Assembly: GCA_022651385.1 (NCBI GenBank)
Contig: JALCQR010000001.1
Coordinates: 62,001 to 126,000 of the forward strand
Direction: 5' to 3'
Length of the DNA: 64,000 bases
From: Clostridia bacterium
GTDB taxonomy: Bacteria; Bacillota; Clostridia; Lachnospirales; Anaerotignaceae
Numbering within the stretch: position 1 is the stretch's first letter; each line of letters begins with the position of its first letter. The translations under genes were made by a program, and so were the position numbers. Shown here one piece after another: positions 1 through 64,000 of this stretch. The notes under the pieces are model-generated. The model saw only the letters and a program-made list of their open reading frames with translations, had not been told where the DNA came from and did not search any database.

Positions 1-1
1 T

Positions 2-97
2 ATTGAGTCCGTTCAGCAGAATATTGCACATTTAAAAATTGAAATTACTGAAGCAGAAAAGCAAATGGATGCTTATCTAAAGGAGCTTGGTTTATAA
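2..97 (+). CDS. hsdM: Type I restriction-modification methyltransferase subunit HsdM, C-terminal end (partial)
   Basis: Only the last 31 codons lie in the window. The peptide is a charged helix ending in KELGL, the usual style of ending for HsdM subunits, and it sits just upstream of hsdS and hsdR on the same strand. HsdM supplies the SAM-dependent adenine methylation half of the type I complex; its catalytic NPPF/Y domain lies outside the window. The identity rests mainly on context and the tail sequence, so confidence is moderate. Confidence 0.6.
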   Translation: MESVQQNIAHLKIEITEAEKQMDAYLKELGL

Positions 98-155
98 GTG
101 ATATCGTAAAATACAGCGATAAGAGTTTGAAGAAACTGAAAGGGAGGATAAATGA

Positions 156-626
156 ATGTCAAAGCTAAAAGAAGCCGATTTCTATTATGGAGCTGTTTTG
201 TCAAATCTCCTAAACAACCACATTTGTCCAGCTCTAATTGAGGGCGGAACTGATCGTCAGATTTATGATTTCACAACTGATAATACGGAATTCAGACTTT
301 TTGTAAAATATCGTTCCGAACCTATAAAAACAAAAACAGTAAATTACTTAAGCTGGCAGTTCGCTTTTTCAGATTCAGATATTCGGGAACTTTCAGACTA
401 TTATAGTCAGAATATGAATGTTTCACTTGGCCTTGTCTGTGGAGATGTTCCGATGAGGCAAAGCCAATATGCAGTTTTACATAAAGATGAGTTGAAAGAG
501 CAACTGCTGCAGCCCGGGAAGAAATCCATTACCCTAAGCATAAAAAAATGCGAGCGTGCTTTTAGGCTGTCTGTAGGCGGCGGAAGAGAAAAAGCTATCC
601 AAATTCCCTCGAACAGGCTGTACTAA
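156..626 (+). CDS. Hypothetical protein inside the type I R-M locus
   Basis: A 156-residue protein with a good ribosome site (AGGGAGG) before its ATG, placed between the end of hsdM and hsdS on the same strand. It has no signal peptide or membrane segment. It shows alternating strand-like stretches with a conserved-looking FRLFVKYRS segment (about residues 47-55), a WQFAFS segment (about 68-73) and a basic, glycine-rich C-terminus. I recall similar short proteins near restriction loci in Firmicutes but cannot name a function. An accessory or regulatory role for the restriction enzyme is inference from position only. Confidence 0.75.
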   Translation: MSKLKEADFYYGAVLSNLLNNHICPALIEGGTDRQIYDFTTDNTEFRLFVKYRSEPIKTKTVNYLSWQFAFSDSDIRELSDYYSQNMNVSLGLVCGDVPMRQSQYAVLHKDELKEQLLQPGKKSITLSIKKCERAFRLSVGGGREKAIQIPSNRLY

Positions 627-652
627 GGTTGTTAACTTAAGGAGATTACTTC

Positions 653-1903
653 ATGACCGAAGAGATCAAAGCAAGGATAGAACAGATTAAAGCAGGTAAG
701 GTACCGGAAGGGTACATAAAAACGAGAGCCGGACTTATGCCATCTGACTGGAATATTAATAAAAAAGCTAAAGAAGTCTTCAGACGACATACGGATAAAA
801 AGCATGATGATTCATTGGAAATATTGGCAGCAACGCAAGAAAACGGGATTGTTCCAAGAAGTCAGATTAACATAGATATTAAGTGTTCAGAAGAAGGCAT
901 TAATGGGTATAAGAAAGTCGATGCGGGTGACTTTGTAATTAGCCTGCGTTCTTTTCAAGGTGGAATTGAGTATTCTCCATACGACGGTATAGTAAGTCCG
1001 GCATATACAGTCCTGAAACCTGCCATTCCGATATCAAACGAATACTACAAAAATTACTTTAAGACAGAAGAATTTATCAGCAGATTGAATAGCACTATTT
1101 ATGGTATTCGTGATGGAAAACAGATCGGATATGATGATTTTGGGGATTTAATCATTCATAACCCTCCATTGTCGGAGCAGCAGAATATCGCTGATATTCT
1201 GCTGCAATGCGACAAAGTAATTGCTTTAAAAAAAGAGCGTATCAAGGAAGAAAAGAAGCTGAAAAAGTGGCTGATGCAAAAGTTGCTTAATCCGAACAGC
1301 GGAGTAAGGTTGCCAGGATATGAGAAAAGTGAATGGGAAAAAACTAATATTGGTTGTGTTACGATTTCATTTTCTGGTGGAACTCCGGAATCCTCAAAAA
1401 AGGAATATTATTGCGAGAATGGAATTCCGTTTATAAGGTCTGGTGAAATTAGCTCCACAAAAACAGAATTATTTCTTACACAGAAAGGGTATCAAAACTC
1501 CTCTGCGAAAATGGTTAACAAAGGAGATTTACTGTATGCGTTATATGGAGCCAATAGTGGTGATTGTTTCATCTCACAAATTCATGGAGCAATCAATCAA
1601 GCCATTCTATGTATAAGAAGTACAAAAGTCAATATTGTTTTTCTCTATTATGTTCTAAAAAATGCCCAAAATCACATTGTCTCCACTTATTTACAAGGCG
1701 GTCAGGGAAATTTATCGGCGGCCATAATTAAAAAAATAAGTGCATTTATTCCAATACAAAATGAGCAAATTGCTATTTGCAAAGTCCTTTCTACACAAGA
1801 CGAAAAAATTCATAGATTAGAACAAGAACTTGCCCAATGGCAGCAAAAGAAAAAAGCCCTGATGCAGCTTCTACTGACTGGGATTGCGAGGGTTCCAATA
1901 TGA
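653..1903 (+). CDS. hsdS: Type I restriction-modification specificity subunit HsdS
   Basis: The DNA-recognition subunit of the type I complex, 416 residues, a normal length. It has the classic two-fold layout: first target-recognition domain (about residues 27-150), a central conserved helix beginning PLSEQQNIADILLQCDKVI (about 178-215), second target-recognition domain (about 228-355), and a distal conserved helix with IPIQNEQIAICKVLSTQDEKI. The two spacer helices set the gap between the two half-sites of the recognition sequence. Its stop overlaps the next gene's start in an ATGA, so translation is probably coupled. Target-recognition domains vary widely, so the recognised sequence cannot be read from here. 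Confidence 0.95.
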   Translation: MTEEIKARIEQIKAGKVPEGYIKTRAGLMPSDWNINKKAKEVFRRHTDKKHDDSLEILAATQENGIVPRSQINIDIKCSEEGINGYKKVDAGDFVISLRSFQGGIEYSPYDGIVSPAYTVLKPAIPISNEYYKNYFKTEEFISRLNSTIYGIRDGKQIGYDDFGDLIIHNPPLSEQQNIADILLQCDKVIALKKERIKEEKKLKKWLMQKLLNPNSGVRLPGYEKSEWEKTNIGCVTISFSGGTPESSKKEYYCENGIPFIRSGEISSTKTELFLTQKGYQNSSAKMVNKGDLLYALYGANSGDCFISQIHGAINQAILCIRSTKVNIVFLYYVLKNAQNHIVSTYLQGGQGNLSAAIIKKISAFIPIQNEQIAICKVLSTQDEKIHRLEQELAQWQQKKKALMQLLLTGIARVPI

Positions 1904-2571
1904 CTAAAACTTTTAAAGCAACATGCCCGTATTGTGGCACAAGAGTATATTTAGAATTATGGGGTGAAGGATACAAGGAACAAAAAGAAACGAAAAGCGG
2001 CGGTTATAATGTCGCTGCTGGTTTTTGTCCCAATTGTGATGAATTTATAGTAATAGTAGAGCATGGGGAAAAATATGAGGAAACGCAAAGCGATGATGAG
2101 GCATACGAAATAGACAGCACAAAAATAGTATTTCCAAAATTTGCGACTGGCCGTACTCTCGAAGATGGAATCCCAGAAAAATACTCCAAAAATTTTAGAG
2201 AAGCAGAACAAGTCCTTGAGATTAGTCCAAAAGCAAGCGCCACGCTCAGCAGGTATTTGCTTCAACTCATTCTCCATGAAGAATTACATATTAAGAAGAA
2301 AAATCTTGAAGAAGAACTTAATGAATTGGCAACTCAAAAAATTGTATCAGTTAACCTTGCAAAAATGCTTCAAGTTTTTCGGAAAGTTGCAAACTTTGGG
2401 GCACACCCAAAGAAAAGCTCAAATAGTAATGAGATCATTGAGGTTGAGAAGGGTGAAGCAGAAATTATACTTGATCTTTTAGAAGAATTATTTGACTGTA
2501 TCTTTGTAAAGCCAAAACAGCAAGCTGATTTTCTAGCTGATATAAAAGATAGGTACGGAATAGAGGTTTAG
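1900..2571 (+). CDS. DUF4145 domain protein with N-terminal zinc ribbon
   Basis: A 223-residue protein started at the ATG that overlaps the hsdS stop (ATGA). A longer reading from 1837 would overlap hsdS further without a ribosome site. The N-terminus holds two Cys pairs, CPYCG and CPNCD, typical of a treble-clef or zinc ribbon. The C-terminal half (about 110-190) has the DUF4145 pattern: SRYLLQLIL, then a helical stretch and FRKVANFGAHP. DUF4145 proteins recur inside type I R-M operons in many bacteria; their biochemical role is not established. The 3-nt gap to hsdR shows it is part of the operon. Confidence 0.85.
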   Translation: MTKTFKATCPYCGTRVYLELWGEGYKEQKETKSGGYNVAAGFCPNCDEFIVIVEHGEKYEETQSDDEAYEIDSTKIVFPKFATGRTLEDGIPEKYSKNFREAEQVLEISPKASATLSRYLLQLILHEELHIKKKNLEEELNELATQKIVSVNLAKMLQVFRKVANFGAHPKKSSNSNEIIEVEKGEAEIILDLLEELFDCIFVKPKQQADFLADIKDRYGIEV

Positions 2572-2573
2572 TT

Positions 2574-5500
2574 ATGCCAAACCATACAATATTCAACGAG
2601 CGCCCGGAGTCTCAGGACAGAGCGCTGAAAGTCATAGAAAAACTTGGATATACCATTGTGCCTCGCAGCGATGCGGAGAAAAAGCGCGGTTCTCGCCGAG
2701 CGGTACTGTTTGAGGATGAGTTACAGACTTTTCTGAGCAGGCAGACATATCCTTACAACAGTGAAAAACGCTATTTTTCCGGCGGCTCTATTGCTGCGGC
2801 AATTCGGGCTGTCAGTCTGCAGAACGCTGCTGGTTTATATGCTGCCAACAAAGAGATCTATGACCTTCTCTGCTCAGGGAAAAGCTTGGAAGAAACGCTT
2901 CCCGATGGGACACGACAGTCGTTTGATATCAACTTCATCGATTTTGAGCACCCGGAAAAGAATATCTTTCAGGTGACAGATGAATTTGAAGTTGAACGCC
3001 CAAACGGGAAGTTCGCCCGCCCGGATATTGTTGTTTTTGTGAACGGTATTCCTCTCGTAGTAATCGAGTGCAAGAAATCGAGTGTGGACGTCATGGAAGG
3101 CGTTACTCAGAATATCAGAAACTGGGGGAACGATTACATCCCCCAGCTTTTCCAGTATTCTCAGATGGTTATGGCTGTCAACCCGGACAAAGTGTTATAC
3201 GGTACCTGTGGAACGGAGGCCAAATATTTTGTTTCTTGGCATGAGGATGATAAGGAATGGCTGGACGCCTGGTGTCGAAAGTGTTCACCAGACGGCAGCG
3301 TAAAAGAGCAGGATCGGGCACTAATTTCCCTGCTATATCCTGAGCGCCTGCTGGATATTATACGTAACTTTATTATTTATGACAATAATGTCAAGAAAAT
3401 TGCCCGATATAAGCAGTATTTTGCAGTAAAGAAATGCATGAACCGGATTCTGATGAAAGACGGGAAAAATACCAGAAACGGCGTTGTATGGCACACTCAG
3501 GGCAGCGGCAAAACGCTGACCATGATTATGTTGACTAAAATGATCTTGCGTGAAAGCATGAATCCTCATAGCTCGATTAAGCATCCGCGCTTTATTATGG
3601 TTACTGACCGTGTTAATTTGGATAAACAAATCCGTGATAACTTCATCCACACAAAAATGAGCCCTCACCGTGCAAAGACAGGGAAAGGGCTTATCGAGTT
3701 GCTGCAGGACGAAGGCAATACGGTAATCACTGCGTTGGTCAATAAATTTGAAGCAGCAGTAAAGCAGGAATACTGCAATGATAGCCCCAATATCTTCTTG
3801 TTTATTGATGAAGGCCACAGGACGCAGTATGGGCGTTTGAATATCTACATGACAAAGGTTTTGCCAAATGCAGCCAAGATTGCTTTTACAGGCACACCAT
3901 TGATTCAGAAGCCAAAGAAGAATGACAAACGTGGTATCGAAAGCGCTAAAAACACGTATCTCAAATTTGGCCCCCTGATTGACAGCTATACTCTTCAGGA
4001 CGCTATCGACGATAAAGTTACGGTTCCGCTTGTATATGAAGGCCGTGTCGTTCCGCAAAAAGTTACCAGTCAGCAGATTAACGAGCATCTGAAGCATATT
4101 ACGGTAGGTCTTACGGATGAAGCTCGAAAAGACCTTGAAAAAAAATATAGCCGGTTTGTAGCACTGGCGCAGACAGGCCCCAGATTGAACATGATTGCCT
4201 TTGACTTGCACGAGCATTTTTTGACTTATGTGAAGCCGAAACATTTCAAGGCGATGCTTACATGCTCTTCACGTGCAGCGGCTGTACAAATGTTCTATAA
4301 ACTGCGGGATCTGGGCGGTATCACACCTGCCGTCGTTATTACACCGAACAATGCAAAAGAGGGCGATGATGAGGAAAATACACCTCAAATGAAAAAAATT
4401 ATAGGTGACTTTTTTAAGAAAGAAATTGACCCGTTATATAAAAACAATTACGATGCTTATGAAGATTCAGTAACCGGAGCGTTTGTGGATCCGGAGGGAG
4501 ACATTGACCTCTTAATAGTGAAAGACAAGTTGTTAACTGGCTTTGATGCACCGGTAGCTGCAGTTCTGTATGTAGATAAGAAATTGCAAGATCATACCCT
4601 TCTACAGGCGATTGCGCGTGTCAATAGGGTATATGAAAACAAAGACTTCGGGCTTATCGTAGACTATATTGGAATTTTTAAAAAACTCAACACTGCCCTA
4701 GACTTATATGGCGATGAGCAATCCGGGATGGATTCCTTTGATAGAACCGATATAGAAAATGCGATTTCGTCGGTTTCTGATGAAAAAACAAAACTTGAGG
4801 ACTCACACAAAGGACTGTGGAAAATATTTGACGGCATTGATAAAAATGAGACTTCGGCGAATGTGTGGCAGGAAAGGCTGCGAGAATTTGATGTCCGTAA
4901 GGATTTTTATGATAAGCTGTCTAGTTTTGCAAAACAAGTTGATTTCATGTTTTCAAGTTACGAATTATATCAGTCGGTAGGAGAGAAAAAAGCGGAAGAA
5001 TATCGCCGCGATTATCTGTTTTTCAAGAAGCTCAAGGATAGCGTTTCATTGCGTTTTAACGACAGTGTAGACTTTTCAAGATATGAAGATGGAATTCGTC
5101 AGCTTTTGAACACCTATGTTAACGCTGATGATGTTAAGATGGTGATTGAACCTCTTGATATATCCAACAAAGCCAAAATGGAAGAGCAGTTGGCTCGGTT
5201 GGGTTCCAATGAGGCAAAGGCGGAAGCTATTCAAACCCGTCAAGTCGAGGTACTTGAAAGTCATCGATATGATGATCCGATTCAATATATGACCTTTATG
5301 GAGCGGATTAATAAAACCATACAAGACTATTTAGCTGAGCGAGACAGCGAAAAATATCTTACGTCAATGGAACGAATGGCGGAAGATTATCGGGCAGGCA
5401 GAAGTGCGGTCAATTATCCTGAAGTCATTATGGACGATGGTGATGCAAAAGCATTCTATGGCGCTGTATGCAGCGGAATTAAAAAGTCCTTGGGGGAAAT

Positions 5501-5732
5501 GAATGGATATGACGAGGAAAGCCTTGGAAATATGGCGCTGAATATAAAAAATATTGTGGCATCGAATGCTAAAAGAGACTGGCGTGATAATGTAATTGTT
5601 CATCGGAACATCAAAAAAGAACTGGATGATTTACTTTTCGATTATATGGAAGATCATAGTCTTAATTGGTCGCTGGACACAATTGATATTGTTATTGACG
5701 AAATTATGATGGTGGCAAAGAAGGTGTTCTGA
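2574..5732 (+). CDS. hsdR: Type I restriction endonuclease subunit HsdR
   Basis: The motor and nuclease subunit, 1052 residues, full length for the family. The N-terminal PD-(D/E)XK nuclease is visible as RPDIVVFVNGIPLVVIECKK (ECK near residue 164) followed by the RecB-type helix ending PQLFQYSQ. Two RecA-like motor domains follow: Walker A GSGKT near 310, DEGH near 411, FTGTP, and motif VI QAIARVNRV. The helical C-terminus docks on the methyltransferase core. The complex translocates DNA from an unmethylated site and cuts at a distance. No frameshift or missing motif was seen, so the locus looks functional provided hsdM is intact upstream. Confidence 0.97.
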   Translation: MPNHTIFNERPESQDRALKVIEKLGYTIVPRSDAEKKRGSRRAVLFEDELQTFLSRQTYPYNSEKRYFSGGSIAAAIRAVSLQNAAGLYAANKEIYDLLCSGKSLEETLPDGTRQSFDINFIDFEHPEKNIFQVTDEFEVERPNGKFARPDIVVFVNGIPLVVIECKKSSVDVMEGVTQNIRNWGNDYIPQLFQYSQMVMAVNPDKVLYGTCGTEAKYFVSWHEDDKEWLDAWCRKCSPDGSVKEQDRALISLLYPERLLDIIRNFIIYDNNVKKIARYKQYFAVKKCMNRILMKDGKNTRNGVVWHTQGSGKTLTMIMLTKMILRESMNPHSSIKHPRFIMVTDRVNLDKQIRDNFIHTKMSPHRAKTGKGLIELLQDEGNTVITALVNKFEAAVKQEYCNDSPNIFLFIDEGHRTQYGRLNIYMTKVLPNAAKIAFTGTPLIQKPKKNDKRGIESAKNTYLKFGPLIDSYTLQDAIDDKVTVPLVYEGRVVPQKVTSQQINEHLKHITVGLTDEARKDLEKKYSRFVALAQTGPRLNMIAFDLHEHFLTYVKPKHFKAMLTCSSRAAAVQMFYKLRDLGGITPAVVITPNNAKEGDDEENTPQMKKIIGDFFKKEIDPLYKNNYDAYEDSVTGAFVDPEGDIDLLIVKDKLLTGFDAPVAAVLYVDKKLQDHTLLQAIARVNRVYENKDFGLIVDYIGIFKKLNTALDLYGDEQSGMDSFDRTDIENAISSVSDEKTKLEDSHKGLWKIFDGIDKNETSANVWQERLREFDVRKDFYDKLSSFAKQVDFMFSSYELYQSVGEKKAEEYRRDYLFFKKLKDSVSLRFNDSVDFSRYEDGIRQLLNTYVNADDVKMVIEPLDISNKAKMEEQLARLGSNEAKAEAIQTRQVEVLESHRYDDPIQYMTFMERINKTIQDYLAERDSEKYLTSMERMAEDYRAGRSAVNYPEVIMDDGDAKAFYGAVCSGIKKSLGEMNGYDEESLGNMALNIKNIVASNAKRDWRDNVIVHRNIKKELDDLLFDYMEDHSLNWSLDTIDIVIDEIMMVAKKVF

Positions 5733-5734
5733 AT

Positions 5735-6460
5735 ATGGAAACTATAGATATCACTTTGCCATTGTCATCAAAGGTGGTTAAGGTTGTTGTTGACCGCAAA
5801 CGGATGAAAACTTGTCGCCTAAAAGTATATCCAGATATATCTGTCGTCATCGCTGTACCACTGACGATCCCCACAGATTGGATCCAGAATTTTCTTATTC
5901 AAAAATCAGGCTGGATTGAAAAAAAGCTTGAAAAGTTCACGAAAACAACCGGATATGCGGCAACTACTGAAATTCGCAATGGACAATCCATTAAAATGCT
6001 TGGTGAAGATCTGATTTTTTCAGTATCAGCCAGCAACAAATGCAGTGTTTATAAAGAAGGCAAGGCAATTTGCATATCAAGTTTTGATATAAACCATCAG
6101 GAAAAATTGTTACAGCTATTTGAAAAATGGTGGCGTAAAGAGGCACTGCGAATTCTGCAAGAAAAAGTGGAAGAACTTTATCCGATAATCGGGAAATATG
6201 GCATTGATAAGCCAAGTATCGCTTTAAGAAAAATGAAAACCCTCTGGGGCAGTTGCAGTGTGAATCGCAAAACAATTACTTTCAATCAGTACCTGATAAA
6301 AGCCAAGCCGGCTTGTATTGAATATGTCGTGTTGCACGAGTTGGTGCATTTTCTCTACCCAAATCACAGTAAGCAATTCTACGATTTTTTGAGTATTCAC
6401 ATGCCTGACTGGAAAGAACGAAAAAAAATCCTAGACTTGGATGTAGTTCATGGTTTATAA
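5735..6460 (+). CDS. YgjP-type metallopeptidase (M48/WLM-like) at the end of the R-M operon
   Basis: A 241-residue soluble protein starting 2 nt after the hsdR stop, hence co-transcribed. The C-terminal half carries the zinc-protease signature LHELVHFLYPNHSKQFY (HExxH near residue 200, with a downstream H and the helix after it) and the family-typical MKTLWGSCS stretch before it. These features match the YgjP/DUF45 family. Genes of this family are very often the last gene of type I R-M operons, but what they cut there is unknown; control of HsdR by proteolysis is a reasonable guess only. Confidence 0.9.
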   Translation: METIDITLPLSSKVVKVVVDRKRMKTCRLKVYPDISVVIAVPLTIPTDWIQNFLIQKSGWIEKKLEKFTKTTGYAATTEIRNGQSIKMLGEDLIFSVSASNKCSVYKEGKAICISSFDINHQEKLLQLFEKWWRKEALRILQEKVEELYPIIGKYGIDKPSIALRKMKTLWGSCSVNRKTITFNQYLIKAKPACIEYVVLHELVHFLYPNHSKQFYDFLSIHMPDWKERKKILDLDVVHGL

Positions 6461-6642
6461 TATCCTCGTTAAATGGCACTCGTTTGGTTATATAAAGTAT
6501 TTGCTCGGCAACATTTTGGCAACCTAAGATCAGGAAGCTCTTCCAATATGAATATCTGATGGAATCAGAATATGAGAAGCCATATTTATTAAACAAAATT
6601 GTTTAAGATTCGCTCAAAGTGAGCGAGTGGGAATAAATAATA

Positions 6643-6690
6643 AAAACGCTGTAAGCCTTGAAAATTAAAGGTTTGCGGCGTTTGTTTTTA
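6643..6690 (+). terminator. Intrinsic terminator closing the R-M island, with flanking gap 6461-6840
   Basis: Arms AAAACGCTGTAAGCCTT and AAGGTTTGCGGCGTTT pair with a few G-U pairs around a 9-nt loop and run into T-rich sequence. A perfect 6-bp hairpin (CGCTCA-AAG-TGAGCG) lies at 6611-6625. The stretch 6461-6610 holds no convincing gene; it carries a GGCAACATTTTGGCAACC string but no recognisable integrase remnant. The terminator is placed to serve the metallopeptidase gene and, read the other way, the nitroreductase gene. Confidence 0.7.
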
Positions 6691-6840
6691 CTCATTGTTT
6701 TCATTATAGTATACGATTTTATACAAGATATATCTCATATATAAGAGGATATCTAAAATTATTATATTGAATTTATAAAGTGATTATTTTGATTGATACT
6801 ATTTTGATACTAAGATATTTGAAAATGTTAAAATGTGTTG

Positions 6841-7509
6841 TTATTTCCAAATTACAACGTCACTTAAAGGCTGTCTTGTTTTTTCACGGTGCGGAGCTTC
6901 GCCGCGGTATCCAAAGCCGGCCATTACTGACACTCCAAAATGTTTTTCATCCATTAAGCCCTCATCTGCAAGAAAACGGTCAACGGATTCTCTGTTAAAG
7001 CCCTCAATTGGACATGAATCAATACCAAGTAATGCAGCAGCAGTAAGCATGTTGGCTAAAACTATATATGTCTGCTTGCTTGCCCAGTCAAAAGCAGCTC
7101 TCTCACTTTCTAATAAATTGAAATCAACTTGCTGAAAACGTTTAAACTTTTCTCTCCTGTCAGAGGCAACATTATTAGGCATATGCTGTATATCTTTCAT
7201 TATATGTGTTATATAATTAGAGTTATAAATTGTATCGAATTTTTTTCGTGCCAAAATAATTACAAAATGACTGGCTCCTTTTAAGCTGTTTTGAGCTCCC
7301 CAGGCAATGGAATAAAGCTTCTTTTTTGTTTCTGCGTCTTGTAAAACAATAATTTTCCATGGTTCAAAGCCAAATGAACTCGGCGAAAGATGTGCCGCTT
7401 CCAAAATAGTATCGAAGTCTTCCTTTGAAACCGACTTTTTGGGATCAAACTGTTTGCAGGCATAACGAAAATTAAATGCATTTAATATTGTTTGGTTCAT
7501 AGTGTTCAT
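6841..7509 (-). CDS. Nitroreductase family NAD(P)H-dependent flavin oxidoreductase
   Basis: A 222-residue FMN enzyme of the NfsB-like nitroreductase family. N-terminal FNFRYACKQFDP and SPSSFGFEPWKI are the phosphate- and flavin-binding segments, the NMLTAAALLGIDSCPIEGF stretch (about 152-170) is the family's dimer and flavin site, and GFGYRGEAP is the usual closing motif. It probably reduces nitroaromatics or quinone-like electrophiles using NAD(P)H. The start is chosen for AAAGGTGG at good spacing; a second ATG three codons in is possible. It is a single gene, opposite to both neighbours. Confidence 0.93.
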   Translation of the reverse strand: MNTMNQTILNAFNFRYACKQFDPKKSVSKEDFDTILEAAHLSPSSFGFEPWKIIVLQDAETKKKLYSIAWGAQNSLKGASHFVIILARKKFDTIYNSNYITHIMKDIQHMPNNVASDRREKFKRFQQVDFNLLESERAAFDWASKQTYIVLANMLTAAALLGIDSCPIEGFNRESVDRFLADEGLMDEKHFGVSVMAGFGYRGEAPHREKTRQPLSDVVIWK

Positions 7510-7782
7510 TTTTTAACCACCTTTCTTATTTTATTAGCATTTTAGCACATTTTTAAATTAAATAAAATATGAAATTGGGAGGCACTGTAATAGTGGAAAC
7601 AATTTTGCCCGTGACTATTAAATTTTAAAACCTTAAATTATTTAATATATTTTGTATATTTTGGAGAAAAATTGATTTTACAGAAAGATATAGATATGAT
7701 ATAATTCAAATTATTGTAGAAAAATGCCACATCAGTCGTTATTGTTATCTGGTGAATATTGTTCTAATTAGGAGCTGTCAAC

Positions 7783-9387
7783 ATGAAAAGGGTTTCTATA
7801 TCAAGTGTTAGAAAAATGGCAGTTGTTTCCCTTGGAGTTTATGTTTTGACCTATTATATCTTGATAGGCATGTTTTCAGGTGCTCAAATAGGTTTATCAA
7901 AAACGTTATCTGACTTGCTTACTCTAATTGGAGAGGGAACAGGTATTATAATAATATCTTTTGGACTCCGTTGGCAGGAAAAAAGACACAGAGCAGAATG
8001 GAAAATGTTTTTACTCGGCATTATGATGAATTTTATTGGAGATTTTATATGGAGTGTATTTGAGATACATTTTCAGAAAGATGTTCCGTTTCCTTCAATA
8101 TGCGATGCTGCTTATTTATGCGGTTCGGTTTTTTATTTGTTTGCTTTGCTGTTTTATATACGTAACGAGAAATTATTCGATATTGTTCGTACTGGATTTG
8201 ACATTATAATTACAATGGTTGTAAGTACAACGATTATTTTCAAGTATATAATGTTGCCGATTTGGAATGATGGAACCATTACTTTGCTGCAAAGAATTAT
8301 TTCATTATCTTATCCGGTTATGGATATGGGATATTTAGGCGGTGTATTTTCACTATTTTTTTTCTGTGCACCTAAATCAAAATTAAATAATTCGAATTTG
8401 CTTACAAGCTTAGCATTTATAATTTGGTTTTTTGCTGATCAGTTTTATGCAGTCATGTCAAATCATGTATATGTATCCGGAGGCTTTGTAGATCCGCTGT
8501 GGCCGATTGGTTGCTGGGTTTTGGCCTTGGCTTCACTTTATCCGCATTACTGCAAAGGTGATGAAGAAATAAAAAGCCGGAATTCAATATTAAACAGAAG
8601 GCAGTTGTTTAGAGAATATATTAGGTTTTTGTTTCCGTATTTCAGTGTCAGCATAATAGTTATACTGGTTAATTACCAGTGTATTTTAAAGGATCCCCTT
8701 GTTACAGGGACTGTTCTTACTATTATGCTTATTATGATACGACAAATATTCTCATTGCTTGAAAATAAACGTCTGATTAGTATTATTCAGAAATCGAATC
8801 AGATGCTTGAGGAAAGCAAAGCAGAACTTGAAAAGCGTAATACAAAATTAAAGCAACTGAATTATTTGAAAGAACATGAGGCAAATACTGATTTTTTAAC
8901 CGGCCTGTTTAATAGGCGCTACATTAATGAAACGCTGAGGTTATTGCCTGAGAAAGAGCCGGGCAGCCGAGTTATGGAAATAAGTATATTGCTGATTGAT
9001 GTAGACCATTATAAACAGATAAACGATGGATGGGGACATGAGGTAGGCGATATAGTTCTACAGCAGATTGCAGGATTGATTAAAAGCAACATACGCTCCG
9101 AAGATATTGCCGGAAGATTTGGAGGCGACGAATTTATTGTTATTCTGCCGGACGCAGATTTGAAATCTGCAAAATTTATTGCAGAAAGACTTATACAAAA
9201 GACTAATACAGGGAAATTTGCAGACGGCAAAAAAACTTTGAGGGTAACATTAAGTATAGGATGTGTGCGTTGGAGAGGTTTTACAAAAAACTATAGCATG
9301 AATACAATTATTTCGGCTGCTGACAAGGCATTGTATAAGGCAAAAGCAGGCGGACGCAACCAATGCAGAACTGGAGAATTGTTTTAA
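7783..9387 (+). CDS. Membrane-bound diguanylate cyclase (GGDEF)
   Basis: A 534-residue c-di-GMP synthase. The first 320 or so residues are about eight to ten hydrophobic helices without a named sensor domain, followed by a short coiled segment. The GGDEF domain begins at about 366 with TDFLTGLFNRRY; DVDHYKQIND supplies the metal-binding Asp and the signature GGDEF lies at about 447-451. Five residues before it, RSED (437-440) matches the RxxD product-inhibition site, so feedback by c-di-GMP is expected. AGGAG lies 7 nt before the ATG. It is monocistronic; the membrane input signal is unknown. Confidence 0.95.
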   Translation: MKRVSISSVRKMAVVSLGVYVLTYYILIGMFSGAQIGLSKTLSDLLTLIGEGTGIIIISFGLRWQEKRHRAEWKMFLLGIMMNFIGDFIWSVFEIHFQKDVPFPSICDAAYLCGSVFYLFALLFYIRNEKLFDIVRTGFDIIITMVVSTTIIFKYIMLPIWNDGTITLLQRIISLSYPVMDMGYLGGVFSLFFFCAPKSKLNNSNLLTSLAFIIWFFADQFYAVMSNHVYVSGGFVDPLWPIGCWVLALASLYPHYCKGDEEIKSRNSILNRRQLFREYIRFLFPYFSVSIIVILVNYQCILKDPLVTGTVLTIMLIMIRQIFSLLENKRLISIIQKSNQMLEESKAELEKRNTKLKQLNYLKEHEANTDFLTGLFNRRYINETLRLLPEKEPGSRVMEISILLIDVDHYKQINDGWGHEVGDIVLQQIAGLIKSNIRSEDIAGRFGGDEFIVILPDADLKSAKFIAERLIQKTNTGKFADGKKTLRVTLSIGCVRWRGFTKNYSMNTIISAADKALYKAKAGGRNQCRTGELF

Positions 9388-9535
9388 TATACTGCCCAAA
9401 ATAATTTGATTACCCAAACAACAATTATACCGGCGAAAGCTTTTAAAAGGTTTTGGCTTGCCGTTTAAAGAAATAAATAAATTTAAAGATACTGTGTAAT
9501 TTAATTAAAATAAACGATTTTAAGGAGGTCTTTTT

Positions 9536-10753
9536 ATGGCAAGATTTACACTGCCAAGAGATTTGTACCACGGAAAAGGAGCTTTGGAAGCACTGAAAAC
9601 ATTTGAGGGCAAGAAAGCTATGCTTTGTGTTGGAGGACACAGCATGAAAAAGTTCGGCTTCTTGGACAAGGCTGTTTCATATCTTAATGAGGCAGGCATA
9701 GAAGTTGAGATAATAGATGGTATTGAACCGGATCCTTCAGTTGAAACTGTAAAAAACGGTGCTGAAAGAATGCTTAAGTTTAAGCCTGATTGGATAATAG
9801 CAATGGGCGGCGGTTCTCCTATTGATGCCGCAAAAGCAATGTGGATTAAATATGAATATCCTGATATTACATTTGAGGATATGTGTAAAGTATTTGGTAT
9901 TCCAAAACTTCGTAAGAAAGCTCATTTCTGTGCTATTTCATCTACATCAGGTACAGCAACGGAAGTAACGGCATTTTCAATTATAACCGATTACTCAAAG
10001 GGCATTAAATATCCTATTGCCGACTTTGAAATTACACCTGATGTTGCCATTGTTGATCCTGACCTTGCTGAAACAATGCCTAAAAAACTTGTTGCGCATA
10101 CAGGCATGGATGCTATAACTCACGCTATTGAAGCTTTTGTTTCTACAGCTCATTGCGATTTTACAGATCCACTGGCACTTTATGCAATTAAGTTGATACA
10201 AAACGATTTGGTTAAATCTTATAATGGCGATATGACTAAACGTGATACTATGCATAACGCACAGTGTCTTGCCGGCATGGCGTTTTCAAATGCTCTTCTT
10301 GGAATTGTACACTCAATGGCACATAAAACAGGAGCGGCTTTTGCCGACTTGGGTGCTCATATTATACATGGTGCCGCTAATGCAATGTATCTGCCTAAAG
10401 TAATTGCATTTAACGCAAAGGACGAAACAGCCGCAAAGCGTTATGCTGTAATTGCCGACTATATGGGACTTGGCGGAAATTCTACAGAAGAGAAAATTAA
10501 ACTTTTGATTGACTATCTTCGTAAGATGAACGATGAAATGAATATACCGCACTGCATTAAGAACTATGGAGCAGACAGCTATCCTACGGAAAACGGTTTT
10601 GTGCCTGAAAATGTGTTCCTTGAAAGATTGCCTGAGATTGCAAAAAATGCTATTGCTGATGCCTGCACAGTCTCAAACCCTCGAAAGATAAACCAAGAGG
10701 AAATGGAAAAACTGCTCAAATGCTGCTATTATGATACGGAAGTTGACTTTTAA
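9536..10753 (+). CDS. Iron-containing alcohol dehydrogenase
   Basis: A 405-residue group III alcohol dehydrogenase acting on short alcohols or aldehydes in fermentation. The dinucleotide-binding segment is MGGGSPIDAAKAMW (about 90-103). The metal ligands can be read as Asp192 and His196 in GMDAITHAIEAF, His263 in SMAHKTG and His278 in IIHGAANAMYLP, as in FucO-type enzymes. AAGGAGG sits at ideal distance from the ATG. Its codon choice looks like that of a well-expressed gene, and it is followed by a terminator, so it is monocistronic. Substrate (ethanol, butanol, propanediol or lactaldehyde) cannot be fixed from sequence. Confidence 0.95.
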   Translation: MARFTLPRDLYHGKGALEALKTFEGKKAMLCVGGHSMKKFGFLDKAVSYLNEAGIEVEIIDGIEPDPSVETVKNGAERMLKFKPDWIIAMGGGSPIDAAKAMWIKYEYPDITFEDMCKVFGIPKLRKKAHFCAISSTSGTATEVTAFSIITDYSKGIKYPIADFEITPDVAIVDPDLAETMPKKLVAHTGMDAITHAIEAFVSTAHCDFTDPLALYAIKLIQNDLVKSYNGDMTKRDTMHNAQCLAGMAFSNALLGIVHSMAHKTGAAFADLGAHIIHGAANAMYLPKVIAFNAKDETAAKRYAVIADYMGLGGNSTEEKIKLLIDYLRKMNDEMNIPHCIKNYGADSYPTENGFVPENVFLERLPEIAKNAIADACTVSNPRKINQEEMEKLLKCCYYDTEVDF

Positions 10754-10804
10754 TTAAAACTTTGTTTTTGTAATAGAATATTCAGAATTTTTAACGGCGA
10801 AAAT

Positions 10805-10851
10805 AAAAATCCCTGCAAGTCTTGTAAATTCAAGATTTGGGGGATTTTTTT
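10805..10851 (+). terminator. Intrinsic terminator after the Fe-ADH gene
   Basis: Hairpin arms AAAAATCCCTGCAAGTCTT and AAGATTTGGGGGATTTTT with a short AT loop and a T-run. The rest of the gap to the GNAT gene contains only an AT-rich leader. Confidence 0.85.
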
Positions 10852-11012
10852 GGTACATAAGCGACAGTAAAAGTTTAACACATTAAAAGCAATGATGCAA
10901 ACATCATATATATTTTCGTGTAAATAACTTAATAAATGATTGCTATTTTAACTCAAAAGTTGGGAAAGTATGAATTGAAACAATATATTATATATCACTT
11001 TGAGCCGGTTTC

Positions 11013-11021
11013 TGGTATAAT
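11013..11021 (+). promoter_or_regulatory. Extended -10 promoter of the GNAT gene
   Basis: TGGTATAAT is a perfect extended -10 (TGnTATAAT) about 40 nt before the GNAT start; no good -35 is visible at the usual distance, which extended -10 promoters tolerate. Confidence 0.5.
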
Positions 11022-11058
11022 TATGTAAATAAATATGTTTCATGTTTTGGAGGTTATT

Positions 11059-11541
11059 ATGGAAATTAAATTTAGATATGCTGTAGAGGGTGACGAAAAA
11101 TTAATTCTTTATTTTATTAAAGAGTTAGCAGAATATGAAAAAATGTCGGACCAAGTTGTGGCTAACGAAAAGCTGCTTAATGAATGGATATTCAAAAAGA
11201 AAAAAGCAGAGGTTTTATTTTTGCTGGAAGAGGGCAAAGAAATTGGATTTGCTTTATTTTTCCACAATTTTTCAACTTTTTTGGGACGTGCAGGAATTTA
11301 TCTTGAAGACTTGTTTGTTTTGCCTCAATACCGTAAAAATGGATATGGAAAGGCCATACTTAAAAAACTTGCAAAGATTGCCGTTGAGAGAGGCTGCGGG
11401 CGTCTTGAATGGTGGTGCCTTGACTGGAATAAGCCAAGCATTGATTTTTATATTTCAATGGGTGCTGTGCCTATGGACGAATGGACTGTATACAGAATAA
11501 CAGGCGATACATTGACAAAACTTGCAGAGCAAACAAATTAA
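11059..11541 (+). CDS. GNAT family N-acetyltransferase
   Basis: A 160-residue acetyl-CoA dependent acetyltransferase. The acetyl-CoA loop is visible in LPQYRKNGYGKAILKKLA (about 93-110), preceded by strand LEDLFV and followed by the RLEWWCLDWNKPSIDFYISMG segment, common in the diamine/spermidine acetyltransferase-like branch. The start at 11059 is preferred over an in-frame ATG at 11035 because TTGGAGG precedes it at normal spacing and the earlier ATG falls too close to the predicted transcription start. The small-molecule acceptor is unknown. Confidence 0.9.
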   Translation: MEIKFRYAVEGDEKLILYFIKELAEYEKMSDQVVANEKLLNEWIFKKKKAEVLFLLEEGKEIGFALFFHNFSTFLGRAGIYLEDLFVLPQYRKNGYGKAILKKLAKIAVERGCGRLEWWCLDWNKPSIDFYISMGAVPMDEWTVYRITGDTLTKLAEQTN

Positions 11542-11673
11542 TGTAAAACAGATATGTTTTCTTATGAGTGTTGTATGTACGTTGTTTTATATACCCATAA
11601 TTATAAAGACAGTATAGTGGATTTATTAAAGAATTAAATTAGTGTGTGTTTTTATAAATAGAGGTGTTCTCTT

Positions 11674-12444
11674 ATGAAAATTTCAATTGTAACAGGTGCT
11701 TCAAGCGGACTTGGACGTGAATTTGTTTATTTATTGGATAAACATGAGAATTTAGATGAGATATGGGTTATAGCACGACGCGAAAACCGTCTTAAAGAGC
11801 TTCAGGAACAGTCAAACTCAAAGATTAGAGTGCTTGCATATGACCTTACGGAAAAAGAGTCTTTTGCAAAGCTTTCGGAGCTTTTAAAAGAAGAAAAACC
11901 TGAGGTGGCGTTTTTGATAAATGCGGCGGGTTTCGGCAAAATAGGAAGCTATAAGGATATCTCTCTTGAAGACAGTGAAAAGATGATTGATTTAAATTGC
12001 CGTGCGGCAGTTGCCGTAACTCAAATTGTGATACCCTATATGCCTAAAAAAAGCCATATTTTGGAAATATGCTCTACGTCGGCTTTTCAGCCTTTCCAGT
12101 TTTTAGACATATATGCCGCAACTAAAGCTTTTTTATACAGATACAGCCGTGCTTTGAGAGTTGAGTTGTTTCCAAGGCATATATCGGTTACGGCAGTGTG
12201 CCCATACTGGATAAGAGACACAGAGTTTATAAGCACGGCAAAGAGAACACATAACAGTTCGTATATACGTAACTTCCCGTTTTCATCAAAGGCAAAAACG
12301 ATTGCTGTATGGGCAATGAGTGATGCAAAACTTGGTCTGCCTGTTTCAACTCCCGGACCTGTATGCATTTTACACAGAATATCGGCAAAATTTATTCCGC
12401 ATGAATTAATGATGGGTATTTGGGCACTTTTAAGACGTATTTGA
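11674..12444 (+). CDS. Short-chain dehydrogenase/reductase
   Basis: A 256-residue NAD(P)-dependent oxidoreductase of the classical SDR family. TGASSGLG (residues 7-14) is the cofactor-binding glycine motif, NAAG (83-86) the stabilising strand, Ser134 or Ser136 the catalytic serine region, and YAATK (Tyr147, Lys151) the catalytic pair. The residues after TGAS and ARRENRL favour NADP(H). A C-terminal hydrophobic, basic segment resembles the acyl/ketone-reductase-like SDRs of Clostridia. The gene starts 20 nt before the flavoprotein gene downstream, so the two are probably co-transcribed. Substrate unknown. Confidence 0.92.
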   Translation: MKISIVTGASSGLGREFVYLLDKHENLDEIWVIARRENRLKELQEQSNSKIRVLAYDLTEKESFAKLSELLKEEKPEVAFLINAAGFGKIGSYKDISLEDSEKMIDLNCRAAVAVTQIVIPYMPKKSHILEICSTSAFQPFQFLDIYAATKAFLYRYSRALRVELFPRHISVTAVCPYWIRDTEFISTAKRTHNSSYIRNFPFSSKAKTIAVWAMSDAKLGLPVSTPGPVCILHRISAKFIPHELMMGIWALLRRI

Positions 12445-12463
12445 TATAGGGGGAGGGGGTTTT

Positions 12464-13033
12464 ATGTTGAAGGTTTTAGGCATAAATGGCAGTGCAAGAA
12501 AAGACGGCAATACTGCCATAATTATAAATACGATATTTGATGAGCTTAAAAAGCACGGCATAGAAACGGAAATGATACAGTTTTCCGGAAAAATCATTGA
12601 GCCTTGCAAAGGATGCTATACCTGCAAGGGCAAAAAGAATTGTGTGTACAAAAATGATATTTTTTGTGAATGTTTTCAAAAGCTGACTGAAGCCGACGGA
12701 ATTATATTGGGTTCTCCGGTTTATTCTGCTGATGTCTCAGCAAACATGAAAGCGTTTTTGGAGAGAGCCGGCATGGTGGTGGCACAAAATCCGGCGCTTT
12801 TAAAACGCAAGGTCGGTGCAGCTGTTTCGGCTGTGCGCAGAGGCGGCGGAATGGCGGCTGTGGATACAATGAATCATTTTTTGCTTAACAAAGAGATAAT
12901 TGTTGTCGGTTCTACATATTGGAATATGGTTTATGGAAAAGACATAGGGGATGTTTACAAAGATGATGAAGGAATGAAAAATATGAAAAATATAGGAGAA
13001 AATATGGCTTGGATTTTAAGTAAAACAAAATAA
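12464..13033 (+). CDS. Iron-sulfur flavoprotein (NADPH-dependent FMN reductase family)
   Basis: A 189-residue flavodoxin-fold protein. The N-terminal INGSARKDGNT (7-17) binds the FMN phosphate, and GSPVYSADVSANMKAFLER is the family's second flavin motif. Cys48, Cys51, Cys54 and Cys60 form the compact C-x2-C-x2-C-x5-C cluster motif of the Isf family, so a 4Fe-4S cluster passing electrons to FMN is likely. Isf proteins are known from methanogens and clostridia, with roles in oxidative stress or electron transfer. A purine-rich ribosome site precedes the ATG. Confidence 0.92.
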   Translation: MLKVLGINGSARKDGNTAIIINTIFDELKKHGIETEMIQFSGKIIEPCKGCYTCKGKKNCVYKNDIFCECFQKLTEADGIILGSPVYSADVSANMKAFLERAGMVVAQNPALLKRKVGAAVSAVRRGGGMAAVDTMNHFLLNKEIIVVGSTYWNMVYGKDIGDVYKDDEGMKNMKNIGENMAWILSKTK

Positions 13034-13046
13034 ATAGAGGCTTTTT

Positions 13047-13240
13047 AATGAAAATGAACATTTTTTTATAAATACTATACCTGCTGTGAAATGGGGTAAA
13101 AAGGCAGAAAGGATTTTTATAGCCATACACGGAAATATGTCATAATGAAAGGCGGAGAGCATTACTTTCATACTGAAAAACAGCTTGAGTTTTTTAGAAA
13201 TTGGCTTAACGAAAAAATTGATTTGAGGAGGATACAATGA
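13047..13240 (+). pseudogene. Remnant of an alpha/beta hydrolase with most of the gene deleted
   Basis: Two short pieces of one gene family lie next to each other. From about 13068 the frame reads INTIPAVKWGKKAERIFIAI then HGN and a stop; this looks like the N-terminal strand and oxyanion HG segment of a small alpha/beta hydrolase. Directly after, an ATG at 13145 opens MKGGEHYFHTEKQLEFFRNW, which looks like the C-terminal part with the catalytic His. The roughly 170 residues normally between them, including the nucleophile elbow, are missing, and the two pieces are in different frames. Its stop overlaps the trmO start. Confidence 0.7.
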
Positions 13241-13674
13241 CGTTTGAACCTATAGCATATGTTAAAAACGGATATACTGAAAAGAGTGAAAAACCTGAGA
13301 TTTCAAAAATAATAGTAAATGAAAAATATGAACAGGCTTTAGACGGAATTTCAGAGTATTCGCATATTATTGTAATATTTGCTTTTGATAAAATAATTAA
13401 TAGGAATGAAAACGTTCCGCTTAAGGGACATGCAAGAGGAAGAAAAGATATGCCGCTTGTAGGTATTTTTTCATTAAGAACACCACATAGACCAAATCCA
13501 ATAGGCGTTACAACAGTAAAACTTATATCTGTAGAAAAAAACATATTGACAGTTGAAGGACTTGATGCATTTGACAATACCCCTGTTTTGGATATAAAAC
13601 CTTATGGCATAATTGATTTGGTAAAGGATGCAAGATTTCCGGCGTGGAGCAGAAAAATAAAAAATGGAGTGTAA
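13237..13674 (+). CDS. trmO: tRNA (N6-threonylcarbamoyladenosine37-N6)-methyltransferase TrmO
   Basis: A 145-residue single-domain TsaA/TrmO protein, which methylates t6A37 of threonine tRNAs using SAM. The family signature is clear: GHARGRKDMPLVGIF then LRTPHRPNPIGVTTV (about 68-95), and LDAFDNTPVLDIKPY near the C-terminus. GAGGAGG is placed well before the ATG. Length fits the short form without the C-terminal extension seen in E. coli TrmO. It lies behind the hydrolase remnant and may have been the distal gene of that operon. Confidence 0.9.
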   Translation: MTFEPIAYVKNGYTEKSEKPEISKIIVNEKYEQALDGISEYSHIIVIFAFDKIINRNENVPLKGHARGRKDMPLVGIFSLRTPHRPNPIGVTTVKLISVEKNILTVEGLDAFDNTPVLDIKPYGIIDLVKDARFPAWSRKIKNGV

Positions 13675-13810
13675 TTGATATAAAATAAAATTTTCATAAA
13701 TGCTTTTTCTTTCCGACAGGTTTTTTGCATGGTGCTAAATATGGTATTTGTTTCCCCTTTTGCTTAATTATAGTAACGGTAAGAAAATGCTTATATTAAC
13801 CATAAGTGAC

Positions 13811-14098
13811 TTATAATTCAATATAAATACATACAATATAATATATAATAACTATTATTGTTTCAAATATAAATATTTTTTTGTTTAATTTCCATTGAGG
13901 CAGAACAGGCAAAATGTATAAACTATGTGCATATAAAATTATGCCTTTAATTATAAAAATAGGAGCGTTAACAAATATTAACATAACAGTAATATAAAAA
14001 AAGGCAATAGGTAATACAATTAACAGTATTAAAAAGATTACCAAACATATTATACTAATAATTGTATTTTTAGAAATTTTTATATTTTTTTTACACAT
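13811..14098 (-). CDS. Small membrane protein of unknown function
   Basis: About 95 residues with three hydrophobic segments separated by short basic loops; the N-terminus is rich in Lys. I start it at ATG 14098 because GGGTGG lies 5 nt upstream; a GTG further out would also be open. Base composition is very AT-rich, and such stretches can stay open by chance, so it could be spurious. It is alone on this strand, and no family is recognised. Confidence 0.4.
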   Translation of the reverse strand: MCKKNIKISKNTIISIICLVIFLILLIVLPIAFFYITVMLIFVNAPIFIIKGIILYAHSLYILPVLPQWKLNKKIFIFETIIVIIYYIVCIYIEL

Positions 14099-14664
14099 TA
14101 ATACCACCCAAAATAAATTTTTCGTTATGTTTTCCTATTGCTTCGCAAAGATAAACTTTCTTTTTTTATCATTTTCGCCTGTCCATGATATCTCTATTTT
14201 ATAAGCCTTTTCCACAATAAACATTATATTTGCGAATATATGTTCGAGTCACTTTCCTTATTATATATGACATGTATCGCCTTGTCAATATTGCTGTCAG
14301 CAGATTCTTGTATCTTTTTGCAAGTGTGTTTTTGACATCTTTGATTTGGGAAACAATTAAAAAAATACATTTAAAAATAAGATTTTTGTCACAGTATGAA
14401 CTATTTCTGGTCATATAAATTTAAAAGTATTGCTGGGTGAATGGTTTTCAAGCAAAAGAAATTTGAAAAGGGCGACATACCGACCGTTATTTAATAAGAA
14501 TTCGTATACATATGACATTTGCATTTTATATATTTTATGATAAAATAAATTACACTGAAATTAATGCAAATAGAAACAAATATTTTTTATATTAAAACTA
14601 TACTTTTTGTTTTATGTAGGTAAAAACATTGCGGGCCTAAAATAAGAAAGGATAACGATAAATT
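14099..14664. other. Gene-poor interval before rbgA
   Basis: Very AT-rich. Short open frames exist on both strands (around 14199-14418) but lack ribosome sites and family resemblance. The right end carries the rbgA promoter. No repeat, riboswitch or RNA gene is recognised. Confidence 0.6.
14519..14546 (+). promoter_or_regulatory. Sigma-A type promoter of rbgA
   Basis: TTGCAT and TAAAAT separated by 16 nt, about 115 nt before the rbgA start codon. Ordinary housekeeping-type promoter by eye. Confidence 0.55.
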
Positions 14665-15546
14665 ATGAATGATACAAACGGAAAAATGACGGTGCAATGG
14701 TACCCGGGGCACATGACTAAGACGATTAGAATGATGAGGGAAAATCTCTCATTGGTAGATGTTGTTATAGAACTTTTGGATGCAAGGATACCATTTAGCA
14801 GCAAAAATCCGGATATTGATGAGCTTGCCAAAAATAAATTCAGAATAATAATACTTAATAAAGCAGACCTTGCCGATGAAAATGCTACGGAAATTTGGAA
14901 AAAATATTATGAAAATAAAGGGTTTAAGGTGTTGACGACAAATTCTTTAAAAGGAAACGGTATCAATGCAGTCACAAACGCTGCCAAAGAACTTATGGCT
15001 GATAAAATAAAACGCCAGAAAGAAAGAGGCAGGCTGTTTGTTCCTATCAGGTGCATGATAAGCGGAATTCCGAATGTTGGAAAATCAACTTTTATAAACA
15101 AGTATGTGGGCAAAACATTGGCAAAAACAGGGGACAAACCCGGTGTAACACGAGGAAAACAGTGGATAAGACTGAAAAAAGACATTGAACTTTTAGATAC
15201 ACCAGGAATATTATGGCCTAAATTTGAAAACAAAGAAGTCGGGCTTAAACTTGCTTTTACAGGTGCTGTTAATGATAATATTCTCGATAGTGAAACTTTG
15301 GCAACAGAGTTTATTTCTCTGATTATGAAAATAAAGCCTTCGGCTATTGCGTCAAGATATAAAATTTCTATTGAGGCAAATGAAACACCTCATGATTTGC
15401 TTAATAAAATAGGAAGAGCAAGAGGTTTTATAATAAAAGGCGGTTTTACTGATTTAACAAGGACAGGCGAAATATTGCTTGATGAATTTCGTGGCGGTAA
15501 GCTTGGAAGACTTACAATTGAAATGCCTGATGACATTGAAATATAA
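14665..15546 (+). CDS. rbgA: Ribosome biogenesis GTPase RbgA (YlqF)
   Basis: A 293-residue circularly permuted GTPase needed for late 50S subunit assembly. The permuted motif order is visible: G4 NKAD at 65-68 comes first, then G1 GIPNVGKST at 134-142, then G3 DTPG at 178-181. The N-terminal QWYPGHMTK and the C-terminal helical domain (ASRYKISIEANETPHDLLNK) match RbgA. AAAGGA precedes the ATG at a rather long spacing. It stands alone here, between its own promoter and a terminator. Confidence 0.97.
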   Translation: MNDTNGKMTVQWYPGHMTKTIRMMRENLSLVDVVIELLDARIPFSSKNPDIDELAKNKFRIIILNKADLADENATEIWKKYYENKGFKVLTTNSLKGNGINAVTNAAKELMADKIKRQKERGRLFVPIRCMISGIPNVGKSTFINKYVGKTLAKTGDKPGVTRGKQWIRLKKDIELLDTPGILWPKFENKEVGLKLAFTGAVNDNILDSETLATEFISLIMKIKPSAIASRYKISIEANETPHDLLNKIGRARGFIIKGGFTDLTRTGEILLDEFRGGKLGRLTIEMPDDIEI

Positions 15547-15623
15547 ATTAGAATTGGATTTGTAACAAATAAAAAATGAAAAGACAAAAACTTAAAAATT
15601 GAATATACAGAAATGACAAATTC

Positions 15624-15649
15624 AAGCAGGATATGTACCTGCTTTTTTG
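15624..15649 (+). terminator. Intrinsic terminator of rbgA
   Basis: AAGCAGG and CCTGCTT arms around ATATGTA, followed by a T-run. Confidence 0.85.
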
Positions 15650-16080
15650 TTTGATTTTTAATCTAATATATGCATTTTGGACGACCAATTTTAAAAAACA
15701 TATTATTTTTCAAAAAATATGACAAAAATAATTATAATTTGACAATTTGAGAAAGATACTCGTTGATTTTAAAAAAATGGCGTATTAGAATAAGGATATA
15801 GTTATTTTTAATAAATAATTAAATGGCAGAGAGGGATATGATTATTATTGTGAGAACTATTAAGCAACCCCAATTATTAATTTATAAATTTTATGAAAAA
15901 GATTATATGAATAAAAAAATCAAATATTACACAATCGAACTGATAAAAAATAGACAATAATATATCTATATCACTGCTTTATTTTACTATGTTTATTTTT
16001 TTGCCTGCTTAAAATCAGCACAATTGTGTAATATTGAAAATATTAATTCTTGAATATTGTTATTTTGGAGTGATATTAAA
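15650..16080. other. Gene-free leader region before the receiver/GGDEF/EAL gene
   Basis: More than 400 nt of AT-rich sequence without a supported gene. TTGACA occurs at 15738 but no matching -10 stands 16-18 nt further on. A GGAG ribosome site at the right end serves the following TTG start. I checked for a c-di-GMP riboswitch because of the downstream gene and saw none. Confidence 0.6.
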
Positions 16081-18645
16081 TTGAAAAAGAGAACTGTACT
16101 TATTGTGGATGATAACAAAACAAGCAGAAAAATGCTGAAAAAAATACTTGATTCGGAATATGAAATTGTTGAGGCTGAAAATGGTGAGAAAGCTATTAGC
16201 ATTTTAAATGATAAGATGGACGTAAGTGTTATTGTACTTGACATAGTTATGCCTGTAATGAACGGATATGAGTTTTTACAGATATGTTCAATAACTAAAT
16301 CATATCAAAATATACCAATAATTGTACTTACCGCCGATAAAGATACGGAATGTGAAAGCAAATGTCTTGCTCTTGGTGCTTGGGACTTTGTTGCAAAACC
16401 TTATGACACTCTAATATTGCAAAACAGAATAAAAAACGCCGTTAAAAAGTGCAATGCTGTTTTAATTGAAACAGATCAGCTTACGGACTTATTTAATAAA
16501 GCTAAGTTTTTTAGAGAAACAAAAAAGATGTTATATGATAACGATGATAAAAAATTTGCTTTTGTGCGTTTCGACATTGATGGTTTTAGTAAGATTAATT
16601 CTTTTTACGGAGACAATGAATGTGACAAGCTTCTTGTATTTATAGCAAATGAATTAAAAAAGATGTCATCTGATGAGGAATACTTCACATATGGCAGGAT
16701 TGAACACGATATATTTTGTTTCTGTACTTTATATAACAAAAACAATTTTGATAATTTAATTGCTGAAATGATAAAAAGTATTACTCACTACAGCAATAAA
16801 TATTATCTTAAACCGTCTTTTGGAGTTTATGTAATTGAAGAAATGAATTTTGGCATTGAAAGAGTCTATGACTTGGCAAGTTTTGCCGCAATGGAATGCA
16901 AGGGAAAATACGGAAAATTTGTAGAAATTTATGATTCTGAATTTACAAACACATTTGTAAATGAGCAATACATATTAAATGAAATGGAGTATGCTCTTGA
17001 AAGCGGACAGTTTGAAGTATATTTTCAGCCTAAATACAATTCAAAAACAAATTTGCCTGAGGGAGCAGAAGCTCTTGCAAGATGGGTGCATCCGAAACGA
17101 GGAGTTATACTGCCCGATAAATTTATACCAATTTTTGAAAGAAACGGATTTGTGTCTCGGCTTGATTATTATGTATGGGATGTTGTTTGCCGCAGCATAA
17201 AAAAGTGGATAGACGATGGCATTGATCCATATCCGATTTCTGTAAATGTTTCAAAAGTAGAACTTTATAATCCGCGTCTGGCTGATATTCTTGATGAACT
17301 TGTAAAGAAATATGAAATACTGCCTAAATATCTTAATCTTGAGATTGCGGAAAGCGTATGGGTTGAAAATCCACAGGTAATAGGTATAACTATAAAGTCA
17401 CTTAAAAATAGAGGATTTAATATTTTATTAGATAATTTTGGTAGCGGATATTTATCATTGAATACACTTAAAGGTGTTATAGTTGATGCACTTAAAATTG
17501 ACATTAATTATCTTCCTAAGGATATTAAAAAGGAAAAAAGCAATAAAATATTAGTATCTGATATACGTATGGCAAAATGGCTTAATCTTCCGGTTATAAT
17601 TGAAGGTGTGGAGGATAAAAATCAAGTCCAGTTTTTTAAGAATGTGGGATGCGACTATATACAGGGGTTTTATTTTGCGAAACCTATGCCTATTAAAGCT
17701 TATGAGCTTTTGCTTAAGAAAAACAAAAAAACAGATGATGTCAGTGTAATTAAATATAAAGCAAAATGGGATGATTTTTGCTTGGGAGACACTGAAATTG
17801 AAAAAATATTTGAAAACAGTATCCAGCCTCTTGCGATATATGAGTATACCGACAGAAATTTAGTGATTTTAAGGGCAAATGAGGCATTTTTTGAATTAAT
17901 TGAATGTGATGACAATATTTACAATAATCCTAATTTTCTTGAAAAATATATGAATACTCAAGAAATAAATGAAATTAAGGAGGTATTTGAAGAAGCTGTA
18001 AAAACAAAAGATAATGCACAATGCGAATATATGAGAATAAATAAATCAGGAAAAGTAATGTGGCTTTCAGTTAAAGTACGCTTCATTGCTGCAATTAATA
18101 AAAGGAACATACTTTTCGGAATATTAAGTGATGTATCATTACAAAAAAATATTGAAATAGAATTTAACAAATATAGAAAAGTAGCAGATAAAAACACGGA
18201 AAAGCCGGGTATGCTTATTGTAGACAATATGGAAATTAACCGTGTAACAATTAAAGATATTTTTAAAAAAGAATACAATATATATGAGGCGGAAAACAGT
18301 GAGCAGGCAATTGAAACACTTAAGGAAAACAAAAACGATATTGAAATAGTGATAGTTGATTTATGCATGTCGATTGCGGACGCCAATAATTTTTTAAAGA
18401 CCAAGAATACGGATTCAAAAATCGCATCTATAGCTACTGTTGCTATTTTATCAGACGCAGGTAAAAATATAAACATGCTTGAAATGGGTGTTAATGATTA
18501 CATTACAAGGCCTTTTGTGTCTGTGCTGGTTAGAGAAAAAATAAAAAATGCAATCAGTTTTAACAGCAGATTCAGGCAAATGGTAAAAGAACATGAAAAG
18601 ATTGTAAATAAAAAGTCAATAAATTCTGCCAAATCTGAAAAGTAA
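16081..18645 (+). CDS. Five-domain signalling protein: receiver-GGDEF(degenerate)-EAL-PAS-receiver
   Basis: An 854-residue cytoplasmic c-di-GMP pathway protein. Receiver 1 (1-120) looks competent: Asp10/11, phospho-acceptor Asp54, Thr84, Lys106. The GGDEF-type domain (about 130-290) has GRIEHDIF (205-212) in place of GGDEF, so no cyclase activity is expected. The EAL domain (about 310-555) keeps EAL (Glu330) and NLEIAES but has DNFGSG (451-456) instead of DDFGTG, so phosphodiesterase activity may be weak. A PAS domain (about 575-690) follows, then a second receiver (710-830) with Asp760 but DN for the acidic pair and Arg810 where Lys is expected. TTG start with GGAG upstream. Confidence 0.9.
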   Translation: MKKRTVLIVDDNKTSRKMLKKILDSEYEIVEAENGEKAISILNDKMDVSVIVLDIVMPVMNGYEFLQICSITKSYQNIPIIVLTADKDTECESKCLALGAWDFVAKPYDTLILQNRIKNAVKKCNAVLIETDQLTDLFNKAKFFRETKKMLYDNDDKKFAFVRFDIDGFSKINSFYGDNECDKLLVFIANELKKMSSDEEYFTYGRIEHDIFCFCTLYNKNNFDNLIAEMIKSITHYSNKYYLKPSFGVYVIEEMNFGIERVYDLASFAAMECKGKYGKFVEIYDSEFTNTFVNEQYILNEMEYALESGQFEVYFQPKYNSKTNLPEGAEALARWVHPKRGVILPDKFIPIFERNGFVSRLDYYVWDVVCRSIKKWIDDGIDPYPISVNVSKVELYNPRLADILDELVKKYEILPKYLNLEIAESVWVENPQVIGITIKSLKNRGFNILLDNFGSGYLSLNTLKGVIVDALKIDINYLPKDIKKEKSNKILVSDIRMAKWLNLPVIIEGVEDKNQVQFFKNVGCDYIQGFYFAKPMPIKAYELLLKKNKKTDDVSVIKYKAKWDDFCLGDTEIEKIFENSIQPLAIYEYTDRNLVILRANEAFFELIECDDNIYNNPNFLEKYMNTQEINEIKEVFEEAVKTKDNAQCEYMRINKSGKVMWLSVKVRFIAAINKRNILFGILSDVSLQKNIEIEFNKYRKVADKNTEKPGMLIVDNMEINRVTIKDIFKKEYNIYEAENSEQAIETLKENKNDIEIVIVDLCMSIADANNFLKTKNTDSKIASIATVAILSDAGKNINMLEMGVNDYITRPFVSVLVREKIKNAISFNSRFRQMVKEHEKIVNKKSINSAKSEK

Positions 18646-18662
18646 AATGCCCCAATTTTAAT

Positions 18663-18798
18663 CCGCAGACGGAATTTATTTCCGTCGAGGAAAACAATGA
18701 ATTTTAAGGCATTGTGCCGCTGGAACTCATTGTTTATACATACAGTATTTGTCAAAATCTTGATTTTGACAAAAGGCTGTCGATTTTATCGACAGCCT
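18663..18798 (+). repeat. Dispersed structured repeat, copy A
   Basis: A 136-nt non-coding segment with a second copy at 27828-27965 (about 80 percent identical). Both begin CCGCAGACGGAATTTATT and end TCGACAGCCT. Four helices can be drawn: GACGGAA/TTCCGTC, AACAATGA/TCATTGTT enclosing GGCA/TGCC, GTCAAAATC/GATTTTGAC, and AGGCTGTCGAT/ATCGACAGCCT. It starts 18 nt after the signalling gene stop. A 61-codon open frame through it is not conserved in the other copy, so it is not coding. Confidence 0.85.
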
Positions 18799-18799
18799 C

Positions 18800-18830
18800 A
18801 AACAAAGACCAACCGAGTCTTTGTTTTTTT
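18800..18830 (+). terminator. Terminator hairpin directly after repeat copy A
   Basis: AAACAAAGAC and GTCTTTGTTT arms with a 9-nt loop and a run of T. Confidence 0.8.
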
Positions 18831-18878
18831 ATGTGAAGATTTGTGTATAGAATATTTGCAATGTGTATCTTTCAATCA

Positions 18879-18938
18879 TTGACAAAACATTTGTATACAT
18901 ATATACTTAAATTACCACTGCTAATTACCGTTGGTAAT
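18879..18938 (+). promoter_or_regulatory. Promoter and TetR-type operator of the DUF6323/DUF6179 operon
   Basis: TTGACA (18879-18884), a 17-nt spacer and TATACT (18902-18907) form a near-consensus promoter. Just downstream, ATTACC-GTT-GGTAAT (18924-18938) is a perfect inverted repeat, with another ATTACC half at 18911. Repressor bound here would block the start site, as expected for an autoregulated TetR gene. Confidence 0.75.
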
Positions 18939-18952
18939 ATATGGAGGTAACT

Positions 18953-19552
18953 ATGAAAAAAGCAATATCTAAAGAACAAATTATTGATACGGCGCTTAAG
19001 CTTCTCAGCGACAAACAGGATTTTAAAAGTATTAATATTCGTGAAATTGCCCGTACTATAGGCTGTGCCCATACCAATATTTATAACTATTTTTCATCAT
19101 CTGCGGATTTGCTGTGGGAGCTTCATAGTGCTTTGCTGGGAATATTTATAACTATGTTGAGAAAAAACGTTTCAGCTGAAAAAAGCCCGAAAATTAGGCT
19201 TAGGAAGTTTTGGGAAACTTTTTTGCAATTTTATTTAGATAATATAGGTTGGTTTAGATTGGTATGGATGATATATATAGGGGATAAACGTCCTGAAAGT
19301 AACATTATTGCTACAAAGATGACTAAAGATGAACTTGATAAATATATGATTGATATTTGGGAGGAGCTATCAGGATATAAGTCAAATAATAAAAAAGTTA
19401 GTGAAACGGTACATAATGTACATTGCTACATTATAGGAGAAGTGTCAAATTATATTTCAGGCCGTGGCCTTATAAAAAACACAGCTGAATTTAAAAATTA
19501 TGTTGTTGATAATGCAATTCGGCTTTTGACATTAAGCCTCCAAGAGGAGTGA
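18953..19552 (+). CDS. TetR/AcrR family transcriptional regulator
   Basis: A 199-residue regulator. The N-terminal helix-turn-helix is visible: IIDTALKLLSDKQDFKSINI, then REIARTIGCAHTNIYNYFSS (about 28-47). The C-terminal ligand domain is helical with aromatic patches. The start at 18953 is chosen since GGAGG lies 5 nt before it; an upstream in-frame ATG would put the ribosome site inside the gene. It is the first gene of a three-gene run and an operator-like palindrome lies in its own promoter, so it probably represses its own operon. The ligand is unknown. Confidence 0.93.
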   Translation: MKKAISKEQIIDTALKLLSDKQDFKSINIREIARTIGCAHTNIYNYFSSSADLLWELHSALLGIFITMLRKNVSAEKSPKIRLRKFWETFLQFYLDNIGWFRLVWMIYIGDKRPESNIIATKMTKDELDKYMIDIWEELSGYKSNNKKVSETVHNVHCYIIGEVSNYISGRGLIKNTAEFKNYVVDNAIRLLTLSLQEE

Positions 19553-19558
19553 TATTTT

Positions 19559-20053
19559 TTGGAATTTAAGCTTTCTTTATTCAATAACGCATTGATACAA
19601 AAGCAGGCTGTAAGCGAAATAATTAAATGTAATGATGTAACTTCACGATTTGGCCTTGCATTAACGGAAAATCAGGCAAAAGCTTTGGTTCAAACCAGAA
19701 CAACTGCATTAAATGAGAACGGAAGAATAGAGTTTGGAAGCGGTATAATTAACAAAATTATATATGAGTTTTGCGATTCACCTTATATTTCTGAGCGTAA
19801 TTATGAGAAAACACTGCATGAGCTGATAGAAATATTTTATTATTATAAAAACGAAACTCTTGATTTAATAAGCGATGAAGATTTAATTAAATATATGAAG
19901 AAAGCATTCGACGGAGTATGCAAGGGCTCATTGGAACTTTTGTCAGGAAGGGAATTATATAATTTAGCTCATAATCTGCGCTGCGGTTACCCGATAGACT
20001 ATACAGACAATCCCAATAATGATGATAAGGAGGATGAAGATGAAGAGTATTGA
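19559..20053 (+). CDS. DUF6323 family protein
   Basis: A 164-residue soluble, acidic protein read from a TTG start with GAGGAG upstream, 6 nt after the TetR stop. I recognise the family from the stretches TSRFGLALTENQAKALVQTR (about 28-47), ALNENGRIEFGSGIINKIIY and LHELIEIFYYYKNETLDLIS. It is mostly helical with no cysteine motif, membrane segment or catalytic signature. The family has no known function. Its end overlaps the next gene by 14 nt, so the two are likely translated together and may form a complex. Confidence 0.8.
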   Translation: MEFKLSLFNNALIQKQAVSEIIKCNDVTSRFGLALTENQAKALVQTRTTALNENGRIEFGSGIINKIIYEFCDSPYISERNYEKTLHELIEIFYYYKNETLDLISDEDLIKYMKKAFDGVCKGSLELLSGRELYNLAHNLRCGYPIDYTDNPNNDDKEDEDEEY

Positions 20054-21389
20054 AAGAATCAGTAAAATTGATAAGCAGAAACTAAGCGGTGAACACTATT
20101 TTGAATCTGTCCTTGAACAAGCCTGCATTTGTAAGATTCTGTCAGACTCAGATGTTGAGAAAATTCAACTTGAATATCTTTCGCTTTTGGCTAAACAGTC
20201 GGAAAAATTTAATAATGGCGACAGCTGTTCAATACAAATTGAAAAAGCTCAGGATTTATTAAACTCAATTATGTACACAATCGGTCTGTATTTAAAAACA
20301 TATGAAAACCCTGATGACGCTGCCTTAGCGCTTAAGCAAAATACAATTGATGATATGTTTATAAAAGGTAAGAAAATAATTAAAAGAATGGTAACGACAA
20401 CCAAGCTGCTTCATTTAGGAATTGTAAATCATATTGTAAATACGCAAAACGTTTTTTATCGCTCAACAATAGTTGACGGAATAAATGGTTTTTTTAAGCT
20501 GTATTATCCTGAATTTGGAGCGCATAAAATTCATATTACAGCTGATTATCCAACTTATAATGGAGTTCAAGATTTAACGGGGATAGAGTTTATAAGAAAA
20601 TACTTGGAAAATATTTATTTTGAAAATCTGTTTTGCTCTTTTTTCTCAGAAGACAGTATTCACCACTTGCTTTGCGGTTTTGATGAAAACTATTCCGAAC
20701 TTATTATCAATATTTACGAGCCGGTACTAACGTCGGCGCTTGGTTGTGTTCTTGTTGGAAAAGATATAAATTTGGAGCTTTCGGATTCGGATGTATCTGA
20801 GCTTACACGTATATTTGAAAATAAGACGAAACCTGAAATAAAAGAAATTTTGGGACAGGCACTTGAAGCGGTTAAACAAAAACTTTCTTTTAAGGATAGT
20901 TTATTTAAGTATTTGAGCGACAGTCTGCCTAAAATTGCAAGTGACGTTAAAAATGCCGAAGATACAAAAACAATAAATAAAATATTTATTATACCTGCAT
21001 ATCCAGAAAACAATACTAAGATTGAATTTTCATATGGTAAAAAAATGGATAATAAGCTTTATCGTCGCATTATTGAAAAAATCATGCAATGTCAGGAAAC
21101 TCAAGACAAAGTTCAAATTATTAAAGAAAATATTCACTCGCTTGTTGATTTGGAAGATATACTGCTTGATGCCGAGCTTTCAGATTTGGAAATTAATGAG
21201 GTTTTAAAAATACTGACGCCTGTAGAGTTTACAGCTCTGCTTAAAAAATATCCGTATAGAAATGATTTTGAAATGGATGGATTAAAAGAGAGTGAAAAAC
21301 AGTTATGTTCGTGCCTGAACAATTTATTGTTTTCACTTCCGGAAAAACAAAGAATGATGATTGAAAAGGCAGTGTCAATGAGTAAATGA
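20040..21389 (+). CDS. DUF6179 domain protein
   Basis: A 449-residue soluble protein. The start at 20040 has AAGGAGG 6 nt upstream and overlaps DUF6323; a longer frame from 20019 lacks this. It is predominantly helical, starts SIERISKIDKQKLSGEHYFE and carries DYPTYNGVQDLTGIEFIRKY in its middle. No nucleotide-binding or catalytic motif is apparent to me. From memory this is DUF6179, which travels with DUF6323; the function is not known. The operon ends at a strong terminator just after it. Confidence 0.78.
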   Translation: MKSIERISKIDKQKLSGEHYFESVLEQACICKILSDSDVEKIQLEYLSLLAKQSEKFNNGDSCSIQIEKAQDLLNSIMYTIGLYLKTYENPDDAALALKQNTIDDMFIKGKKIIKRMVTTTKLLHLGIVNHIVNTQNVFYRSTIVDGINGFFKLYYPEFGAHKIHITADYPTYNGVQDLTGIEFIRKYLENIYFENLFCSFFSEDSIHHLLCGFDENYSELIINIYEPVLTSALGCVLVGKDINLELSDSDVSELTRIFENKTKPEIKEILGQALEAVKQKLSFKDSLFKYLSDSLPKIASDVKNAEDTKTINKIFIIPAYPENNTKIEFSYGKKMDNKLYRRIIEKIMQCQETQDKVQIIKENIHSLVDLEDILLDAELSDLEINEVLKILTPVEFTALLKKYPYRNDFEMDGLKESEKQLCSCLNNLLFSLPEKQRMMIEKAVSMSK

Positions 21390-21424
21390 CAGTACGTATT
21401 TTTGTATTTGTAAGTATAACTGAT

Positions 21425-21478
21425 TATACACTTTAAAACGCCGTAAATATTTACGGCGTTTTAAAGTGTATATTTTTT
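21425..21478. terminator. Perfect 24-bp palindromic terminator
   Basis: TATACACTTTAAAACGCCG at 21425-21443 begins a 24-nt arm that is repeated exactly, inverted, at 21449-21472 with no unpaired bases between, followed by TTTTTT. It closes the DUF6179 operon and could act in both directions. Confidence 0.9.
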
Positions 21479-21500
21479 ATGGATTTTTAAATAATACCTA

Positions 21501-21530
21501 TTGGAAAATATTGTAAAAAAATGCTATAAT
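21501..21530 (+). promoter_or_regulatory. Promoter of the chemotaxis receptor gene
   Basis: TTGGAA, an 18-nt spacer ending TGC, and TATAAT, an extended -10 promoter. The leader to the start codon is about 110 nt long. Confidence 0.6.
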
Positions 21531-21646
21531 ACTTTTCATGTTCAAAAGTACCTAATTAGCATTAGAAATATATTTGCTTTTGAATTTAAGCTCATAGGTA
21601 AAAGCAATTTATAATATGCGGATGAGGAAAAGTAGAGAACAAAATC

Positions 21647-23395
21647 ATGAATTGTGTTTTCGGACTAAAGAAAAAGTTGGTTCTTTTGGTAAGTACTCTT
21701 TTGATAGGCTCAATTGTCGTAATTAGCGCAATTTCATATGTAAGGATGAATGAGGCTTACAATGGAGAGATACACGAAATGCAAAATGGCTTCGATACTA
21801 AAATCCAAACAGCTGTTGAAGATTTAGTTAGCGTACTGCAGGTTAATTATCAAAGATATACAGACGGAGAAATAACCAAACAGCAGGCAATTGAAAATGC
21901 CAAGGATATTGTGCGCAATACAAGATATGATAGCGGAAACGGATATTTTTGGGCCGATTCGGCAGACGGAACATGTGCAGTTCACATGAATTCTAAAAAC
22001 GAAGGCGCCAAACGATATAATAATCAGGATGAAAAGGGAAATTATTACATAAGAAATCTGATAACTGCGGGTAATAATAAAAACGGAGGATTTACTGAGT
22101 TTTATTATCCGAAGCCGGGAGAAACGGAGGCAACTAAAAAACGTGCCTTTACGATGTTTTTCAAGCCTTATGGCTGGTATATAAGCACAGGAAATTATTA
22201 TGATGATATGAATGCCGCCATTGCCAAAGTACAAAATGAAAAAACAATGGCAATGACAATCATACTTATATCCTGCGTAGGAATATGTGTAATCGGAAGT
22301 TTATTGGCATTAATGATTGCGGCAAAAATCTCTAAACCTATAAGCGGCGTAACAAATCGTCTGAAGCTTTTGGCTGACGGCGATGTTAAAACAGAGCCTG
22401 CACCTATTTCTGAATCTAAGGATGAAACGGGACAGCTGACAAGAGCTGCCGAAAGTGTAATATTGCAGCTTAGAGGTGTTATTGAGGATATAACATCTCA
22501 GCTTAAAGAAGTATCTGAGGGAAATATGACTGCACCGGTTACATATGAATATATTGGAGATTATATCCCGATTTTAAATTCCATTCAAAACATTAAGGAA
22601 TCTTTAAATAATACGCTGCTTACCATAGAGTCATCTGCTGAGCAGGTTTCGGTCAGCGCCGAAAGTATTTCTTCTATGACGCAGTATATTGCCTCCGGAG
22701 CATCGGAGCAAACAGGCTCAATTGAGGAAATTTCATCTTCTATCGGAAGTGTATCGGACTCAGCAAAGATAAACGCGGAAAAATCCAGAGATGCTGCACA
22801 GAATGTTGAAAAAACTACAGCAAGCATTCAAGAATCTGATAAAGTAATGGAGAAACTTATAAAGTCAATGGGAGACATCAAAAATGCAACTGGTGAAATA
22901 GGCAAAATTACATCGCTTATAGAGGGCATTGCGTTTCAGACAAATATTTTGTCTCTAAATGCGTCTATTGAAGCTGCGAGGGCAGGTGAAAATGGCAGGG
23001 GCTTTGCCGTTGTGGCAGAGGAAGTCCGTATTTTAGCTGAAAAATCTTCAGATGCTGTAAAACAGGCCGAAAAACTTGTAAAAACATCACAGGGTGCTGT
23101 TTTACAGGGAACAGGTATTGCAAGTGAAATGTCAGGTATTGTTAAACACTCTGTTGAAATGATGCAGAGCACAGAAAATTCAATTCTTGATATCGGAAAG
23201 AAATCCGAGGAACAAGCTGAATCAATTACTGAAATATATGATAATATAAGCAATATATCAAATGTTGTACAGACAAACGCATCTTCTGCACAGGAAGGAG
23301 CTGCTTCAAGCAAGGAGCTTTCAGCACAGACTGAAATTTTGTATAATGAACTTGCAAAGTTCAAACTTATAAAAAAAGAGGACAGCTTTGACTGA
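21647..23395 (+). CDS. Methyl-accepting chemotaxis protein with a single Cache sensor domain
   Basis: A 582-residue receptor. The first membrane helix is at about 8-28. The extracellular part (30-200) is a single Cache_2-type domain, recognised by [20 protein letters not shown] and [16 protein letters not shown]; such domains bind small acids or amines. A second helix at about 203-225 is followed by HAMP and a cytoplasmic coiled coil whose tip (about 425-450) reads [20 protein letters not shown]. The ribosome site is weak (GAGG far from the ATG). It is an orphan receptor; no che or flagellar genes are in the window. Confidence 0.95.
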
Positions 23396-23436
23396 GACAT
23401 TATAGAATTTACAACAATAAAATTGTTGCATAAGAA

Positions 23437-23466
23437 AAGAGAGGCAGCTACATGGTTACCTCTCTT
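23437..23466. terminator. Hairpin between convergent genes
   Basis: AAGAGAGG and CCTCTCTT arms with a 14-nt loop, between the chemotaxis receptor and the convergent acetyltransferase; the T-run is poor. Confidence 0.5.
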
Positions 23467-23490
23467 AGTTATTTATGGAAGCAGATTTAC

Positions 23491-24117
23491 TTAAAGATTT
23501 TCGATTTCTCCATTCATAATAAATGGCAGAAATTTCTGTATCTTATCAAAAGACCAATTCCACCATTGTATCTGTTCTAATTTATTAATTGTTTCTTTAC
23601 TAAAACGCTTTTTGATTTCTTTTGCGGGAATACCGCCAACAACCGTATATGGAGGAACATCTTTTGTTACAACTGCTCTTGCTCCTATAATTGCACCATC
23701 GCCTATATGAATGCCTGACAAAATAACTGCCTCATATCCTATCCAAACATCATTACCAATTACAATATCACCTTTATTGTCCCATGCAGATTTAACATTC
23801 TTTTTATCTAAATCCCATTCTTCAAAAAATATTGGAAATGGATAAGTTGAGAGTGATTTAAGAGTATGATTGGCACTTGTAAAAATAAACTTTGCTCCGC
23901 AAGCTATTGAGCAGAACTTACCAATAATTAGTCTGTCATTATTGATAGGATAGTGATACAGCACATTGTTCTTTTCAAATTGCATCGGATCAGAAACAAA
24001 ATCGTTATACATAGTATAATCGCCGACTATGATATTTGGATTTTTAATAATATTTTTCAAATATACGGTTTCAAAGTCATTTGTTCGCGGATATATTTTT
24101 TTATCTGGAATAGCCAT
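23491..24117 (-). CDS. Xenobiotic O-acetyltransferase, Vat/CatB-like hexapeptide family
   Basis: A 208-residue left-handed beta-helix acetyltransferase, the family of streptogramin A (Vat) and type B chloramphenicol acetyltransferases. Seen: [10 protein letters not shown] near 31-40, [20 protein letters not shown] (53-72), the catalytic-type His84 in [25 protein letters not shown], and [12 protein letters not shown]. These match both Vat and CatB. The N-terminal LYHYPI and ANH segments are closer to Vat. It is a single gene with no nearby mobile element. True resistance activity is not shown by sequence alone, since many chromosomal homologues have none. Confidence 0.9.
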
Positions 24118-24311
24118 AAAAATCCTCCTAAGTTTTTTTGTTTTATCGAACTATTCCAGTAATTACAATGCATCTTTTCATTTTCCCACCAACCTAAGAA
24201 TATTAAAATAATTATGCTTAATATATCATTTTTTATATCTAATAACAAGATTAATCCAAAATGGTTTAATTTAAGACAAATTGGTAAAATTAAAATTGTT
24301 AAAATTAAAAT

Positions 24312-24352
24312 AAAAAAATCCATGTGCAGATTACTCATGACACATGGATTTT
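24312..24352 (-). terminator. Terminator of tRNA-Arg
   Basis: Read on the minus strand, AAAATCCATGTG and CACATGGATTTT arms close a 14-nt loop and run into T. The first 15 bases (AAAATCCATGTGTCA) are identical to the 5' arm of the tRNA-Leu terminator at 42 kb. Confidence 0.8.
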
Positions 24353-24359
24353 AAGTTAC

Positions 24360-24432
24360 GTTTCCGAGGTGACTTGAACACCCGGCCTACCGCTTAGGAG
24401 GCGGTCGCTCTATCCAACTGAGCTACGGAAAC
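24360..24432 (-). tRNA. tRNA-Arg (anticodon CCT)
   Basis: A 73-nt cloverleaf. The acceptor stem pairs GTTTCCG with CGGAAAC; the D arm is GCTCAGTTGGATAGAGC; the anticodon stem ACCGC/GCGGT encloses loop CTCCTAA, giving anticodon CCT (reads AGG). The T arm is GGGTG-TTCAAGT-CACCT with one G-U pair. CCA is not encoded. A promoter and terminator flank it on the same strand. Confidence 0.97.
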
Positions 24433-24447
24433 ATACCTAACGGCACT

Positions 24448-24476
24448 ATTCTAATACGTTTTTATGCCATTGTCAA
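24448..24476 (-). promoter_or_regulatory. Promoter of tRNA-Arg
   Basis: On the minus strand TTGACA (24476-24471) and TAGAAT (24453-24448) with a 17-nt spacer, ending 15 nt before the tRNA. Confidence 0.8.
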
Positions 24477-24512
24477 GAAATTTACATGCGGTACAGCCAA
24501 TTTAATCGTATA

Positions 24513-24541
24513 TTGACGAAAATAAGTATAATTGGTATAAT
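24513..24541 (+). promoter_or_regulatory. Promoter of the SUF locus
   Basis: TTGACG, a 17-nt spacer and TATAAT. The transcript would have a leader of about 140 nt before the sufC start, in which I see no known riboswitch. Confidence 0.65.
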
Positions 24542-24691
24542 CAAACAAAGGGATAATATGAACAAATTACGATGTGCGAACTTTATTTTGTTTTATATAG
24601 TTTTTATTTTTAGAATTTCAAAATCATATGTATCTTTTTATTTTAAATGACAAATAATTTTTATTAAGGTATTTTCTTTTGGGAGGACAAT

Positions 24692-25417
24692 ATGTTAGAA
24701 TTAAAAAATATTTCCTATGTTGTTGAGGACAGCAAGGGTATTATAAAAGATATCAGCCTTACAATTGATGACAACAAATTTATTGTTATTACAGGGCCTA
24801 ACGGCGGAGGAAAATCGACGTTAGCTAAAATTATATGCGGTATTTTGAAACCGACATCCGGAAATATAATTTTAGACGGAAAAGACATTACGGATATGTC
24901 AATTACTGAAAGAGCAAAAATAGGAATAAGCTTTGCATTTCAGCAGCCGGTAAGATTTAAGGGCGTTACTGTAAAGGACCTTATAAATCTTGCCGCAGGA
25001 AAGAAGCTCTGTACGGCAGATGCCTGCAATTATCTTTCGGAAGTTGGACTTTGTGCCAAGGATTATATAGACAGAGAAGTAAACGGCTCTCTTTCAGGAG
25101 GAGAACTTAAAAGAATAGAAATTGCAACGGTTATAGCCAGAAAAACTAAGCTTTCCATATTTGATGAACCTGAGGCAGGCATAGACTTATGGTCATTTAA
25201 AAATCTTATAGAGGTGTTCCAGAAAATGCACGATGAGATACATGGTTCTATAATCATAATATCTCATCAGGAACGTATACTCAATATTGCAGACGAAATT
25301 ATAGTTATAGCAAATGGAGAGATAGTGAATAAAGGCACTAGGGAAGAAGTGCTTGACTCACTGCTTGATGATTCTGTAAGCTCTCCGGGCTGCAGTGTTT
25401 TAAGGGAGGAAAGATAA
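24692..25417 (+). CDS. sufC: SufC-like ABC ATPase of a two-gene Fe-S assembly system
   Basis: A 241-residue soluble ABC ATPase that drives iron-sulfur scaffold remodelling. Seen: Walker A GPNGGGKST (36-44), Q-loop FAFQQPVRFKGVTVKDLINL, signature LSGGELKRIEIA (the SufC form), Walker B KLSIFDEPEAGID and H-loop IIISHQ. FDEPEAGID, rather than the transporter-type sequence, marks SufC. It differs from SufC of full suf operons in having a C-terminal tail with GCSV. It overlaps no other gene; the next gene starts 2 nt after its stop. Confidence 0.9.
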   Translation: MLELKNISYVVEDSKGIIKDISLTIDDNKFIVITGPNGGGKSTLAKIICGILKPTSGNIILDGKDITDMSITERAKIGISFAFQQPVRFKGVTVKDLINLAAGKKLCTADACNYLSEVGLCAKDYIDREVNGSLSGGELKRIEIATVIARKTKLSIFDEPEAGIDLWSFKNLIEVFQKMHDEIHGSIIIISHQERILNIADEIIVIANGEIVNKGTREEVLDSLLDDSVSSPGCSVLREER

Positions 25418-25419
25418 CC

Positions 25420-26349
25420 ATGAGTTTGATGGACAATAAGATTTTTGAAAAACTTTTTGAGGAAGTAACAAATCTTCACTCAATACCTATTGGAGCATAT
25501 AATATTAGACTTAATTCAAAGGCTGCCGGTAGAAATTCATCGGCAAATATTGATATTATTCCCAAAACCGATAAACCTGGTATAGATATAATAATTAAGC
25601 CTAATACTAAACACGAAAGCGTGCATATACCGGCTCTTGTAACTGAAACTGGCATTCATGACCTTGTATATAATGATTTTTATATAGGTGAAAACGCTGA
25701 TGTGGTTATAGTTGCGGGATGCGGTATTCACAACGACGGCGACAGTTTAAGCCAGCATGACGGTGTACACAGGTTTTTTGTAGGAAAAAACGCAAGAGTG
25801 CTCTATATTGAAAAGCATATAGGAACCGGTGACGGCAAAGGAGAAAGAATAATAAATCCCCAGACAATTGTAGAAGTGGATGAAGGCGGCTACATAGAGC
25901 TTCAGACAACACAGCTTAAGGGAGTTGACTCCACACTTAGAACAACAAAAGCCAAAGCAAAAGAAAACGGTACTGTAGTTGTAAAAGAAAAAATACTTAC
26001 TCACGGCACACAGTATGCCGAAACAAGATTTGATATTGACCTTAACGGCGACGGTTCAAGTGTAAATCTTGTATCAAGGTCTGTAGCTAAGGAGAAATCA
26101 AGGCAGAAATTTGTATCTGTAATAAACGGGAATGCTAAATGTATGGGACATTCGGAATGTGATTCAATAATTATGGATGAAGGTGTAGTTTCGTCACTTC
26201 CTGAAATTACTGCAAATAATGTTGAGGCAACTCTTGTTCATGAAGCCGCAATAGGTAAAATTGCCGGAGAACAGATAACAAAACTTATGACTCTTGGGCT
26301 TACTGAAGCGGAGGCAGAGGCTCAGATAGTAAACGGTTTCCTTAAATAA
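25420..26349 (+). CDS. SufB/SufD-like Fe-S scaffold protein (SmsB-like)
   Basis: A 309-residue beta-helix scaffold protein, shorter than SufB (about 470) and SufD (about 420). The family core is visible in VVIVAGCGIHNDGDSLSQHD, GEGRI-like GKGERIINPQTIVEVDEGGY, GHSECDSIIMDEG, ANNVEATLVHEAAIGKI and a closing LGLTEAEAEAQIVNGFLK. The last two are hallmarks of the SufBD core. As the only partner of the SufC-like gene, with no SufS or SufU nearby, the pair resembles the minimal SUF (SMS) system described in anaerobes. Cysteines lie at VAGCG, AKCMG and SECD. Confidence 0.88.
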   Translation: MSLMDNKIFEKLFEEVTNLHSIPIGAYNIRLNSKAAGRNSSANIDIIPKTDKPGIDIIIKPNTKHESVHIPALVTETGIHDLVYNDFYIGENADVVIVAGCGIHNDGDSLSQHDGVHRFFVGKNARVLYIEKHIGTGDGKGERIINPQTIVEVDEGGYIELQTTQLKGVDSTLRTTKAKAKENGTVVVKEKILTHGTQYAETRFDIDLNGDGSSVNLVSRSVAKEKSRQKFVSVINGNAKCMGHSECDSIIMDEGVVSSLPEITANNVEATLVHEAAIGKIAGEQITKLMTLGLTEAEAEAQIVNGFLK

Positions 26350-26389
26350 AAAATGACCTTTTATTAATGGTCACAAAGGAGTGAGGCAT

Positions 26390-26827
26390 ATGGCTCTTGT
26401 TTCACATTCGTATGTAGTATTTTGGCTTATACTGTTTATAATATTTGCAGTTGCTGAGGCTTCAACTTTCAATATAATATCAGTGTGGTTTTGTATTGGC
26501 TCGGTTTGTGCTATGGCCGCGTCAAAAGCAGGCCTAAGCTTTATGGTTCAGGCGTCTATATTTGCTGTTGTATCATTTGCACTTTTTATACTTGCCAGAC
26601 CATTTGTTAAAAAATTTCTTAAAGGTGAAGAATATCATACAAATGCCGACAGAATTATCGGCATGACTGCGGAAGTTATTGAAAAGGTTTCATTTAGAGA
26701 ACCCGGGGCCGTAAAGGTTGACGGCAAGATATGGACTGCAAAGTCACTTAAAGACGATATGGTTTTTGAGAAGGGCAGCATGGTAATGGTAGTCAAAATT
26801 GAGGGAGTTACGGTTTATGTGAAATAA
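26390..26827 (+). CDS. NfeD family membrane protein
   Basis: A 145-residue protein. Two or three membrane helices fill residues 8-75, then a cytoplasmic OB-fold of the NfeD type: RIIGMTAEVIEK, GAVKVDGKIWTAKS and the closing GSMVMVVKIEGVTVYVK. NfeD proteins partner with SPFH/stomatin proteins, and one follows directly. Start at 26390 chosen because AAAGGAG is 8 nt upstream. The short NfeD1b form seen here lacks the serine protease domain. Confidence 0.93.
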   Translation: MALVSHSYVVFWLILFIIFAVAEASTFNIISVWFCIGSVCAMAASKAGLSFMVQASIFAVVSFALFILARPFVKKFLKGEEYHTNADRIIGMTAEVIEKVSFREPGAVKVDGKIWTAKSLKDDMVFEKGSMVMVVKIEGVTVYVK

Positions 26828-26838
26828 GGAGGATTTTT

Positions 26839-27738
26839 ATGGCATATATCATTATTTTGGTAGTAATATTGATATTTCTCATTCCTAATATGAAAATAGT
26901 ACCTCAGGCTTATGTATTTGTTATTGAAAGACTTGGGGCTTATTATGCTTCATGGGGAACAGGGCTTCATTTTAAAATACCTATAGTGGACAGAGTAGCA
27001 AAAAAAGTTAATTTAAAAGAGCTTGTTGCGGATTTCCCGCCTCAGCCTGTTATAACAAAAGATAATGTAACAATGCAAATAGATACGGTTATTTATCTTC
27101 AGATAACAGACCCGAAGTTATATGTATACGGTGTTGATAATCCTATACGTGCAATTGAAAATCTTACGGCTACAACGCTTCGTAATATAATCGGTGACCT
27201 TGAACTTGACCAGACACTTACATCAAGAGATATAATAAACAGTAAAATGCGTATAATTCTTGACGAGGCAACAGACCCATGGGGTATTAAAATTAATCGA
27301 GTTGAGCTTAAAAACATAATGCCGCCTAAGGAAATACAAGACTCAATGGAAAAACAGATGAAGGCAGAACGTGAAAGACGTGAAAAAATACTTCAGGCCG
27401 AAGGTGAAAAGAGGAGTTCTATTCTTGTTGCCGAAGGTGAAAAAGAGGCTGCTATATTGAGGGCTGATGCTGAAAAAGAGGCTACGATAAGGCGTGCCGA
27501 TGGTCAGGCACAGGCTATTTTAAAAGTTCAGAAGGCAACGGCCGAGGGTATAAAAATGCTTAATGAGGCTTCTCCTGAAAAGAAGGTTATAGCATTAAAA
27601 AGCCTTGATGCATTTGCAAAGGCTGCCGACGGAAAAGCAACCAAGATTATAATACCTTCTGATATACAGTCTCTTGCCGGACTTGCAGCTGGTTTAAAAG
27701 AAATTATATCAGATGAAGCAAAGAATGAAGAAAAATGA
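26839..27738 (+). CDS. SPFH/band 7 (stomatin-like) membrane protein
   Basis: A 299-residue protein with one N-terminal membrane helix (about 2-20), a band 7 domain (PQAYVFVIERLGAYYASWGT, then LHFKIPIVDRV), and a long charged helix rich in AEGE and ADAE repeats (about 170-240) that drives oligomer assembly. It belongs to the QmcA/YbbK type. With NfeD it organises membrane microdomains in other bacteria. AAGGAGG precedes the ATG, 12 nt after nfeD, so the two form an operon. Confidence 0.94.
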   Translation: MAYIIILVVILIFLIPNMKIVPQAYVFVIERLGAYYASWGTGLHFKIPIVDRVAKKVNLKELVADFPPQPVITKDNVTMQIDTVIYLQITDPKLYVYGVDNPIRAIENLTATTLRNIIGDLELDQTLTSRDIINSKMRIILDEATDPWGIKINRVELKNIMPPKEIQDSMEKQMKAERERREKILQAEGEKRSSILVAEGEKEAAILRADAEKEATIRRADGQAQAILKVQKATAEGIKMLNEASPEKKVIALKSLDAFAKAADGKATKIIIPSDIQSLAGLAAGLKEIISDEAKNEEK

Positions 27739-27827
27739 TTTTATAAAAACAGGCATATTTTAATATGTCTCAGCTTGTCGATTTAGTGTGACGGAAAGGT
27801 TTGGGAAAGTGATTTCTTAAACTATAA

Positions 27828-27965
27828 CCGCAGACGGAATTTATTTTCGCCGAGTAAAACAGTGAGTTTCAAGGCATTTGTGTGCCAAGGAACTCATGGT
27901 TTTAACATACAGTACTTGTCAAAATCATGATTTTGATAAAAGGCTGCCGACTTTATCGACAGCCT
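27828..27965 (+). repeat. Dispersed structured repeat, copy B
   Basis: A 138-nt second copy of the element at 18663-18798. Stem GTCAAAATC/GATTTTGAT and the final AGGCTGCCGA/TCGACAGCCT stem are kept despite base changes, and the GGCA/TGCC hairpin keeps its stem while its loop grows from 3 to 6 nt. It sits between the band-7 and LysM genes and is bracketed by the 13-nt direct repeat ACAGGCATATTTT (27749 and 27969). Confidence 0.85.
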
Positions 27966-27968
27966 TAG

Positions 27969-27998
27969 ACAGGCATATTTTGGTATGCCTGTATTTTT
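27969..27998 (+). terminator. Terminator after repeat copy B
   Basis: ACAGGCATA and TATGCCTGT arms followed by a T-run. A decayed hairpin of the same sequence (AGGCATATT/AATATGTCT) stands at 27751-27770 right behind the band-7 gene. Confidence 0.8.
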
Positions 27999-28000
27999 TA

Positions 28001-28029
28001 TTGACACAAGGTGATAAGATATATATTAT
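28001..28029 (+). promoter_or_regulatory. Promoter of the LysM-rho pair
   Basis: TTGACA, a 17-nt spacer and TATTAT, 48 nt before the LysM gene start. Confidence 0.75.
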
Positions 28030-28076
28030 TGAATACATAGGCTAGATACAGGTTATATTTGTAATAGGAGGAAACT

Positions 28077-29306
28077 ATGAGCAAAGATTTTGAAGAAAAA
28101 AATCATGAGTCAAGCTCATCTGATAATCTTTACAGTGATTATCCTAAGGATATAGTTAAGGTTATGATGGAAAATCATCCGTTTAGAAAGGATGAGCAAG
28201 CTGCAGAAGATAAAGATATGGAGAGGGATAATAAGTTTGAAAAAACTATAAAAAATGAAAACGAAGATGTGTATTCTCCAAGCAGGCGTGGCATGATGGA
28301 AAAACAAACAAAAGACGTGTCTGAAGATGATTTATCTTCTTTAAAATTTAATCCAAATACATATTTTGATGAACGTGATAAAAAAGAAGATAAAAATTTT
28401 AATGACGGGCGTGAACGTGAAAATGTTGATAAAGAAAAATTGCATAAAGAAAAACATACAAAAAAGGCCTCAAGGGAAGATATGCCTGTACTTGATGACA
28501 GTAATTTTTTAGGTGACGAACTTGATGATATAATGGGTATAGGACAGAAAAAGAAGACATCAAAAATACCGGCAGACGAAGAAGAGCAGGTACAGGTAGT
28601 AAGACATAAAGAAATGCCGAAAAAATTTAAAAAAGATTTTAAAGATACTGATAAGAATGATTTTGAGGAAATTAAGAAGCACATTTTGGAAGAAAAAAGA
28701 GAAAGACGCGAAAATATGGAAAATGGTGGGATGAAAAACGGCCATTTACCGCATAAAAAAGATACTTACAATGAAATGCAGTATAAAAAAAGAAGAAACA
28801 AAAAAAATGAAACACTTGATCTTTTAAGAACGCCCAGCGAAAGCAGAAAAATGAGACAGCAAAGCAATAAAACAGCAGTCGGAAAGAAAGTTATTATAGC
28901 TGCTGGAGTGGCGGTATTTTTATTTTTATTCCTTTTTGTAAGAAACATAACACTTACTCATAAAGTAAACGAGTTAAACACAAAACTTGCCGACTATCAG
29001 GATATGAAACAGAAAAATGAAGACTACAAACTTGAGGTTCTTTCTTTACAGGATAAATTAAAAACTAATGCAACATCGTCAGAAGAAAATACAAATAGTG
29101 ATGAAAATAGTAACCAAAAAAGCAATACAGGCGGCTCTGCAGAGACGGCTGACACATATACTGTTGTTGCAGGGGATACATTAAGCGGAATAAGCCAGAA
29201 GGTTTATGGGAACTATTCTGGGTACCAGAAGATTTTGGAGGCAAATGGGCTTACAGAAAACTCAAGTTTGCAGATAGGACAGACACTTAAGATTCCTAAA
29301 AAATAA
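28077..29306 (+). CDS. Membrane-anchored LysM domain protein with long charged cytoplasmic region
   Basis: A 409-residue type II membrane protein. Residues 1-265 are extremely rich in Lys, Asp and Glu and probably disordered or coiled, on the cytoplasmic side. A single membrane helix at about 271-292 is followed by a short coiled coil (NELNTKLADYQDMKQKNEDY region), a Ser/Asn linker, and one LysM domain at about 359-408 (YTVVAGDTLSGISQKVYGNY, then LQIGQTLKIP). LysM binds peptidoglycan glycans, so it may tie a cytoplasmic partner to the wall. Upstream of rho by 16 nt, hence probably co-transcribed. No closer family recognised. Confidence 0.85.
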   Translation: MSKDFEEKNHESSSSDNLYSDYPKDIVKVMMENHPFRKDEQAAEDKDMERDNKFEKTIKNENEDVYSPSRRGMMEKQTKDVSEDDLSSLKFNPNTYFDERDKKEDKNFNDGRERENVDKEKLHKEKHTKKASREDMPVLDDSNFLGDELDDIMGIGQKKKTSKIPADEEEQVQVVRHKEMPKKFKKDFKDTDKNDFEEIKKHILEEKRERRENMENGGMKNGHLPHKKDTYNEMQYKKRRNKKNETLDLLRTPSESRKMRQQSNKTAVGKKVIIAAGVAVFLFLFLFVRNITLTHKVNELNTKLADYQDMKQKNEDYKLEVLSLQDKLKTNATSSEENTNSDENSNQKSNTGGSAETADTYTVVAGDTLSGISQKVYGNYSGYQKILEANGLTENSSLQIGQTLKIPKK

Positions 29307-29322
29307 AAATTGGAGGCTTTAT

Positions 29323-30747
29323 ATGCAGGAAGCATTTGAAAAAATGACACTTGCCCAACTTAGGCTTATAGCAAAAGAGCTTGGCCTCAAATCAGTGTCT
29401 GCACTTAAGAAAAAGGATTTGATAGACAAAATTAATAAAGCAGAAAAATTATCAGGGGATACGGATACAGAGGAAAAAGCAAATAATGAAATTGCTAAGT
29501 CTTTAACAAAAATGCATGATAAAGATGATGCTGACGATGTTTCAAGCGAAATAACAGCTGCTGAAAAATCTGAGGCTAACGACAAGGGGTCAAAAACAGA
29601 AAAAAAATATGAAAATGAGGAACGACAGGGTGTACTGGAAGTTCATCCTGACGGCTATGGTTTTTTAAGAGCTGAAAATTTTCTGCCGGGTTCAGGGGAT
29701 ATATACATTTCACAAACACAGATAAGACGTTTTAATCTTAAAACAGGGGATTTGGTAAACGGTTATATTCGTCAGTCGAGAGAAGGCGAAAAGTTTAACG
29801 CCATAATTTATGTTAAAACTGTAAATGGCGATACACCGGATAAATCTATAAGACGCCCAAGTTTTGAGGAACTTACACCTATATATCCTACTGAAAGGCT
29901 TACACTTGAGTCATTTCATTGTGATATATCATCGCGAATGATAGACCTGATATCTCCTATAGGAAAAGGGCAGAGAGGAATGATAGTAGCTCAGCCTAAA
30001 GTAGGAAAAACAACGCTTTTAAAGGGTATGGCAAATGCCATAGCAAAAAATTACAAAGACGTTAACCTTATTATGTTGCTTATTGACGAAAGGCCCGAAG
30101 AGGTTACAGATATACAGCGCTCAATAAGCGGCGACAAAGTTGAAATAGTATATTCGACATTTGACGAACAGCCCGAACATCATAAGCGAGTTGCTGAAAT
30201 GGTGCTTGAAAGAAGCAAAAGACTTGTTGAACAGGGAAAAGATGTTGTTGTTTTGCTTGACAGCATTACACGTTTGGCAAGGGCTTATAATCTTACCACA
30301 ACACCGAGCGGACGTACGCTTTCAGGCGGTCTTGACCCGGCTGCGCTTTACATGCCTAAGAAATTTTTCGGAGCTGCAAGAAATATAGAAAACGGCGGCA
30401 GTCTTACAATACTTGCCACGGCACTTATTGAAACAGGAAGTAAAATGGATGATGTTGTTTTTGAAGAATTTAAGGGTACAGGCAATATGGAACTTGTGCT
30501 TGACAGAAAGGTAGCTGAAAGACGCATATTCCCTGCAATTGATATAAATAAGTCGGGAACACGACGCGATGACATGCTTTTAAGCCACAGCGAAATGGAC
30601 GCAATGTATAAATTAAGGGAGCTTATAGGCAATTTGTCGGTTGTGGAAAGCACTGAAGAAGTTATAAATCTTATGAAACGCACAAAAAACAACGCGGAGT
30701 TTATACAGACGGTAACGCTAATGGTACAAAATGAAGGGAAAAAATGA
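29323..30747 (+). CDS. rho: Transcription termination factor Rho
   Basis: A 474-residue hexameric RNA helicase that ends transcription. N-terminal Rho_N helical domain LAQLRLIAKELGLKSVSALK (about 6-25), an acidic linker of about 70 residues, the cold-shock-like RNA-binding domain (GVLEVHPDGYGFLRAENFLP), then the ATPase with P-loop AQPKVGKTTLLKG (about 222-234), LIDERPEEVTDI and LLDSITRLARAYN. The Q-loop/R-loop region with SGGLDP is intact. Length and motifs are normal; the acidic insert after Rho_N is common in Clostridia. Confidence 0.98.
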   Translation: MQEAFEKMTLAQLRLIAKELGLKSVSALKKKDLIDKINKAEKLSGDTDTEEKANNEIAKSLTKMHDKDDADDVSSEITAAEKSEANDKGSKTEKKYENEERQGVLEVHPDGYGFLRAENFLPGSGDIYISQTQIRRFNLKTGDLVNGYIRQSREGEKFNAIIYVKTVNGDTPDKSIRRPSFEELTPIYPTERLTLESFHCDISSRMIDLISPIGKGQRGMIVAQPKVGKTTLLKGMANAIAKNYKDVNLIMLLIDERPEEVTDIQRSISGDKVEIVYSTFDEQPEHHKRVAEMVLERSKRLVEQGKDVVVLLDSITRLARAYNLTTTPSGRTLSGGLDPAALYMPKKFFGAARNIENGGSLTILATALIETGSKMDDVVFEEFKGTGNMELVLDRKVAERRIFPAIDINKSGTRRDDMLLSHSEMDAMYKLRELIGNLSVVESTEEVINLMKRTKNNAEFIQTVTLMVQNEGKK

Positions 30748-30767
30748 TTTTTAAAATTTATTTCTTG

Positions 30768-30796
30768 TTGCATATTCACTTTTGTCGTGATATAAT
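30768..30796 (+). promoter_or_regulatory. Promoter of rpmE
   Basis: TTGCAT, a 17-nt spacer and TATAAT, giving a leader of about 55 nt. No separate rho terminator hairpin is obvious before it. Confidence 0.75.
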
Positions 30797-30859
30797 GCTT
30801 GTGTTGTCTATAAATAATGTGCGTAGTTATTGATCAACAAATTTTAAGGAGTGAATTAA

Positions 30860-31063
30860 ATGAAAAAGGGTATACATCCAAAATATTACCAAGCTAAGGT
30901 AAAATGCAACTGCGGCAATGAATTCGTAACAGGTTCGACTAAAGAGGAAATAAGAGTTGAAGTTTGTTCAAAGTGCCATCCTTTCTATACAGGAAATCAG
31001 AGACTTCTTAGTGAAGCAGGCGGCAGAGTTGAAAAATTCAACAAAAAATACGGCATTAAATAA
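30860..31063 (+). CDS. rpmE: 50S ribosomal protein L31, zinc-binding form
   Basis: A 67-residue ribosomal protein. It is the zinc type (L31 C+): Cys16 and Cys18 in KCNCGN, and Cys36 and Cys39 in [10 protein letters not shown]. The [10 protein letters not shown] start and the C-terminal [12 protein letters not shown] are diagnostic. Zinc-type L31 is usually replaced by a zinc-free copy under zinc limitation in species that have both. AAGGAG precedes the ATG. Confidence 0.97.
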
Positions 31064-31076
31064 TTTTGAAACAAGA

Positions 31077-31105
31077 GGGTTGGACTGGGGTTCAGCCCTT
31101 TTTTT
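31077..31105 (+). terminator. Terminator of rpmE
   Basis: GGGTTGGA and TTCAGCCC arms (two G-U pairs) and seven T, between rpmE and yqhQ; some read-through into yqhQ is likely. Confidence 0.8.
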
Positions 31106-31135
31106 CTTTAAATATAATAAAGGAATGGTGCTTAG

Positions 31136-32056
31136 ATGAAAATAACATCAATTGGAGGTCAGGCTGTAATAGAAGGTGTGATGATGCGGGGCAAAAAAAT
31201 GTATGCCATGGCAGTCAGACGTCCTGATGGTACGTTATGTATTGAAAAAGAACCTATAAATGATGTATTTAACAAGAACAGTATATTTAAACTTCCTATA
31301 TTCAGAGGAGTTGCAGCTTTTGTACAGTCACTTGTAATAGGTGTAAAAATAATAACACGTTCTTCGCAGATAGCCGGTCTTGAAGATGACAGCGACGATA
31401 TTGAACCGGGAAAATTTGAAAAATTTTTACAGCGTGTTTTTGGCGATAAACTTGGCGATTTGCTTATATATTTTAGTGTTTTAGTATCGCTTGTATTTTC
31501 AATAGGATTGTTTTTTGTTTTGCCGGTTATAATTGGAAGTTGGTTTAAAAATATTGTTCCGGGAACATGGGCCATAGGAATTGTTGAGGGCCTTGTAAGA
31601 ATGGGAATTTTTCTTGCATATCTTATTTTAATATCAAGAATGAAAGAAATAAACAGAGTTTTCAGGTACCATGGTGCAGAACACAAAACAATAAACTGTT
31701 TTGAGCATGATGAAGAGCTTACTGTAGAGAATGTTAAAAAGTATAAAAGGTTTCATAAAAGGTGCGGAACAAGTTTTCTCCTTATTGTAATGATAATAAG
31801 TATGTTGGTTTTCTTTTTTGTAAGAACGGATACAATTACTTTGAGAATTATAAGCAGGGTGCTTCTTGTGCCGGTTGTAGCCGGAATATCATATGAGGTA
31901 TTAAAGTGGGCCGGAAGAAGCGATTCATTTTTGGTAAAAATAGTTAGCGCTCCGGGACTTTGCCTTCAGAGAATTACAACGGCGGAACCTGATGCCGGTC
32001 AGATTGAGGCAGCAATTGCCGCAATGAAAGGAGTTCTGGAGGATGAGCCCGAATAA
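31136..32056 (+). CDS. DUF1385 family membrane protein (YqhQ-like)
   Basis: A 306-residue integral membrane protein. The family signatures are plain: IGGQAVIEGVMMRGKKMYAM (about 6-25) and FRYHGAEHKTINCFE (about 176-190), with four or five hydrophobic helices between and after. YqhQ proteins are near-universal in Clostridia and Bacilli and usually sit with prmC and prfA, as here, but have no settled function. The last 14 nt overlap prmC, so translation is coupled. Confidence 0.93.
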   Translation: MKITSIGGQAVIEGVMMRGKKMYAMAVRRPDGTLCIEKEPINDVFNKNSIFKLPIFRGVAAFVQSLVIGVKIITRSSQIAGLEDDSDDIEPGKFEKFLQRVFGDKLGDLLIYFSVLVSLVFSIGLFFVLPVIIGSWFKNIVPGTWAIGIVEGLVRMGIFLAYLILISRMKEINRVFRYHGAEHKTINCFEHDEELTVENVKKYKRFHKRCGTSFLLIVMIISMLVFFFVRTDTITLRIISRVLLVPVVAGISYEVLKWAGRSDSFLVKIVSAPGLCLQRITTAEPDAGQIEAAIAAMKGVLEDEPE

Positions 32057-32909
32057 AAATATCCGTCAGCTTATTTTGCAGGCAAAAAAGATGATGGATG
32101 AAGCAAAAATTCCCGAATCGCATCTTGAAGCGGAAATATTTATGATGAAAGCGCTAAATTTTTCAAGAACACAGATTTATACTGAACCAGAATTTGAACC
32201 GGATAAAAAATCAGTTGAGCTTTTTTTTGAAATGGTAAGACGCAGAATGAAAAATGAACCGTCACAGTATATAATAGGTAAGTGCGAGTTTATGGGGCTT
32301 GATTTTGATGTAAATGAAAATGTACTTATACCCAGATGTGATACGGAAATACTGGTCGAGACAGCTCTTGAATACGCAAAAGAATTTGGGTTTAAAAACA
32401 TTGCTGAAATAGGCACCGGAAGCGGATGTATAGCAATAAGCCTTGCTTATTACGGAAAAATAAATGTGGTATCTGCCGATATAAGTAAAAAAGCAATACA
32501 AACGGCTGTAAAAAATGCCGAAAAAAATGGTGTTTTAGAAAAGACGGAATTTATTTTAAGTGATGTGTTTGAAAACTTTAAAGACCAAAAATTTGATGCT
32601 GTTGTTTCTAACCCTCCGTATATAAAACGCGATATTATAAATTCTCTTATGCCTGAAGTACGTGAGCATGAGCCTATCTCGGCCTTAGACGGCGGATATG
32701 ATGGACTAAGGTTTTATAGGAGGATAAGTTCTGATGCAAAAAAATATCTTAATAACGGCGGATGGATTTTTTACGAAATAGGATATGACCAAAGTGACAG
32801 TGTTCGTGAAATATTGAATAAAAATGGATATACCGACATAAAAACAATAAAAGACATGTCGGGACTTGACAGAGTTGTTGTTGGCAGATATAAACTTGGA
32901 GAGATTTAG
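32043..32909 (+). CDS. prmC: Peptide chain release factor methyltransferase PrmC
   Basis: A 288-residue SAM-dependent enzyme that N5-methylates the Gln of the release factor GGQ loop. The helical N-terminal domain ends in EPSQYIIGKCEFMGLDFDV; the methyltransferase core shows VLIPRCDTEILVE, the SAM-binding AEIGTGSGCIAISLA, and the catalytic NPPYI. It is immediately followed by its substrate, release factor 1, with no gap. It overlaps yqhQ at its start, where an AGGAG-like sequence precedes the ATG. Confidence 0.97.
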   Translation: MSPNKNIRQLILQAKKMMDEAKIPESHLEAEIFMMKALNFSRTQIYTEPEFEPDKKSVELFFEMVRRRMKNEPSQYIIGKCEFMGLDFDVNENVLIPRCDTEILVETALEYAKEFGFKNIAEIGTGSGCIAISLAYYGKINVVSADISKKAIQTAVKNAEKNGVLEKTEFILSDVFENFKDQKFDAVVSNPPYIKRDIINSLMPEVREHEPISALDGGYDGLRFYRRISSDAKKYLNNGGWIFYEIGYDQSDSVREILNKNGYTDIKTIKDMSGLDRVVVGRYKLGEI

Positions 32910-33983
32910 ATGTTTGATAAAATCGAGGAACTGGAAAAGACATACATGGACCTTGAAGAAAAGGTGAATGACCCTGATATAATAGCAAATCAGGAAAAAT
33001 GGCAGAAGCTTATGAAAGAATACAGCGCTCTTTCCCCGATAATAGAAGAATACCGCAAATATAAAAAAGTTGAGGAAAGCATAAACGAAGCGGAGGAAAT
33101 GCTTGGAGATAGTCATGACGATGAATTCAGGCAGATGATTAAAGAAGAACTAAGCAACAGTAAAGAAGAACTTGTGCAAATTGAGAAAAATCTTAAAATA
33201 CTGCTTTTGCCGAAAGATCCGAATGATGAGAAAAATGTTATTATGGAAATAAGAAGCGGCGCCGGCGGAGATGAGGCTGCGCTTTTTGCGGGTACCCTTT
33301 TTAGAATGTACAGCAGATATTCTGAAAGACATCGCTGGAAAACGGAAATAATAAGCTCTAATGCCAGTGACCTTGGAGGATTTAAAGAAATCTGTTTTAT
33401 GATAAGTGGCGAGGGTGCATACTCAAGGCTAAAATTTGAAAGCGGTGTTCATCGTGTTCAAAGGGTGCCGTCAACTGAAAACGGAGGCAGAATACACACG
33501 TCAACCGTTACAGTGGCTGTGCTTCCGGAAGCCGAAAAAGTGGATGTTAATATTGACATGAATGATGTGCGAATTGATGTTTTCAGAGCATCCGGAAACG
33601 GTGGCCAATGTGTAAACACAACTGATTCTGCTGTGAGGGTTACTCATATACCTACGGGTATAGTTGTATCATGTCAGGATGAAAAAAGCCAAATTAAAAA
33701 CAAGGACAAAGCTCTTAAGGTGCTTTATTCCAGATTATATGAATTTGAAAGGAAAAAGCACGATGCCGCCATTTCGGAAAACAGGCGTCAGCAGGTAGGA
33801 ACAGGTGACAGAAGTGAAAAAATCAGGACATATAATTTCCCTCAGGGCAGAGTTACCGACCACCGAGCAGGGATTACACTTCATAAAATTGATGCAATAA
33901 TTGACGGAGACCTTGATGACATAATGGATGTACTCATTACTCAAGACAGAGCACAAAAACTTAAGGAAAGCATGGAGAAATAA
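32910..33983 (+). CDS. prfA: Peptide chain release factor 1
   Basis: A 357-residue class I release factor reading UAA and UAG. The catalytic GGQ lies at about 231-233 in [20 protein letters not shown]; the family most often has GGQHVN, but GGQCVN occurs too. Domain I is the helical N-terminus ([19 protein letters not shown]), and domain II/IV shows [16 protein letters not shown] and [10 protein letters not shown]. No programmed frameshift site is present, as expected for RF1 rather than RF2. The ATG follows the prmC stop directly. Confidence 0.97.
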
Positions 33984-34024
33984 CGCATATAAATATAGTA
34001 AATATTAGTTTTGGAGGAACTGTT

Positions 34025-34255
34025 TTGAAAAAGCTGATTTCCTCTTTTGCAGGTGGTTTTATTATTGCCTTCTGTCCTTTTAAGATGGAAAATTTTTATA
34101 TGAGAAACAATATATTTATAAAGATAATGATTGTTTTGGCAGTCATATGCGCTATATACTGTGGATGTTCATTGATATTTGTAAAAGATAAACTTAGTTT
34201 TAAAAATACAGTTGCCGCTGTTGCCGGTATGATTTTAGCAGCGCTATTACTTTGA
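34025..34255 (+). CDS. Small membrane protein between prfA and glgP
   Basis: A 76-residue protein read from a TTG with a strong GGAGGA site at normal spacing. It has two or three hydrophobic stretches (residues 5-18, 30-50, 60-76) and ends on Leu. No family recognised. The downstream glgP also begins with TTG behind GGAGGA, so this stretch reads as one operon. Real expression is likely on the strength of the ribosome site, but the protein could be lineage-specific. Confidence 0.6.
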   Translation: MKKLISSFAGGFIIAFCPFKMENFYMRNNIFIKIMIVLAVICAIYCGCSLIFVKDKLSFKNTVAAVAGMILAALLL

Positions 34256-34276
34256 TATGTATTTGGAGGAGAGAAT

Positions 34277-36730
34277 TTGAACGACGTTGACATTACTAAA
34301 GACCGATTTAAAAAAATGGTTATAGACAATCTTCGTATGCTTACCCGAAAAACAGTTGATGATGCCTCTGATGAGGAAATTTATCAGGCAGCTGTATATG
34401 CTATAAAAGATATTGTAAATGATATTTGGATAAAGACACAGGAGACATATTTTGAAAAAGATGTCAAGATAGTTTATTACCTTTCAATGGAATTTCTTAT
34501 GGGCAGATTTTTTGGAAACAGCATACAAAACCTTTCTATATATAAGCCTATAAAAGAAGCTTTTGACGAGCTTGGCATTGACTATAACAAAATCGAAGAA
34601 AGCGAGCCTGACCCCGGCCTTGGAAACGGCGGACTTGGACGGCTTGCAGCATGCTTTTTGGATTCAATGTCTACAATGGGATATCCGGCATACGGCTGCG
34701 GCATAAGGTATCATTACGGCATTTTTGAGCAGGTTATTGAAAACGGGTATCAAGTGGAAAAACCAGATAACTGGCTTGAAAACGGCGATCCTTGGGGACT
34801 TAAAAGAAATGAGTATGTTGCCGAGGTGAAGTTCGGCGGAAATGTAAGAGCTGTGCCTAAGGGGAACGGCGAGTACAGGTTTGTGCAGGAAAATTATCAT
34901 TCTGTAATGGCTGTGCCTTATGACTATCCTGTAGTTGGATATAATACTAACAATATAAACACGCTTAGATTATGGGACGCAAGACCGAAAAATAAATTTG
35001 ATCTTCAGTCGTTTAATGACGGAAATTATCAGAAAGCTGTTGAGGAGGCAAATCTTGCCCAGACATTAGCTGATGTGCTTTATCCTGCAGATGACCATTA
35101 TTCAGGAAAAGAATTAAGGCTCAGACAGCAGTATTTTTTTATTTCGGCCACAATTCAGAAAATAGTTGACAGATTTAAGAGCAAACACACGGACTTTAAT
35201 GAATTTCCTGATAAAGTAGCTTTGCAGTTAAATGATACACATCCGACAATTGCAGTGGCTGAGCTTATGAGGGTGCTTGTAGACGACAATGACATACCTT
35301 GGGTACAGGCTTGGGAAATAACTAAAAAAACATGTGCATACACAAATCACACAATAATGTCAGAAGCATTGGAAAAATGGCCGATAGAGCTTTTCAGCCG
35401 TCTGCTTCCGAGAATTTATCAGATAATAGAAGAGATAAACAGACGTTTTTGCGTTGAGCTTATGGAAAAATATCCGCATAATGACGCAAAAATTAGAGAT
35501 ATGGCTATAATAGCCGACGGCAATGTGAGAATGGCATATCTTGCTATTGCCGGAAGCCACAGTGTAAACGGTGTTGCCGAGCTTCATACAGACATATTGA
35601 AAAAGAAAGTGCTTAAAAATTTTTATGAGCTTTATCCTGAAAAATTCAACAACAAAACAAACGGCATAACCCAGAGAAGATGGCTCCTTCATGCCAATCA
35701 TGAGCTTTCAAAACTTATTACGTCAAAAATCGGCGACGGCTGGATTACCAATCTTTCAGAGCTTAAAAAACTAAAGGATATGGCAGAAGATGAAGCTTTT
35801 CAAAATGAGTTTATGGCTGTAAAACGCCACAATAAGCATAAACTTGCCGAATTTATTAAGGAAACCAAAGGAATAGAAATTAATCCTGATTCTATATTTG
35901 ACATACAGGTAAAAAGACTGCATGAATATAAAAGACAGCTTTTAAATGTATTGCATATTATATATCTTTATAATACTTTAAAAATGAATCCGGGCCTCGA
36001 TATGGTGCCGAGAACGTTTATTTTCGGTGCAAAGAGCGCGGCAAGCTATCACAGAGCCAAAATGATAATAAAATTAATCAACAGTGTTGCTGACGTAATA
36101 AACAATGACGCAAATATAAACGGCAAAATTAAAGTTGTTTTTATGGAAAATTACAGGGTGTCACTTGCTGAAAAGCTTATACCTGCTGCTGATGTAAGCG
36201 AACAGATTTCCACAGCCGGAAAAGAGGCTTCCGGAACAGGCAACATGAAACTTATGTTAAACGGTGCCGTTACAATAGGAACTCTTGACGGAGCAAATAT
36301 TGAAATATGTGAGGAAGTAGGCAGGGACAATATATTTATATTCGGTCTTACGGCAGGAGAAGTAATAAAAATGTACTCGGAAAACAGCTATGACCCATGG
36401 ATGATATACAATATGAATCAGGGAGTAAGAATGGCACTTACAAGCCTTATTGACGGTACGTTTGACAGCAACACAGAGCTTTTCAGAGAGCTTTACGACT
36501 CTCTTTTAAACGGAAACGGTTCAAGAGCCGACGAGTATTTTGTTCTGGCCGATTTTGAGGATTACGCCAAAGCGCAGGAAAAAGTTGAAAAGGCATACAG
36601 AGACAAAAAGAAATGGGCCAAAATGGCTATTACAAATACTGCAATGAGCGGTAAATTCAGCAGTGACAGGACAATTAAAGAATACGCTGATGATATTTGG
36701 AATATTAAGCCTATTAAAATTGAGGATTAA
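34277..36730 (+). CDS. glgP: Glycogen/starch/alpha-glucan phosphorylase
   Basis: An 817-residue PLP enzyme releasing glucose-1-phosphate from alpha-1,4-glucans. Seen: EPDPGLGNGGLGRLAACFLD near 110-130, NDTHPTIAVAELMRVLVD, KRLHEYKRQLLNVL, and the PLP lysine near 659 in GTGNMKLMLNGAVTIGTLDG. Start is TTG with GGAGGAGAG upstream. Full length. No other glycogen genes lie in this window, so it stands apart from a glg operon. A strong terminator follows. Confidence 0.97.
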   Translation: MNDVDITKDRFKKMVIDNLRMLTRKTVDDASDEEIYQAAVYAIKDIVNDIWIKTQETYFEKDVKIVYYLSMEFLMGRFFGNSIQNLSIYKPIKEAFDELGIDYNKIEESEPDPGLGNGGLGRLAACFLDSMSTMGYPAYGCGIRYHYGIFEQVIENGYQVEKPDNWLENGDPWGLKRNEYVAEVKFGGNVRAVPKGNGEYRFVQENYHSVMAVPYDYPVVGYNTNNINTLRLWDARPKNKFDLQSFNDGNYQKAVEEANLAQTLADVLYPADDHYSGKELRLRQQYFFISATIQKIVDRFKSKHTDFNEFPDKVALQLNDTHPTIAVAELMRVLVDDNDIPWVQAWEITKKTCAYTNHTIMSEALEKWPIELFSRLLPRIYQIIEEINRRFCVELMEKYPHNDAKIRDMAIIADGNVRMAYLAIAGSHSVNGVAELHTDILKKKVLKNFYELYPEKFNNKTNGITQRRWLLHANHELSKLITSKIGDGWITNLSELKKLKDMAEDEAFQNEFMAVKRHNKHKLAEFIKETKGIEINPDSIFDIQVKRLHEYKRQLLNVLHIIYLYNTLKMNPGLDMVPRTFIFGAKSAASYHRAKMIIKLINSVADVINNDANINGKIKVVFMENYRVSLAEKLIPAADVSEQISTAGKEASGTGNMKLMLNGAVTIGTLDGANIEICEEVGRDNIFIFGLTAGEVIKMYSENSYDPWMIYNMNQGVRMALTSLIDGTFDSNTELFRELYDSLLNGNGSRADEYFVLADFEDYAKAQEKVEKAYRDKKKWAKMAITNTAMSGKFSSDRTIKEYADDIWNIKPIKIED

Positions 36731-36744
36731 AATTTTCAAATATT

Positions 36745-36784
36745 AAAAGGACATCACTATTTTTAATAGTGATGTCCTTTTTGA
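36745..36784 (+). terminator. Terminator of glgP
   Basis: AAAAGGACATCACTATT and AATAGTGATGTCCTTTT are perfectly paired arms with a tiny loop, then T. Confidence 0.93.
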
Positions 36785-36871
36785 ATTGAGTATATAGATT
36801 TTTTAAACTATAATTACTATAATATAGGATGTTAAATAAAGCAAATTTAATATATAATGTAATAACGTTTG

Positions 36872-36900
36872 TTGAAAAAAAAGAGATTTTGTGATCTAAT
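36872..36900 (+). promoter_or_regulatory. Promoter of the AIPR gene
   Basis: TTGAAA, a 17-nt spacer and TCTAAT, 30 nt before the start codon. Confidence 0.5.
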
Positions 36901-36930
36901 ATAAATATATGATATGAAAGGGGAATTATT

Positions 36931-38727
36931 ATGTTACAAAATTTTTTTAAACATCATATTGATGATTTGAAAATAAAATATCATGATTTTGAATATGTGA
37001 ACGATTATAATGTTTTTACTTTGCTTTGTATGAAATATTTTTTCTTTAGCGAAGCAGGTGTACCTTTTGATCCAGAATTAGCATTAGAATATTTAACAGA
37101 TGGACCTAATGATGGAGGAATTGATGCAATTTTTAATGATCAAATCAGTGAGGGTAATGATGTCGTAATTATTCAAAGCAAATATTATAACAATGCGACC
37201 TTGACTGAATGTAACGTTGCTGGAGAATTATATAAGATTAATGAAACATTGAGTAAGTTACGAAGCAATAAAATTTCTGAATTTAATAAAAAATTAGTTA
37301 CAGCTTATAGAAATGCAACCAGTCAGTTAGAGGATAACGGAGAAATAAAAATATATTTTTTTACATCATATCAACCAAAGAATAAAAGAGAACAAAATAA
37401 ATTAGAAAAATCTATGCGTGAGTATTTTAAAACATATGACATTGAATTGAATTTTAGAGAAGACATAGAGTCTCAAATAGAATTTTGTGATGAAGGAAAG
37501 CTATGTGTAGATTATGATAAGCTATGTATTGACAATAAAGATAATTATTTAAAATATGAAGATTCAATTATTGTTAATGTATCTGCACAATCTTTGCAAG
37601 AATTGCAGAACAGAAGAAGAAATGGTCTTTTAGGTATGAATTTACGTTATTATATAAAGCAAAAAGCAGTTGATACTGGGATTGCAAATACTATTGAAAA
37701 TGAGCCTGAGAATTTTTGGTATAAAAATAATGGCATTTTAATTATTTGTGATGATTATCAAATTGATGGAAAAGAAGTAAAATTACATAACTTTTCAATT
37801 TTAAACGGAGGTCAGACTACAAATCGCATAGGGCAGTTAGACATTGAAAAAAATTTTTATTTACAATGTAAAATTGTAAAATCTAAAGGAGAAACAAATA
37901 ATGATAAAGACAAATTTGCTCATAGTATTGCAGAGGCGGCTAATGCACAAAAACCAATAAAAAAAGCCGATTTAAAAGCAAATACACCAGAACAATTGCG
38001 ACTTAAAGAGCGTTTAAATCAAAAACATGTCTACTACATTACCAAAAAGGGAGATAAACCTTCTAAGCAGTATAGTGAAGCTTATCAAGTAGCCACATTA
38101 GAACAGGTAGGCAAGCTGAGTTTAGCAGGAGTTTTACAGATGCCAGGGTCAGCTAGAAGCAATTCACAAAGAATGTATAATAACGAATATTATTACTCAA
38201 TTTTTGGACAAAATGCAAAAGAGGGAGTTATAGCAGACCTATTAAAAATATCGTGTTATTATAAAAAGTTTTTAAAAACCAAAACAAAAAATAAGGGATA
38301 TGATGAAAAAACAGTTCTGCCGATGATTAAAAATGGAAGAACTTATCAATTAGCATGCATTACTTTTTTATGTAAAATTTATCAAGGGGTATTTAGCTAT
38401 GATGAAATTGGCGGTTTAATAAATAATACTGATGATTTAAAAACAGTTTTACGAAAGATGGGAAATATGGAAAATTTAATATTAAAAAAAATACCTAACG
38501 AAGAAGAATGTTTTTATGATTTATTTAATATTATAGGTGAAGAAGTCTTAGGATATTGTTTTGAAGATGCATTATATAAAGCTGAATCTGAACAAAAAAC
38601 AATGGCTCCATCAAATTATTTAAAAAGTGATTTAAACTATTATAAGGATGTACTTAAACGTTTGTGGTCAAGATATAATAAAAATAGTGTTTTGCAAGAA
38701 AATTTCAATTTACTATGTGGAAAATAA
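36931..38727 (+). CDS. AIPR family abortive-infection/phage-resistance protein
   Basis: A 598-residue soluble protein. The C-terminal two thirds match the AIPR family: ENFWYKNNGILIICDDYQI, then LHNFSILNGGQTTNRIGQL (about 290-300), and later HSIAEAANAQKPIKKADLKA. The N-terminus has a nuclease-like core, Asp65 in GGIDAI followed by Gln82 and Lys84 in VVIIQSKYY, which fits a PD-(D/E)XK variant. AIPR proteins are linked to phage defence in lactococci and others. It has its own promoter and terminator, is more AT-rich than its housekeeping neighbours, and splits glgP from the yqeG-aro cluster, suggesting acquisition. Confidence 0.88.
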   Translation: MLQNFFKHHIDDLKIKYHDFEYVNDYNVFTLLCMKYFFFSEAGVPFDPELALEYLTDGPNDGGIDAIFNDQISEGNDVVIIQSKYYNNATLTECNVAGELYKINETLSKLRSNKISEFNKKLVTAYRNATSQLEDNGEIKIYFFTSYQPKNKREQNKLEKSMREYFKTYDIELNFREDIESQIEFCDEGKLCVDYDKLCIDNKDNYLKYEDSIIVNVSAQSLQELQNRRRNGLLGMNLRYYIKQKAVDTGIANTIENEPENFWYKNNGILIICDDYQIDGKEVKLHNFSILNGGQTTNRIGQLDIEKNFYLQCKIVKSKGETNNDKDKFAHSIAEAANAQKPIKKADLKANTPEQLRLKERLNQKHVYYITKKGDKPSKQYSEAYQVATLEQVGKLSLAGVLQMPGSARSNSQRMYNNEYYYSIFGQNAKEGVIADLLKISCYYKKFLKTKTKNKGYDEKTVLPMIKNGRTYQLACITFLCKIYQGVFSYDEIGGLINNTDDLKTVLRKMGNMENLILKKIPNEEECFYDLFNIIGEEVLGYCFEDALYKAESEQKTMAPSNYLKSDLNYYKDVLKRLWSRYNKNSVLQENFNLLCGK

Positions 38728-38735
38728 TTTATACT

Positions 38736-38766
38736 GAACCAGATATAAAAAATTCTGGTTCTTTTT
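38736..38766 (+). terminator. Terminator of the AIPR gene
   Basis: GAACCAGA and TCTGGTTC arms with a 10-nt AT loop and a T-run, directly after the stop codon. Confidence 0.88.
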
Positions 38767-38842
38767 ATGTTATGGCCATTTGATTAAAATTTGACATCAA
38801 AGTAAAAAAATAAGTTCTTCTTTTTATTCTTAGAGTAATTTA

Positions 38843-38871
38843 TTGACCAAGATTAATAATATTGGTATAAT
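38843..38871 (+). promoter_or_regulatory. Promoter of yqeG-aroE-aroKQ
   Basis: TTGACC, a 17-nt spacer and TATAAT. The predicted start site near 38878 excludes the in-frame ATG at 38874 and supports the yqeG start at 38901. Confidence 0.8.
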
Positions 38872-38900
38872 ATATGGCAGAATTTATAGGAGAGATTATA

Positions 38901-39407
38901 ATGTTTGAATGTTTTTTTCCTGATATTTATGTAAAATCAATCTTTGAGCTGCCTCTTGAGGAACTGAAAAAAAGGGGTATTAAAGCTCTTATTTTTGATA
39001 TTGATAATACAGTCGCTCCATTTGACATTGCTGAGCCGGACGACAAAACAGCTGAGCTTTTTGAAGAATTCAGAAAAAATGGTTTTTCACTGTGTCTTTT
39101 TTCAAACAATAATGAAACCAGAGTGAATCTTTTTAACAGGAAATTAAAAGCACATGCCGTTTGGAGAGCAGGAAAGCCGGGAGTAAAAAAATTAAATGAT
39201 GCAATGAAGGCAATGGGGGCAAATAAGAATTCTACGGCAATAGTAGGTGATCAGGTTTTTACAGACATGTACTGTGGCCACAGGGCAGGAGTGCTTGCAA
39301 TATATACAGAACCTATTTGCAGCCGCGACCAGCTTATAACAAAGGTAAAAAGAGGAGCGGAAAAAATAGTGCTTAACATATATAAAAGGAGGATAAAAAG
39401 TGGTTGA
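38901..39407 (+). CDS. YqeG family HAD-superfamily phosphatase
   Basis: A 168-residue HAD-IIIA phosphatase. The nucleophile motif is ALIFDIDNTVAPFD (DxDNT), motif II is SNNNETRV, Lys lies in RAGKPG, and the last acidic motif is VGDQVFTDMYCGHRAG. These match YqeG exactly. AGGAGAG stands before the ATG at 38901. Its end overlaps aroE by 8 nt. The substrate is not well settled; a phosphatidylglycerophosphate phosphatase role has been described for relatives. Confidence 0.92.
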   Translation: MFECFFPDIYVKSIFELPLEELKKRGIKALIFDIDNTVAPFDIAEPDDKTAELFEEFRKNGFSLCLFSNNNETRVNLFNRKLKAHAVWRAGKPGVKKLNDAMKAMGANKNSTAIVGDQVFTDMYCGHRAGVLAIYTEPICSRDQLITKVKRGAEKIVLNIYKRRIKSG

Positions 39408-40293
39408 TATTTATAACGGACACACAGATGTTTATGGAATAATCGGAAATCCAATAGAACATAGCTTTTCTCCTATTTTGCAGAACACAGTAGCTTCGGC
39501 AATGAGCGAAAATGCGTCATACCTGCCGTTCAGAGTTGATAATGACAATGTTGAGGCAGCCATAAAAGGAGCATATGCTCTTGGCATAAGGGGTCTTAAT
39601 ATTACGGTGCCTTACAAAAAAACAGTTATGAATTACCTTTGTGATATTGATGATACGGCTAAGATGATTGGCGCTGTAAATACTCTTAAATGGACCGAAA
39701 ACGGTTATGTGGGATATAATACCGACATTCTGGGATTTGGGAAAAGCTGTGATATAAACGGTATAAGAATAAAAGATAAGAAAGTTATGCTTCTTGGCGC
39801 CGGAGGCGCCGCAAACGCTGTGTCAATTCTTACGGCCAATAGAGATGCAGAGAAAATAATTATAGTTAACAGAACAAAAGAAAAAGCTGAAAAGCTAAAA
39901 AAGCTTGTATTAAGTACAGGATACAGCGGGGAAATAAAGGTTATAGGTTACAGTGATATAAAAAATAACGCAGCAGATATATTGATAAATGCTACATCGG
40001 TTGGAATGGGAAAGGACAGAGATAATTCTCCGCTTGACGGATATGTGGATACTGATTTTCTTAATAATGTAAGTTACTGCATTGATGTTATATATATTCC
40101 GTGGGAAACAAAATTTTTAAGATATGCCAAGGAATGCGGATGTAAGACTGTAAATGGTTTTGATATGCTGATTTTTCAGGGAATAGCTTCTTTTGAAATA
40201 TGGCATGAAAGACATATTGAAAACAGCACAGCTAAAGAATTAAGAGATTCTCTCGCAAAATATTTTATTGAGGTCAGTGGTGGACAATGCTGA
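39400..40293 (+). CDS. aroE: Shikimate dehydrogenase
   Basis: A 297-residue NADP-dependent enzyme reducing 3-dehydroshikimate. Shikimate-binding motifs: IIGNPIEHSFSPILQN (about 10-25), NITVPYKKTVM with catalytic Lys, and NTDILGFGKS; the Rossmann loop is LGAGGAANAV followed by NRTKEKAEKL, where Arg favours NADP. C-terminal GFDMLIFQGIASFEIW is standard. The start is GTG with AAAAGGAGG upstream. It overlaps the kinase fusion by 7 nt. Confidence 0.97.
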   Translation: MVDIYNGHTDVYGIIGNPIEHSFSPILQNTVASAMSENASYLPFRVDNDNVEAAIKGAYALGIRGLNITVPYKKTVMNYLCDIDDTAKMIGAVNTLKWTENGYVGYNTDILGFGKSCDINGIRIKDKKVMLLGAGGAANAVSILTANRDAEKIIIVNRTKEKAEKLKKLVLSTGYSGEIKVIGYSDIKNNAADILINATSVGMGKDRDNSPLDGYVDTDFLNNVSYCIDVIYIPWETKFLRYAKECGCKTVNGFDMLIFQGIASFEIWHERHIENSTAKELRDSLAKYFIEVSGGQC

Positions 40294-41246
40294 AAAAAAA
40301 CATAGTGCTTATAGGTTTTATGGGCTGCGGCAAAACCACATTTGGCCGAAAGCTTGCTAAACGATATAAATGTGAGTTTATTGACACCGACAAGTTTATA
40401 GAAGCCGAGCAGGGAATGTCGGTGCAGGATATATTTGAAAAAAAAGGCGAACCGTATTTTCGTGAGCTGGAAAAAGAACTTTGTAAAAAAATAAGTGAGA
40501 AGAACGGATACGTGATTGCTACAGGCGGCGGAATAATTAAAAATGACGAGAATATGGAATGTCTTGGCAAAAACGGTGTTATTGTTTATCTTAAAGCATC
40601 TCCTGAACATATTTTCAGAAATATAGGCCATGATAGTTCGCGGCCTCTTTTGCAGGGAAAAAATAAAATGAAAAAAATCAGGCAGCTTATGGCTGAAAGA
40701 ATCCCTACTTATGAAAAAAATGCCGACGTTACAATAAACACAGCAGGACAGACCGTAAACCGTATAACAAACAGGATGTATGAGAGGTTGAAAAAGTACA
40801 ATATGAAAAAAATATGTGTTATTCACGGACCTAATCTGAACTTTACCGGCATACGTGAAAGGGGTATTTATGGTACCAAAACCCTTGATGACATAAATAA
40901 ATATATAATTGAAGAAGGAAACAGGCTTGGTTTTGAGATTGAGGTTTTTCAAAGCAACTATGAGGGTGCCATAATAGATAGACTGCAAAAATGCTATTAT
41001 GATAAGGTTGACGGCATAGTTATAAATCCTGGGGCTTTTACTCATTACAGCTATGCTATAAGAGATGCTATTGCGTCTGTACAGATACCGACGGTTGAAG
41101 TACATTTATCGAATATTCATCAGAGAGATGAATTCAGACATAAATCTGTAACGGCTCCGGCATGCATAGGTCAGCTTTGCGGATTTGGAGAATACGGCTA
41201 CATTATGGCTATAAACGCAATAAAAAATAGAGCAAAAATAAGATAA
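40287..41246 (+). CDS. aroKQ: Fused shikimate kinase and type II 3-dehydroquinate dehydratase
   Basis: A 319-residue bifunctional protein covering two shikimate-pathway steps. Residues 1-165 are shikimate kinase: P-loop GFMGCGKTT (10-18), DTDKFIEAEQG, PYFRELEKE and ATGGGII. From Met173 the rest is a type II dehydroquinase: GPNLNFTGIRERGIYG (Tyr195 region), NPGAFTHYSYAIRDAI and catalytic His273 in EVHLSNIHQRDEFRHKSV. A short hinge (LKKYN) joins them. The ATG at the joint has only a poor ribosome site, so separate AroQ synthesis is unlikely. With aroE upstream this makes three activities from one transcript. Confidence 0.95.
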   Translation: MLKKNIVLIGFMGCGKTTFGRKLAKRYKCEFIDTDKFIEAEQGMSVQDIFEKKGEPYFRELEKELCKKISEKNGYVIATGGGIIKNDENMECLGKNGVIVYLKASPEHIFRNIGHDSSRPLLQGKNKMKKIRQLMAERIPTYEKNADVTINTAGQTVNRITNRMYERLKKYNMKKICVIHGPNLNFTGIRERGIYGTKTLDDINKYIIEEGNRLGFEIEVFQSNYEGAIIDRLQKCYYDKVDGIVINPGAFTHYSYAIRDAIASVQIPTVEVHLSNIHQRDEFRHKSVTAPACIGQLCGFGEYGYIMAINAIKNRAKIR

Positions 41247-41331
41247 ATTTTGATAAAGCTATTGATAAATGACAAATTTTAATTTAAACTAATACGAGAT
41301 ATATGTTTTTTTAAATACAAGGAGGATTTTT

Positions 41332-41895
41332 ATGATTTCTGCAGGTGAATTTAGAAACGGCGCTACAATTGAATATGAAGGCAATATTTATGTTGTCCTC
41401 GAATTCCAGCATGTTAAACCTGGTAAAGGGGCTGCTTTCGTTCGTACAAAAATAAAGAATCTTAAGACTGGAAGCGTTGTTGAAAAAACTTTCAGACCAA
41501 CTGAAAAAATGCCAAGAGCACATATTGATAGACTTGATATGCAGTATCTTTATAATGACGGTGATTTATATTACTTTATGAATCCTGAAAATTTTGAACA
41601 GATTGCCATCAACGCCAGTGATATTGGCGATACTCTCAAATTTGTTAAAGAAAATGAAATGGTTAAAATACTTTCGCACGAAGGTGATGTTTTTGGTATT
41701 GAGCCTCCACTTTTTGTTGAGCTTGAAATTACGGAAACAGAGCCGGGATTTGCTGGTAATACTGCACAGGGAGCAACTAAACCTGCTACAGTTGAAACGG
41801 GTGCTCAGGTTTCAGTACCTCTTTTCGTAAATCAAGGTGAGGTTATCAAGATTGATACAAGAACAGGCGAATATCTTGGACGTGTAAACAGCTGA
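41332..41895 (+). CDS. efp: Translation elongation factor P
   Basis: A 187-residue tRNA-shaped factor that rescues ribosomes stalled at polyproline. Three OB-like domains; the loop carrying the modifiable residue is [10 protein letters not shown] with Lys32, as in species using lysine-based or no modification rather than Arg. The C-terminal [20 protein letters not shown] and GEYLGRV are diagnostic. AAGGAGG precedes the ATG. No epmA or epmB gene nearby. Confidence 0.97.
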
Positions 41896-41907
41896 TTTTT
41901 AAATGTG

Positions 41908-41940
41908 AAAAATCTGCTGCTTATTAAGGCGGCAGATTTT
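41908..41940 (+). terminator. Terminator of efp
   Basis: AAAATCTGCTGC and GCGGCAGATTTT arms with a short loop. Confidence 0.85.
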
Positions 41941-41962
41941 ATTCACGTAAAAGATTTAATGC

Positions 41963-41991
41963 TTGCAAAAAAACTTAAAATATGTTAGAAT
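41963..41991 (+). promoter_or_regulatory. Promoter of tRNA-Leu
   Basis: TTGCAA, a 17-nt spacer and TAGAAT, about 40 nt before the tRNA. Confidence 0.75.
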
Positions 41992-42030
41992 ACTTTTGCT
42001 GTTTTAAAAGTATTACTTGTTTTTTAATAT

Positions 42031-42113
42031 GCCGGTGTGGCGGAATTGGCAGACGCACGTGACTCAAAATCACGCGGAGACAATCCGTGCCGGTTCGAGT
42101 CCGGCCACCGGCA
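42031..42113 (+). tRNA. tRNA-Leu (anticodon CAA)
   Basis: An 83-nt class II tRNA. Acceptor GCCGGTG/CACCGGC plus discriminator A; D arm with GGCAGACGC; anticodon stem CGTGA/TCACG enclosing CTCAAAA, giving CAA (reads TTG); a long variable arm (GCGGAGACAATCCGT); T arm CCGGTTCGAGTCCGG. CCA is not encoded. The accessory block of the window begins right after this gene. Confidence 0.97.
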
Positions 42114-42117
42114 TCAC

Positions 42118-42163
42118 AAAAAAATCCATGTGTCAGAATTTGAGCTGGCAAATGGATTTTTTT
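42118..42163 (+). terminator. Terminator of tRNA-Leu
   Basis: AAAAATCCAT and ATGGATTTTTT arms with a long loop and seven T. Its 5' arm shares AAAATCCATGTGTCA with the tRNA-Arg terminator. Confidence 0.85.
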
Positions 42164-42239
42164 AATTCTATTTGTTGGCTTTTGTGCTATAATTAATCAG
42201 ATTATTTATAAAACATGAATTGATTCTGCGGAGGTCAAT

Positions 42240-43001
42240 ATGTTAGGTATTTATTTTAGCGCTACTGGCAATACGAAATACTGTGTTGAACGATTGGTGA
42301 ATAAGCTTGACAAAAAATCTAAAAGTCTAGCAATGAAAGATCCGGAAACATTAACTGCTGTACAACATGCTGACGGTTTTATTTTTGGCTATGGAGTCAA
42401 GTTTTCTAATGTTCCTAAAATAGTTCATGATTGGATATTAGCGAACAAATTCATTTTTAACGGCAAAAAAATCTTGATTATTGCGACAATGGGGGCATTC
42501 AGCGGAGATGGATCAGGATGTGCTGCAAGACTGTTCCAAAAATGCGGAGCACAAATTGTCGGAGGGCTTCACCTTCGCATGCCTGATGTTGTTGCTGACA
42601 GTAAAATGCTTAAAAAGCCGTTAGCATTCAATAAAGAGCTTGTTATAAAAGCCGGAAATAAAATCGATAACGCTGCATATGACATTCTCAATGGAAAATA
42701 TCCAAAAGAGGGGCTAAATATCTTTTATCATATCGCCGGATTGCTTGGCCAAAGGCTCTGGTTCTATTCCAAGACCAGCAGGTATAGCAATCGGCTTAAA
42801 GTTGACAGCAAAAAATGTATCCTCTGCGGATTATGCGTAAAAAATTGTCCCATGGATAATCTATACATAACAGAAAATAAACTTGTGATAAAAGGTCAAT
42901 GCACAGAATGCTACCGTTGTATCAACTGCTGCCCAAAACAAGCACTAACTTCTCTGGGGAAAAAGGTTGTTGAACAATGCTCTGTTGAAAAATACTTATA
43001 A
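42240..43001 (+). CDS. EFR1 family flavodoxin-ferredoxin fusion protein (first copy)
   Basis: A 253-residue electron carrier. The N-terminal flavodoxin domain (1-150) opens with the FMN phosphate loop IYFSATGNTKYC and includes FIFGYGVKFSNVPKIV. The C-terminal third has two 4Fe-4S motifs: CILCGLCVKNCP and CTECYRCINCCP. This arrangement defines EFR1 ferredoxins of anaerobes. A distant paralogue, in the opposite orientation, is at 51764-52540. An extended -10 (TGCTATAAT, ending 42194) gives it its own promoter. Partner enzymes are unknown. Confidence 0.93.
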   Translation: MLGIYFSATGNTKYCVERLVNKLDKKSKSLAMKDPETLTAVQHADGFIFGYGVKFSNVPKIVHDWILANKFIFNGKKILIIATMGAFSGDGSGCAARLFQKCGAQIVGGLHLRMPDVVADSKMLKKPLAFNKELVIKAGNKIDNAAYDILNGKYPKEGLNIFYHIAGLLGQRLWFYSKTSRYSNRLKVDSKKCILCGLCVKNCPMDNLYITENKLVIKGQCTECYRCINCCPKQALTSLGKKVVEQCSVEKYL

Positions 43002-43034
43002 CTTTTACTTTTCGGGTTTTTAGCATAATCAGAT

Positions 43035-43112
43035 TTGCATCTAAATTGAGCAAATGACACAAAAAGACAGGCCTGTTTTTATAACATTAGTTATAACAGG
43101 TTTGTCTTTTTT
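43035..43112 (+). repeat. 34-nt box plus terminator hairpin, element 1
   Basis: Box TTGCATCTAAATTG / AGCAAATGACACAAAAAGAC (43035-43068) flows into a hairpin, AAAAGACAGGCCTG...TTATAAC and GTTATAA...CAGGTTTGTCTTTT, ending in T. It lies 33 nt after the EFR1 stop. A short right-hand string AAAATGGTTTTGTA follows at 43120. Confidence 0.8.
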
Positions 43113-43208
43113 GTACCCTAAAATGGTTTTGTAGGTTGTTTTAGCCTGATTGTTTATGTTATACTTTTGTAAGACGATAAGAACGTCGGGTTATTGGAGG
43201 ATAATGTC

Positions 43209-43682
43209 ATGGAAATATTAAAGATTAAAAGTAACGCTTTTGATGAAGGTGGTTGGATACCCATAGAATATACAGCTCGTGGAGCAGATATATCTCCTGA
43301 TTTTAAAATAAGTAGCATTGTTCCCAATGCAAAATCAATTGCAATTACATTAGATGATGCATCACACCCCATTTTTCCAAACTATAACCATTGGGTGATA
43401 TGGAATATAGCCGTACAGTCTGTTATTCCAAAGGGGATAGCCCATGGCAAATATGTGGACAGTCTAGATGCAACGCAAGGCATTGCTTACGGAAGAAATA
43501 AATATAAAGGTCCAAAACCCCCGCTTAAGTCGATACATACATATGTGTTTACTATTTATATACTGGATTGTACGTTAGATTTAGCTGCAAATTGTAGAAA
43601 GCGGGATTTTTTAAACAATGCTGATGGTCATATCTTGCAGCAAGCAACTTTATCTGGAAAGTTTCAAAGTCGAAGAGAATAA
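43209..43682 (+). CDS. PEBP family protein (YbhB/YbcL, Raf kinase inhibitor-like)
   Basis: A 157-residue phosphatidylethanolamine-binding-protein fold. Seen: YTARGADISPDFKIS, LDDASHPIFPNYNHWVIWNI (the ligand-site DxAxH and HW motifs, about 52-72) and GPKPPLKSIHTYVFTIYILD (about 107-126). ATG 43209 is preferred over a TTG at 43194 since GGAGG is 8 nt upstream. Bacterial members have no settled role. A promoter (TTGTTT, 18 nt, TATACT) lies before it. Two repeat elements follow it in tandem. Confidence 0.92.
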   Translation: MEILKIKSNAFDEGGWIPIEYTARGADISPDFKISSIVPNAKSIAITLDDASHPIFPNYNHWVIWNIAVQSVIPKGIAHGKYVDSLDATQGIAYGRNKYKGPKPPLKSIHTYVFTIYILDCTLDLAANCRKRDFLNNADGHILQQATLSGKFQSRRE

Positions 43683-43686
43683 GACA

Positions 43687-43754
43687 TTGCATCTATTTTG
43701 TACTAATGACACAGTCGAGAGCCTCGACACGCAATTCGCGTACCGGGGCTTTTT
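43687..43754 (+). repeat. 34-nt box plus terminator hairpin, element 2a
   Basis: A diverged box, TTGCATCTATTTTG / TACTAATGACACAGT, four nt after the PEBP stop, followed by hairpin AGCCTCG / CGGGGCT (43720-43750) and T-run. Between 43755 and 43786 nothing else is recognised. Confidence 0.7.
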
Positions 43755-43786
43755 GTTGTTTTACCTTAGACGTCCGTGCCGGAAGA

Positions 43787-43864
43787 TTGCTCTAAATTAA
43801 ACAAATGACAAAAAAAGTAAAAAGCTGCATGCTTACTGAGTTTTCAGTAATTCATGAGGCTTTT
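43787..43864 (+). repeat. 34-nt box plus terminator hairpin, element 2b
   Basis: Box TTGCTCTAAATTAA / ACAAATGACAAAAAAAG followed by an imperfect hairpin AAAAGCTGCATGCTTACTGA / TCAGTAATTCATGAGGCTTTT. It stands in tandem with 2a behind one gene, which a plain terminator would not need. The remaining gap to 43980 is featureless. Confidence 0.7.
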
Positions 43865-43980
43865 CTTTATTTGAGATTGTACGACACTTATCTGTGGAGA
43901 GAAACTGCTTCCGACCGGAAGCAATTAATTTATACAAAACGTGCCTTTTTTTCAGCCTGACTGACAAAAGTTCTCTGTAC

Positions 43981-44031
43981 TTGACAAGATTAGATTGCTA
44001 TCATATAATTGATATATCGATTATATGATAG
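43981..44031 (+). promoter_or_regulatory. Promoter and MarR operator of the MarR-MFS operon
   Basis: TTGACA (43981), a 17-nt spacer and TATAAT (44004-44009). Arms CTATCATATAAT (43998-44009) and ATTATATGATAG (44020-44031) form a perfect 12-bp inverted repeat that covers the -10 box, a classic position for self-repression by a MarR dimer. Confidence 0.85.
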
Positions 44032-44085
44032 TCTATTAGTTTTGGTAAATCATACCTATTTTTAGGAAGAAAGAGAGGCGCTGAA

Positions 44086-44526
44086 ATGGAAACTTCTTTA
44101 GATGAAACCATTGGGTTGCAGGCAAATCAGATGCAGAAAAAGATGCTGAGATATTTGAATCGGAGCTTAGAGTGGTACGAAATCACATTAGAGCAGTGGG
44201 TCGTTCTGTCGACGCTATCGGAAAACGAGAGTATCAATCAAAGGTCGCTGTCCGCTAAAATTGAAAAGGACCCAACGTCCCTGTTAAGAATATTGGATAT
44301 ACTGGAAAAAAAAGGACTTGTCGAACGAAGACCTTTTCAGGGTGACCGTAGGGCTTCCTCTCTGTTTATCACCGAAAATGGGAAACACCTGCGAAGCGAA
44401 GTGGCACCATATATCGAGAACCGTTTTAAGGAAATAACCGCGAACATCTCCGCGGGCGAAATCGAAGTCTACGAAAAGGTTTTGGGAGAAATAAGCCGCA
44501 ACCTCGACGGGTTGCTGAAAAAATAA
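44086..44526 (+). CDS. MarR family transcriptional regulator (drug-efflux regulator)
   Basis: A 146-residue winged-helix regulator. NQRSLSAKIEKDPTSLLRIL (about 62-81) is the recognition helix region and GLVERRPFQGDRRASSLFIT the wing. It is directly upstream of a 14-helix exporter on the same strand and a perfect 12-bp palindrome overlaps its promoter, so it probably represses itself and the exporter until a toxic ligand binds. GAGAGG precedes the ATG. Its GC content, like that of the exporter, is above that of the surroundings. Confidence 0.93.
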   Translation: METSLDETIGLQANQMQKKMLRYLNRSLEWYEITLEQWVVLSTLSENESINQRSLSAKIEKDPTSLLRILDILEKKGLVERRPFQGDRRASSLFITENGKHLRSEVAPYIENRFKEITANISAGEIEVYEKVLGEISRNLDGLLKK

Positions 44527-44666
44527 GCCTTACCAAAGCAATATCGCTTGTCGATGAACACAGGCCGCCTAAGTTTGTGCAAATGCAGCTTTTCTACGGT
44601 CTATCCATAAAAAACAGTTTACAAAACTCACTATATTTATTTTACTATTTTGGAGGCTAGTTATTT

Positions 44667-46151
44667 ATGACAGATTCACAAAACACTTGTATTACAAACA
44701 ATCCAACACAATCGTCTTTTCACGTTGGAGCCATTACCGCCGTGCTGACCATCTCCGGATTTTTCTGCATGCTGAATGAAACCGTGCTTAATATGGCGCT
44801 GAAAAACGTTATGAGTCAGTTTGACATTTCAGCAATCACTGCTCAGTGGCTAAGCACCGGCTATATGCTGATTATGGGAGTTTCCATACCCATTTCGGCA
44901 TTTTTTATTCAGACGGTGAAAACCAGGCCGCTTTACATAATTTCCATGCTGATATTCATCTTCGGCACATGCGTGAGCGGTTTTGCTCCGGCCTTTCCTA
45001 TTCTGCTTGCCGGCCGCCTGATACAGGCAGTAGGAACCGGAATGCTGATCCCTAACATCGTCAACACGCTGGTCGTCATCAACCCTGAGGATAAGCGAGG
45101 GAAAGCACTGGGCATTTTCAATTTAGTGATGTTCTTTGCACCAGCCATAGGTCCAGTCATCTCCGGTATCATCGTGCAGGCATTAAACTGGAGATGGCTG
45201 TTTTTTATCATTTTGCCGTTTAGTATTATCTCACTTATTCTGGGAATCATCTTCCTGGAAAACGTGACAGAACTTTCGAAGCCGCACCTTGATATCGTTT
45301 CGGTCATCCTTTCCACCATCGGCTTCGGTGGCCTGATCTACGGTGCCAGCAACCTTGGGGCGGGCACCCTGGCTCTCGTTGTCGTTCCGCTGCTGGCTGG
45401 CGTAATTGCGCTGGTTCTGTTCGGTCTGCGGCAGGCAAGCCTGAAGGAACCGATGCTGGATCTCCATACGTTTATGTACCCAATGTTCACACTTGGAACC
45501 CTGCTCATCATCATCATGCACATGGTAAATTTTGCAATAATGCTTCTTCTTCCGCTGTTTATGGAGGGGGCGATGGGCCTGAGCGCGTTCACAGCTGGCC
45601 TGATAATGCTCCCCGGCGGAGTCATAAACGGCATCGTGGCGCCGATTGCCGGTGGAATCTACGACAAATACGGACCGAGAGTTCTGATATTTCCAGGCTT
45701 TCTCCTCTCGGCGGTCGTGTTTTTTCTCCTTTCCCGCACCATGACGGTCTCAGTCGCCATTCCCACAATCATCATACTGCACTGTCTGTCACTGATTGCC
45801 GTGGGAATGATAAACACTCCAACTCAGACGAACAGCCTGAACCAGCTGACGCCCGAGCTGTACCCGCACGGTACCGCTATCACCAACACCCTGCAGCAAA
45901 TCGGCGGCGCATTTGGAACTTCGCTCTTTGTTGCCATCATGACGGCGGGGCAAAAGAACTATGTTAACAGTATGGAAAATTCCGGCGCGGAAATCCAGGC
46001 GCAAGGTTTGGCCGTGGGCGTGCAGCAGTCCCTTACTGTAGCCTTCATAATCCTAATCCTTGGTGTTATCATTGCTTTTTTCGTCAAACGCAATTCGAAA
46101 ATAAGAAAGCCGCTGCGCTCACTTAAGCTTGCATCTAAATTGGGAAAATAA
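44667..46151 (+). CDS. DHA2 family (EmrB/QacA) MFS multidrug exporter
   Basis: A 494-residue proton-driven efflux transporter with 14 predicted helices. Motif D1-like LNETVLNMALKNVM (about 36-49), motif B LIQAVGTGMLIPNIVNTLVV and motif C FAPAIGPVISGIIVQALNWR are characteristic of the DHA2 group. Its GC content is clearly higher than that of neighbouring genes, giving long antisense open frames, a sign of transfer from another lineage. Its last codons (KLASKLGK) fall inside the repeated 34-nt box, so the element forms the gene's 3' end. Partner MarR is 140 nt upstream. Confidence 0.95.
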   Translation: MTDSQNTCITNNPTQSSFHVGAITAVLTISGFFCMLNETVLNMALKNVMSQFDISAITAQWLSTGYMLIMGVSIPISAFFIQTVKTRPLYIISMLIFIFGTCVSGFAPAFPILLAGRLIQAVGTGMLIPNIVNTLVVINPEDKRGKALGIFNLVMFFAPAIGPVISGIIVQALNWRWLFFIILPFSIISLILGIIFLENVTELSKPHLDIVSVILSTIGFGGLIYGASNLGAGTLALVVVPLLAGVIALVLFGLRQASLKEPMLDLHTFMYPMFTLGTLLIIIMHMVNFAIMLLLPLFMEGAMGLSAFTAGLIMLPGGVINGIVAPIAGGIYDKYGPRVLIFPGFLLSAVVFFLLSRTMTVSVAIPTIIILHCLSLIAVGMINTPTQTNSLNQLTPELYPHGTAITNTLQQIGGAFGTSLFVAIMTAGQKNYVNSMENSGAEIQAQGLAVGVQQSLTVAFIILILGVIIAFFVKRNSKIRKPLRSLKLASKLGK

Positions 46152-46195
46152 CACAAAAAGACATAGTCCCATACAAATGGGAAGATATGCCTTTT
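46129..46195 (+). repeat. 34-nt box plus terminator hairpin, element 3
   Basis: Box TTGCATCTAAATTG / GGAAAATAACACAAAAAGAC overlaps the last seven codons of the exporter gene. The hairpin uses GACATAGTCCCAT / ATGGGAAGATATGCC. The right-hand string AAAATGGTATCATA (46203) resembles that after element 1. Confidence 0.8.
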
Positions 46196-46325
46196 ATGTA
46201 TGAAAATGGTATCATAAATCAACAATCTCAAAATCGTATGCCAATCAGAAGGTAAATGCTGATTATTTATGTACTCTTACTTAATGATAAATTGCATTAG
46301 AGAAAAATAGAAACGTGGTGTTATT

Positions 46326-46613
46326 ATGGCAATTGTATTTTTAGGTGTCTATTGGCTTCTTATGGCAATTTTAAGTTGGTTTGGTTGCCCTTATATTGTT
46401 CGGAAAAAATATAGAAAAGAGACTTGGTGCAAAGCCTTCCAACGAGATATTGCCCTGCCTCACTTTATACTTGGGGTTGGATTTATTTTTATGGGGTTAA
46501 AATATCCGGATTTCTACGGACAAAACACTTTTCAATTCTGCATTGGCTTAATTGTTATTGGTGCGGTTGCATTTATTCTTACATTTAAAGTGCGAAACAA
46601 GTATGACTTATAG
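46326..46613 (+). CDS. Small membrane protein of unknown function
   Basis: A 95-residue protein with three hydrophobic helices (about 2-20, 47-61, 68-86) and a basic loop VRKKYRKETWCKAFQR between the first two. It ends in a charged tail, FKVRNKYDL. No family name comes to mind; DUF3784-like small membrane proteins have a similar layout. The ribosome site is weak. It is followed by a terminator hairpin and stands alone among accessory genes. Confidence 0.65.
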   Translation: MAIVFLGVYWLLMAILSWFGCPYIVRKKYRKETWCKAFQRDIALPHFILGVGFIFMGLKYPDFYGQNTFQFCIGLIVIGAVAFILTFKVRNKYDL

Positions 46614-46648
46614 TCCGTTTGCTAAATATGAATTTATCTGGGACTGTG

Positions 46649-46736
46649 TCTAATGAGCGCAATTTTCCAATAAGAAAAGCAACATAATAGGATTTGAACC
46701 TATATGTTGCTTTCTTTGTTATATAATGGTATGCTA
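46649..46736 (+). repeat. Terminator hairpin with decayed 34-nt box (possible element 3b)
   Basis: TCTAATGAGC (46649) is a shortened match to the box, then AAAGCAACAT(A)ATAGG / CCTATATGTTGCTTT (46676-46713) forms a 15-bp hairpin with one bulge. ATAATGGTATGCTA at 46723 matches the right-hand string of elements 1 and 3. Membership of the family is likely but not certain; terminator function is clear. Confidence 0.55.
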
Positions 46737-46766
46737 TGATTAATTTTCGAAGGAGGGATGCGCTAT

Positions 46767-47522
46767 ATGGAAATTATTACTGTTACAAAAGATAATATAG
46801 AACAAGAGCATATTTGCTGTGCTATTTCAAATAACAAAGATTATCAGGTTTCTGCAAAAAAATCTTGGCTTGTGGAAAGATTTCGTGATGGGCTTGTCTT
46901 CAAAAAAGGCAATGTACGAGGCAAATGCTTTATTGAGTATATTCCTGCTGAAAAAGCATGGTCACCTATTAAAGCAGATGGATATATGTTCATAAATTGT
47001 TTTTGGGTATCGGGACAATTTAAGGGACATGGCAATTCTAATCTTCTGTTGGACGAATGTATTAAGGACAGCAAAGAAAAAGGTAAACAGGGGCTTGTGG
47101 TTTTATCTTCTAAAAAGAAAATGCCATTTCTTTCAGATCCAAAGTATTTAAGATATAAAGGGTTTGAATTAGCTGATACGGCAGAACCATTTTACGAGTT
47201 ATTGTATTTACCTTTTGAAAAGTCATCTGCCAAACCTTGTTTTATGGACAGAGTTAAATCTCCAAAAATAGAAGAACAGGGTTTTGTGCTTTACTATACA
47301 TATCAATGCCCATTTACAGCAAAATATGTGCCTTTGGTAGAAGCTGTCGCTAATAAAAAGAGTATTCCATTTAAGTCTGTTCGCTTTGAAACAACGGAGC
47401 AGGCACAGAATGCTCCCGCTCCCTTTACTTCTTATAGTTTGTTTTTCAATGGCGAATTTGTAACAAATGAAATCCTTTCTGAAAAGAAATTTGAAAAAAT
47501 TATTGCTGAAAAAGGGCTGTAA
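46767..47522 (+). CDS. GNAT-like acetyltransferase with C-terminal YoaP-type domain
   Basis: A 251-residue two-part protein. The N-terminal half is GNAT-like: FWVSGQFKGHGNSNLLLDEC (about 74-93) is the acetyl-CoA loop and KYLRYKGFELADTAEPFYEL the closing strand. The C-terminal 90 residues form a thioredoxin-like YoaP domain beginning FVLYYTYQCPFTAKYVPLVE and ending NGEFVTNEILSEKKFEK. Start at 46767 is chosen for AAGGAGGG at 10 nt; the ATG at 46758 is too close to that site. The substrate is unknown. Confidence 0.85.
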   Translation: MEIITVTKDNIEQEHICCAISNNKDYQVSAKKSWLVERFRDGLVFKKGNVRGKCFIEYIPAEKAWSPIKADGYMFINCFWVSGQFKGHGNSNLLLDECIKDSKEKGKQGLVVLSSKKKMPFLSDPKYLRYKGFELADTAEPFYELLYLPFEKSSAKPCFMDRVKSPKIEEQGFVLYYTYQCPFTAKYVPLVEAVANKKSIPFKSVRFETTEQAQNAPAPFTSYSLFFNGEFVTNEILSEKKFEKIIAEKGL

Positions 47523-47548
47523 AAAATGGTTTAAATTATTTTACAAAG

Positions 47549-47617
47549 TTGCATCTAAATTGGACAAGGACACAAAAATAAAAACTCCGAGTTGGTTAAG
47601 TTACTGCTCGTTTTTTT
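47549..47617 (+). repeat. 34-nt box plus terminator hairpin, element 4
   Basis: Box TTGCATCTAAATTG / GACAAGGACACAAAAA 26 nt after the GNAT-YoaP stop, then a weaker hairpin AAAACTCCGAG / CTCGTTTT with seven T. Confidence 0.75.
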
Positions 47618-47686
47618 ATACAATCACTAAAATGCAACTATAAATATTAAATCCATTTTATATCAGGTAATAATAAAAATGTTATA

Positions 47687-48871
47687 TTAATTATTTTGTC
47701 TTCTGTAAACTAAAAAGTGTATAATTATTGCAAACAATTGTGATGTAAACCCAACTGCGCATACTCCGTACCATCCAAAATGCTGCCAGAAAAGAGTACC
47801 CGTAAATGAACCGGCAGCTCCGCCTATAAAGTATGAAAACATGTAAACGGTATTGTTGCGGCTGCGTACTTGGTCTCCGAGTGCCTGAACTCTTGCCATG
47901 TTGGATACCTGCCCGCATTGATTGCCAAGGTCAAGTATAATTACGCCTATAATAAGGCCCCAGATATGTAAACCGAAAATACAGAAGAACACATATGCAA
48001 TTGTTGAAAGAAGTACACCGATTCCGACAGTAAAACGCGGGTTTTTCTTGTCGGCAGCTTTGCCTATAAGCGGTGCTGCAAGGGCACCTGTAACACCTGC
48101 CAAACCAAACAGACCGGCTTCACGTGCTCCCATACCGTAGTGAGGTGTCTTAAGCAAAAATATAAGTGATGTCCAAAATGCGCTGAATGATGCAAACATA
48201 AAAAAACCATTAAAAGCCGATTCACGAAGTATTCGTTGTTTTTTAATTAAATCTGGAATGGACTTAAGCAATGATATGTAAGAAGTCTGCGAATCTGACT
48301 GACTTTTTGGCAGTACAATTCTTATAAGTATAGACAGGAGCAAAATAAGTCCTGCTGCTATAAAATAAACCGACCTCCAGCCAAATGCTTCACCAACAAG
48401 ACCACTAAAAGTTCTTGAAAGAATAATACCGATAAGAAGTCCGCTCATTACATTTCCTATTACTTTCCCTTGTTCCTCAGGCTGTGCAAGGTGGGCGGCA
48501 TATGGAATAATTAATTGAGGAACAATTGTGGTAAGTCCTATTGCAAACATTGCAATTAAAAATATAAAATAAATTTTGGAAGCACCGGCGCCAATAAGAG
48601 CCAAGGCAACAAACAGCAGCATGCGAAGAATTAAAGAACGGCGTTCCGACATATCACCTAAAGGCACAAACAAAAACAATCCGAGAGCATATCCGATTTG
48701 CGTAAGCATAGCTGCAATTCCTGCTAAGTTTTGAGATACGGAAAAAGCTGCAGAAATTTGTGCTTCCAAGGGCTGTATGTAATATAGATTTGCTACGGTC
48801 ACACCGCAGACAACTGCCATAAAAAAAACAAGTGATTTTGTTAGTGTAAAATTTTGACTATTTTCTTTCAA
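47687..48871 (-). CDS. MFS transporter (DHA1-type, 12 helices)
   Basis: A 394-residue transporter of the major facilitator superfamily with 12 hydrophobic helices. The N-terminal ANLYYIQPLEAQISAAFSVS and the loop motif PLGDMSERRSLIL between helices 2 and 3 match the YnfM/AraJ-like export group. The start codon is TTG with GAGG upstream. It lies 59 nt behind a MarR gene and has its own copy of the operator in its leader, so it is likely induced when that MarR releases. Substrate probably a toxic compound, unidentified. Confidence 0.92.
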   Translation of the reverse strand: MKENSQNFTLTKSLVFFMAVVCGVTVANLYYIQPLEAQISAAFSVSQNLAGIAAMLTQIGYALGLFLFVPLGDMSERRSLILRMLLFVALALIGAGASKIYFIFLIAMFAIGLTTIVPQLIIPYAAHLAQPEEQGKVIGNVMSGLLIGIILSRTFSGLVGEAFGWRSVYFIAAGLILLLSILIRIVLPKSQSDSQTSYISLLKSIPDLIKKQRILRESAFNGFFMFASFSAFWTSLIFLLKTPHYGMGAREAGLFGLAGVTGALAAPLIGKAADKKNPRFTVGIGVLLSTIAYVFFCIFGLHIWGLIIGVIILDLGNQCGQVSNMARVQALGDQVRSRNNTVYMFSYFIGGAAGSFTGTLFWQHFGWYGVCAVGFTSQLFAIIIHFLVYRRQNN

Positions 48872-48894
48872 AATATAAGACCTCTTTTTAATAA

Positions 48895-48911
48895 TGTATA
48901 CATACTATACA
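48895..48911. promoter_or_regulatory. Operator between marR and the MFS gene
   Basis: TGTATACATACTATACA; 16 of 17 bases match the site in front of the marR gene, in reversed orientation. Confidence 0.75.
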
Positions 48912-48930
48912 ATCTTAGTAAAATTTTTGT

Positions 48931-49377
48931 TTACTTTATTTTTATTGTTTTATTAAAACTTATAAGAAAATTAAGCAAAAACTGAAGCTGTTCTGTATCG
49001 GCATCAGACAGGATTTCGGCTATTATTTTGTTATATTTATCGTGTGCGTTTTTATGATTTGAATAAGCGGTTTTTCCCTTGAGTGTAAGCTGAAGCAATA
49101 TCTTTTTGTTGTCATCCGGACTTGATTTTTTTATAATCATCTCTTTTCTCTCAAGTCTATTTGCGGTTTGCGATGCGGCGCCGCGGGTAACGCCAAGCAT
49201 ACGGGCAATACCTGAAATATGCATACCGGGATTTTCTTCTATGCACTGAAGCATATGAATTTCCGAATGATAAAGCTCGGTATCGGTGCCGAAATTTTTT
49301 GCCTGGCTGTCAAATTCATAAAACTCGCTTATTGTGTTTAAAAGCAACTCACAAATTTTTATTATATCTTTTTTCAT
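48931..49377 (-). CDS. MarR family transcriptional regulator
   Basis: A 148-residue winged-helix regulator. MHISGIARMLGVTRGAASQT (about 53-72) is the helix-turn-helix, RLERKEMIIKKSSPDDNKKI the wing. The frame stays open 16 codons upstream, but the ATG at 49377 is preferred because the promoter (TTGACT-17-TACAAT) would start transcription at that ATG; no Shine-Dalgarno exists, so the mRNA is probably leaderless. An operator lies over the promoter and another before the MFS gene, giving autoregulation and control of the exporter. Confidence 0.9.
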   Translation of the reverse strand: MKKDIIKICELLLNTISEFYEFDSQAKNFGTDTELYHSEIHMLQCIEENPGMHISGIARMLGVTRGAASQTANRLERKEMIIKKSSPDDNKKILLQLTLKGKTAYSNHKNAHDKYNKIIAEILSDADTEQLQFLLNFLISFNKTIKIK

Positions 49378-49384
49378 GATTTTT

Positions 49385-49413
49385 ATTGTATAGTATATAT
49401 ACACAAAAGTCAA
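49385..49413 (-). promoter_or_regulatory. Promoter and operator of the marR-MFS pair, leaderless start
   Basis: Minus strand TTGACT (49413-49408), 17-nt spacer, TACAAT (49390-49385); seven nt later comes the ATG. The operator TGTATATATACTATACA (minus strand of 49387-49403) overlaps the -10. Confidence 0.75.
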
Positions 49414-49514
49414 TATGTCTATCAATATTATATATACTTTTATATTATGTTTTGTAATTTATTTTAAATTGATATATAGTAGAAAATAGTTTTATTAAGA
49501 AAGGAACAATAAGT

Positions 49515-49970
49515 ATGAATATTGAAATAATACCGCCGTATGAAATTGCATACTTTAGGCATTTTGGGCCTTATGGAATTGAAAATGCACAAACAATGGA
49601 AAATTTGAAACAATGGGCAAAGCTCCATAATCTGTTTAACGATAAAACAATAATATTTGGAATTGCACAAGATAATCCTGATACTATGAGACCTGAAAAC
49701 TGCCGTTATGATGCCTGCATTGTTATTTCACACGATTATTGTATCAGTGATGACATTGCTATTCGGGGAAATATTGCCGGAGGAAGATATGCCGTATTTA
49801 AAATAGACCATACAGCAGAAGCCGTTCAACAAGCATGGTCTGAAATTTTTCAGAGGCTGTCTGAATATGAGTATCAGGTTGATGAAACACGGCCTATAAT
49901 GGAAAGATATAAAGTTGAAATGGTTAAAAAACATTTTTGTGAAATCTGTGTACCTATAAAAAGTTCATGA
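49515..49970 (+). CDS. GyrI-like (SOUL/SbmC) small-molecule binding domain protein
   Basis: A 151-residue single-domain protein of the GyrI-like effector-binding fold. Typical segments: IIPPYEIAYFRHFGPYGIEN at the N-terminus, ENCRYDACIVISHDYCISDD in the middle and GNIAGGRYAVFKIDHTAEAV (about 86-105). Standalone members bind or sequester toxic compounds, and others form the sensor half of AraC-type regulators. The gene diverges from the MarR-MFS pair, and its promoter region is next to the MarR operator, so shared control is possible. Confidence 0.88.
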   Translation: MNIEIIPPYEIAYFRHFGPYGIENAQTMENLKQWAKLHNLFNDKTIIFGIAQDNPDTMRPENCRYDACIVISHDYCISDDIAIRGNIAGGRYAVFKIDHTAEAVQQAWSEIFQRLSEYEYQVDETRPIMERYKVEMVKKHFCEICVPIKSS

Positions 49971-50169
49971 CATGTTAATATAATTTGATTTATAAATTTA
50001 TCAACATCAATAGTTTTAATAAAACGCAGCATAAATTTCTAATTATAGTCTGATACAATCGGATTAAATACTTTTCAGCAATGTTTAAAATAAAAAGAAA
50101 TTTTAATATCATTTTTTTTTGAGAATAAAATTTACAAAATTAAACAAACTACTGGAGAGGTGATATTTA

Positions 50170-50655
50170 ATGCAATTAGCGCAGAAAGAGAAATTACAAT
50201 TAACGCAAAAAGAGACATTACTGTTAAAAGATTTAAAAGAGCAGGAGCAAATTTGTGTAGAAAAGTATAGCAAATACTCTTCTGAGGCACATGACAAACA
50301 GCTAAAAGACTTATTTGCACAAATCGGACAGACAGAGCAGCAGCATTTGGACACAATTAATCAAATTTTGAACGGAAATGTACCTTCAATGCAGTCCGGA
50401 CAAAGCAAGAAAGTACAGCTTAATTTTACACCGACTTATGATACTGTTTCTTCAGACCAAAATAAACAGTTGGATAATTACCTCTGTACTGATGTATTAT
50501 CTACGGAAAAGCATGTATCATCTGTATACAATACCAGTGTTTTTGAATTTAAGAATACAGATGTAAGAAGTGCTTTAAATCATATACAAAAAGAAGAACA
50601 GGAACACGGTGAGCAAATATATAACTATATGGCTCAAAACGGTATGTATAACTAA
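50170..50655 (+). CDS. Spore coat protein, CotF family (ferritin-like)
   Basis: A 161-residue helical protein of the Coat F family. QKETLLLKDLKEQEQICVEK (about 12-31) and FAQIGQTEQQHLDTINQILN form the first helical pair, LDNYLCTDVLSTEKHVSSVY (about 102-121) and HIQKEEQEHGEQIYNYMAQN the second; the paired E-x-x-H style mirrors the ferritin fold without full metal sites. These proteins occur only in endospore formers, so this gene is direct evidence for sporulation. GGAGAGG precedes the ATG. Confidence 0.92.
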   Translation: MQLAQKEKLQLTQKETLLLKDLKEQEQICVEKYSKYSSEAHDKQLKDLFAQIGQTEQQHLDTINQILNGNVPSMQSGQSKKVQLNFTPTYDTVSSDQNKQLDNYLCTDVLSTEKHVSSVYNTSVFEFKNTDVRSALNHIQKEEQEHGEQIYNYMAQNGMYN

Positions 50656-50723
50656 AGCAAAAATATATACAGAAATAACAAAGTGGTGGCCAGTCAATTT
50701 TATATCGGCAGGTCACTATTTTT

Positions 50724-51521
50724 TTAGTTCGGTATTTTATACCATCGACTTGACTCAACCGTTGGACCATAAACCCAGCCTTCACCGTCAATGAATACGT
50801 AATAATCATCACCGACTTGGCATATGTCTCCGCGGTGCACGTCTTTATGTTCATTATCATCTGAATACGTTATAATCCTACCGGTCATCTTTTCTGTATT
50901 GTACCAGCCATATGCACATGTCTCACTGCTGGGACCGGGACCGGAAGCCGCCTGAGATTTAGTTAAAGAAGTATCTCTTACAACTATATAATAATTTCCG
51001 TCGGTATATTGAAAGACACCGCCGGCATGTACTGTTATATTGCCATATATGTTGCTGTCATAATCGGATTGCTTCGGCCAATAATTGTCCTGAACCTTAA
51101 TATCTGTGTCTCCGTATGTAGTGCCTTCGGAATCTCCTCCTGAATCACCAGAACCACCGCCGGAATCTCCTCCTGAATCACCACTGCCAGAGCCGCCACT
51201 GCCATCATGTTTATCGCATGTTATATGTCCTTTGCCGTCACCGTCATCCACCCAAGAAAAAGTGCCTCCGGAGGGACAAGGAAATTCCGATTTGTTATTA
51301 TCGTAAATACCGTGGAAAGCAGCTTCAAGTGATGGATAATCGCCTGATAAGTAATCGGCGCATACCATTGAATACAAAGAACGCCGGTTTGCCAGACACG
51401 TAACTTCACGGGCTCTATCAAGTTTTGAAGAAAAAACGGGTATTGAAATAGCTACCAACACGGAAATGATTGCAACAACAATTAGCAGCTCCGCTAACGT
51501 AAAACCCGACTGTTTGCGCAT
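50724..51521 (-). CDS. Prepilin-type protein with Gly/Ser/Asp-rich linker
   Basis: A 265-residue pseudopilin. Start ATG 51521 has AAGAGGTG 6 nt upstream; the frame upstream is open but unlikely. The leader MRKQSG is cut before FTLAELLIVV, with Glu at mature position 5 and a hydrophobic helix to about residue 28. The head contains about 45 residues of SGGDSG-type repeats (about 115-140), then a beta-rich region ending in YGWYNTEKMTGRIITY, VHRGDICQVGDDYYVF and WVYGP, resembling carbohydrate-binding modules of the chitin-binding type. No pilin assembly genes are near, so it depends on machinery elsewhere. Confidence 0.85.
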   Translation of the reverse strand: MRKQSGFTLAELLIVVAIISVLVAISIPVFSSKLDRAREVTCLANRRSLYSMVCADYLSGDYPSLEAAFHGIYDNNKSEFPCPSGGTFSWVDDGDGKGHITCDKHDGSGGSGSGDSGGDSGGGSGDSGGDSEGTTYGDTDIKVQDNYWPKQSDYDSNIYGNITVHAGGVFQYTDGNYYIVVRDTSLTKSQAASGPGPSSETCAYGWYNTEKMTGRIITYSDDNEHKDVHRGDICQVGDDYYVFIDGEGWVYGPTVESSRWYKIPN

Positions 51522-51720
51522 AAATACACCTCTTGAATTTACAGAATACATAATAATTATACATAGGATAATAGTATTTAGCAAGAATTTCATAATATAA
51601 ATGCGTAAGTTTCTAAATGCAAAGTTATGTTTTGCAATATTAATTTGGGACTGATATTTTCATGTAACTATTTTCAATAGATGTATAGGTATTAACATTT
51701 ATATTGCACTATGACATAAT

Positions 51721-51744
51721 AAAAGGGTGCAGATTTCTGCACCC
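51721..51744 (-). terminator. Terminator of the second EFR1 gene
   Basis: GGGTGCAGA/TCTGCACCC perfect arms with a 2-nt loop; the T-run is on the minus strand. Confidence 0.88.
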
Positions 51745-51763
51745 ATTCTCTAATTTATATATT

Positions 51764-52540
51764 TTAATTTTTTTCTTTGTATATCGGATGGCAATATCTG
51801 CCTCTTGACGATGTTTTTTTCCCGTATTGTATTGCTTTTTTTGGACATCTGTTTATACATGCTCCGCATTGGTCACATGTTTTGCCGGTCCATACCGGTT
51901 TTCCGTTCTTCATTGAAATTACACCCGAAAGGCAGATTTTTTCACACAGCCCGCATGATATACAATTTGAGGTAACATAAAACGGTGATGTACCCATAGC
52001 AAATTTATGAAATAAAGAACCCATAACGGATGTCTTAAAAAAAGAAAAGCTTCCTTTACAAAGACGCTGTTCCGCAATACAGCTTTTTATTGCTGTGTTT
52101 ATATGAGCTATTTTTTTCTTAGCTATTTTTAGTTTTGCTTCCTGCTTATCCCGACTGTCAATATCCCCAAGGGGTAAATAATTATTTGGCATTTTTATTT
52201 CCCATTGTGAGTTTAAAGTGATGTCTTTTTTGGAGAGCGTTCTTTTTAAGACATTCATTGTATTTCCTGATGAATTGCCGCATGTTGCTACAGCATAGGT
52301 ATATTGGCCCATGTAGCCTGTAATATTCATTTTTTTTATAAAATGCAGAAGTGTGTTAGGAGGATTCCATGCGTGAACAGGAAATACAAACCCTAAAGTT
52401 TCATTGTTTTTAATAGAATAATTAAGAGGCTTACCGTTTTTTAATTCATCTGTAACCGATATCAATGTATCATTTTGCACATCAGATATTTTCTTTGCCA
52501 TCCAAAAACTGTTTCCTGTTGCCGAGTAGTAAAATATCAT
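51764..52540 (-). CDS. EFR1 family flavodoxin-ferredoxin fusion protein (second copy)
   Basis: A 258-residue electron carrier. Flavodoxin domain (1-165) with FYYSATGNSFWMAKKI, FVFPVHAWNPPNTLLHFIKK and the CGNSSGNTMN loop; then two 4Fe-4S motifs CISCGLCEKICLSG and CDQCGACINRCPKK. It is similar in layout to the EFR1 gene at 42 kb but clearly a different copy, with its own terminator. A conserved pair of EFR1 proteins suggests separate partners. The upstream gap to the Crp gene is short and AT-rich. Confidence 0.93.
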   Translation of the reverse strand: MIFYYSATGNSFWMAKKISDVQNDTLISVTDELKNGKPLNYSIKNNETLGFVFPVHAWNPPNTLLHFIKKMNITGYMGQYTYAVATCGNSSGNTMNVLKRTLSKKDITLNSQWEIKMPNNYLPLGDIDSRDKQEAKLKIAKKKIAHINTAIKSCIAEQRLCKGSFSFFKTSVMGSLFHKFAMGTSPFYVTSNCISCGLCEKICLSGVISMKNGKPVWTGKTCDQCGACINRCPKKAIQYGKKTSSRGRYCHPIYKEKN

Positions 52541-52624
52541 ATTGCACCTCCCGCTATTTATTTCTATATATGTATTTGATACAATTAAATAATGACAAAA
52601 TATGTGATAATTAATTTAAAAATA

Positions 52625-53284
52625 TCATTCTTCAGCTAACTTTTCAAGCTTTTTTCTGTCTTTAATTAATATGCCTCCGCGTGTAAGGTGTACCATACCT
52701 TCAGATTGGAAATAACGCAGCATTCTCGTTACTACTTCTCGGGCGGTGCCCATATGGTGACTTATAACTTCATGTGTAATTTTAAGTGAATCGGACTGCT
52801 CTATATCGCTTTCTTTTAGCAAAAATGCGGAAAGCCGCTTATCAAAGCTTTTCCACATTACCTGCTCTATAAGCCACATGACTTCTGAAAAGCGAGAAGC
52901 CATTATTTTGTTTGTATAATTTGCAACGACTGCTGAGTTTTCAACAATCTGCTTATATGTATTCGTAGGTATTATCCAAAGCTCCGTATCTTTTTCGGCT
53001 TCAACTGTAACATCAAATTGTATGTTTTCCATAATACACGAGGCTGAAAAAAGACAAATATCATGTTCAAAAAGACGGTACAAAGTCACTTCTTTGCCTT
53101 CATCTGAAATTATAAAAGCTCTAAGACGTCCTGAGTGTATAACAAAAAGCCCAACGCAGTCTGCTGAACCATTATGAAGCAATGTACCTTTTGGAGCAAA
53201 GCGTTTGACAGCTGATTTTTCAATCAGTTCCTTTTGTTGAGATGTAAGTTTATCCCAAATTGGGAAGTCACTTGAGATACCCAT
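52625..53284 (-). CDS. Crp/Fnr family transcriptional regulator
   Basis: A 219-residue regulator. Cyclic-nucleotide-type sensor fold (LFVIHSGRLRAFIISDEGKE, about 46-65) then a long dimer helix and a helix-turn-helix reading VISHHMGTAREVVTRMLRYF. No N-terminal FNR-type Cys cluster is present, so it senses something other than oxygen through Fe-S; Arg in the cAMP pocket position is not evident. Start at 53284 has GGGAG 7 nt upstream. It diverges from the thioredoxin genes, with a Crp-like palindrome between them, suggesting that it controls them. Confidence 0.92.
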   Translation of the reverse strand: MGISSDFPIWDKLTSQQKELIEKSAVKRFAPKGTLLHNGSADCVGLFVIHSGRLRAFIISDEGKEVTLYRLFEHDICLFSASCIMENIQFDVTVEAEKDTELWIIPTNTYKQIVENSAVVANYTNKIMASRFSEVMWLIEQVMWKSFDKRLSAFLLKESDIEQSDSLKITHEVISHHMGTAREVVTRMLRYFQSEGMVHLTRGGILIKDRKKLEKLAEE

Positions 53285-53369
53285 ATTTCCACTCCCTTCA
53301 GCAAAATGATTGATATGATAATTATAGCTCATTTCAGGCGTATGTCAAACTTGGAATTTTATATTTTGT

Positions 53370-53409
53370 GTGATTTTGTCACGGAAAAAACATTGTTTTA
53401 TGCTATAAT
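53370..53409 (+). promoter_or_regulatory. Crp-like site and promoter of the thioredoxin pair
   Basis: TGTGATTTTGTCAC (GTGA-N5-TCAC, 53370-53382) stands before an extended -10, TGCTATAAT (53401-53409), with no good -35. The palindrome is centred about 40 bp before the expected start site, the class II activator position. Confidence 0.65.
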
Positions 53410-53490
53410 AAAATAAAATTACATAGTAAATACTATTAAAAATACAAAAAGTCAAAATTTTATGAAAATAATGAACGGAGGAGAAGAATT

Positions 53491-53814
53491 ATGTCAATAA
53501 AATCGATAACAAAAGACAATTTTAACAAAGAAGTTTTAGAATCCGAAAAACCTGTACTTGTTGAATTTTGGGCTCCGTGGTGTGTTTACTGCAAGAGGCT
53601 TTCACCTGTGCTTGACCGTCTTGAAACAAAGCTTGGAAGTGACATACCTATAGGAAGAGTAAATATTGATGAACAGCCTGAGCTTGAAGAAAAATTTGAT
53701 GTAAGTGTTGTGCCTACTCTTTATTTATTTAAAAATGGCGAACATGGAGAAAAATTGGTTGCGCCTCCTTCACAGGCTCAGATTGAAAATTGGATAAAGA
53801 CTCAGCATAAATAA
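53491..53814 (+). CDS. Thioredoxin with CVYC active site
   Basis: A 107-residue thioredoxin fold. The active site is WAPWCVYCKRL (Cys31, Cys34) rather than the canonical WCGPC; the cis-Pro loop VVPTLYLFKNGE (about 74-85) is present. CVYC instead of CGPC usually shifts redox potential and partner choice. It is 24 nt upstream of a matching reductase, so the two form a reducing pair. GGAGGAG precedes the ATG. Confidence 0.93.
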   Translation: MSIKSITKDNFNKEVLESEKPVLVEFWAPWCVYCKRLSPVLDRLETKLGSDIPIGRVNIDEQPELEEKFDVSVVPTLYLFKNGEHGEKLVAPPSQAQIENWIKTQHK

Positions 53815-53838
53815 GACGGAAAATGTGGGGTGAGCATA

Positions 53839-54762
53839 ATGGACAAGATTTACGATGTAGCTATAATTGGAGGCGGACCTGGAGGATACTCGGCTGCAAT
53901 GTACTGTGCCAGAGCAGGATTTAAAACTATTGTATTGGAAAAGCTTTCTGCCGGAGGACAGATGGCCACTACAGCTAAGGTCGAAAATTATCCCGGTTTT
54001 GACGAAAGCATAGACGGCTTTGAGCTTGGCGAAAAAATGCAGAAGGGTGCTGAAAAATTCGGCGCCGAAACAGTATTTGATGAAGTTACGGCACTGGATT
54101 TGCAGTCTTCGCCTAAACATATATCAACATCAAGCAGCAATGTTTCGGCCAAGGCTGTAATCTTGGCTATGGGTGCCTCACCTAAAAAAATGGGAATACA
54201 GGGCGAAGATGAGCTTGTTGGAAACGGTGTTGGATACTGCGCAACATGCGACGGAATGTTTTATAAAAATCAAACAGTAGTAGTTGCAGGAGGAGGAAAT
54301 TCGGCTGCTTCCGATGCACTTACGCTGTCAAAAATATGCAAAAAGGTATATATAGTTCACAGGCGTGATACATTAAGAGCGGAAAAAAGCTATCTTGACC
54401 CTATTAAAACAGCCGGAAACATTGAATTTATATGGAACACCAAAATTGACAAATTAATATATGACAAAAAGCTTACGGCAGTGTTGCTGACAGATAAAAT
54501 TTCAGGCAAAAGCTATGAGCTTAAATGTGACGGTTTGTTTGTTGCAATAGGGCGTTCACCTGACACAGATTTAGTGAAAGACCAAATTAATCTGGATGAG
54601 CAGGGATATATAATTGCGGATGAAACAACGAAAACAAGTGAACCCGGAGTTTTTGCTGTAGGAGATATTCGTACAAAACCATTAAGACAAATAGTTACCG
54701 CTGCTTCAGACGGAGCCGTGGCGTCGAAATATGTTTCTGAGTTTATTCATACATTAAAATAA
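53839..54762 (+). CDS. trxB: Thioredoxin reductase-like FAD disulfide reductase
   Basis: A 307-residue low-molecular-weight reductase. FAD-binding GGGPGGYSAAMYCARAG (about 10-26), redox pair Cys134-x2-Cys137 in YCATCDGMF, NAD(P) loop VVAGGGNSAASDALTLS and closing FAVGDIRTKPLRQIVTAASD. Basic residues after the second glycine loop (HRRDTLRAEK) favour NADPH. ATG 53839 is preferred over an upstream GTG because GGGGTG gives correct spacing. Whether the enzyme uses NADPH, ferredoxin or reduced flavin is uncertain in clostridia. Confidence 0.95.
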   Translation: MDKIYDVAIIGGGPGGYSAAMYCARAGFKTIVLEKLSAGGQMATTAKVENYPGFDESIDGFELGEKMQKGAEKFGAETVFDEVTALDLQSSPKHISTSSSNVSAKAVILAMGASPKKMGIQGEDELVGNGVGYCATCDGMFYKNQTVVVAGGGNSAASDALTLSKICKKVYIVHRRDTLRAEKSYLDPIKTAGNIEFIWNTKIDKLIYDKKLTAVLLTDKISGKSYELKCDGLFVAIGRSPDTDLVKDQINLDEQGYIIADETTKTSEPGVFAVGDIRTKPLRQIVTAASDGAVASKYVSEFIHTLK

Positions 54763-54784
54763 TGTATGAAACATTTATAAATAT

Positions 54785-54817
54785 AAAAAATACCTCTTAT
54801 ACAAAGAGGTATTTTTT
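54785..54817. terminator. Bidirectional terminator between trxB and ybaK
   Basis: AAAAAATACCTCTT/AAGAGGTATTTTTT perfect arms with a 5-nt loop, serving convergent genes. Confidence 0.93.
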
Positions 54818-54845
54818 ATATTAAATTTAACTTTATAGGCCAAAT

Positions 54846-55313
54846 TTACCAATTTTTGCACACATCCACCCATTTTTCAGATTTTGAAAGTTCAAAAAGT
54901 TCGTCACATGTAAGCTTTATTGCTGAATTTGAGCTTCCACATGCCGGAAAAACGTATTCAAATCTTTTGAGTGATATATCAAGATAGCTTTTAACATTTT
55001 CCGGAACGGCAAAGGCACATACTCCGCCTATGGCGTGGCCTGTCATTTCAAGCGTTTCCTCCGGTGTAAGCATTTTTGCTTTTACCCCAAATTCTGATTT
55101 GAATTTTTTATTATCAACTTTAGTGTCGCCGGCTGTTCCTATTAGAATACATGAACCATCCTTTTTAAAAGCAAGAGTTTTTGTAATCATAGCAGGTATA
55201 ACATTAAGAGCTTTTGCGGCAAGTTCAACTGTAGCACTTGATACATCAAATTCCATTATGTCACTGTCACGGCCGTATTTTTCAAGGTATTTTTTTACTG
55301 CTTCAACAGACAT
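54846..55313 (-). CDS. YbaK/EbsC family aminoacyl-tRNA deacylase-like protein
   Basis: A 155-residue protein of the prolyl-tRNA editing superfamily that hydrolyses mischarged tRNAs. The catalytic-type lysine lies in AMITKTLAFKKDG (Lys45), and AIGGVCAFAVPENVKSYLD (about 93-111) is the family's GGxxP-like segment. VDNKKFKSEFG is the usual DxxK stretch. It is convergent to trxB and alone. Exact specificity (Cys-tRNA(Pro) or another mischarged tRNA) cannot be told. Confidence 0.9.
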   Translation of the reverse strand: MSVEAVKKYLEKYGRDSDIMEFDVSSATVELAAKALNVIPAMITKTLAFKKDGSCILIGTAGDTKVDNKKFKSEFGVKAKMLTPEETLEMTGHAIGGVCAFAVPENVKSYLDISLKRFEYVFPACGSSNSAIKLTCDELFELSKSEKWVDVCKNW

Positions 55314-55482
55314 TTTATCACTCCTTTATCGTATTAAAATACCATATTTTTTGTATATTTTCAATAAAAATCATAAAATCATGACCGTATATGACGGACT
55401 TTTGTTTTTTTATGGTTGAATTTTGTAAAAATTAGATATATAATAAATTATATTTTTATTACATTTAAAGGGGATATTACAT

Positions 55483-56682
55483 ATGAAATATATAGTTATG
55501 CTTGCCGACGGAATGGCCGATTATCCTGTCGAAAAACTCGGCGGCAAAACTCCTATGATGGCCGCTTACAAGCCAAATATGGATAAGTTTGCACTAAAAG
55601 CTACCGTCGGCACAGTAAAAACCGTTCCGGACAGTATGAAGCCGGGAAGCGATGTTGCCAATCTTTCCGCTATGGGTTATGATCCTACAACTTGTTACAC
55701 AGGACGTTCTCCTCTTGAAGCTATGAGTATAGGAATTGACATGAGTGATACGGACATTGCCTTCAGATGTAATCTTGTAACTCTGTCAGAGGATGAACCG
55801 TATGATGAAAAAACAATGGTTGACTACAGTTCTCAGGAAATTACGACACCGGAAGCCAAAGAAATTATTGATACTCTCAATAAGGAACTGAAAGATGACG
55901 AAATAGAATTTTACTGCGGCATAAGCTATCGTCACTGCATGATTTGGCATAACGGCCCAAAAGGTCTTGGCCTTACACCGCCGCATGATATTTCGGACAG
56001 GAAAATAACACAATATGTTCCTAAAAATAAAAAGATATATGATTTAATGAAAAAAAGCGTTGAAATTTTAAAAAATCATCCTGTCAACATTGAAAGAAAG
56101 AAAAAAGGCCTTAATCCGGCTTCTGCTATATGGCTTTGGGGAGAAGGCACAAGACCTGCTATCCCAAATTTCAAACAAAAATTCGGCCTTAACGGTACCG
56201 CAATTTCGGCAGTAGACCTTATAAAGGGAATAGGAATAACTGCCGGTCTTGATGTAATAAACGTTGAAGGCGCTACGGGAAATATTAATACAAATTTCGC
56301 TAACAAGGGAAAAGCAGCTTTGAGTGCATTGCTTGAAGGGAAAGATTATGTTTATATTCATGTTGAGGCACCTGATGAATGCGGACACAGAGGAGAAGCT
56401 GAAAACAAAATAAAATCTATTGAGCTTATTGATAGAGACATAGTGGGGCCTGTAACAAAAGGTCTCGAAAATGCCGGTGAGGATTATACCATACTTATTA
56501 TGCCGGATCATCCTACGCCTATCGTCACTAAAACACACGCAAGAGATGCGGTTCCTTTCCTTATATACAGAAGCAATAAACCTGTGGAAGGTGTAAAAGG
56601 TTTTGATGAAAATTCAGCTAAAACAACAGGGCTATATGTTGAAAACGGTCCTGCTCTTTCAAAATTATTCTTAGGGAAATAA
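55483..56682 (+). CDS. apgM: Cofactor-independent phosphoglycerate mutase, archaeal type
   Basis: A 399-residue metalloenzyme of the alkaline phosphatase superfamily interconverting 3- and 2-phosphoglycerate. Seen: MLADGMADYPVEKLGGKTPM (metal ligand Asp, residues 6-25), the serine nucleophile region PGSDVANLSAMGYDP (about 51-65), HVEAPDECGHRGEAE and MPDHPTPIVTKTHARDAVPF with the remaining metal ligands. The short size (400, not 510) and motifs fit the archaeal ApgM form rather than GpmI. In this family homoserine kinase activity is sometimes assigned to relatives (ThrH-like), so the glycolytic role is likely but not proven. Confidence 0.92.
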   Translation: MKYIVMLADGMADYPVEKLGGKTPMMAAYKPNMDKFALKATVGTVKTVPDSMKPGSDVANLSAMGYDPTTCYTGRSPLEAMSIGIDMSDTDIAFRCNLVTLSEDEPYDEKTMVDYSSQEITTPEAKEIIDTLNKELKDDEIEFYCGISYRHCMIWHNGPKGLGLTPPHDISDRKITQYVPKNKKIYDLMKKSVEILKNHPVNIERKKKGLNPASAIWLWGEGTRPAIPNFKQKFGLNGTAISAVDLIKGIGITAGLDVINVEGATGNINTNFANKGKAALSALLEGKDYVYIHVEAPDECGHRGEAENKIKSIELIDRDIVGPVTKGLENAGEDYTILIMPDHPTPIVTKTHARDAVPFLIYRSNKPVEGVKGFDENSAKTTGLYVENGPALSKLFLGK

Positions 56683-56741
56683 ATAAGGCTGCATTATCAA
56701 TAATTCAAATTGTGACCCTGCCCATAAGGCAAAACGCACAC

Positions 56742-56775
56742 AGCCGCTCTGACATTATTTTGTCCGGGCGGTTTT
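56742..56775 (+). terminator. Hairpin terminator after apgM
   Basis: AGCCGCTCTGACA and TGTCCGGGCGGTT arms around an AT loop, then TTTT. The surrounding gap 56683-57000 is otherwise featureless. Confidence 0.75.
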
Positions 56776-57008
56776 ACATGTCAACCGTAAATCGGAAAAC
56801 CTCCTGCACCATGAGCCAATTATCGCGGCAAACATAAAGTTAATATGCTCAAATTTCATAAAGCCATGTTCTTTCTATTGACAATTATAATGAACAAATG
56901 TAAAATATAATGTACTAACAGTTTAAAATATAAAATGATGTCTGATATAATAAAACTATTATATGAGACGATTCGAGAAAAAGCAAGGTGCAAAACGCAA
57001 TGAAAACA

Positions 57009-57210
57009 AGCTTTTTTGTCTATCCAATGATTATGAGTTTATTTATATTTGCCGGGTCTATGGAATTTGTTACGGTCAATCTTTTTATCTTTCGCTGTAT
57101 ATGCTCTTTCTGGTACTTATAGGATACAAAATGTAAGCTGGAAAAAGGCCATGCTGAGTATCAGAACAGGAACTATTCTATATGTTTCTTGTTCAAATTC
57201 TGTTAGGATA
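57009..57210 (+). pseudogene. azlC: Fragment of an AzlC branched-chain amino acid exporter gene
   Basis: The frame at 57009 reads SFFVYPMIMSLFIFAGSMEF then VTVNLF, which is the strongly conserved second-helix region of AzlC (typical FAGSMEFV). After about 57105 the frame breaks; a further piece in another frame, YRIQNVSWKKAMLSIRTGT near 57120-57180, resembles the later YKxxGWKKxxLIF region of the same protein. The start, most helices and the end are missing. The expected partner azlD is also absent. It lies in the promoter region of the HD-domain gene. Confidence 0.7.
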
Positions 57211-57271
57211 ACAAATCAAGACCGCATTTTGCTCAAAAACAAAATTAAAATAATCAAGGAGGAAATTTATA

Positions 57272-57844
57272 ATGGAAAAATTATCAAGAGATGATGCATG
57301 GACTTTACTGAAAGAGTATACCGTTACTCCTGCATTACGTAAACACGCTTTGGCCGTGGAAACCGTTATGCGTCGCTTCGCAAAGCTAAACAATGATGAC
57401 GAAGAAGTTTGGGGTGTAGCCGGACTTCTGCATGATTTGGACTATGAAAAATATCCCGAAGAGCATTGCAAAAAAGCTACTGAAATCATGCGGCTGCGTG
57501 GAATTGATGAAGTATATATTCGGGCAATGAACTGTCATGGCTATGGTATTTGCACTGAGGAAAAGCCGGAAACTATGTTGGAGAAGACGCTCTATACCGT
57601 GGATGAACTGACAGGGCTGATTAATGCTCTGTGCCTAATGCGCCCCTCAAAAAGCGTTCTGGATTTGGAAGTGAAATCCGTCAAAAAGAAATTCAAAGAT
57701 AAATCATTTGCATCTGGTGTCAATCGAGGTACCATTAGGAACGGTTGTGAAATGATGGGCATGGAACTTGATGATGTAATCCGCGAAACAATAGAAGGCA
57801 TGAAAGAGAACGCACAGGCTATCGGTCTGAAAGGTATTCTCTAA
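57272..57844 (+). CDS. HD domain (HDIG-type) phosphohydrolase
   Basis: A 190-residue metal-dependent hydrolase. His25 in LRKHALAVE, His54-Asp55 in GLLHDLDYEK and the downstream His/Asp (HGYGI, VDELTGLI) mark the HD site. It belongs to the group annotated as HDIG-domain hydrolases that process nucleotides. AAGGAGG precedes the ATG. Its GC is above the local average. Directly upstream is the azlC relic, so the region may have been acquired and partly lost. The substrate is unknown. Confidence 0.88.
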   Translation: MEKLSRDDAWTLLKEYTVTPALRKHALAVETVMRRFAKLNNDDEEVWGVAGLLHDLDYEKYPEEHCKKATEIMRLRGIDEVYIRAMNCHGYGICTEEKPETMLEKTLYTVDELTGLINALCLMRPSKSVLDLEVKSVKKKFKDKSFASGVNRGTIRNGCEMMGMELDDVIRETIEGMKENAQAIGLKGIL

Positions 57845-57855
57845 TGTCAAAAAGA

Positions 57856-57892
57856 GCCTGCACTTCTTATGGGGAAAAGTGCGGTCACAGGC
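57856..57892 (+). terminator. Hairpin after the HD gene
   Basis: GCCTGCACTT and AAGTGCGGTCACAGGC arms with an internal loop; poor T-run. Confidence 0.5.
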
Positions 57893-57942
57893 ACGAACCA
57901 TCAGAGCAGGTAAAATATAAATAAAGTACAAGAGCAAACAAA

Positions 57943-57974
57943 CGGGCATTGTGCCCGAGAGTGCGCTCTTTTTA
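57943..57974 (+). terminator. Second hairpin pair with T-run after the HD gene
   Basis: CGGGCA/TGCCCG followed at once by AGAG-TGCG-CTCT and five T. The latter is the likely terminator. Confidence 0.6.
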
Positions 57975-58496
57975 TGTTGTGCGCAATTATCCCAGTTAAT
58001 TTATAATAAAAGTAAAAAGAATTAAAGAATATAAATAAAATTGTATTAAATTTAATGCAATTAATTTTATTATAGACAATAAATTAACGAATATGGCCTT
58101 ACCAAAAGTGTAAGCTTTTTTTAGGAAGGAAAAGAAGTCGGTTTTTTTAGTGATAATATAATTCGAACAGGCATATAAAAGAAATGTGGGGCTTGTATAA
58201 ATACAGACTTCATATATGAGGCAGAAATATTACCTTTAAAATACATTCGTATATTTATAAAATTTAATTGTAAAAAATGTTTTAAATTTTAAAGACATGG
58301 ATTGATTTTTCGTCATATTGTATATATAATGAAATTTAGATTCAAAAAATATTATCTTTTTGCTTAAAATAAAAATTTTGTGTCATATCTTTATAAAAGA
58401 AGATTGGAGTTTTGTCATATTTTTGGATATTTTTTAAATACATTAGAGTAAATAATATATTTGAGGTGCAATAAAACAAATATTTGCTGTTTTCTA
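57975..58496. other. Long AT-rich interval upstream of the dehydratase operon
   Basis: No supported gene. The string GTCATAT occurs three times (58312, 58382, 58414), each in a T-rich context, and could be binding sites for a regulator of the operon. No riboswitch is recognised. Confidence 0.55.
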
Positions 58497-58525
58497 TTGA
58501 TTTTTTGGCACTTACGGGCTATAAT
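58497..58525 (+). promoter_or_regulatory. Promoter of the 2-hydroxyacyl-CoA dehydratase operon
   Basis: TTGATT, a 17-nt spacer and TATAAT. The leader (about 58532-58620) holds a stable hairpin GAGCTG-TGCTA-CAGCTC (58585-58601), inside AAAGT/ACTTT, right before the ribosome site, which might influence translation. Confidence 0.75.
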
Positions 58526-58623
58526 AAAAGCCGTATAAAAGTTTATTTTTCTGTTTGGTTAAAAACATGACAAAGTGACTTTTCGAGCTGTGCTACAGCT
58601 CAAATACTTTAGGAGGTGCTATG

Positions 58624-59403
58624 ATGTATACACTCGGAATAGACGTTGGTTCTGCTTCTTCAAAGGTTGTAATTCTTGAAGATGGAGAAAAAGTAGTTGC
58701 GTCATCTGTATTCCAGGTTGGAACAGGTTCTTCAGGACCAGAAAGAGCTTTAAAAGAGGCTTTTGAAAAAAGTGGTCTCGGTTATGATGATATGGCAAAA
58801 ATTGTTGCTACAGGATATGGCCGTTATTCATTTGAAAAGGCAGACAAACAAATTAGTGAAATAAGCTGCCACGCCAAGGGAATTTATCACCTTATACCTA
58901 CTGTGAGGACAATAATTGATATTGGCGGTCAGGATGCTAAAGCAATTAGACTTGATAGCAGAGGCGCAGTAAGCCAGTTTTTCATGAATGATAAATGTGC
59001 CGCAGGAACAGGACGTTTCCTTGAAGTTATGGCAAGAGTTCTTGAAATAGATATCAAGCAGATGGCAGAATATGATGCAAGAGCTACAGAAGTTGTAAAC
59101 GTCAGCAGCACCTGCACTGTTTTTGCTGAATCAGAAGTTATTTCTCACCTTTCAAATAATATTCCAAAAGAGAATATTATTGCAGGTATCCATGCATCGG
59201 TTGCCAGCAAGGCCTGTGGTCTAGCCTACAGGACAGGTCTTGAAGACGATATAGTTATGGGCGGTGGAGTTGCTCAGAATGCCGGTGTGGTAAGAGCTAT
59301 AAGCAGGGAGCTTAGACGTCCTGTTATAGTAGCCCCAAATCCACAGATTACAGGTGCTCTCGGTGCTGCTTTATTTGCTTATGATGAAGCTAAAAAACAT
59401 TAA
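58624..59403 (+). CDS. lcdC: Activator (ATP-dependent reductase) of 2-hydroxyacyl-CoA dehydratase
   Basis: A 259-residue ASKHA-fold ATPase homodimer holding one 4Fe-4S cluster between subunits; it injects the electron that starts dehydration. Cys125 in NDKCAAGTGRF and Cys164 in SSTCTVFAESEV are the cluster ligands. ATP-binding segments: GIDVGSASSKVVIL (5-18), DIGGQDAK (99-106) and MGGGVAQNAGV. There are two adjacent ATGs (58621, 58624); the second is better spaced from AGGAGG. It is the first gene of a three-gene operon. Closely like HgdC and HadI; lcdC is chosen because the dehydratase subunits match LcdA and LcdB. Confidence 0.9.
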   Translation: MYTLGIDVGSASSKVVILEDGEKVVASSVFQVGTGSSGPERALKEAFEKSGLGYDDMAKIVATGYGRYSFEKADKQISEISCHAKGIYHLIPTVRTIIDIGGQDAKAIRLDSRGAVSQFFMNDKCAAGTGRFLEVMARVLEIDIKQMAEYDARATEVVNVSSTCTVFAESEVISHLSNNIPKENIIAGIHASVASKACGLAYRTGLEDDIVMGGGVAQNAGVVRAISRELRRPVIVAPNPQITGALGAALFAYDEAKKH

Positions 59404-59426
59404 TTATTAAGGAAAGAGGGATTAGA

Positions 59427-60707
59427 ATGACTGAAACTGAAGGTATGAATGCAAAACAGAAATTAGGCTATTATACAAACAAATTCTATGAAGATGCACT
59501 TGCTGCACATGGCAAGGGAGAACTTGTTTGCTGGTCTTCATCAATCGCTCCTGCGGAGTTTTGTGAAACAATGGGTATCCATATGATTTACCCTGAAAAC
59601 CATGCAGCAGCAGTTGGTGCAAAACACGGCGCTATCGAAATTCTTGAATTGGCTGAAAGAAAAGGCTATACAATGGACAACTGTTCATATTCAAGAATTA
59701 ACCTTGCTTATATGGACCTTCTTGTAGAAGAGAAAAAGACTGGCAAGACTCCAGCAGCTCTTGCTAAGCTTGATGAACTTAAAATACCAAGAATTCCACT
59801 TCCTGATATCATCATCACATGTAACAATATTTGTAATACACTTCTCAAATGGTATGAGAATATAGCTGTATCACTGAATGTGCCTTATATCATAATTGAT
59901 ACACCTTATGTTCATGACTGGCCTATTCCTCAGTACACAAGAGATTATATGAAAGAAGAATTTAAGAGAGCTATCAAACAGGTTGAAGATGTTTGCGGCA
60001 GACCTTTCGATTATGAAAAATTTGTTAAGGTTCAGGAGCAGACACAGCGTTCAGTAGCAGCTTGGGACAAAGCAATGGGAATGGCAGCAGTTGTTCCTTC
60101 ACCACTGAGCGGATTTGATATGTTTAACTATATGGCTCTTATTGTTTGCGCACGTTCAAACTTTGCAGCTGAAGATACATTTACTACACTTGCTGACGAA
60201 CTTGAAGCAAAAGCAGCAGCAGGTATTGATGCATTCAAAGGCGGAGAAAAAACACGTATTGCTTGGGAAGGTATTGCCGTATGGCCATATCTTTCACATA
60301 CATACAAAGCACTTAGAGCTCTCGGCATGAATATGGTTGGTTCGACATATCCTGGTGCTTGGTCAATTCATTATGAAGTCGGCGATTTTGATGCTATGGC
60401 TGACGGCTATTGCAGAATGTACTCAAATACATGTCTTGACAACAAAGTAAATGTAATTTCTGATGTTATAGAAAATACACACTGCACAGGTATTCTTTAT
60501 CATATGAACAGAAGCTGCAAGCTTATGAGCTTCCTTAATGAAGAAACGGCTGAAAAAGTTAAAGAGAGAACTGGCGTTCCTTTTGCAAGTTTCGATGGCG
60601 ACCAGACTGATCCACGTAACTTCTCAGAAGCACAGTATGATACTCGTGTAGAGGCTCTTTCAGAGATTATGGAACAGATGATTGCTGAGAAAAAGGCAAA
60701 AGCTTGA
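59427..60707 (+). CDS. lcdA: 2-hydroxyacyl-CoA dehydratase subunit alpha (lactoyl-CoA dehydratase-like)
   Basis: A 426-residue alpha subunit with a 4Fe-4S cluster. KGELVCWSSSIAPAEFCETM (about 30-49), PDIIITCNNICNTLLKWYEN and HMNRSCKLMSFLN carry the likely ligand cysteines, and IDGDQTDPRN-type FDGDQTDPRNF lies near the end. Length fits the roughly 48-kDa alpha subunit of A. propionicum LcdA, which it resembles much more closely than HgdA or HadB. The enzyme removes water from (R)-2-hydroxyacyl-CoA by a ketyl radical route. Substrate assignment (lactoyl-CoA to acryloyl-CoA) is inference from similarity. Confidence 0.88.
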   Translation: MTETEGMNAKQKLGYYTNKFYEDALAAHGKGELVCWSSSIAPAEFCETMGIHMIYPENHAAAVGAKHGAIEILELAERKGYTMDNCSYSRINLAYMDLLVEEKKTGKTPAALAKLDELKIPRIPLPDIIITCNNICNTLLKWYENIAVSLNVPYIIIDTPYVHDWPIPQYTRDYMKEEFKRAIKQVEDVCGRPFDYEKFVKVQEQTQRSVAAWDKAMGMAAVVPSPLSGFDMFNYMALIVCARSNFAAEDTFTTLADELEAKAAAGIDAFKGGEKTRIAWEGIAVWPYLSHTYKALRALGMNMVGSTYPGAWSIHYEVGDFDAMADGYCRMYSNTCLDNKVNVISDVIENTHCTGILYHMNRSCKLMSFLNEETAEKVKERTGVPFASFDGDQTDPRNFSEAQYDTRVEALSEIMEQMIAEKKAKA

Positions 60708-60726
60708 TTAGGGGAGGCGCAAACAA

Positions 60727-61845
60727 ATGAGTAAAGTAGACACATTATTAGCTGAATTTGAAGCAGTATGTAAAAATCCAAAGAAAGCAATGGATGATTT
60801 TAAAGCAAAAACAGGCAAAGGCTGTATAGGTGTACTTCCTGTATATGCTCCTGAGGAAATCGTTTATGCAACAGGTTACCTTCCAGTTGGTATCTGGGGC
60901 GGCAAAAAACCTATTTCTAAAGCAGCTACATATCTTCCGGCTTTCGCATGTTCAATTATGCAGTCAATACTTGAAATGGAAATTGACGGTACATATGATG
61001 ACCTTGCAGCAGTTGTTATTTCATCACCATGTGATACACTTAAATGCTTTGGCCAGAAATGGAAAGGCAAATCACCTGTTATTCAGTTTGTTCATTCACA
61101 GAACAGAGACTTTGAGGCTTCAAACACCTTCATGACTGAAGAATATAAATTTGTTAAGACAAAACTTGAAAAGATTCTTGGCATCACTATTACAGATGAA
61201 GCTATCAACAAAGCTATAGATGTATATAATGAAAACCGTGCAGTAATGAGAATGTTCTGCGAAGTTGCAGCTATGTATCCACAAGTTTTTGATCCTGTTA
61301 AACGTCATACTGTAATTAAAGCAAGACAGTTCATGGATAAAGCTGAACATACAAAGAAAGTTAAAGAACTTATCACAGAAGTTATGAAGGAAAGCGTAGT
61401 TCCTTATAAAGGAAAGAAAATCATCCTTACAGGTATTATGGCTGAGCCTAATGAGCTTCTTGATGTATTCAAGGAATTTGATCTTGCAGTAGTTGCTGAC
61501 GACCTTGCTCAGGAATCAAGACAGTTCAGGACAGATGTACCTTCTGGCAGTGATCCTCTTTACAGACTTGCTAAACAATGGCAGAACGTAGACGGCTGCT
61601 CACTTGCAACAGACCGTGATAAACCAAGAGGACAAATGCTTGTTGAGATGGCTCATAAATATGGCGCAGATGCAATCATCGTTTGCATGATGAAATTCTG
61701 TGATCCTGAAGAGTTCGATTATCCTATCATGCTTCAGCAATTTGAAGCTGCCGGTATTCGTAACCTTAAGATTGAAATCGACCAGCAGTCGGATTCAATG
61801 GAGCAGATCAGAACAAGAGTACAGAGCTTCGTAGAAATGATGTAA
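60727..61845 (+). CDS. lcdB: 2-hydroxyacyl-CoA dehydratase subunit beta (lactoyl-CoA dehydratase-like)
   Basis: A 372-residue beta subunit, about 41 kDa as in LcdB. Recognisable stretches: GKGCIGVLPVYAPEEIVYAT (about 31-50), YLPVGIWGGKK, SSPCDTLKCFGQKWKG with Cys residues, DDLAQESRQFRTDVPSG and MMKFCDPEEFDYPIM. All these blocks correspond to those I recall from A. propionicum LcdB. GGGGAGG stands before the ATG, 19 nt after lcdA. No CoA-transferase (pct), lactate racemase or acryloyl-CoA reductase gene is in view, so the rest of the pathway must lie elsewhere if it is present. Confidence 0.88.
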   Translation: MSKVDTLLAEFEAVCKNPKKAMDDFKAKTGKGCIGVLPVYAPEEIVYATGYLPVGIWGGKKPISKAATYLPAFACSIMQSILEMEIDGTYDDLAAVVISSPCDTLKCFGQKWKGKSPVIQFVHSQNRDFEASNTFMTEEYKFVKTKLEKILGITITDEAINKAIDVYNENRAVMRMFCEVAAMYPQVFDPVKRHTVIKARQFMDKAEHTKKVKELITEVMKESVVPYKGKKIILTGIMAEPNELLDVFKEFDLAVVADDLAQESRQFRTDVPSGSDPLYRLAKQWQNVDGCSLATDRDKPRGQMLVEMAHKYGADAIIVCMMKFCDPEEFDYPIMLQQFEAAGIRNLKIEIDQQSDSMEQIRTRVQSFVEMM

Positions 61846-61875
61846 TTAAATATAGATAGTTTTACTATTAAAATT

Positions 61876-61900
61876 GCCGCAGAGAAATCTGCGGCTTTTT
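61876..61900 (+). terminator. Terminator of the dehydratase operon
   Basis: GCCGCAGA-GAAA-TCTGCGGC and five T; a GNRA-type loop. Confidence 0.95.
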
Positions 61901-61915
61901 GTTTTAATTGTATAT

Positions 61916-61944
61916 TTGCAATATTTACAAAAAAATTCTATAAT
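61916..61944 (+). promoter_or_regulatory. Promoter of galE-glcK
   Basis: TTGCAA, a 17-nt spacer and TATAAT, about 50 nt before the galE start. Confidence 0.8.
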
Positions 61945-61992
61945 ATCTAGTGTTTATATTAATTTTTTTACACGTATAGGAGATGAAATAAA

Positions 61993-62976
61993 TTGATTTT
62001 AGTTTTAGGAGGAGCAGGATATATTGGCTCGCATACAGTTAAAATGCTTTGTGAAAGCGGTGAAGAAGTTGTGGTCGCCGACAGTCTTGCAACCGGATTT
62101 AAGCAGGCAGTGCACCCAAAGGCTAAATTTTATAAAGGAGATTTAAGAGACAGAGAGTTTCTTGATAATATATTTAAAAACGAAAAAATTGATGCAGTTA
62201 TACATTTTGCAGCATATTCGCTTGTTGGGGAAAGTGTAACAAACCCTCTTAAATATTATAATAATAATCTTTGTGGAACGGAAATTTTGCTTGAATCAAT
62301 GGTTAATGCTGGAGTTAAAAATATAGTATTTTCATCAACAGCCGCCACGTATGGTGAACCAGAAAGAATTCCAATTATGGAAACAGATAAAACAGAGCCT
62401 ACAAATCCATATGGTGAGACAAAACTTTCAATGGAAAAAATGTTTAAATGGACAGGCAATGCCAATGGATTAAAATTTGTTTCGCTTCGGTATTTTAATG
62501 CCTGCGGTGCTGATGAGAGCGGCAAAATAGGAGAGGCACATAATCCTGAAACACATCTTATACCTCTTATATTGCAGGTAGCTAACGGAAAAAGAGACCA
62601 CATAAGTATTTTTGGTACGGATTACCCGACAAAAGACGGTACATGTATCAGAGATTATATTCACGTAACAGATTTGTCGAAGGCTCATATACTTGCCGTA
62701 AAATATCTCAAAGACGGCGGCAAAAGCGATATATTTAACTTGGGAAACGGAATTGGTTTTTCAGTCAGAGAAGTTATAGAAATGGCCAGAAAGGTTACGG
62801 GACATACAATACCGGCGGTTGAAGCTCCAAGGAGAGCAGGAGATCCGGCACAGCTGATAGCGTCAAGTGAGAAAGCAAAAAAAATACTTGGCTGGAAACC
62901 TGAACATGACAGTCTTGAGGAAATAATTGCCTCTGCGTGGAAATGGCATAAAAATCATCCGGACGGATATAAATAA
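61993..62976 (+). CDS. galE: UDP-glucose 4-epimerase
   Basis: A 327-residue extended-SDR enzyme interconverting UDP-glucose and UDP-galactose. NAD loop GGAGYIGSH (6-14), [11 protein letters not shown], the catalytic pair Tyr140-x3-Lys144 in [13 protein letters not shown], and [20 protein letters not shown] for nucleotide-sugar binding. The C-terminal [20 protein letters not shown] is standard. Start is TTG with AGGAG upstream. 38 nt before the sugar kinase, so one transcript is likely. Confidence 0.95.
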
Positions 62977-63014
62977 ACGCATATAATGTTTTTGTATCGA
63001 AAGGTTTGAAGTAA

Positions 63015-63947
63015 ATGTCTGAAAAAAATTTTGTGTTTGGCATAGATATTGGCGGTACAGATATCAAAATTGGCATGTTTCAAAAAGACGGAAAATTAAT
63101 TGAAAAATGGAAAATTCCGACCGACAAATCCGACAATGGGAAAAATATATTTATGGACATAAAAAATTTTCTTTATGAAAAGATATCTGCAAAATGTAAA
63201 CGTTCTCAGATAATAGGTGTAGGAATAGGAATGCCCGGACCTGTCGACAGCTCAGGAGTTGTTAATAAATGTGTAAATTTAGGCTGGGGCGTTTTCAATG
63301 TTAAGGATAAGTTTGAAAAAATTCTTAATTTGCCGGTAGCCGTCGGAAATGACTCCGATATAGCTGCTCTTGGAGAAATGTGGCAGGGCAGCGGAAAGGG
63401 AAAGGGAAGTCTTATATTGGCAACTATTGGGACTGGAATTGGCGCAGGTTTAGTTTTAAACGGTAAAATAGTTAACGGATATCACGGCAGCAGCGGAGAA
63501 ATTGGGCATATAACTGTAAATGAAAATGAAAAAGAAATATGCAGCTGCGGCAAAAAAGGCTGTGCCGAACAGTATGCGTCGGCAACAGGAATGGTTAGAT
63601 ATGCCAAGAACTTGATTAAAGAAGGTTTTGATTCTGTTTTAAGCCTACATGATTTTACAGCCAAAGATATTGTAGAAGCAGCCAAAGAAAAAGACATTGT
63701 TGCTCTAAAAACAATAGATAAAATGGGCCAAGTCCTTGGATATATCTTGGCAAGCGCAGCATGTGTTTTTGATCCTGAGATAATAATAATCGGCGGAGGA
63801 GTTTCAAAGGGCGGAGATATAATTATAGAGGCAATTCAAAAAAACTATAAAAAATATACGTTTCATACATTGGTTAATATACCTTTTGCAATTGCAAAAC
63901 TTGAAAACGATGCCGGAATTTTTGGAGCCGCAAAGTTACTTTTATAA
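63015..63947 (+). CDS. glcK: ROK family glucokinase
   Basis: A 310-residue ATP-dependent sugar kinase. N-terminal ATP loop GIDIGGTDIKIG (9-20), the sugar-binding GNDSDIAALGE (catalytic Asp about 116) and EIGHITV, the zinc motif CSCGKKGCAEQYAS, and the ATP site IIIGGGVSKGG. These define ROK glucokinases; glucose is the likely substrate, though N-acetylmannosamine kinases share these motifs. It sits with galE in a hexose-processing pair. A clear terminator follows. Confidence 0.93.
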   Translation: MSEKNFVFGIDIGGTDIKIGMFQKDGKLIEKWKIPTDKSDNGKNIFMDIKNFLYEKISAKCKRSQIIGVGIGMPGPVDSSGVVNKCVNLGWGVFNVKDKFEKILNLPVAVGNDSDIAALGEMWQGSGKGKGSLILATIGTGIGAGLVLNGKIVNGYHGSSGEIGHITVNENEKEICSCGKKGCAEQYASATGMVRYAKNLIKEGFDSVLSLHDFTAKDIVEAAKEKDIVALKTIDKMGQVLGYILASAACVFDPEIIIIGGGVSKGGDIIIEAIQKNYKKYTFHTLVNIPFAIAKLENDAGIFGAAKLLL

Positions 63948-63950
63948 ATT

Positions 63951-63983
63951 AAAAAGCACGGAGCATTTAGCCTCGTGCTTTTT
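63951..63983 (+). terminator. Terminator of galE-glcK
   Basis: AAAAAGCACG and CGTGCTTTTT arms with a 13-nt loop, right after the stop. Confidence 0.9.
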
Positions 63984-64000
63984 CGTATCGTCATTATTTT

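Follow-up and report, generated by a model that had tools for sequence, protein, structure and literature searches.

In a 64-kb stretch of DNA from a Clostridia bacterium (contig JALCQR010000001.1, positions 62,001 to 126,000; hereafter the window), a short conserved box recurs behind unrelated accessory genes, which raises the question of whether such boxes delimit mobile gene cassettes and of what kind these might be. We built a position-weight matrix from 30 boxes, all located outside the window, which yields a 25-base consensus, CCTGCATCTAAATTGAGCAAATGACACA, often extended leftwards across loci to GAGCATAATCAGAACCT, and applied it to the 64 kb. Its top five matches, all on the + strand, are the five copies reported in an earlier note on this DNA, at 43034 (45.8 bits), 46128 (35.5 bits), 43686 (16.4 bits), 43785 (8.9 bits) and 47548 (-0.4 bits). 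In 40 simulated windows the matrix maximum was 14.6 bits and the mean 6.2 bits; copies 1, 4 and 2 each score above all simulated windows and are statistically secure by themselves. For copies 3 and 5 the support is their position in the array and, in the case of copy 5, which carries a 1-base deletion, also its intact 14-base core. Searched alone with 3 mismatches allowed, the short word TTGCATCTAAATTG gave 16 matches for 20.7 expected, which is not significant: the significance of the box comes from its full 25-28 bases, not from the 14-mer core. A search of the rest of the source genome at up to 3 mismatches gave no further copy; the earlier note had seen none elsewhere in the 64 kb. Of 35 boxes, 32 have a terminator-like hairpin (z < -2) behind them and 31 a T-run, and an inverted repeat of the box, sought upstream of every box, scored at chance level.

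The window array starts behind a tRNA-Leu (CAA) gene (42030-42115; ARAGORN, Rfam RF00005), its anchor, and all its parts lie on the + strand. Each unit is ordered as a hairpin, an often promoter-like left end, the cargo and the box. The left end of unit 1 (42116-42211) is a hairpin, CAAAAAAATCCATGTGTCAG..CTGGCAAATGGATTTTTTT, followed by TATAATTAATCAGATTATTTATAA; it has CAGATTATTTATA and the position of a promoter-like TATAAT/TATACT in common with the left ends of loci L053, L057 and L058, which lie behind a tRNA-Leu, a tRNA-Ser and a box, respectively. Cargo 1 (42240-43001) encodes a 253-aa EFR1-type protein, flavodoxin plus 4Fe-4S ferredoxin, with Pfam Fer4 models over the cut-off and flavodoxin matches slightly under it. 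Its right end, AGCATAATCAGATTTGCATCTAAATTGAGCAAATGACACA (43022-43061), is the extended form of the box, and the 5' extension ATAATCAGAACCT is common to L007, L010, L016, L018 and L081-L084. Unit 2 consists of a left-end hairpin (43062-43110; dG -22.9, z -6.8), a PEBP/RKIP gene (43194-43682; Pfam PF01161, E 1e-22), whose open reading frame starts at TTG 43194 with an ATG available at 43209, and right end 2 (43689-43713). Copies 2 and 3 had been read as two boxes in tandem behind PEBP; they are not two PEBP terminators, and 43714-43812 is a separate gene-less mini-unit, composed of a GTCGAGAGCC terminator, a spacer of about 35 nt and box 3, which recurs in genome G775 and in L065. The following unit opens with a hairpin (43813-43871; dG -18.6, z -4.3) and carries a MarR regulator (44086-44526; PF01047) and an MFS exporter (44667-46151; PF07690), and the open reading frame list confirms the earlier observation that the last codons and stop of the exporter gene fall within the box (right end 4, 46131-46155).

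Downstream, a left-end hairpin (46156-46197; z -2.7) precedes an open reading frame for a small membrane protein of 95 aa (46326-46613), for which a Pfam search gave no match. The sequence GTGTCTAATGAGCGCAATTTTCCA (46646-46669), aligned by eye, is probably a decayed copy of the box and abuts the next left end. This last left end (46670-46740), a AGCAACATAATAGGATTTGAACCTATATGTTGCT hairpin plus TATAATGGTATGCTA, has the same apex as those of the ADA and DUF4417 units of L077 and of L057 and L058. It is followed by a GNAT-YoaP gene (46758-47522; PF14268, E 4e-22), by right end 5 (47551-47574), the fifth-ranked match with its 1-nt deletion, and by a final hairpin (47575-47617; weak fold, z -1.0), presumed from its position and by inference from other loci to be the displaced terminator of the tRNA-Leu. 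GNAT-YoaP genes adjoin boxes in four genomes, homologues of the present one doing so in G258, G900 and G981. No recombinase of the probed types was found in the window. Among the family genomes compared, where the locus was located via EF-P, we found no empty counterpart, because these genomes carry no tRNA-Leu at that place.

About 24 Clostridia genomes besides this one carry the same box, with unrelated genes. When 84,980 species genomes were scanned for exact matches to GCATCTAAATTGRNCAAATGACA, 12 places emerged, in Clostridium guangxiense, Syntrophomonas, Caproiciproducens galactitolivorans, Intestinimonas, Clostridium sporosphaeroides and other Clostridia. At 3 mismatches, the box was present in 2/58 sampled genomes of the window's family, 4/392 of its order, 2/391 of its class and 5/200 of the Caproiciproducens family, as well as in 5 of the 11 genomes of one genus; a reversed control pattern gave 0 matches in the same sampled searches. 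Occurrence is scattered, with 1-5 copies per carrying genome, and the frequency in wide samples (about 0.5-2.5% of genomes) shows that the box is not common behind most genes. Viral contigs, plasmids and phages gave no convincing match to the box or to the left ends, except the mini-unit L065. Three candidate loci, L024-L026, were discarded, since only 18 bases match, probably by chance. All these comparisons are between species, and many of the genomes are metagenome assemblies.

We then considered where units begin. A unit starts immediately after the 3' CCA of a tRNA or tmRNA or immediately after a preceding box, and identical left ends are found at both positions with the same joining base, after CA. 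The left-end class ATAATAAAAGGATTTGAACC..GGTTTGAGTCC..TATACTCAGTTCAGATTATTTATA lies behind tRNA-Leu, behind tRNA-Ser and behind a box; the left end TAGAAACTCCATGTGTCAGG follows a box ending in ..GACACA in L010 and a tmRNA ending in ..CACCA in L136/L082. Likewise, the mini-unit GTCGAGAGCC..box follows a box (..GACACA) in the window. In G775 it follows the CCA of a tmRNA, of a tRNA-Arg and of a tRNA-Leu 3' end, and in the viral contig L065 it stands behind the 3' end of a tRNA. With up to 4 mismatches allowed, the promoter motif of the left ends is confined, in the loci sampled, to positions about 90 nt past a CCA or a box. Units measure 0.1-2.5 kb and stack in tandem and in a single orientation with one box each, as in the window, L058, L077 and L078. 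Many left hairpins bear AGGATTTGAACCT at their tip, which is similar to a reversed tRNA T-arm.

With tRNA finders, the boxes turned out to be preceded, on the same strand, by tRNA or tmRNA genes. The anchors comprise tRNA-Leu (the window, L053, L030, L060), tRNA-Ser (L057, L058), tRNA-Arg (L047, L032), tRNA-Gly (L049), tRNA-Ala (L078), tRNA-Val (L085), tmRNA (L056, L082) and tRNA 3' ends (L013, L065). By our count, a tRNA or tmRNA gene or 3' end is immediately upstream at 15 of 30 loci, while 2 of the 30 lie behind a serine-recombinase element ending in GCACCA, one of which, in G932, has a tRNA-Leu about 11 kb further upstream. Eight of the 30, with sufficient flanking sequence, have no such gene in the sequence available, and five were left unclassed for their anchor, the contig or sequence stretch being short. 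The earlier note does not mention this anchor.

Matching sites in different genomes differ by the presence or absence of units. At tRNA-Ala, a unit stands behind the CCA in G932 and G980, and the CCA runs straight into the terminator in G981 and G805. At the tmRNA of G980, a 316-bp unit with the box at its end is followed by ATCAAAAAGCCGCATCAG.., which is similar to the native tmRNA terminator of G979, AATCAAAAACCCGCATGAG... In genome G932, ..GTGCTGCACCA is separated from a DUF4417 unit by a 1571-bp adenosine deaminase unit; the latter is absent in G779, and the similarity of the flanks of the two genomes (88.7%) stops at the junction of this unit. A subtilase gene with its box is followed by three different sequences in L014, L015 and L016, similarity stopping in the box, and in L016 a glyoxalase unit comes after the subtilase unit. 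These sites fit insertions that separated an RNA gene from its original terminator, which would now be the final hairpin. Whole units are present in one species and absent in another, and the idea of units that never move does not hold at species level. Of the cassette boundary proposed earlier as gene, box and structured tail, the first two elements stand: the box is rare, distant Clostridia have it downstream of unrelated genes, and the same site may hold a gene-plus-box unit in one genome and none in a relative. The tail has to be reassigned: the hairpin behind a box belongs to the following unit as its left end or, after the last box, is probably the displaced tRNA terminator. In G986 and G982, the tmRNA is followed by gene-less tandem units whose ends are copies of its own 3' end.

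We consider it probable that the units are non-autonomous, tRNA-anchored cassettes, with the box as their right-hand attachment end, and that they move by site-specific exchange at CA carried out by a recombinase acting in trans. Such units, small, mobile and holding one or few genes, would exist in a free form, circular or other, whose joint, ..GAGCAAATGACACA followed directly by the hairpin, would recombine with a target site bounded on the left by a tRNA/tmRNA 3' end (..CCA) or by a box already in place (..ACA) and on the right by a terminator hairpin. A conservative exchange of right halves at the common CA, a scheme that fits all the sites, would part the RNA gene from its former terminator and leave the unit between them, in every case oriented like the tRNA. 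The left-end hairpin of the inserted unit would terminate the upstream transcript, the unit's own promoter would drive the cargo, and the hairpin that follows would terminate the cargo transcript; repeated insertion would generate tandem arrays like that of the window. Several findings count against this cassette model: the core in common is CA only, short for a known tyrosine recombinase; a clear hairpin is missing behind 3 of the 35 boxes; the eight or so loci mentioned above show no tRNA nearby; the sampled units encode no recombinase and none was found to be consistently linked to them; the comparisons, all between species, showed no excision or movement; and for the window itself no relative with an empty site was found.

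Outside the window, the cargo includes GNAT, HNH, nucleoside phosphorylase, glyoxalase, methyltransferase, adenosine deaminase, sigma factor, CAAX protease, chloramphenicol acetyltransferase and GNAT-YoaP genes, together with phage-defence genes (IetAS, type IIG restriction and a PtuB-like HNH). No recombinase or integrase is present among the identified cargo of the sampled units. Candidate enzymes include two tyrosine recombinases encoded on the chromosomes of box-bearing genomes, one XerD-like (about 299 aa) and a second of about 340 aa, or, alternatively, serine recombinases which themselves end at CACCA, such as those of L051 and L077. The latter are found at about four loci, exactly at the end of CACCA; their end is unlike the box, and we keep them as a lead, not as the established mover of the units.

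Boxes could instead be attR scars left by tRNA-targeting integrative elements or phages of the ordinary kind that have lost their integrase genes. In favour of this, such elements classically use tRNA 3' ends, serine-recombinase elements and prophage remnants share some of the places (L051, L077, L013, L050), and the gene-less tmRNA units of G986 and G982 do end like attR. We nevertheless judge it unlikely: the box is identical whichever tRNA it accompanies and has only CA in common with the tRNA 3' end, units of 0.1-2.5 kb are arranged in tandem with a box each, and no integrase remnants were seen inside units. Another explanation, a conserved 3' UTR or terminator-linked regulatory element carried along with genes by general horizontal transfer, would account for a box that is always on the strand of the gene, between gene and terminator, and that once contains the stop codon. 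It has very little probability in our eyes, given that some 98-99% of related genomes lack the box, that in places no protein gene separates the box from the tRNA or tmRNA before it, that left ends are conserved as well, and that Rfam, at curated thresholds and at E values up to 10, gives nothing relevant for the box, only tRNAs reaching threshold.

The remaining alternative is a diverged integron, in which box and hairpin would form an unusual attC moved by an IntI-like enzyme. One-orientation tandem arrays, accessory cargo, a fixed exchange point and insertion beside an anchor are all expected of it, and an integron-like site was among the earlier suggestions, next to a mobile terminator and a regulatory 3' UTR. 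Yet none of 22 box-bearing genomes examined encodes an integron integrase over the cut-off of model TIGR02249 (265 bits); the best score, 102.9 bits, corresponds to ordinary tyrosine recombinases, and equally weak matches were obtained in 14 control genomes. The right end has no single-stranded DNA fold on either strand (z +1.4 and +1.5), and pairing of right and left ends is no better than in shuffles in 8 of 9 units. An attC-like pairing of the two ends had been seen by eye in one unit and was dropped, the set not being above shuffles. In its strict sense, the integron-like site failed both the integrase and the pairing and folding tests, and we regard a diverged integron as quite improbable, if a little less so than the regulatory element.

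Returning to the trans-mobilized, tRNA-anchored cassettes, a broader proposal can be put forward tentatively, at somewhat short of even confidence: they may constitute a Clostridia cassette system distinct from integrons, relying on a host or helper recombinase and on exchange at CA, in which tRNA genes would be universal landing pads where single genes, those for phage defence and drug resistance among them, can insert. The recombinase would recognise a tRNA 3' end or a box on the left and a hairpin on the right. If true, gut and environmental Clostridia would have, in tRNA-anchored cassette capture, a route of single-gene acquisition comparable to integrons, through which phage-defence genes (the IetAS, type IIG restriction and PtuB-like HNH genes cited above), chloramphenicol acetyltransferase, efflux and detoxification functions would be acquired. 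The box and left-end motifs offer a ready search tool, and the recombinase becomes a well-defined question. We found no description of such a cassette system in the one open-access library searched, which is weak evidence of novelty.

How do the units compare with known systems? The PATE and REP elements derived from IS200/IS605 similarly have a hairpin near the left end, a target on the left, no target duplication seen and a fixed orientation. In contrast to them, the units described here have a hairpin at the left end and none at the right end, and they insert at tRNA ends and boxes, not at any short target word. With tRNA-targeting integrative elements, tycheposons included, they share insertion at tRNA 3' ends, variable cargo and repeated insertion at one site. 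Tycheposons are described as 4-200 kb long and bordered by a tRNA together with a tyrosine recombinase (PMC10872708), whereas the units span 0.1-2.5 kb, have no recombinase gene and finish with a box that does not depend on the tRNA; unlike tRNA-targeting elements, they carry no copy of the tRNA 3' end at their right end, except for the separate gene-less tmRNA units. Integron cassettes and CALIN arrays resemble them in their small promiscuous accessory genes, in tandem and in one orientation, with one conserved site per gene beside a fixed anchor. Integrons are reported to be extremely rare in Firmicutes (PMC9024848). The units differ from integrons in having no IntI, attC fold or paired ends and in a left end that is often promoter-like. 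The arrangement is integron-like in its working but fails the integron definitions that we tested, and its anchor is the 3' end of a tRNA or tmRNA, not an attI next to intI.

In several genomes bearing the box, the conserved 25-base right-hand end of the cassette units, a XerD-like recombinase of about 300 aa adjoins a second tyrosine recombinase of about 340 aa, the two lying on opposite strands. Among box-bearing genomes, this adjacency was seen in G932, G776, G980, G981, G780 and G834. A large serine recombinase element was also observed, upstream of units at the sampled loci L077 (G932) and L051 (G779). The end of the element gene coincides at both loci with sequence ending in GTGCTGCACCA, that is, with the cassettes' own junction. 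In G932, roughly 11 kb separate tRNA-Leu(CAA) from the element downstream of it, GCACCA being common to both, and the copy of the recombinase gene in this genome is frameshifted.

Regarding cargo, box units carry the anti-phage system IetAS in three genomes (L050, L052 and L058), the third copy being degraded. At L084 (G984), a chloramphenicol acetyltransferase gene (PF00302; positions 600-1430 of the locus) stands immediately 5' of the box, and an XRE-like regulator adjoins it.

Other observations concern the RNA genes themselves and gene-less sequences behind them. At L151 (G986), similarity of the tRNA-Ala(CGC) orthologue seems to break off some 21 bases short of the 3' end, which looks as if it had been replaced. 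Downstream of the tmRNA gene ssrA, L137 (G986) and L143 (G982) hold tandem repeats of about 170 bp that contain no genes; each repeat has a terminator at its start, while the final 21 bases of ssrA (CGACTCTCGTCATCTCCACCA) are duplicated at its end. These repeats are a related type of unit, in which a tRNA-like end replaces the box. Also behind tmRNA, at L082 (G980), stands a 316-bp unit with both ends intact and no obvious gene, which is a MITE-like form.
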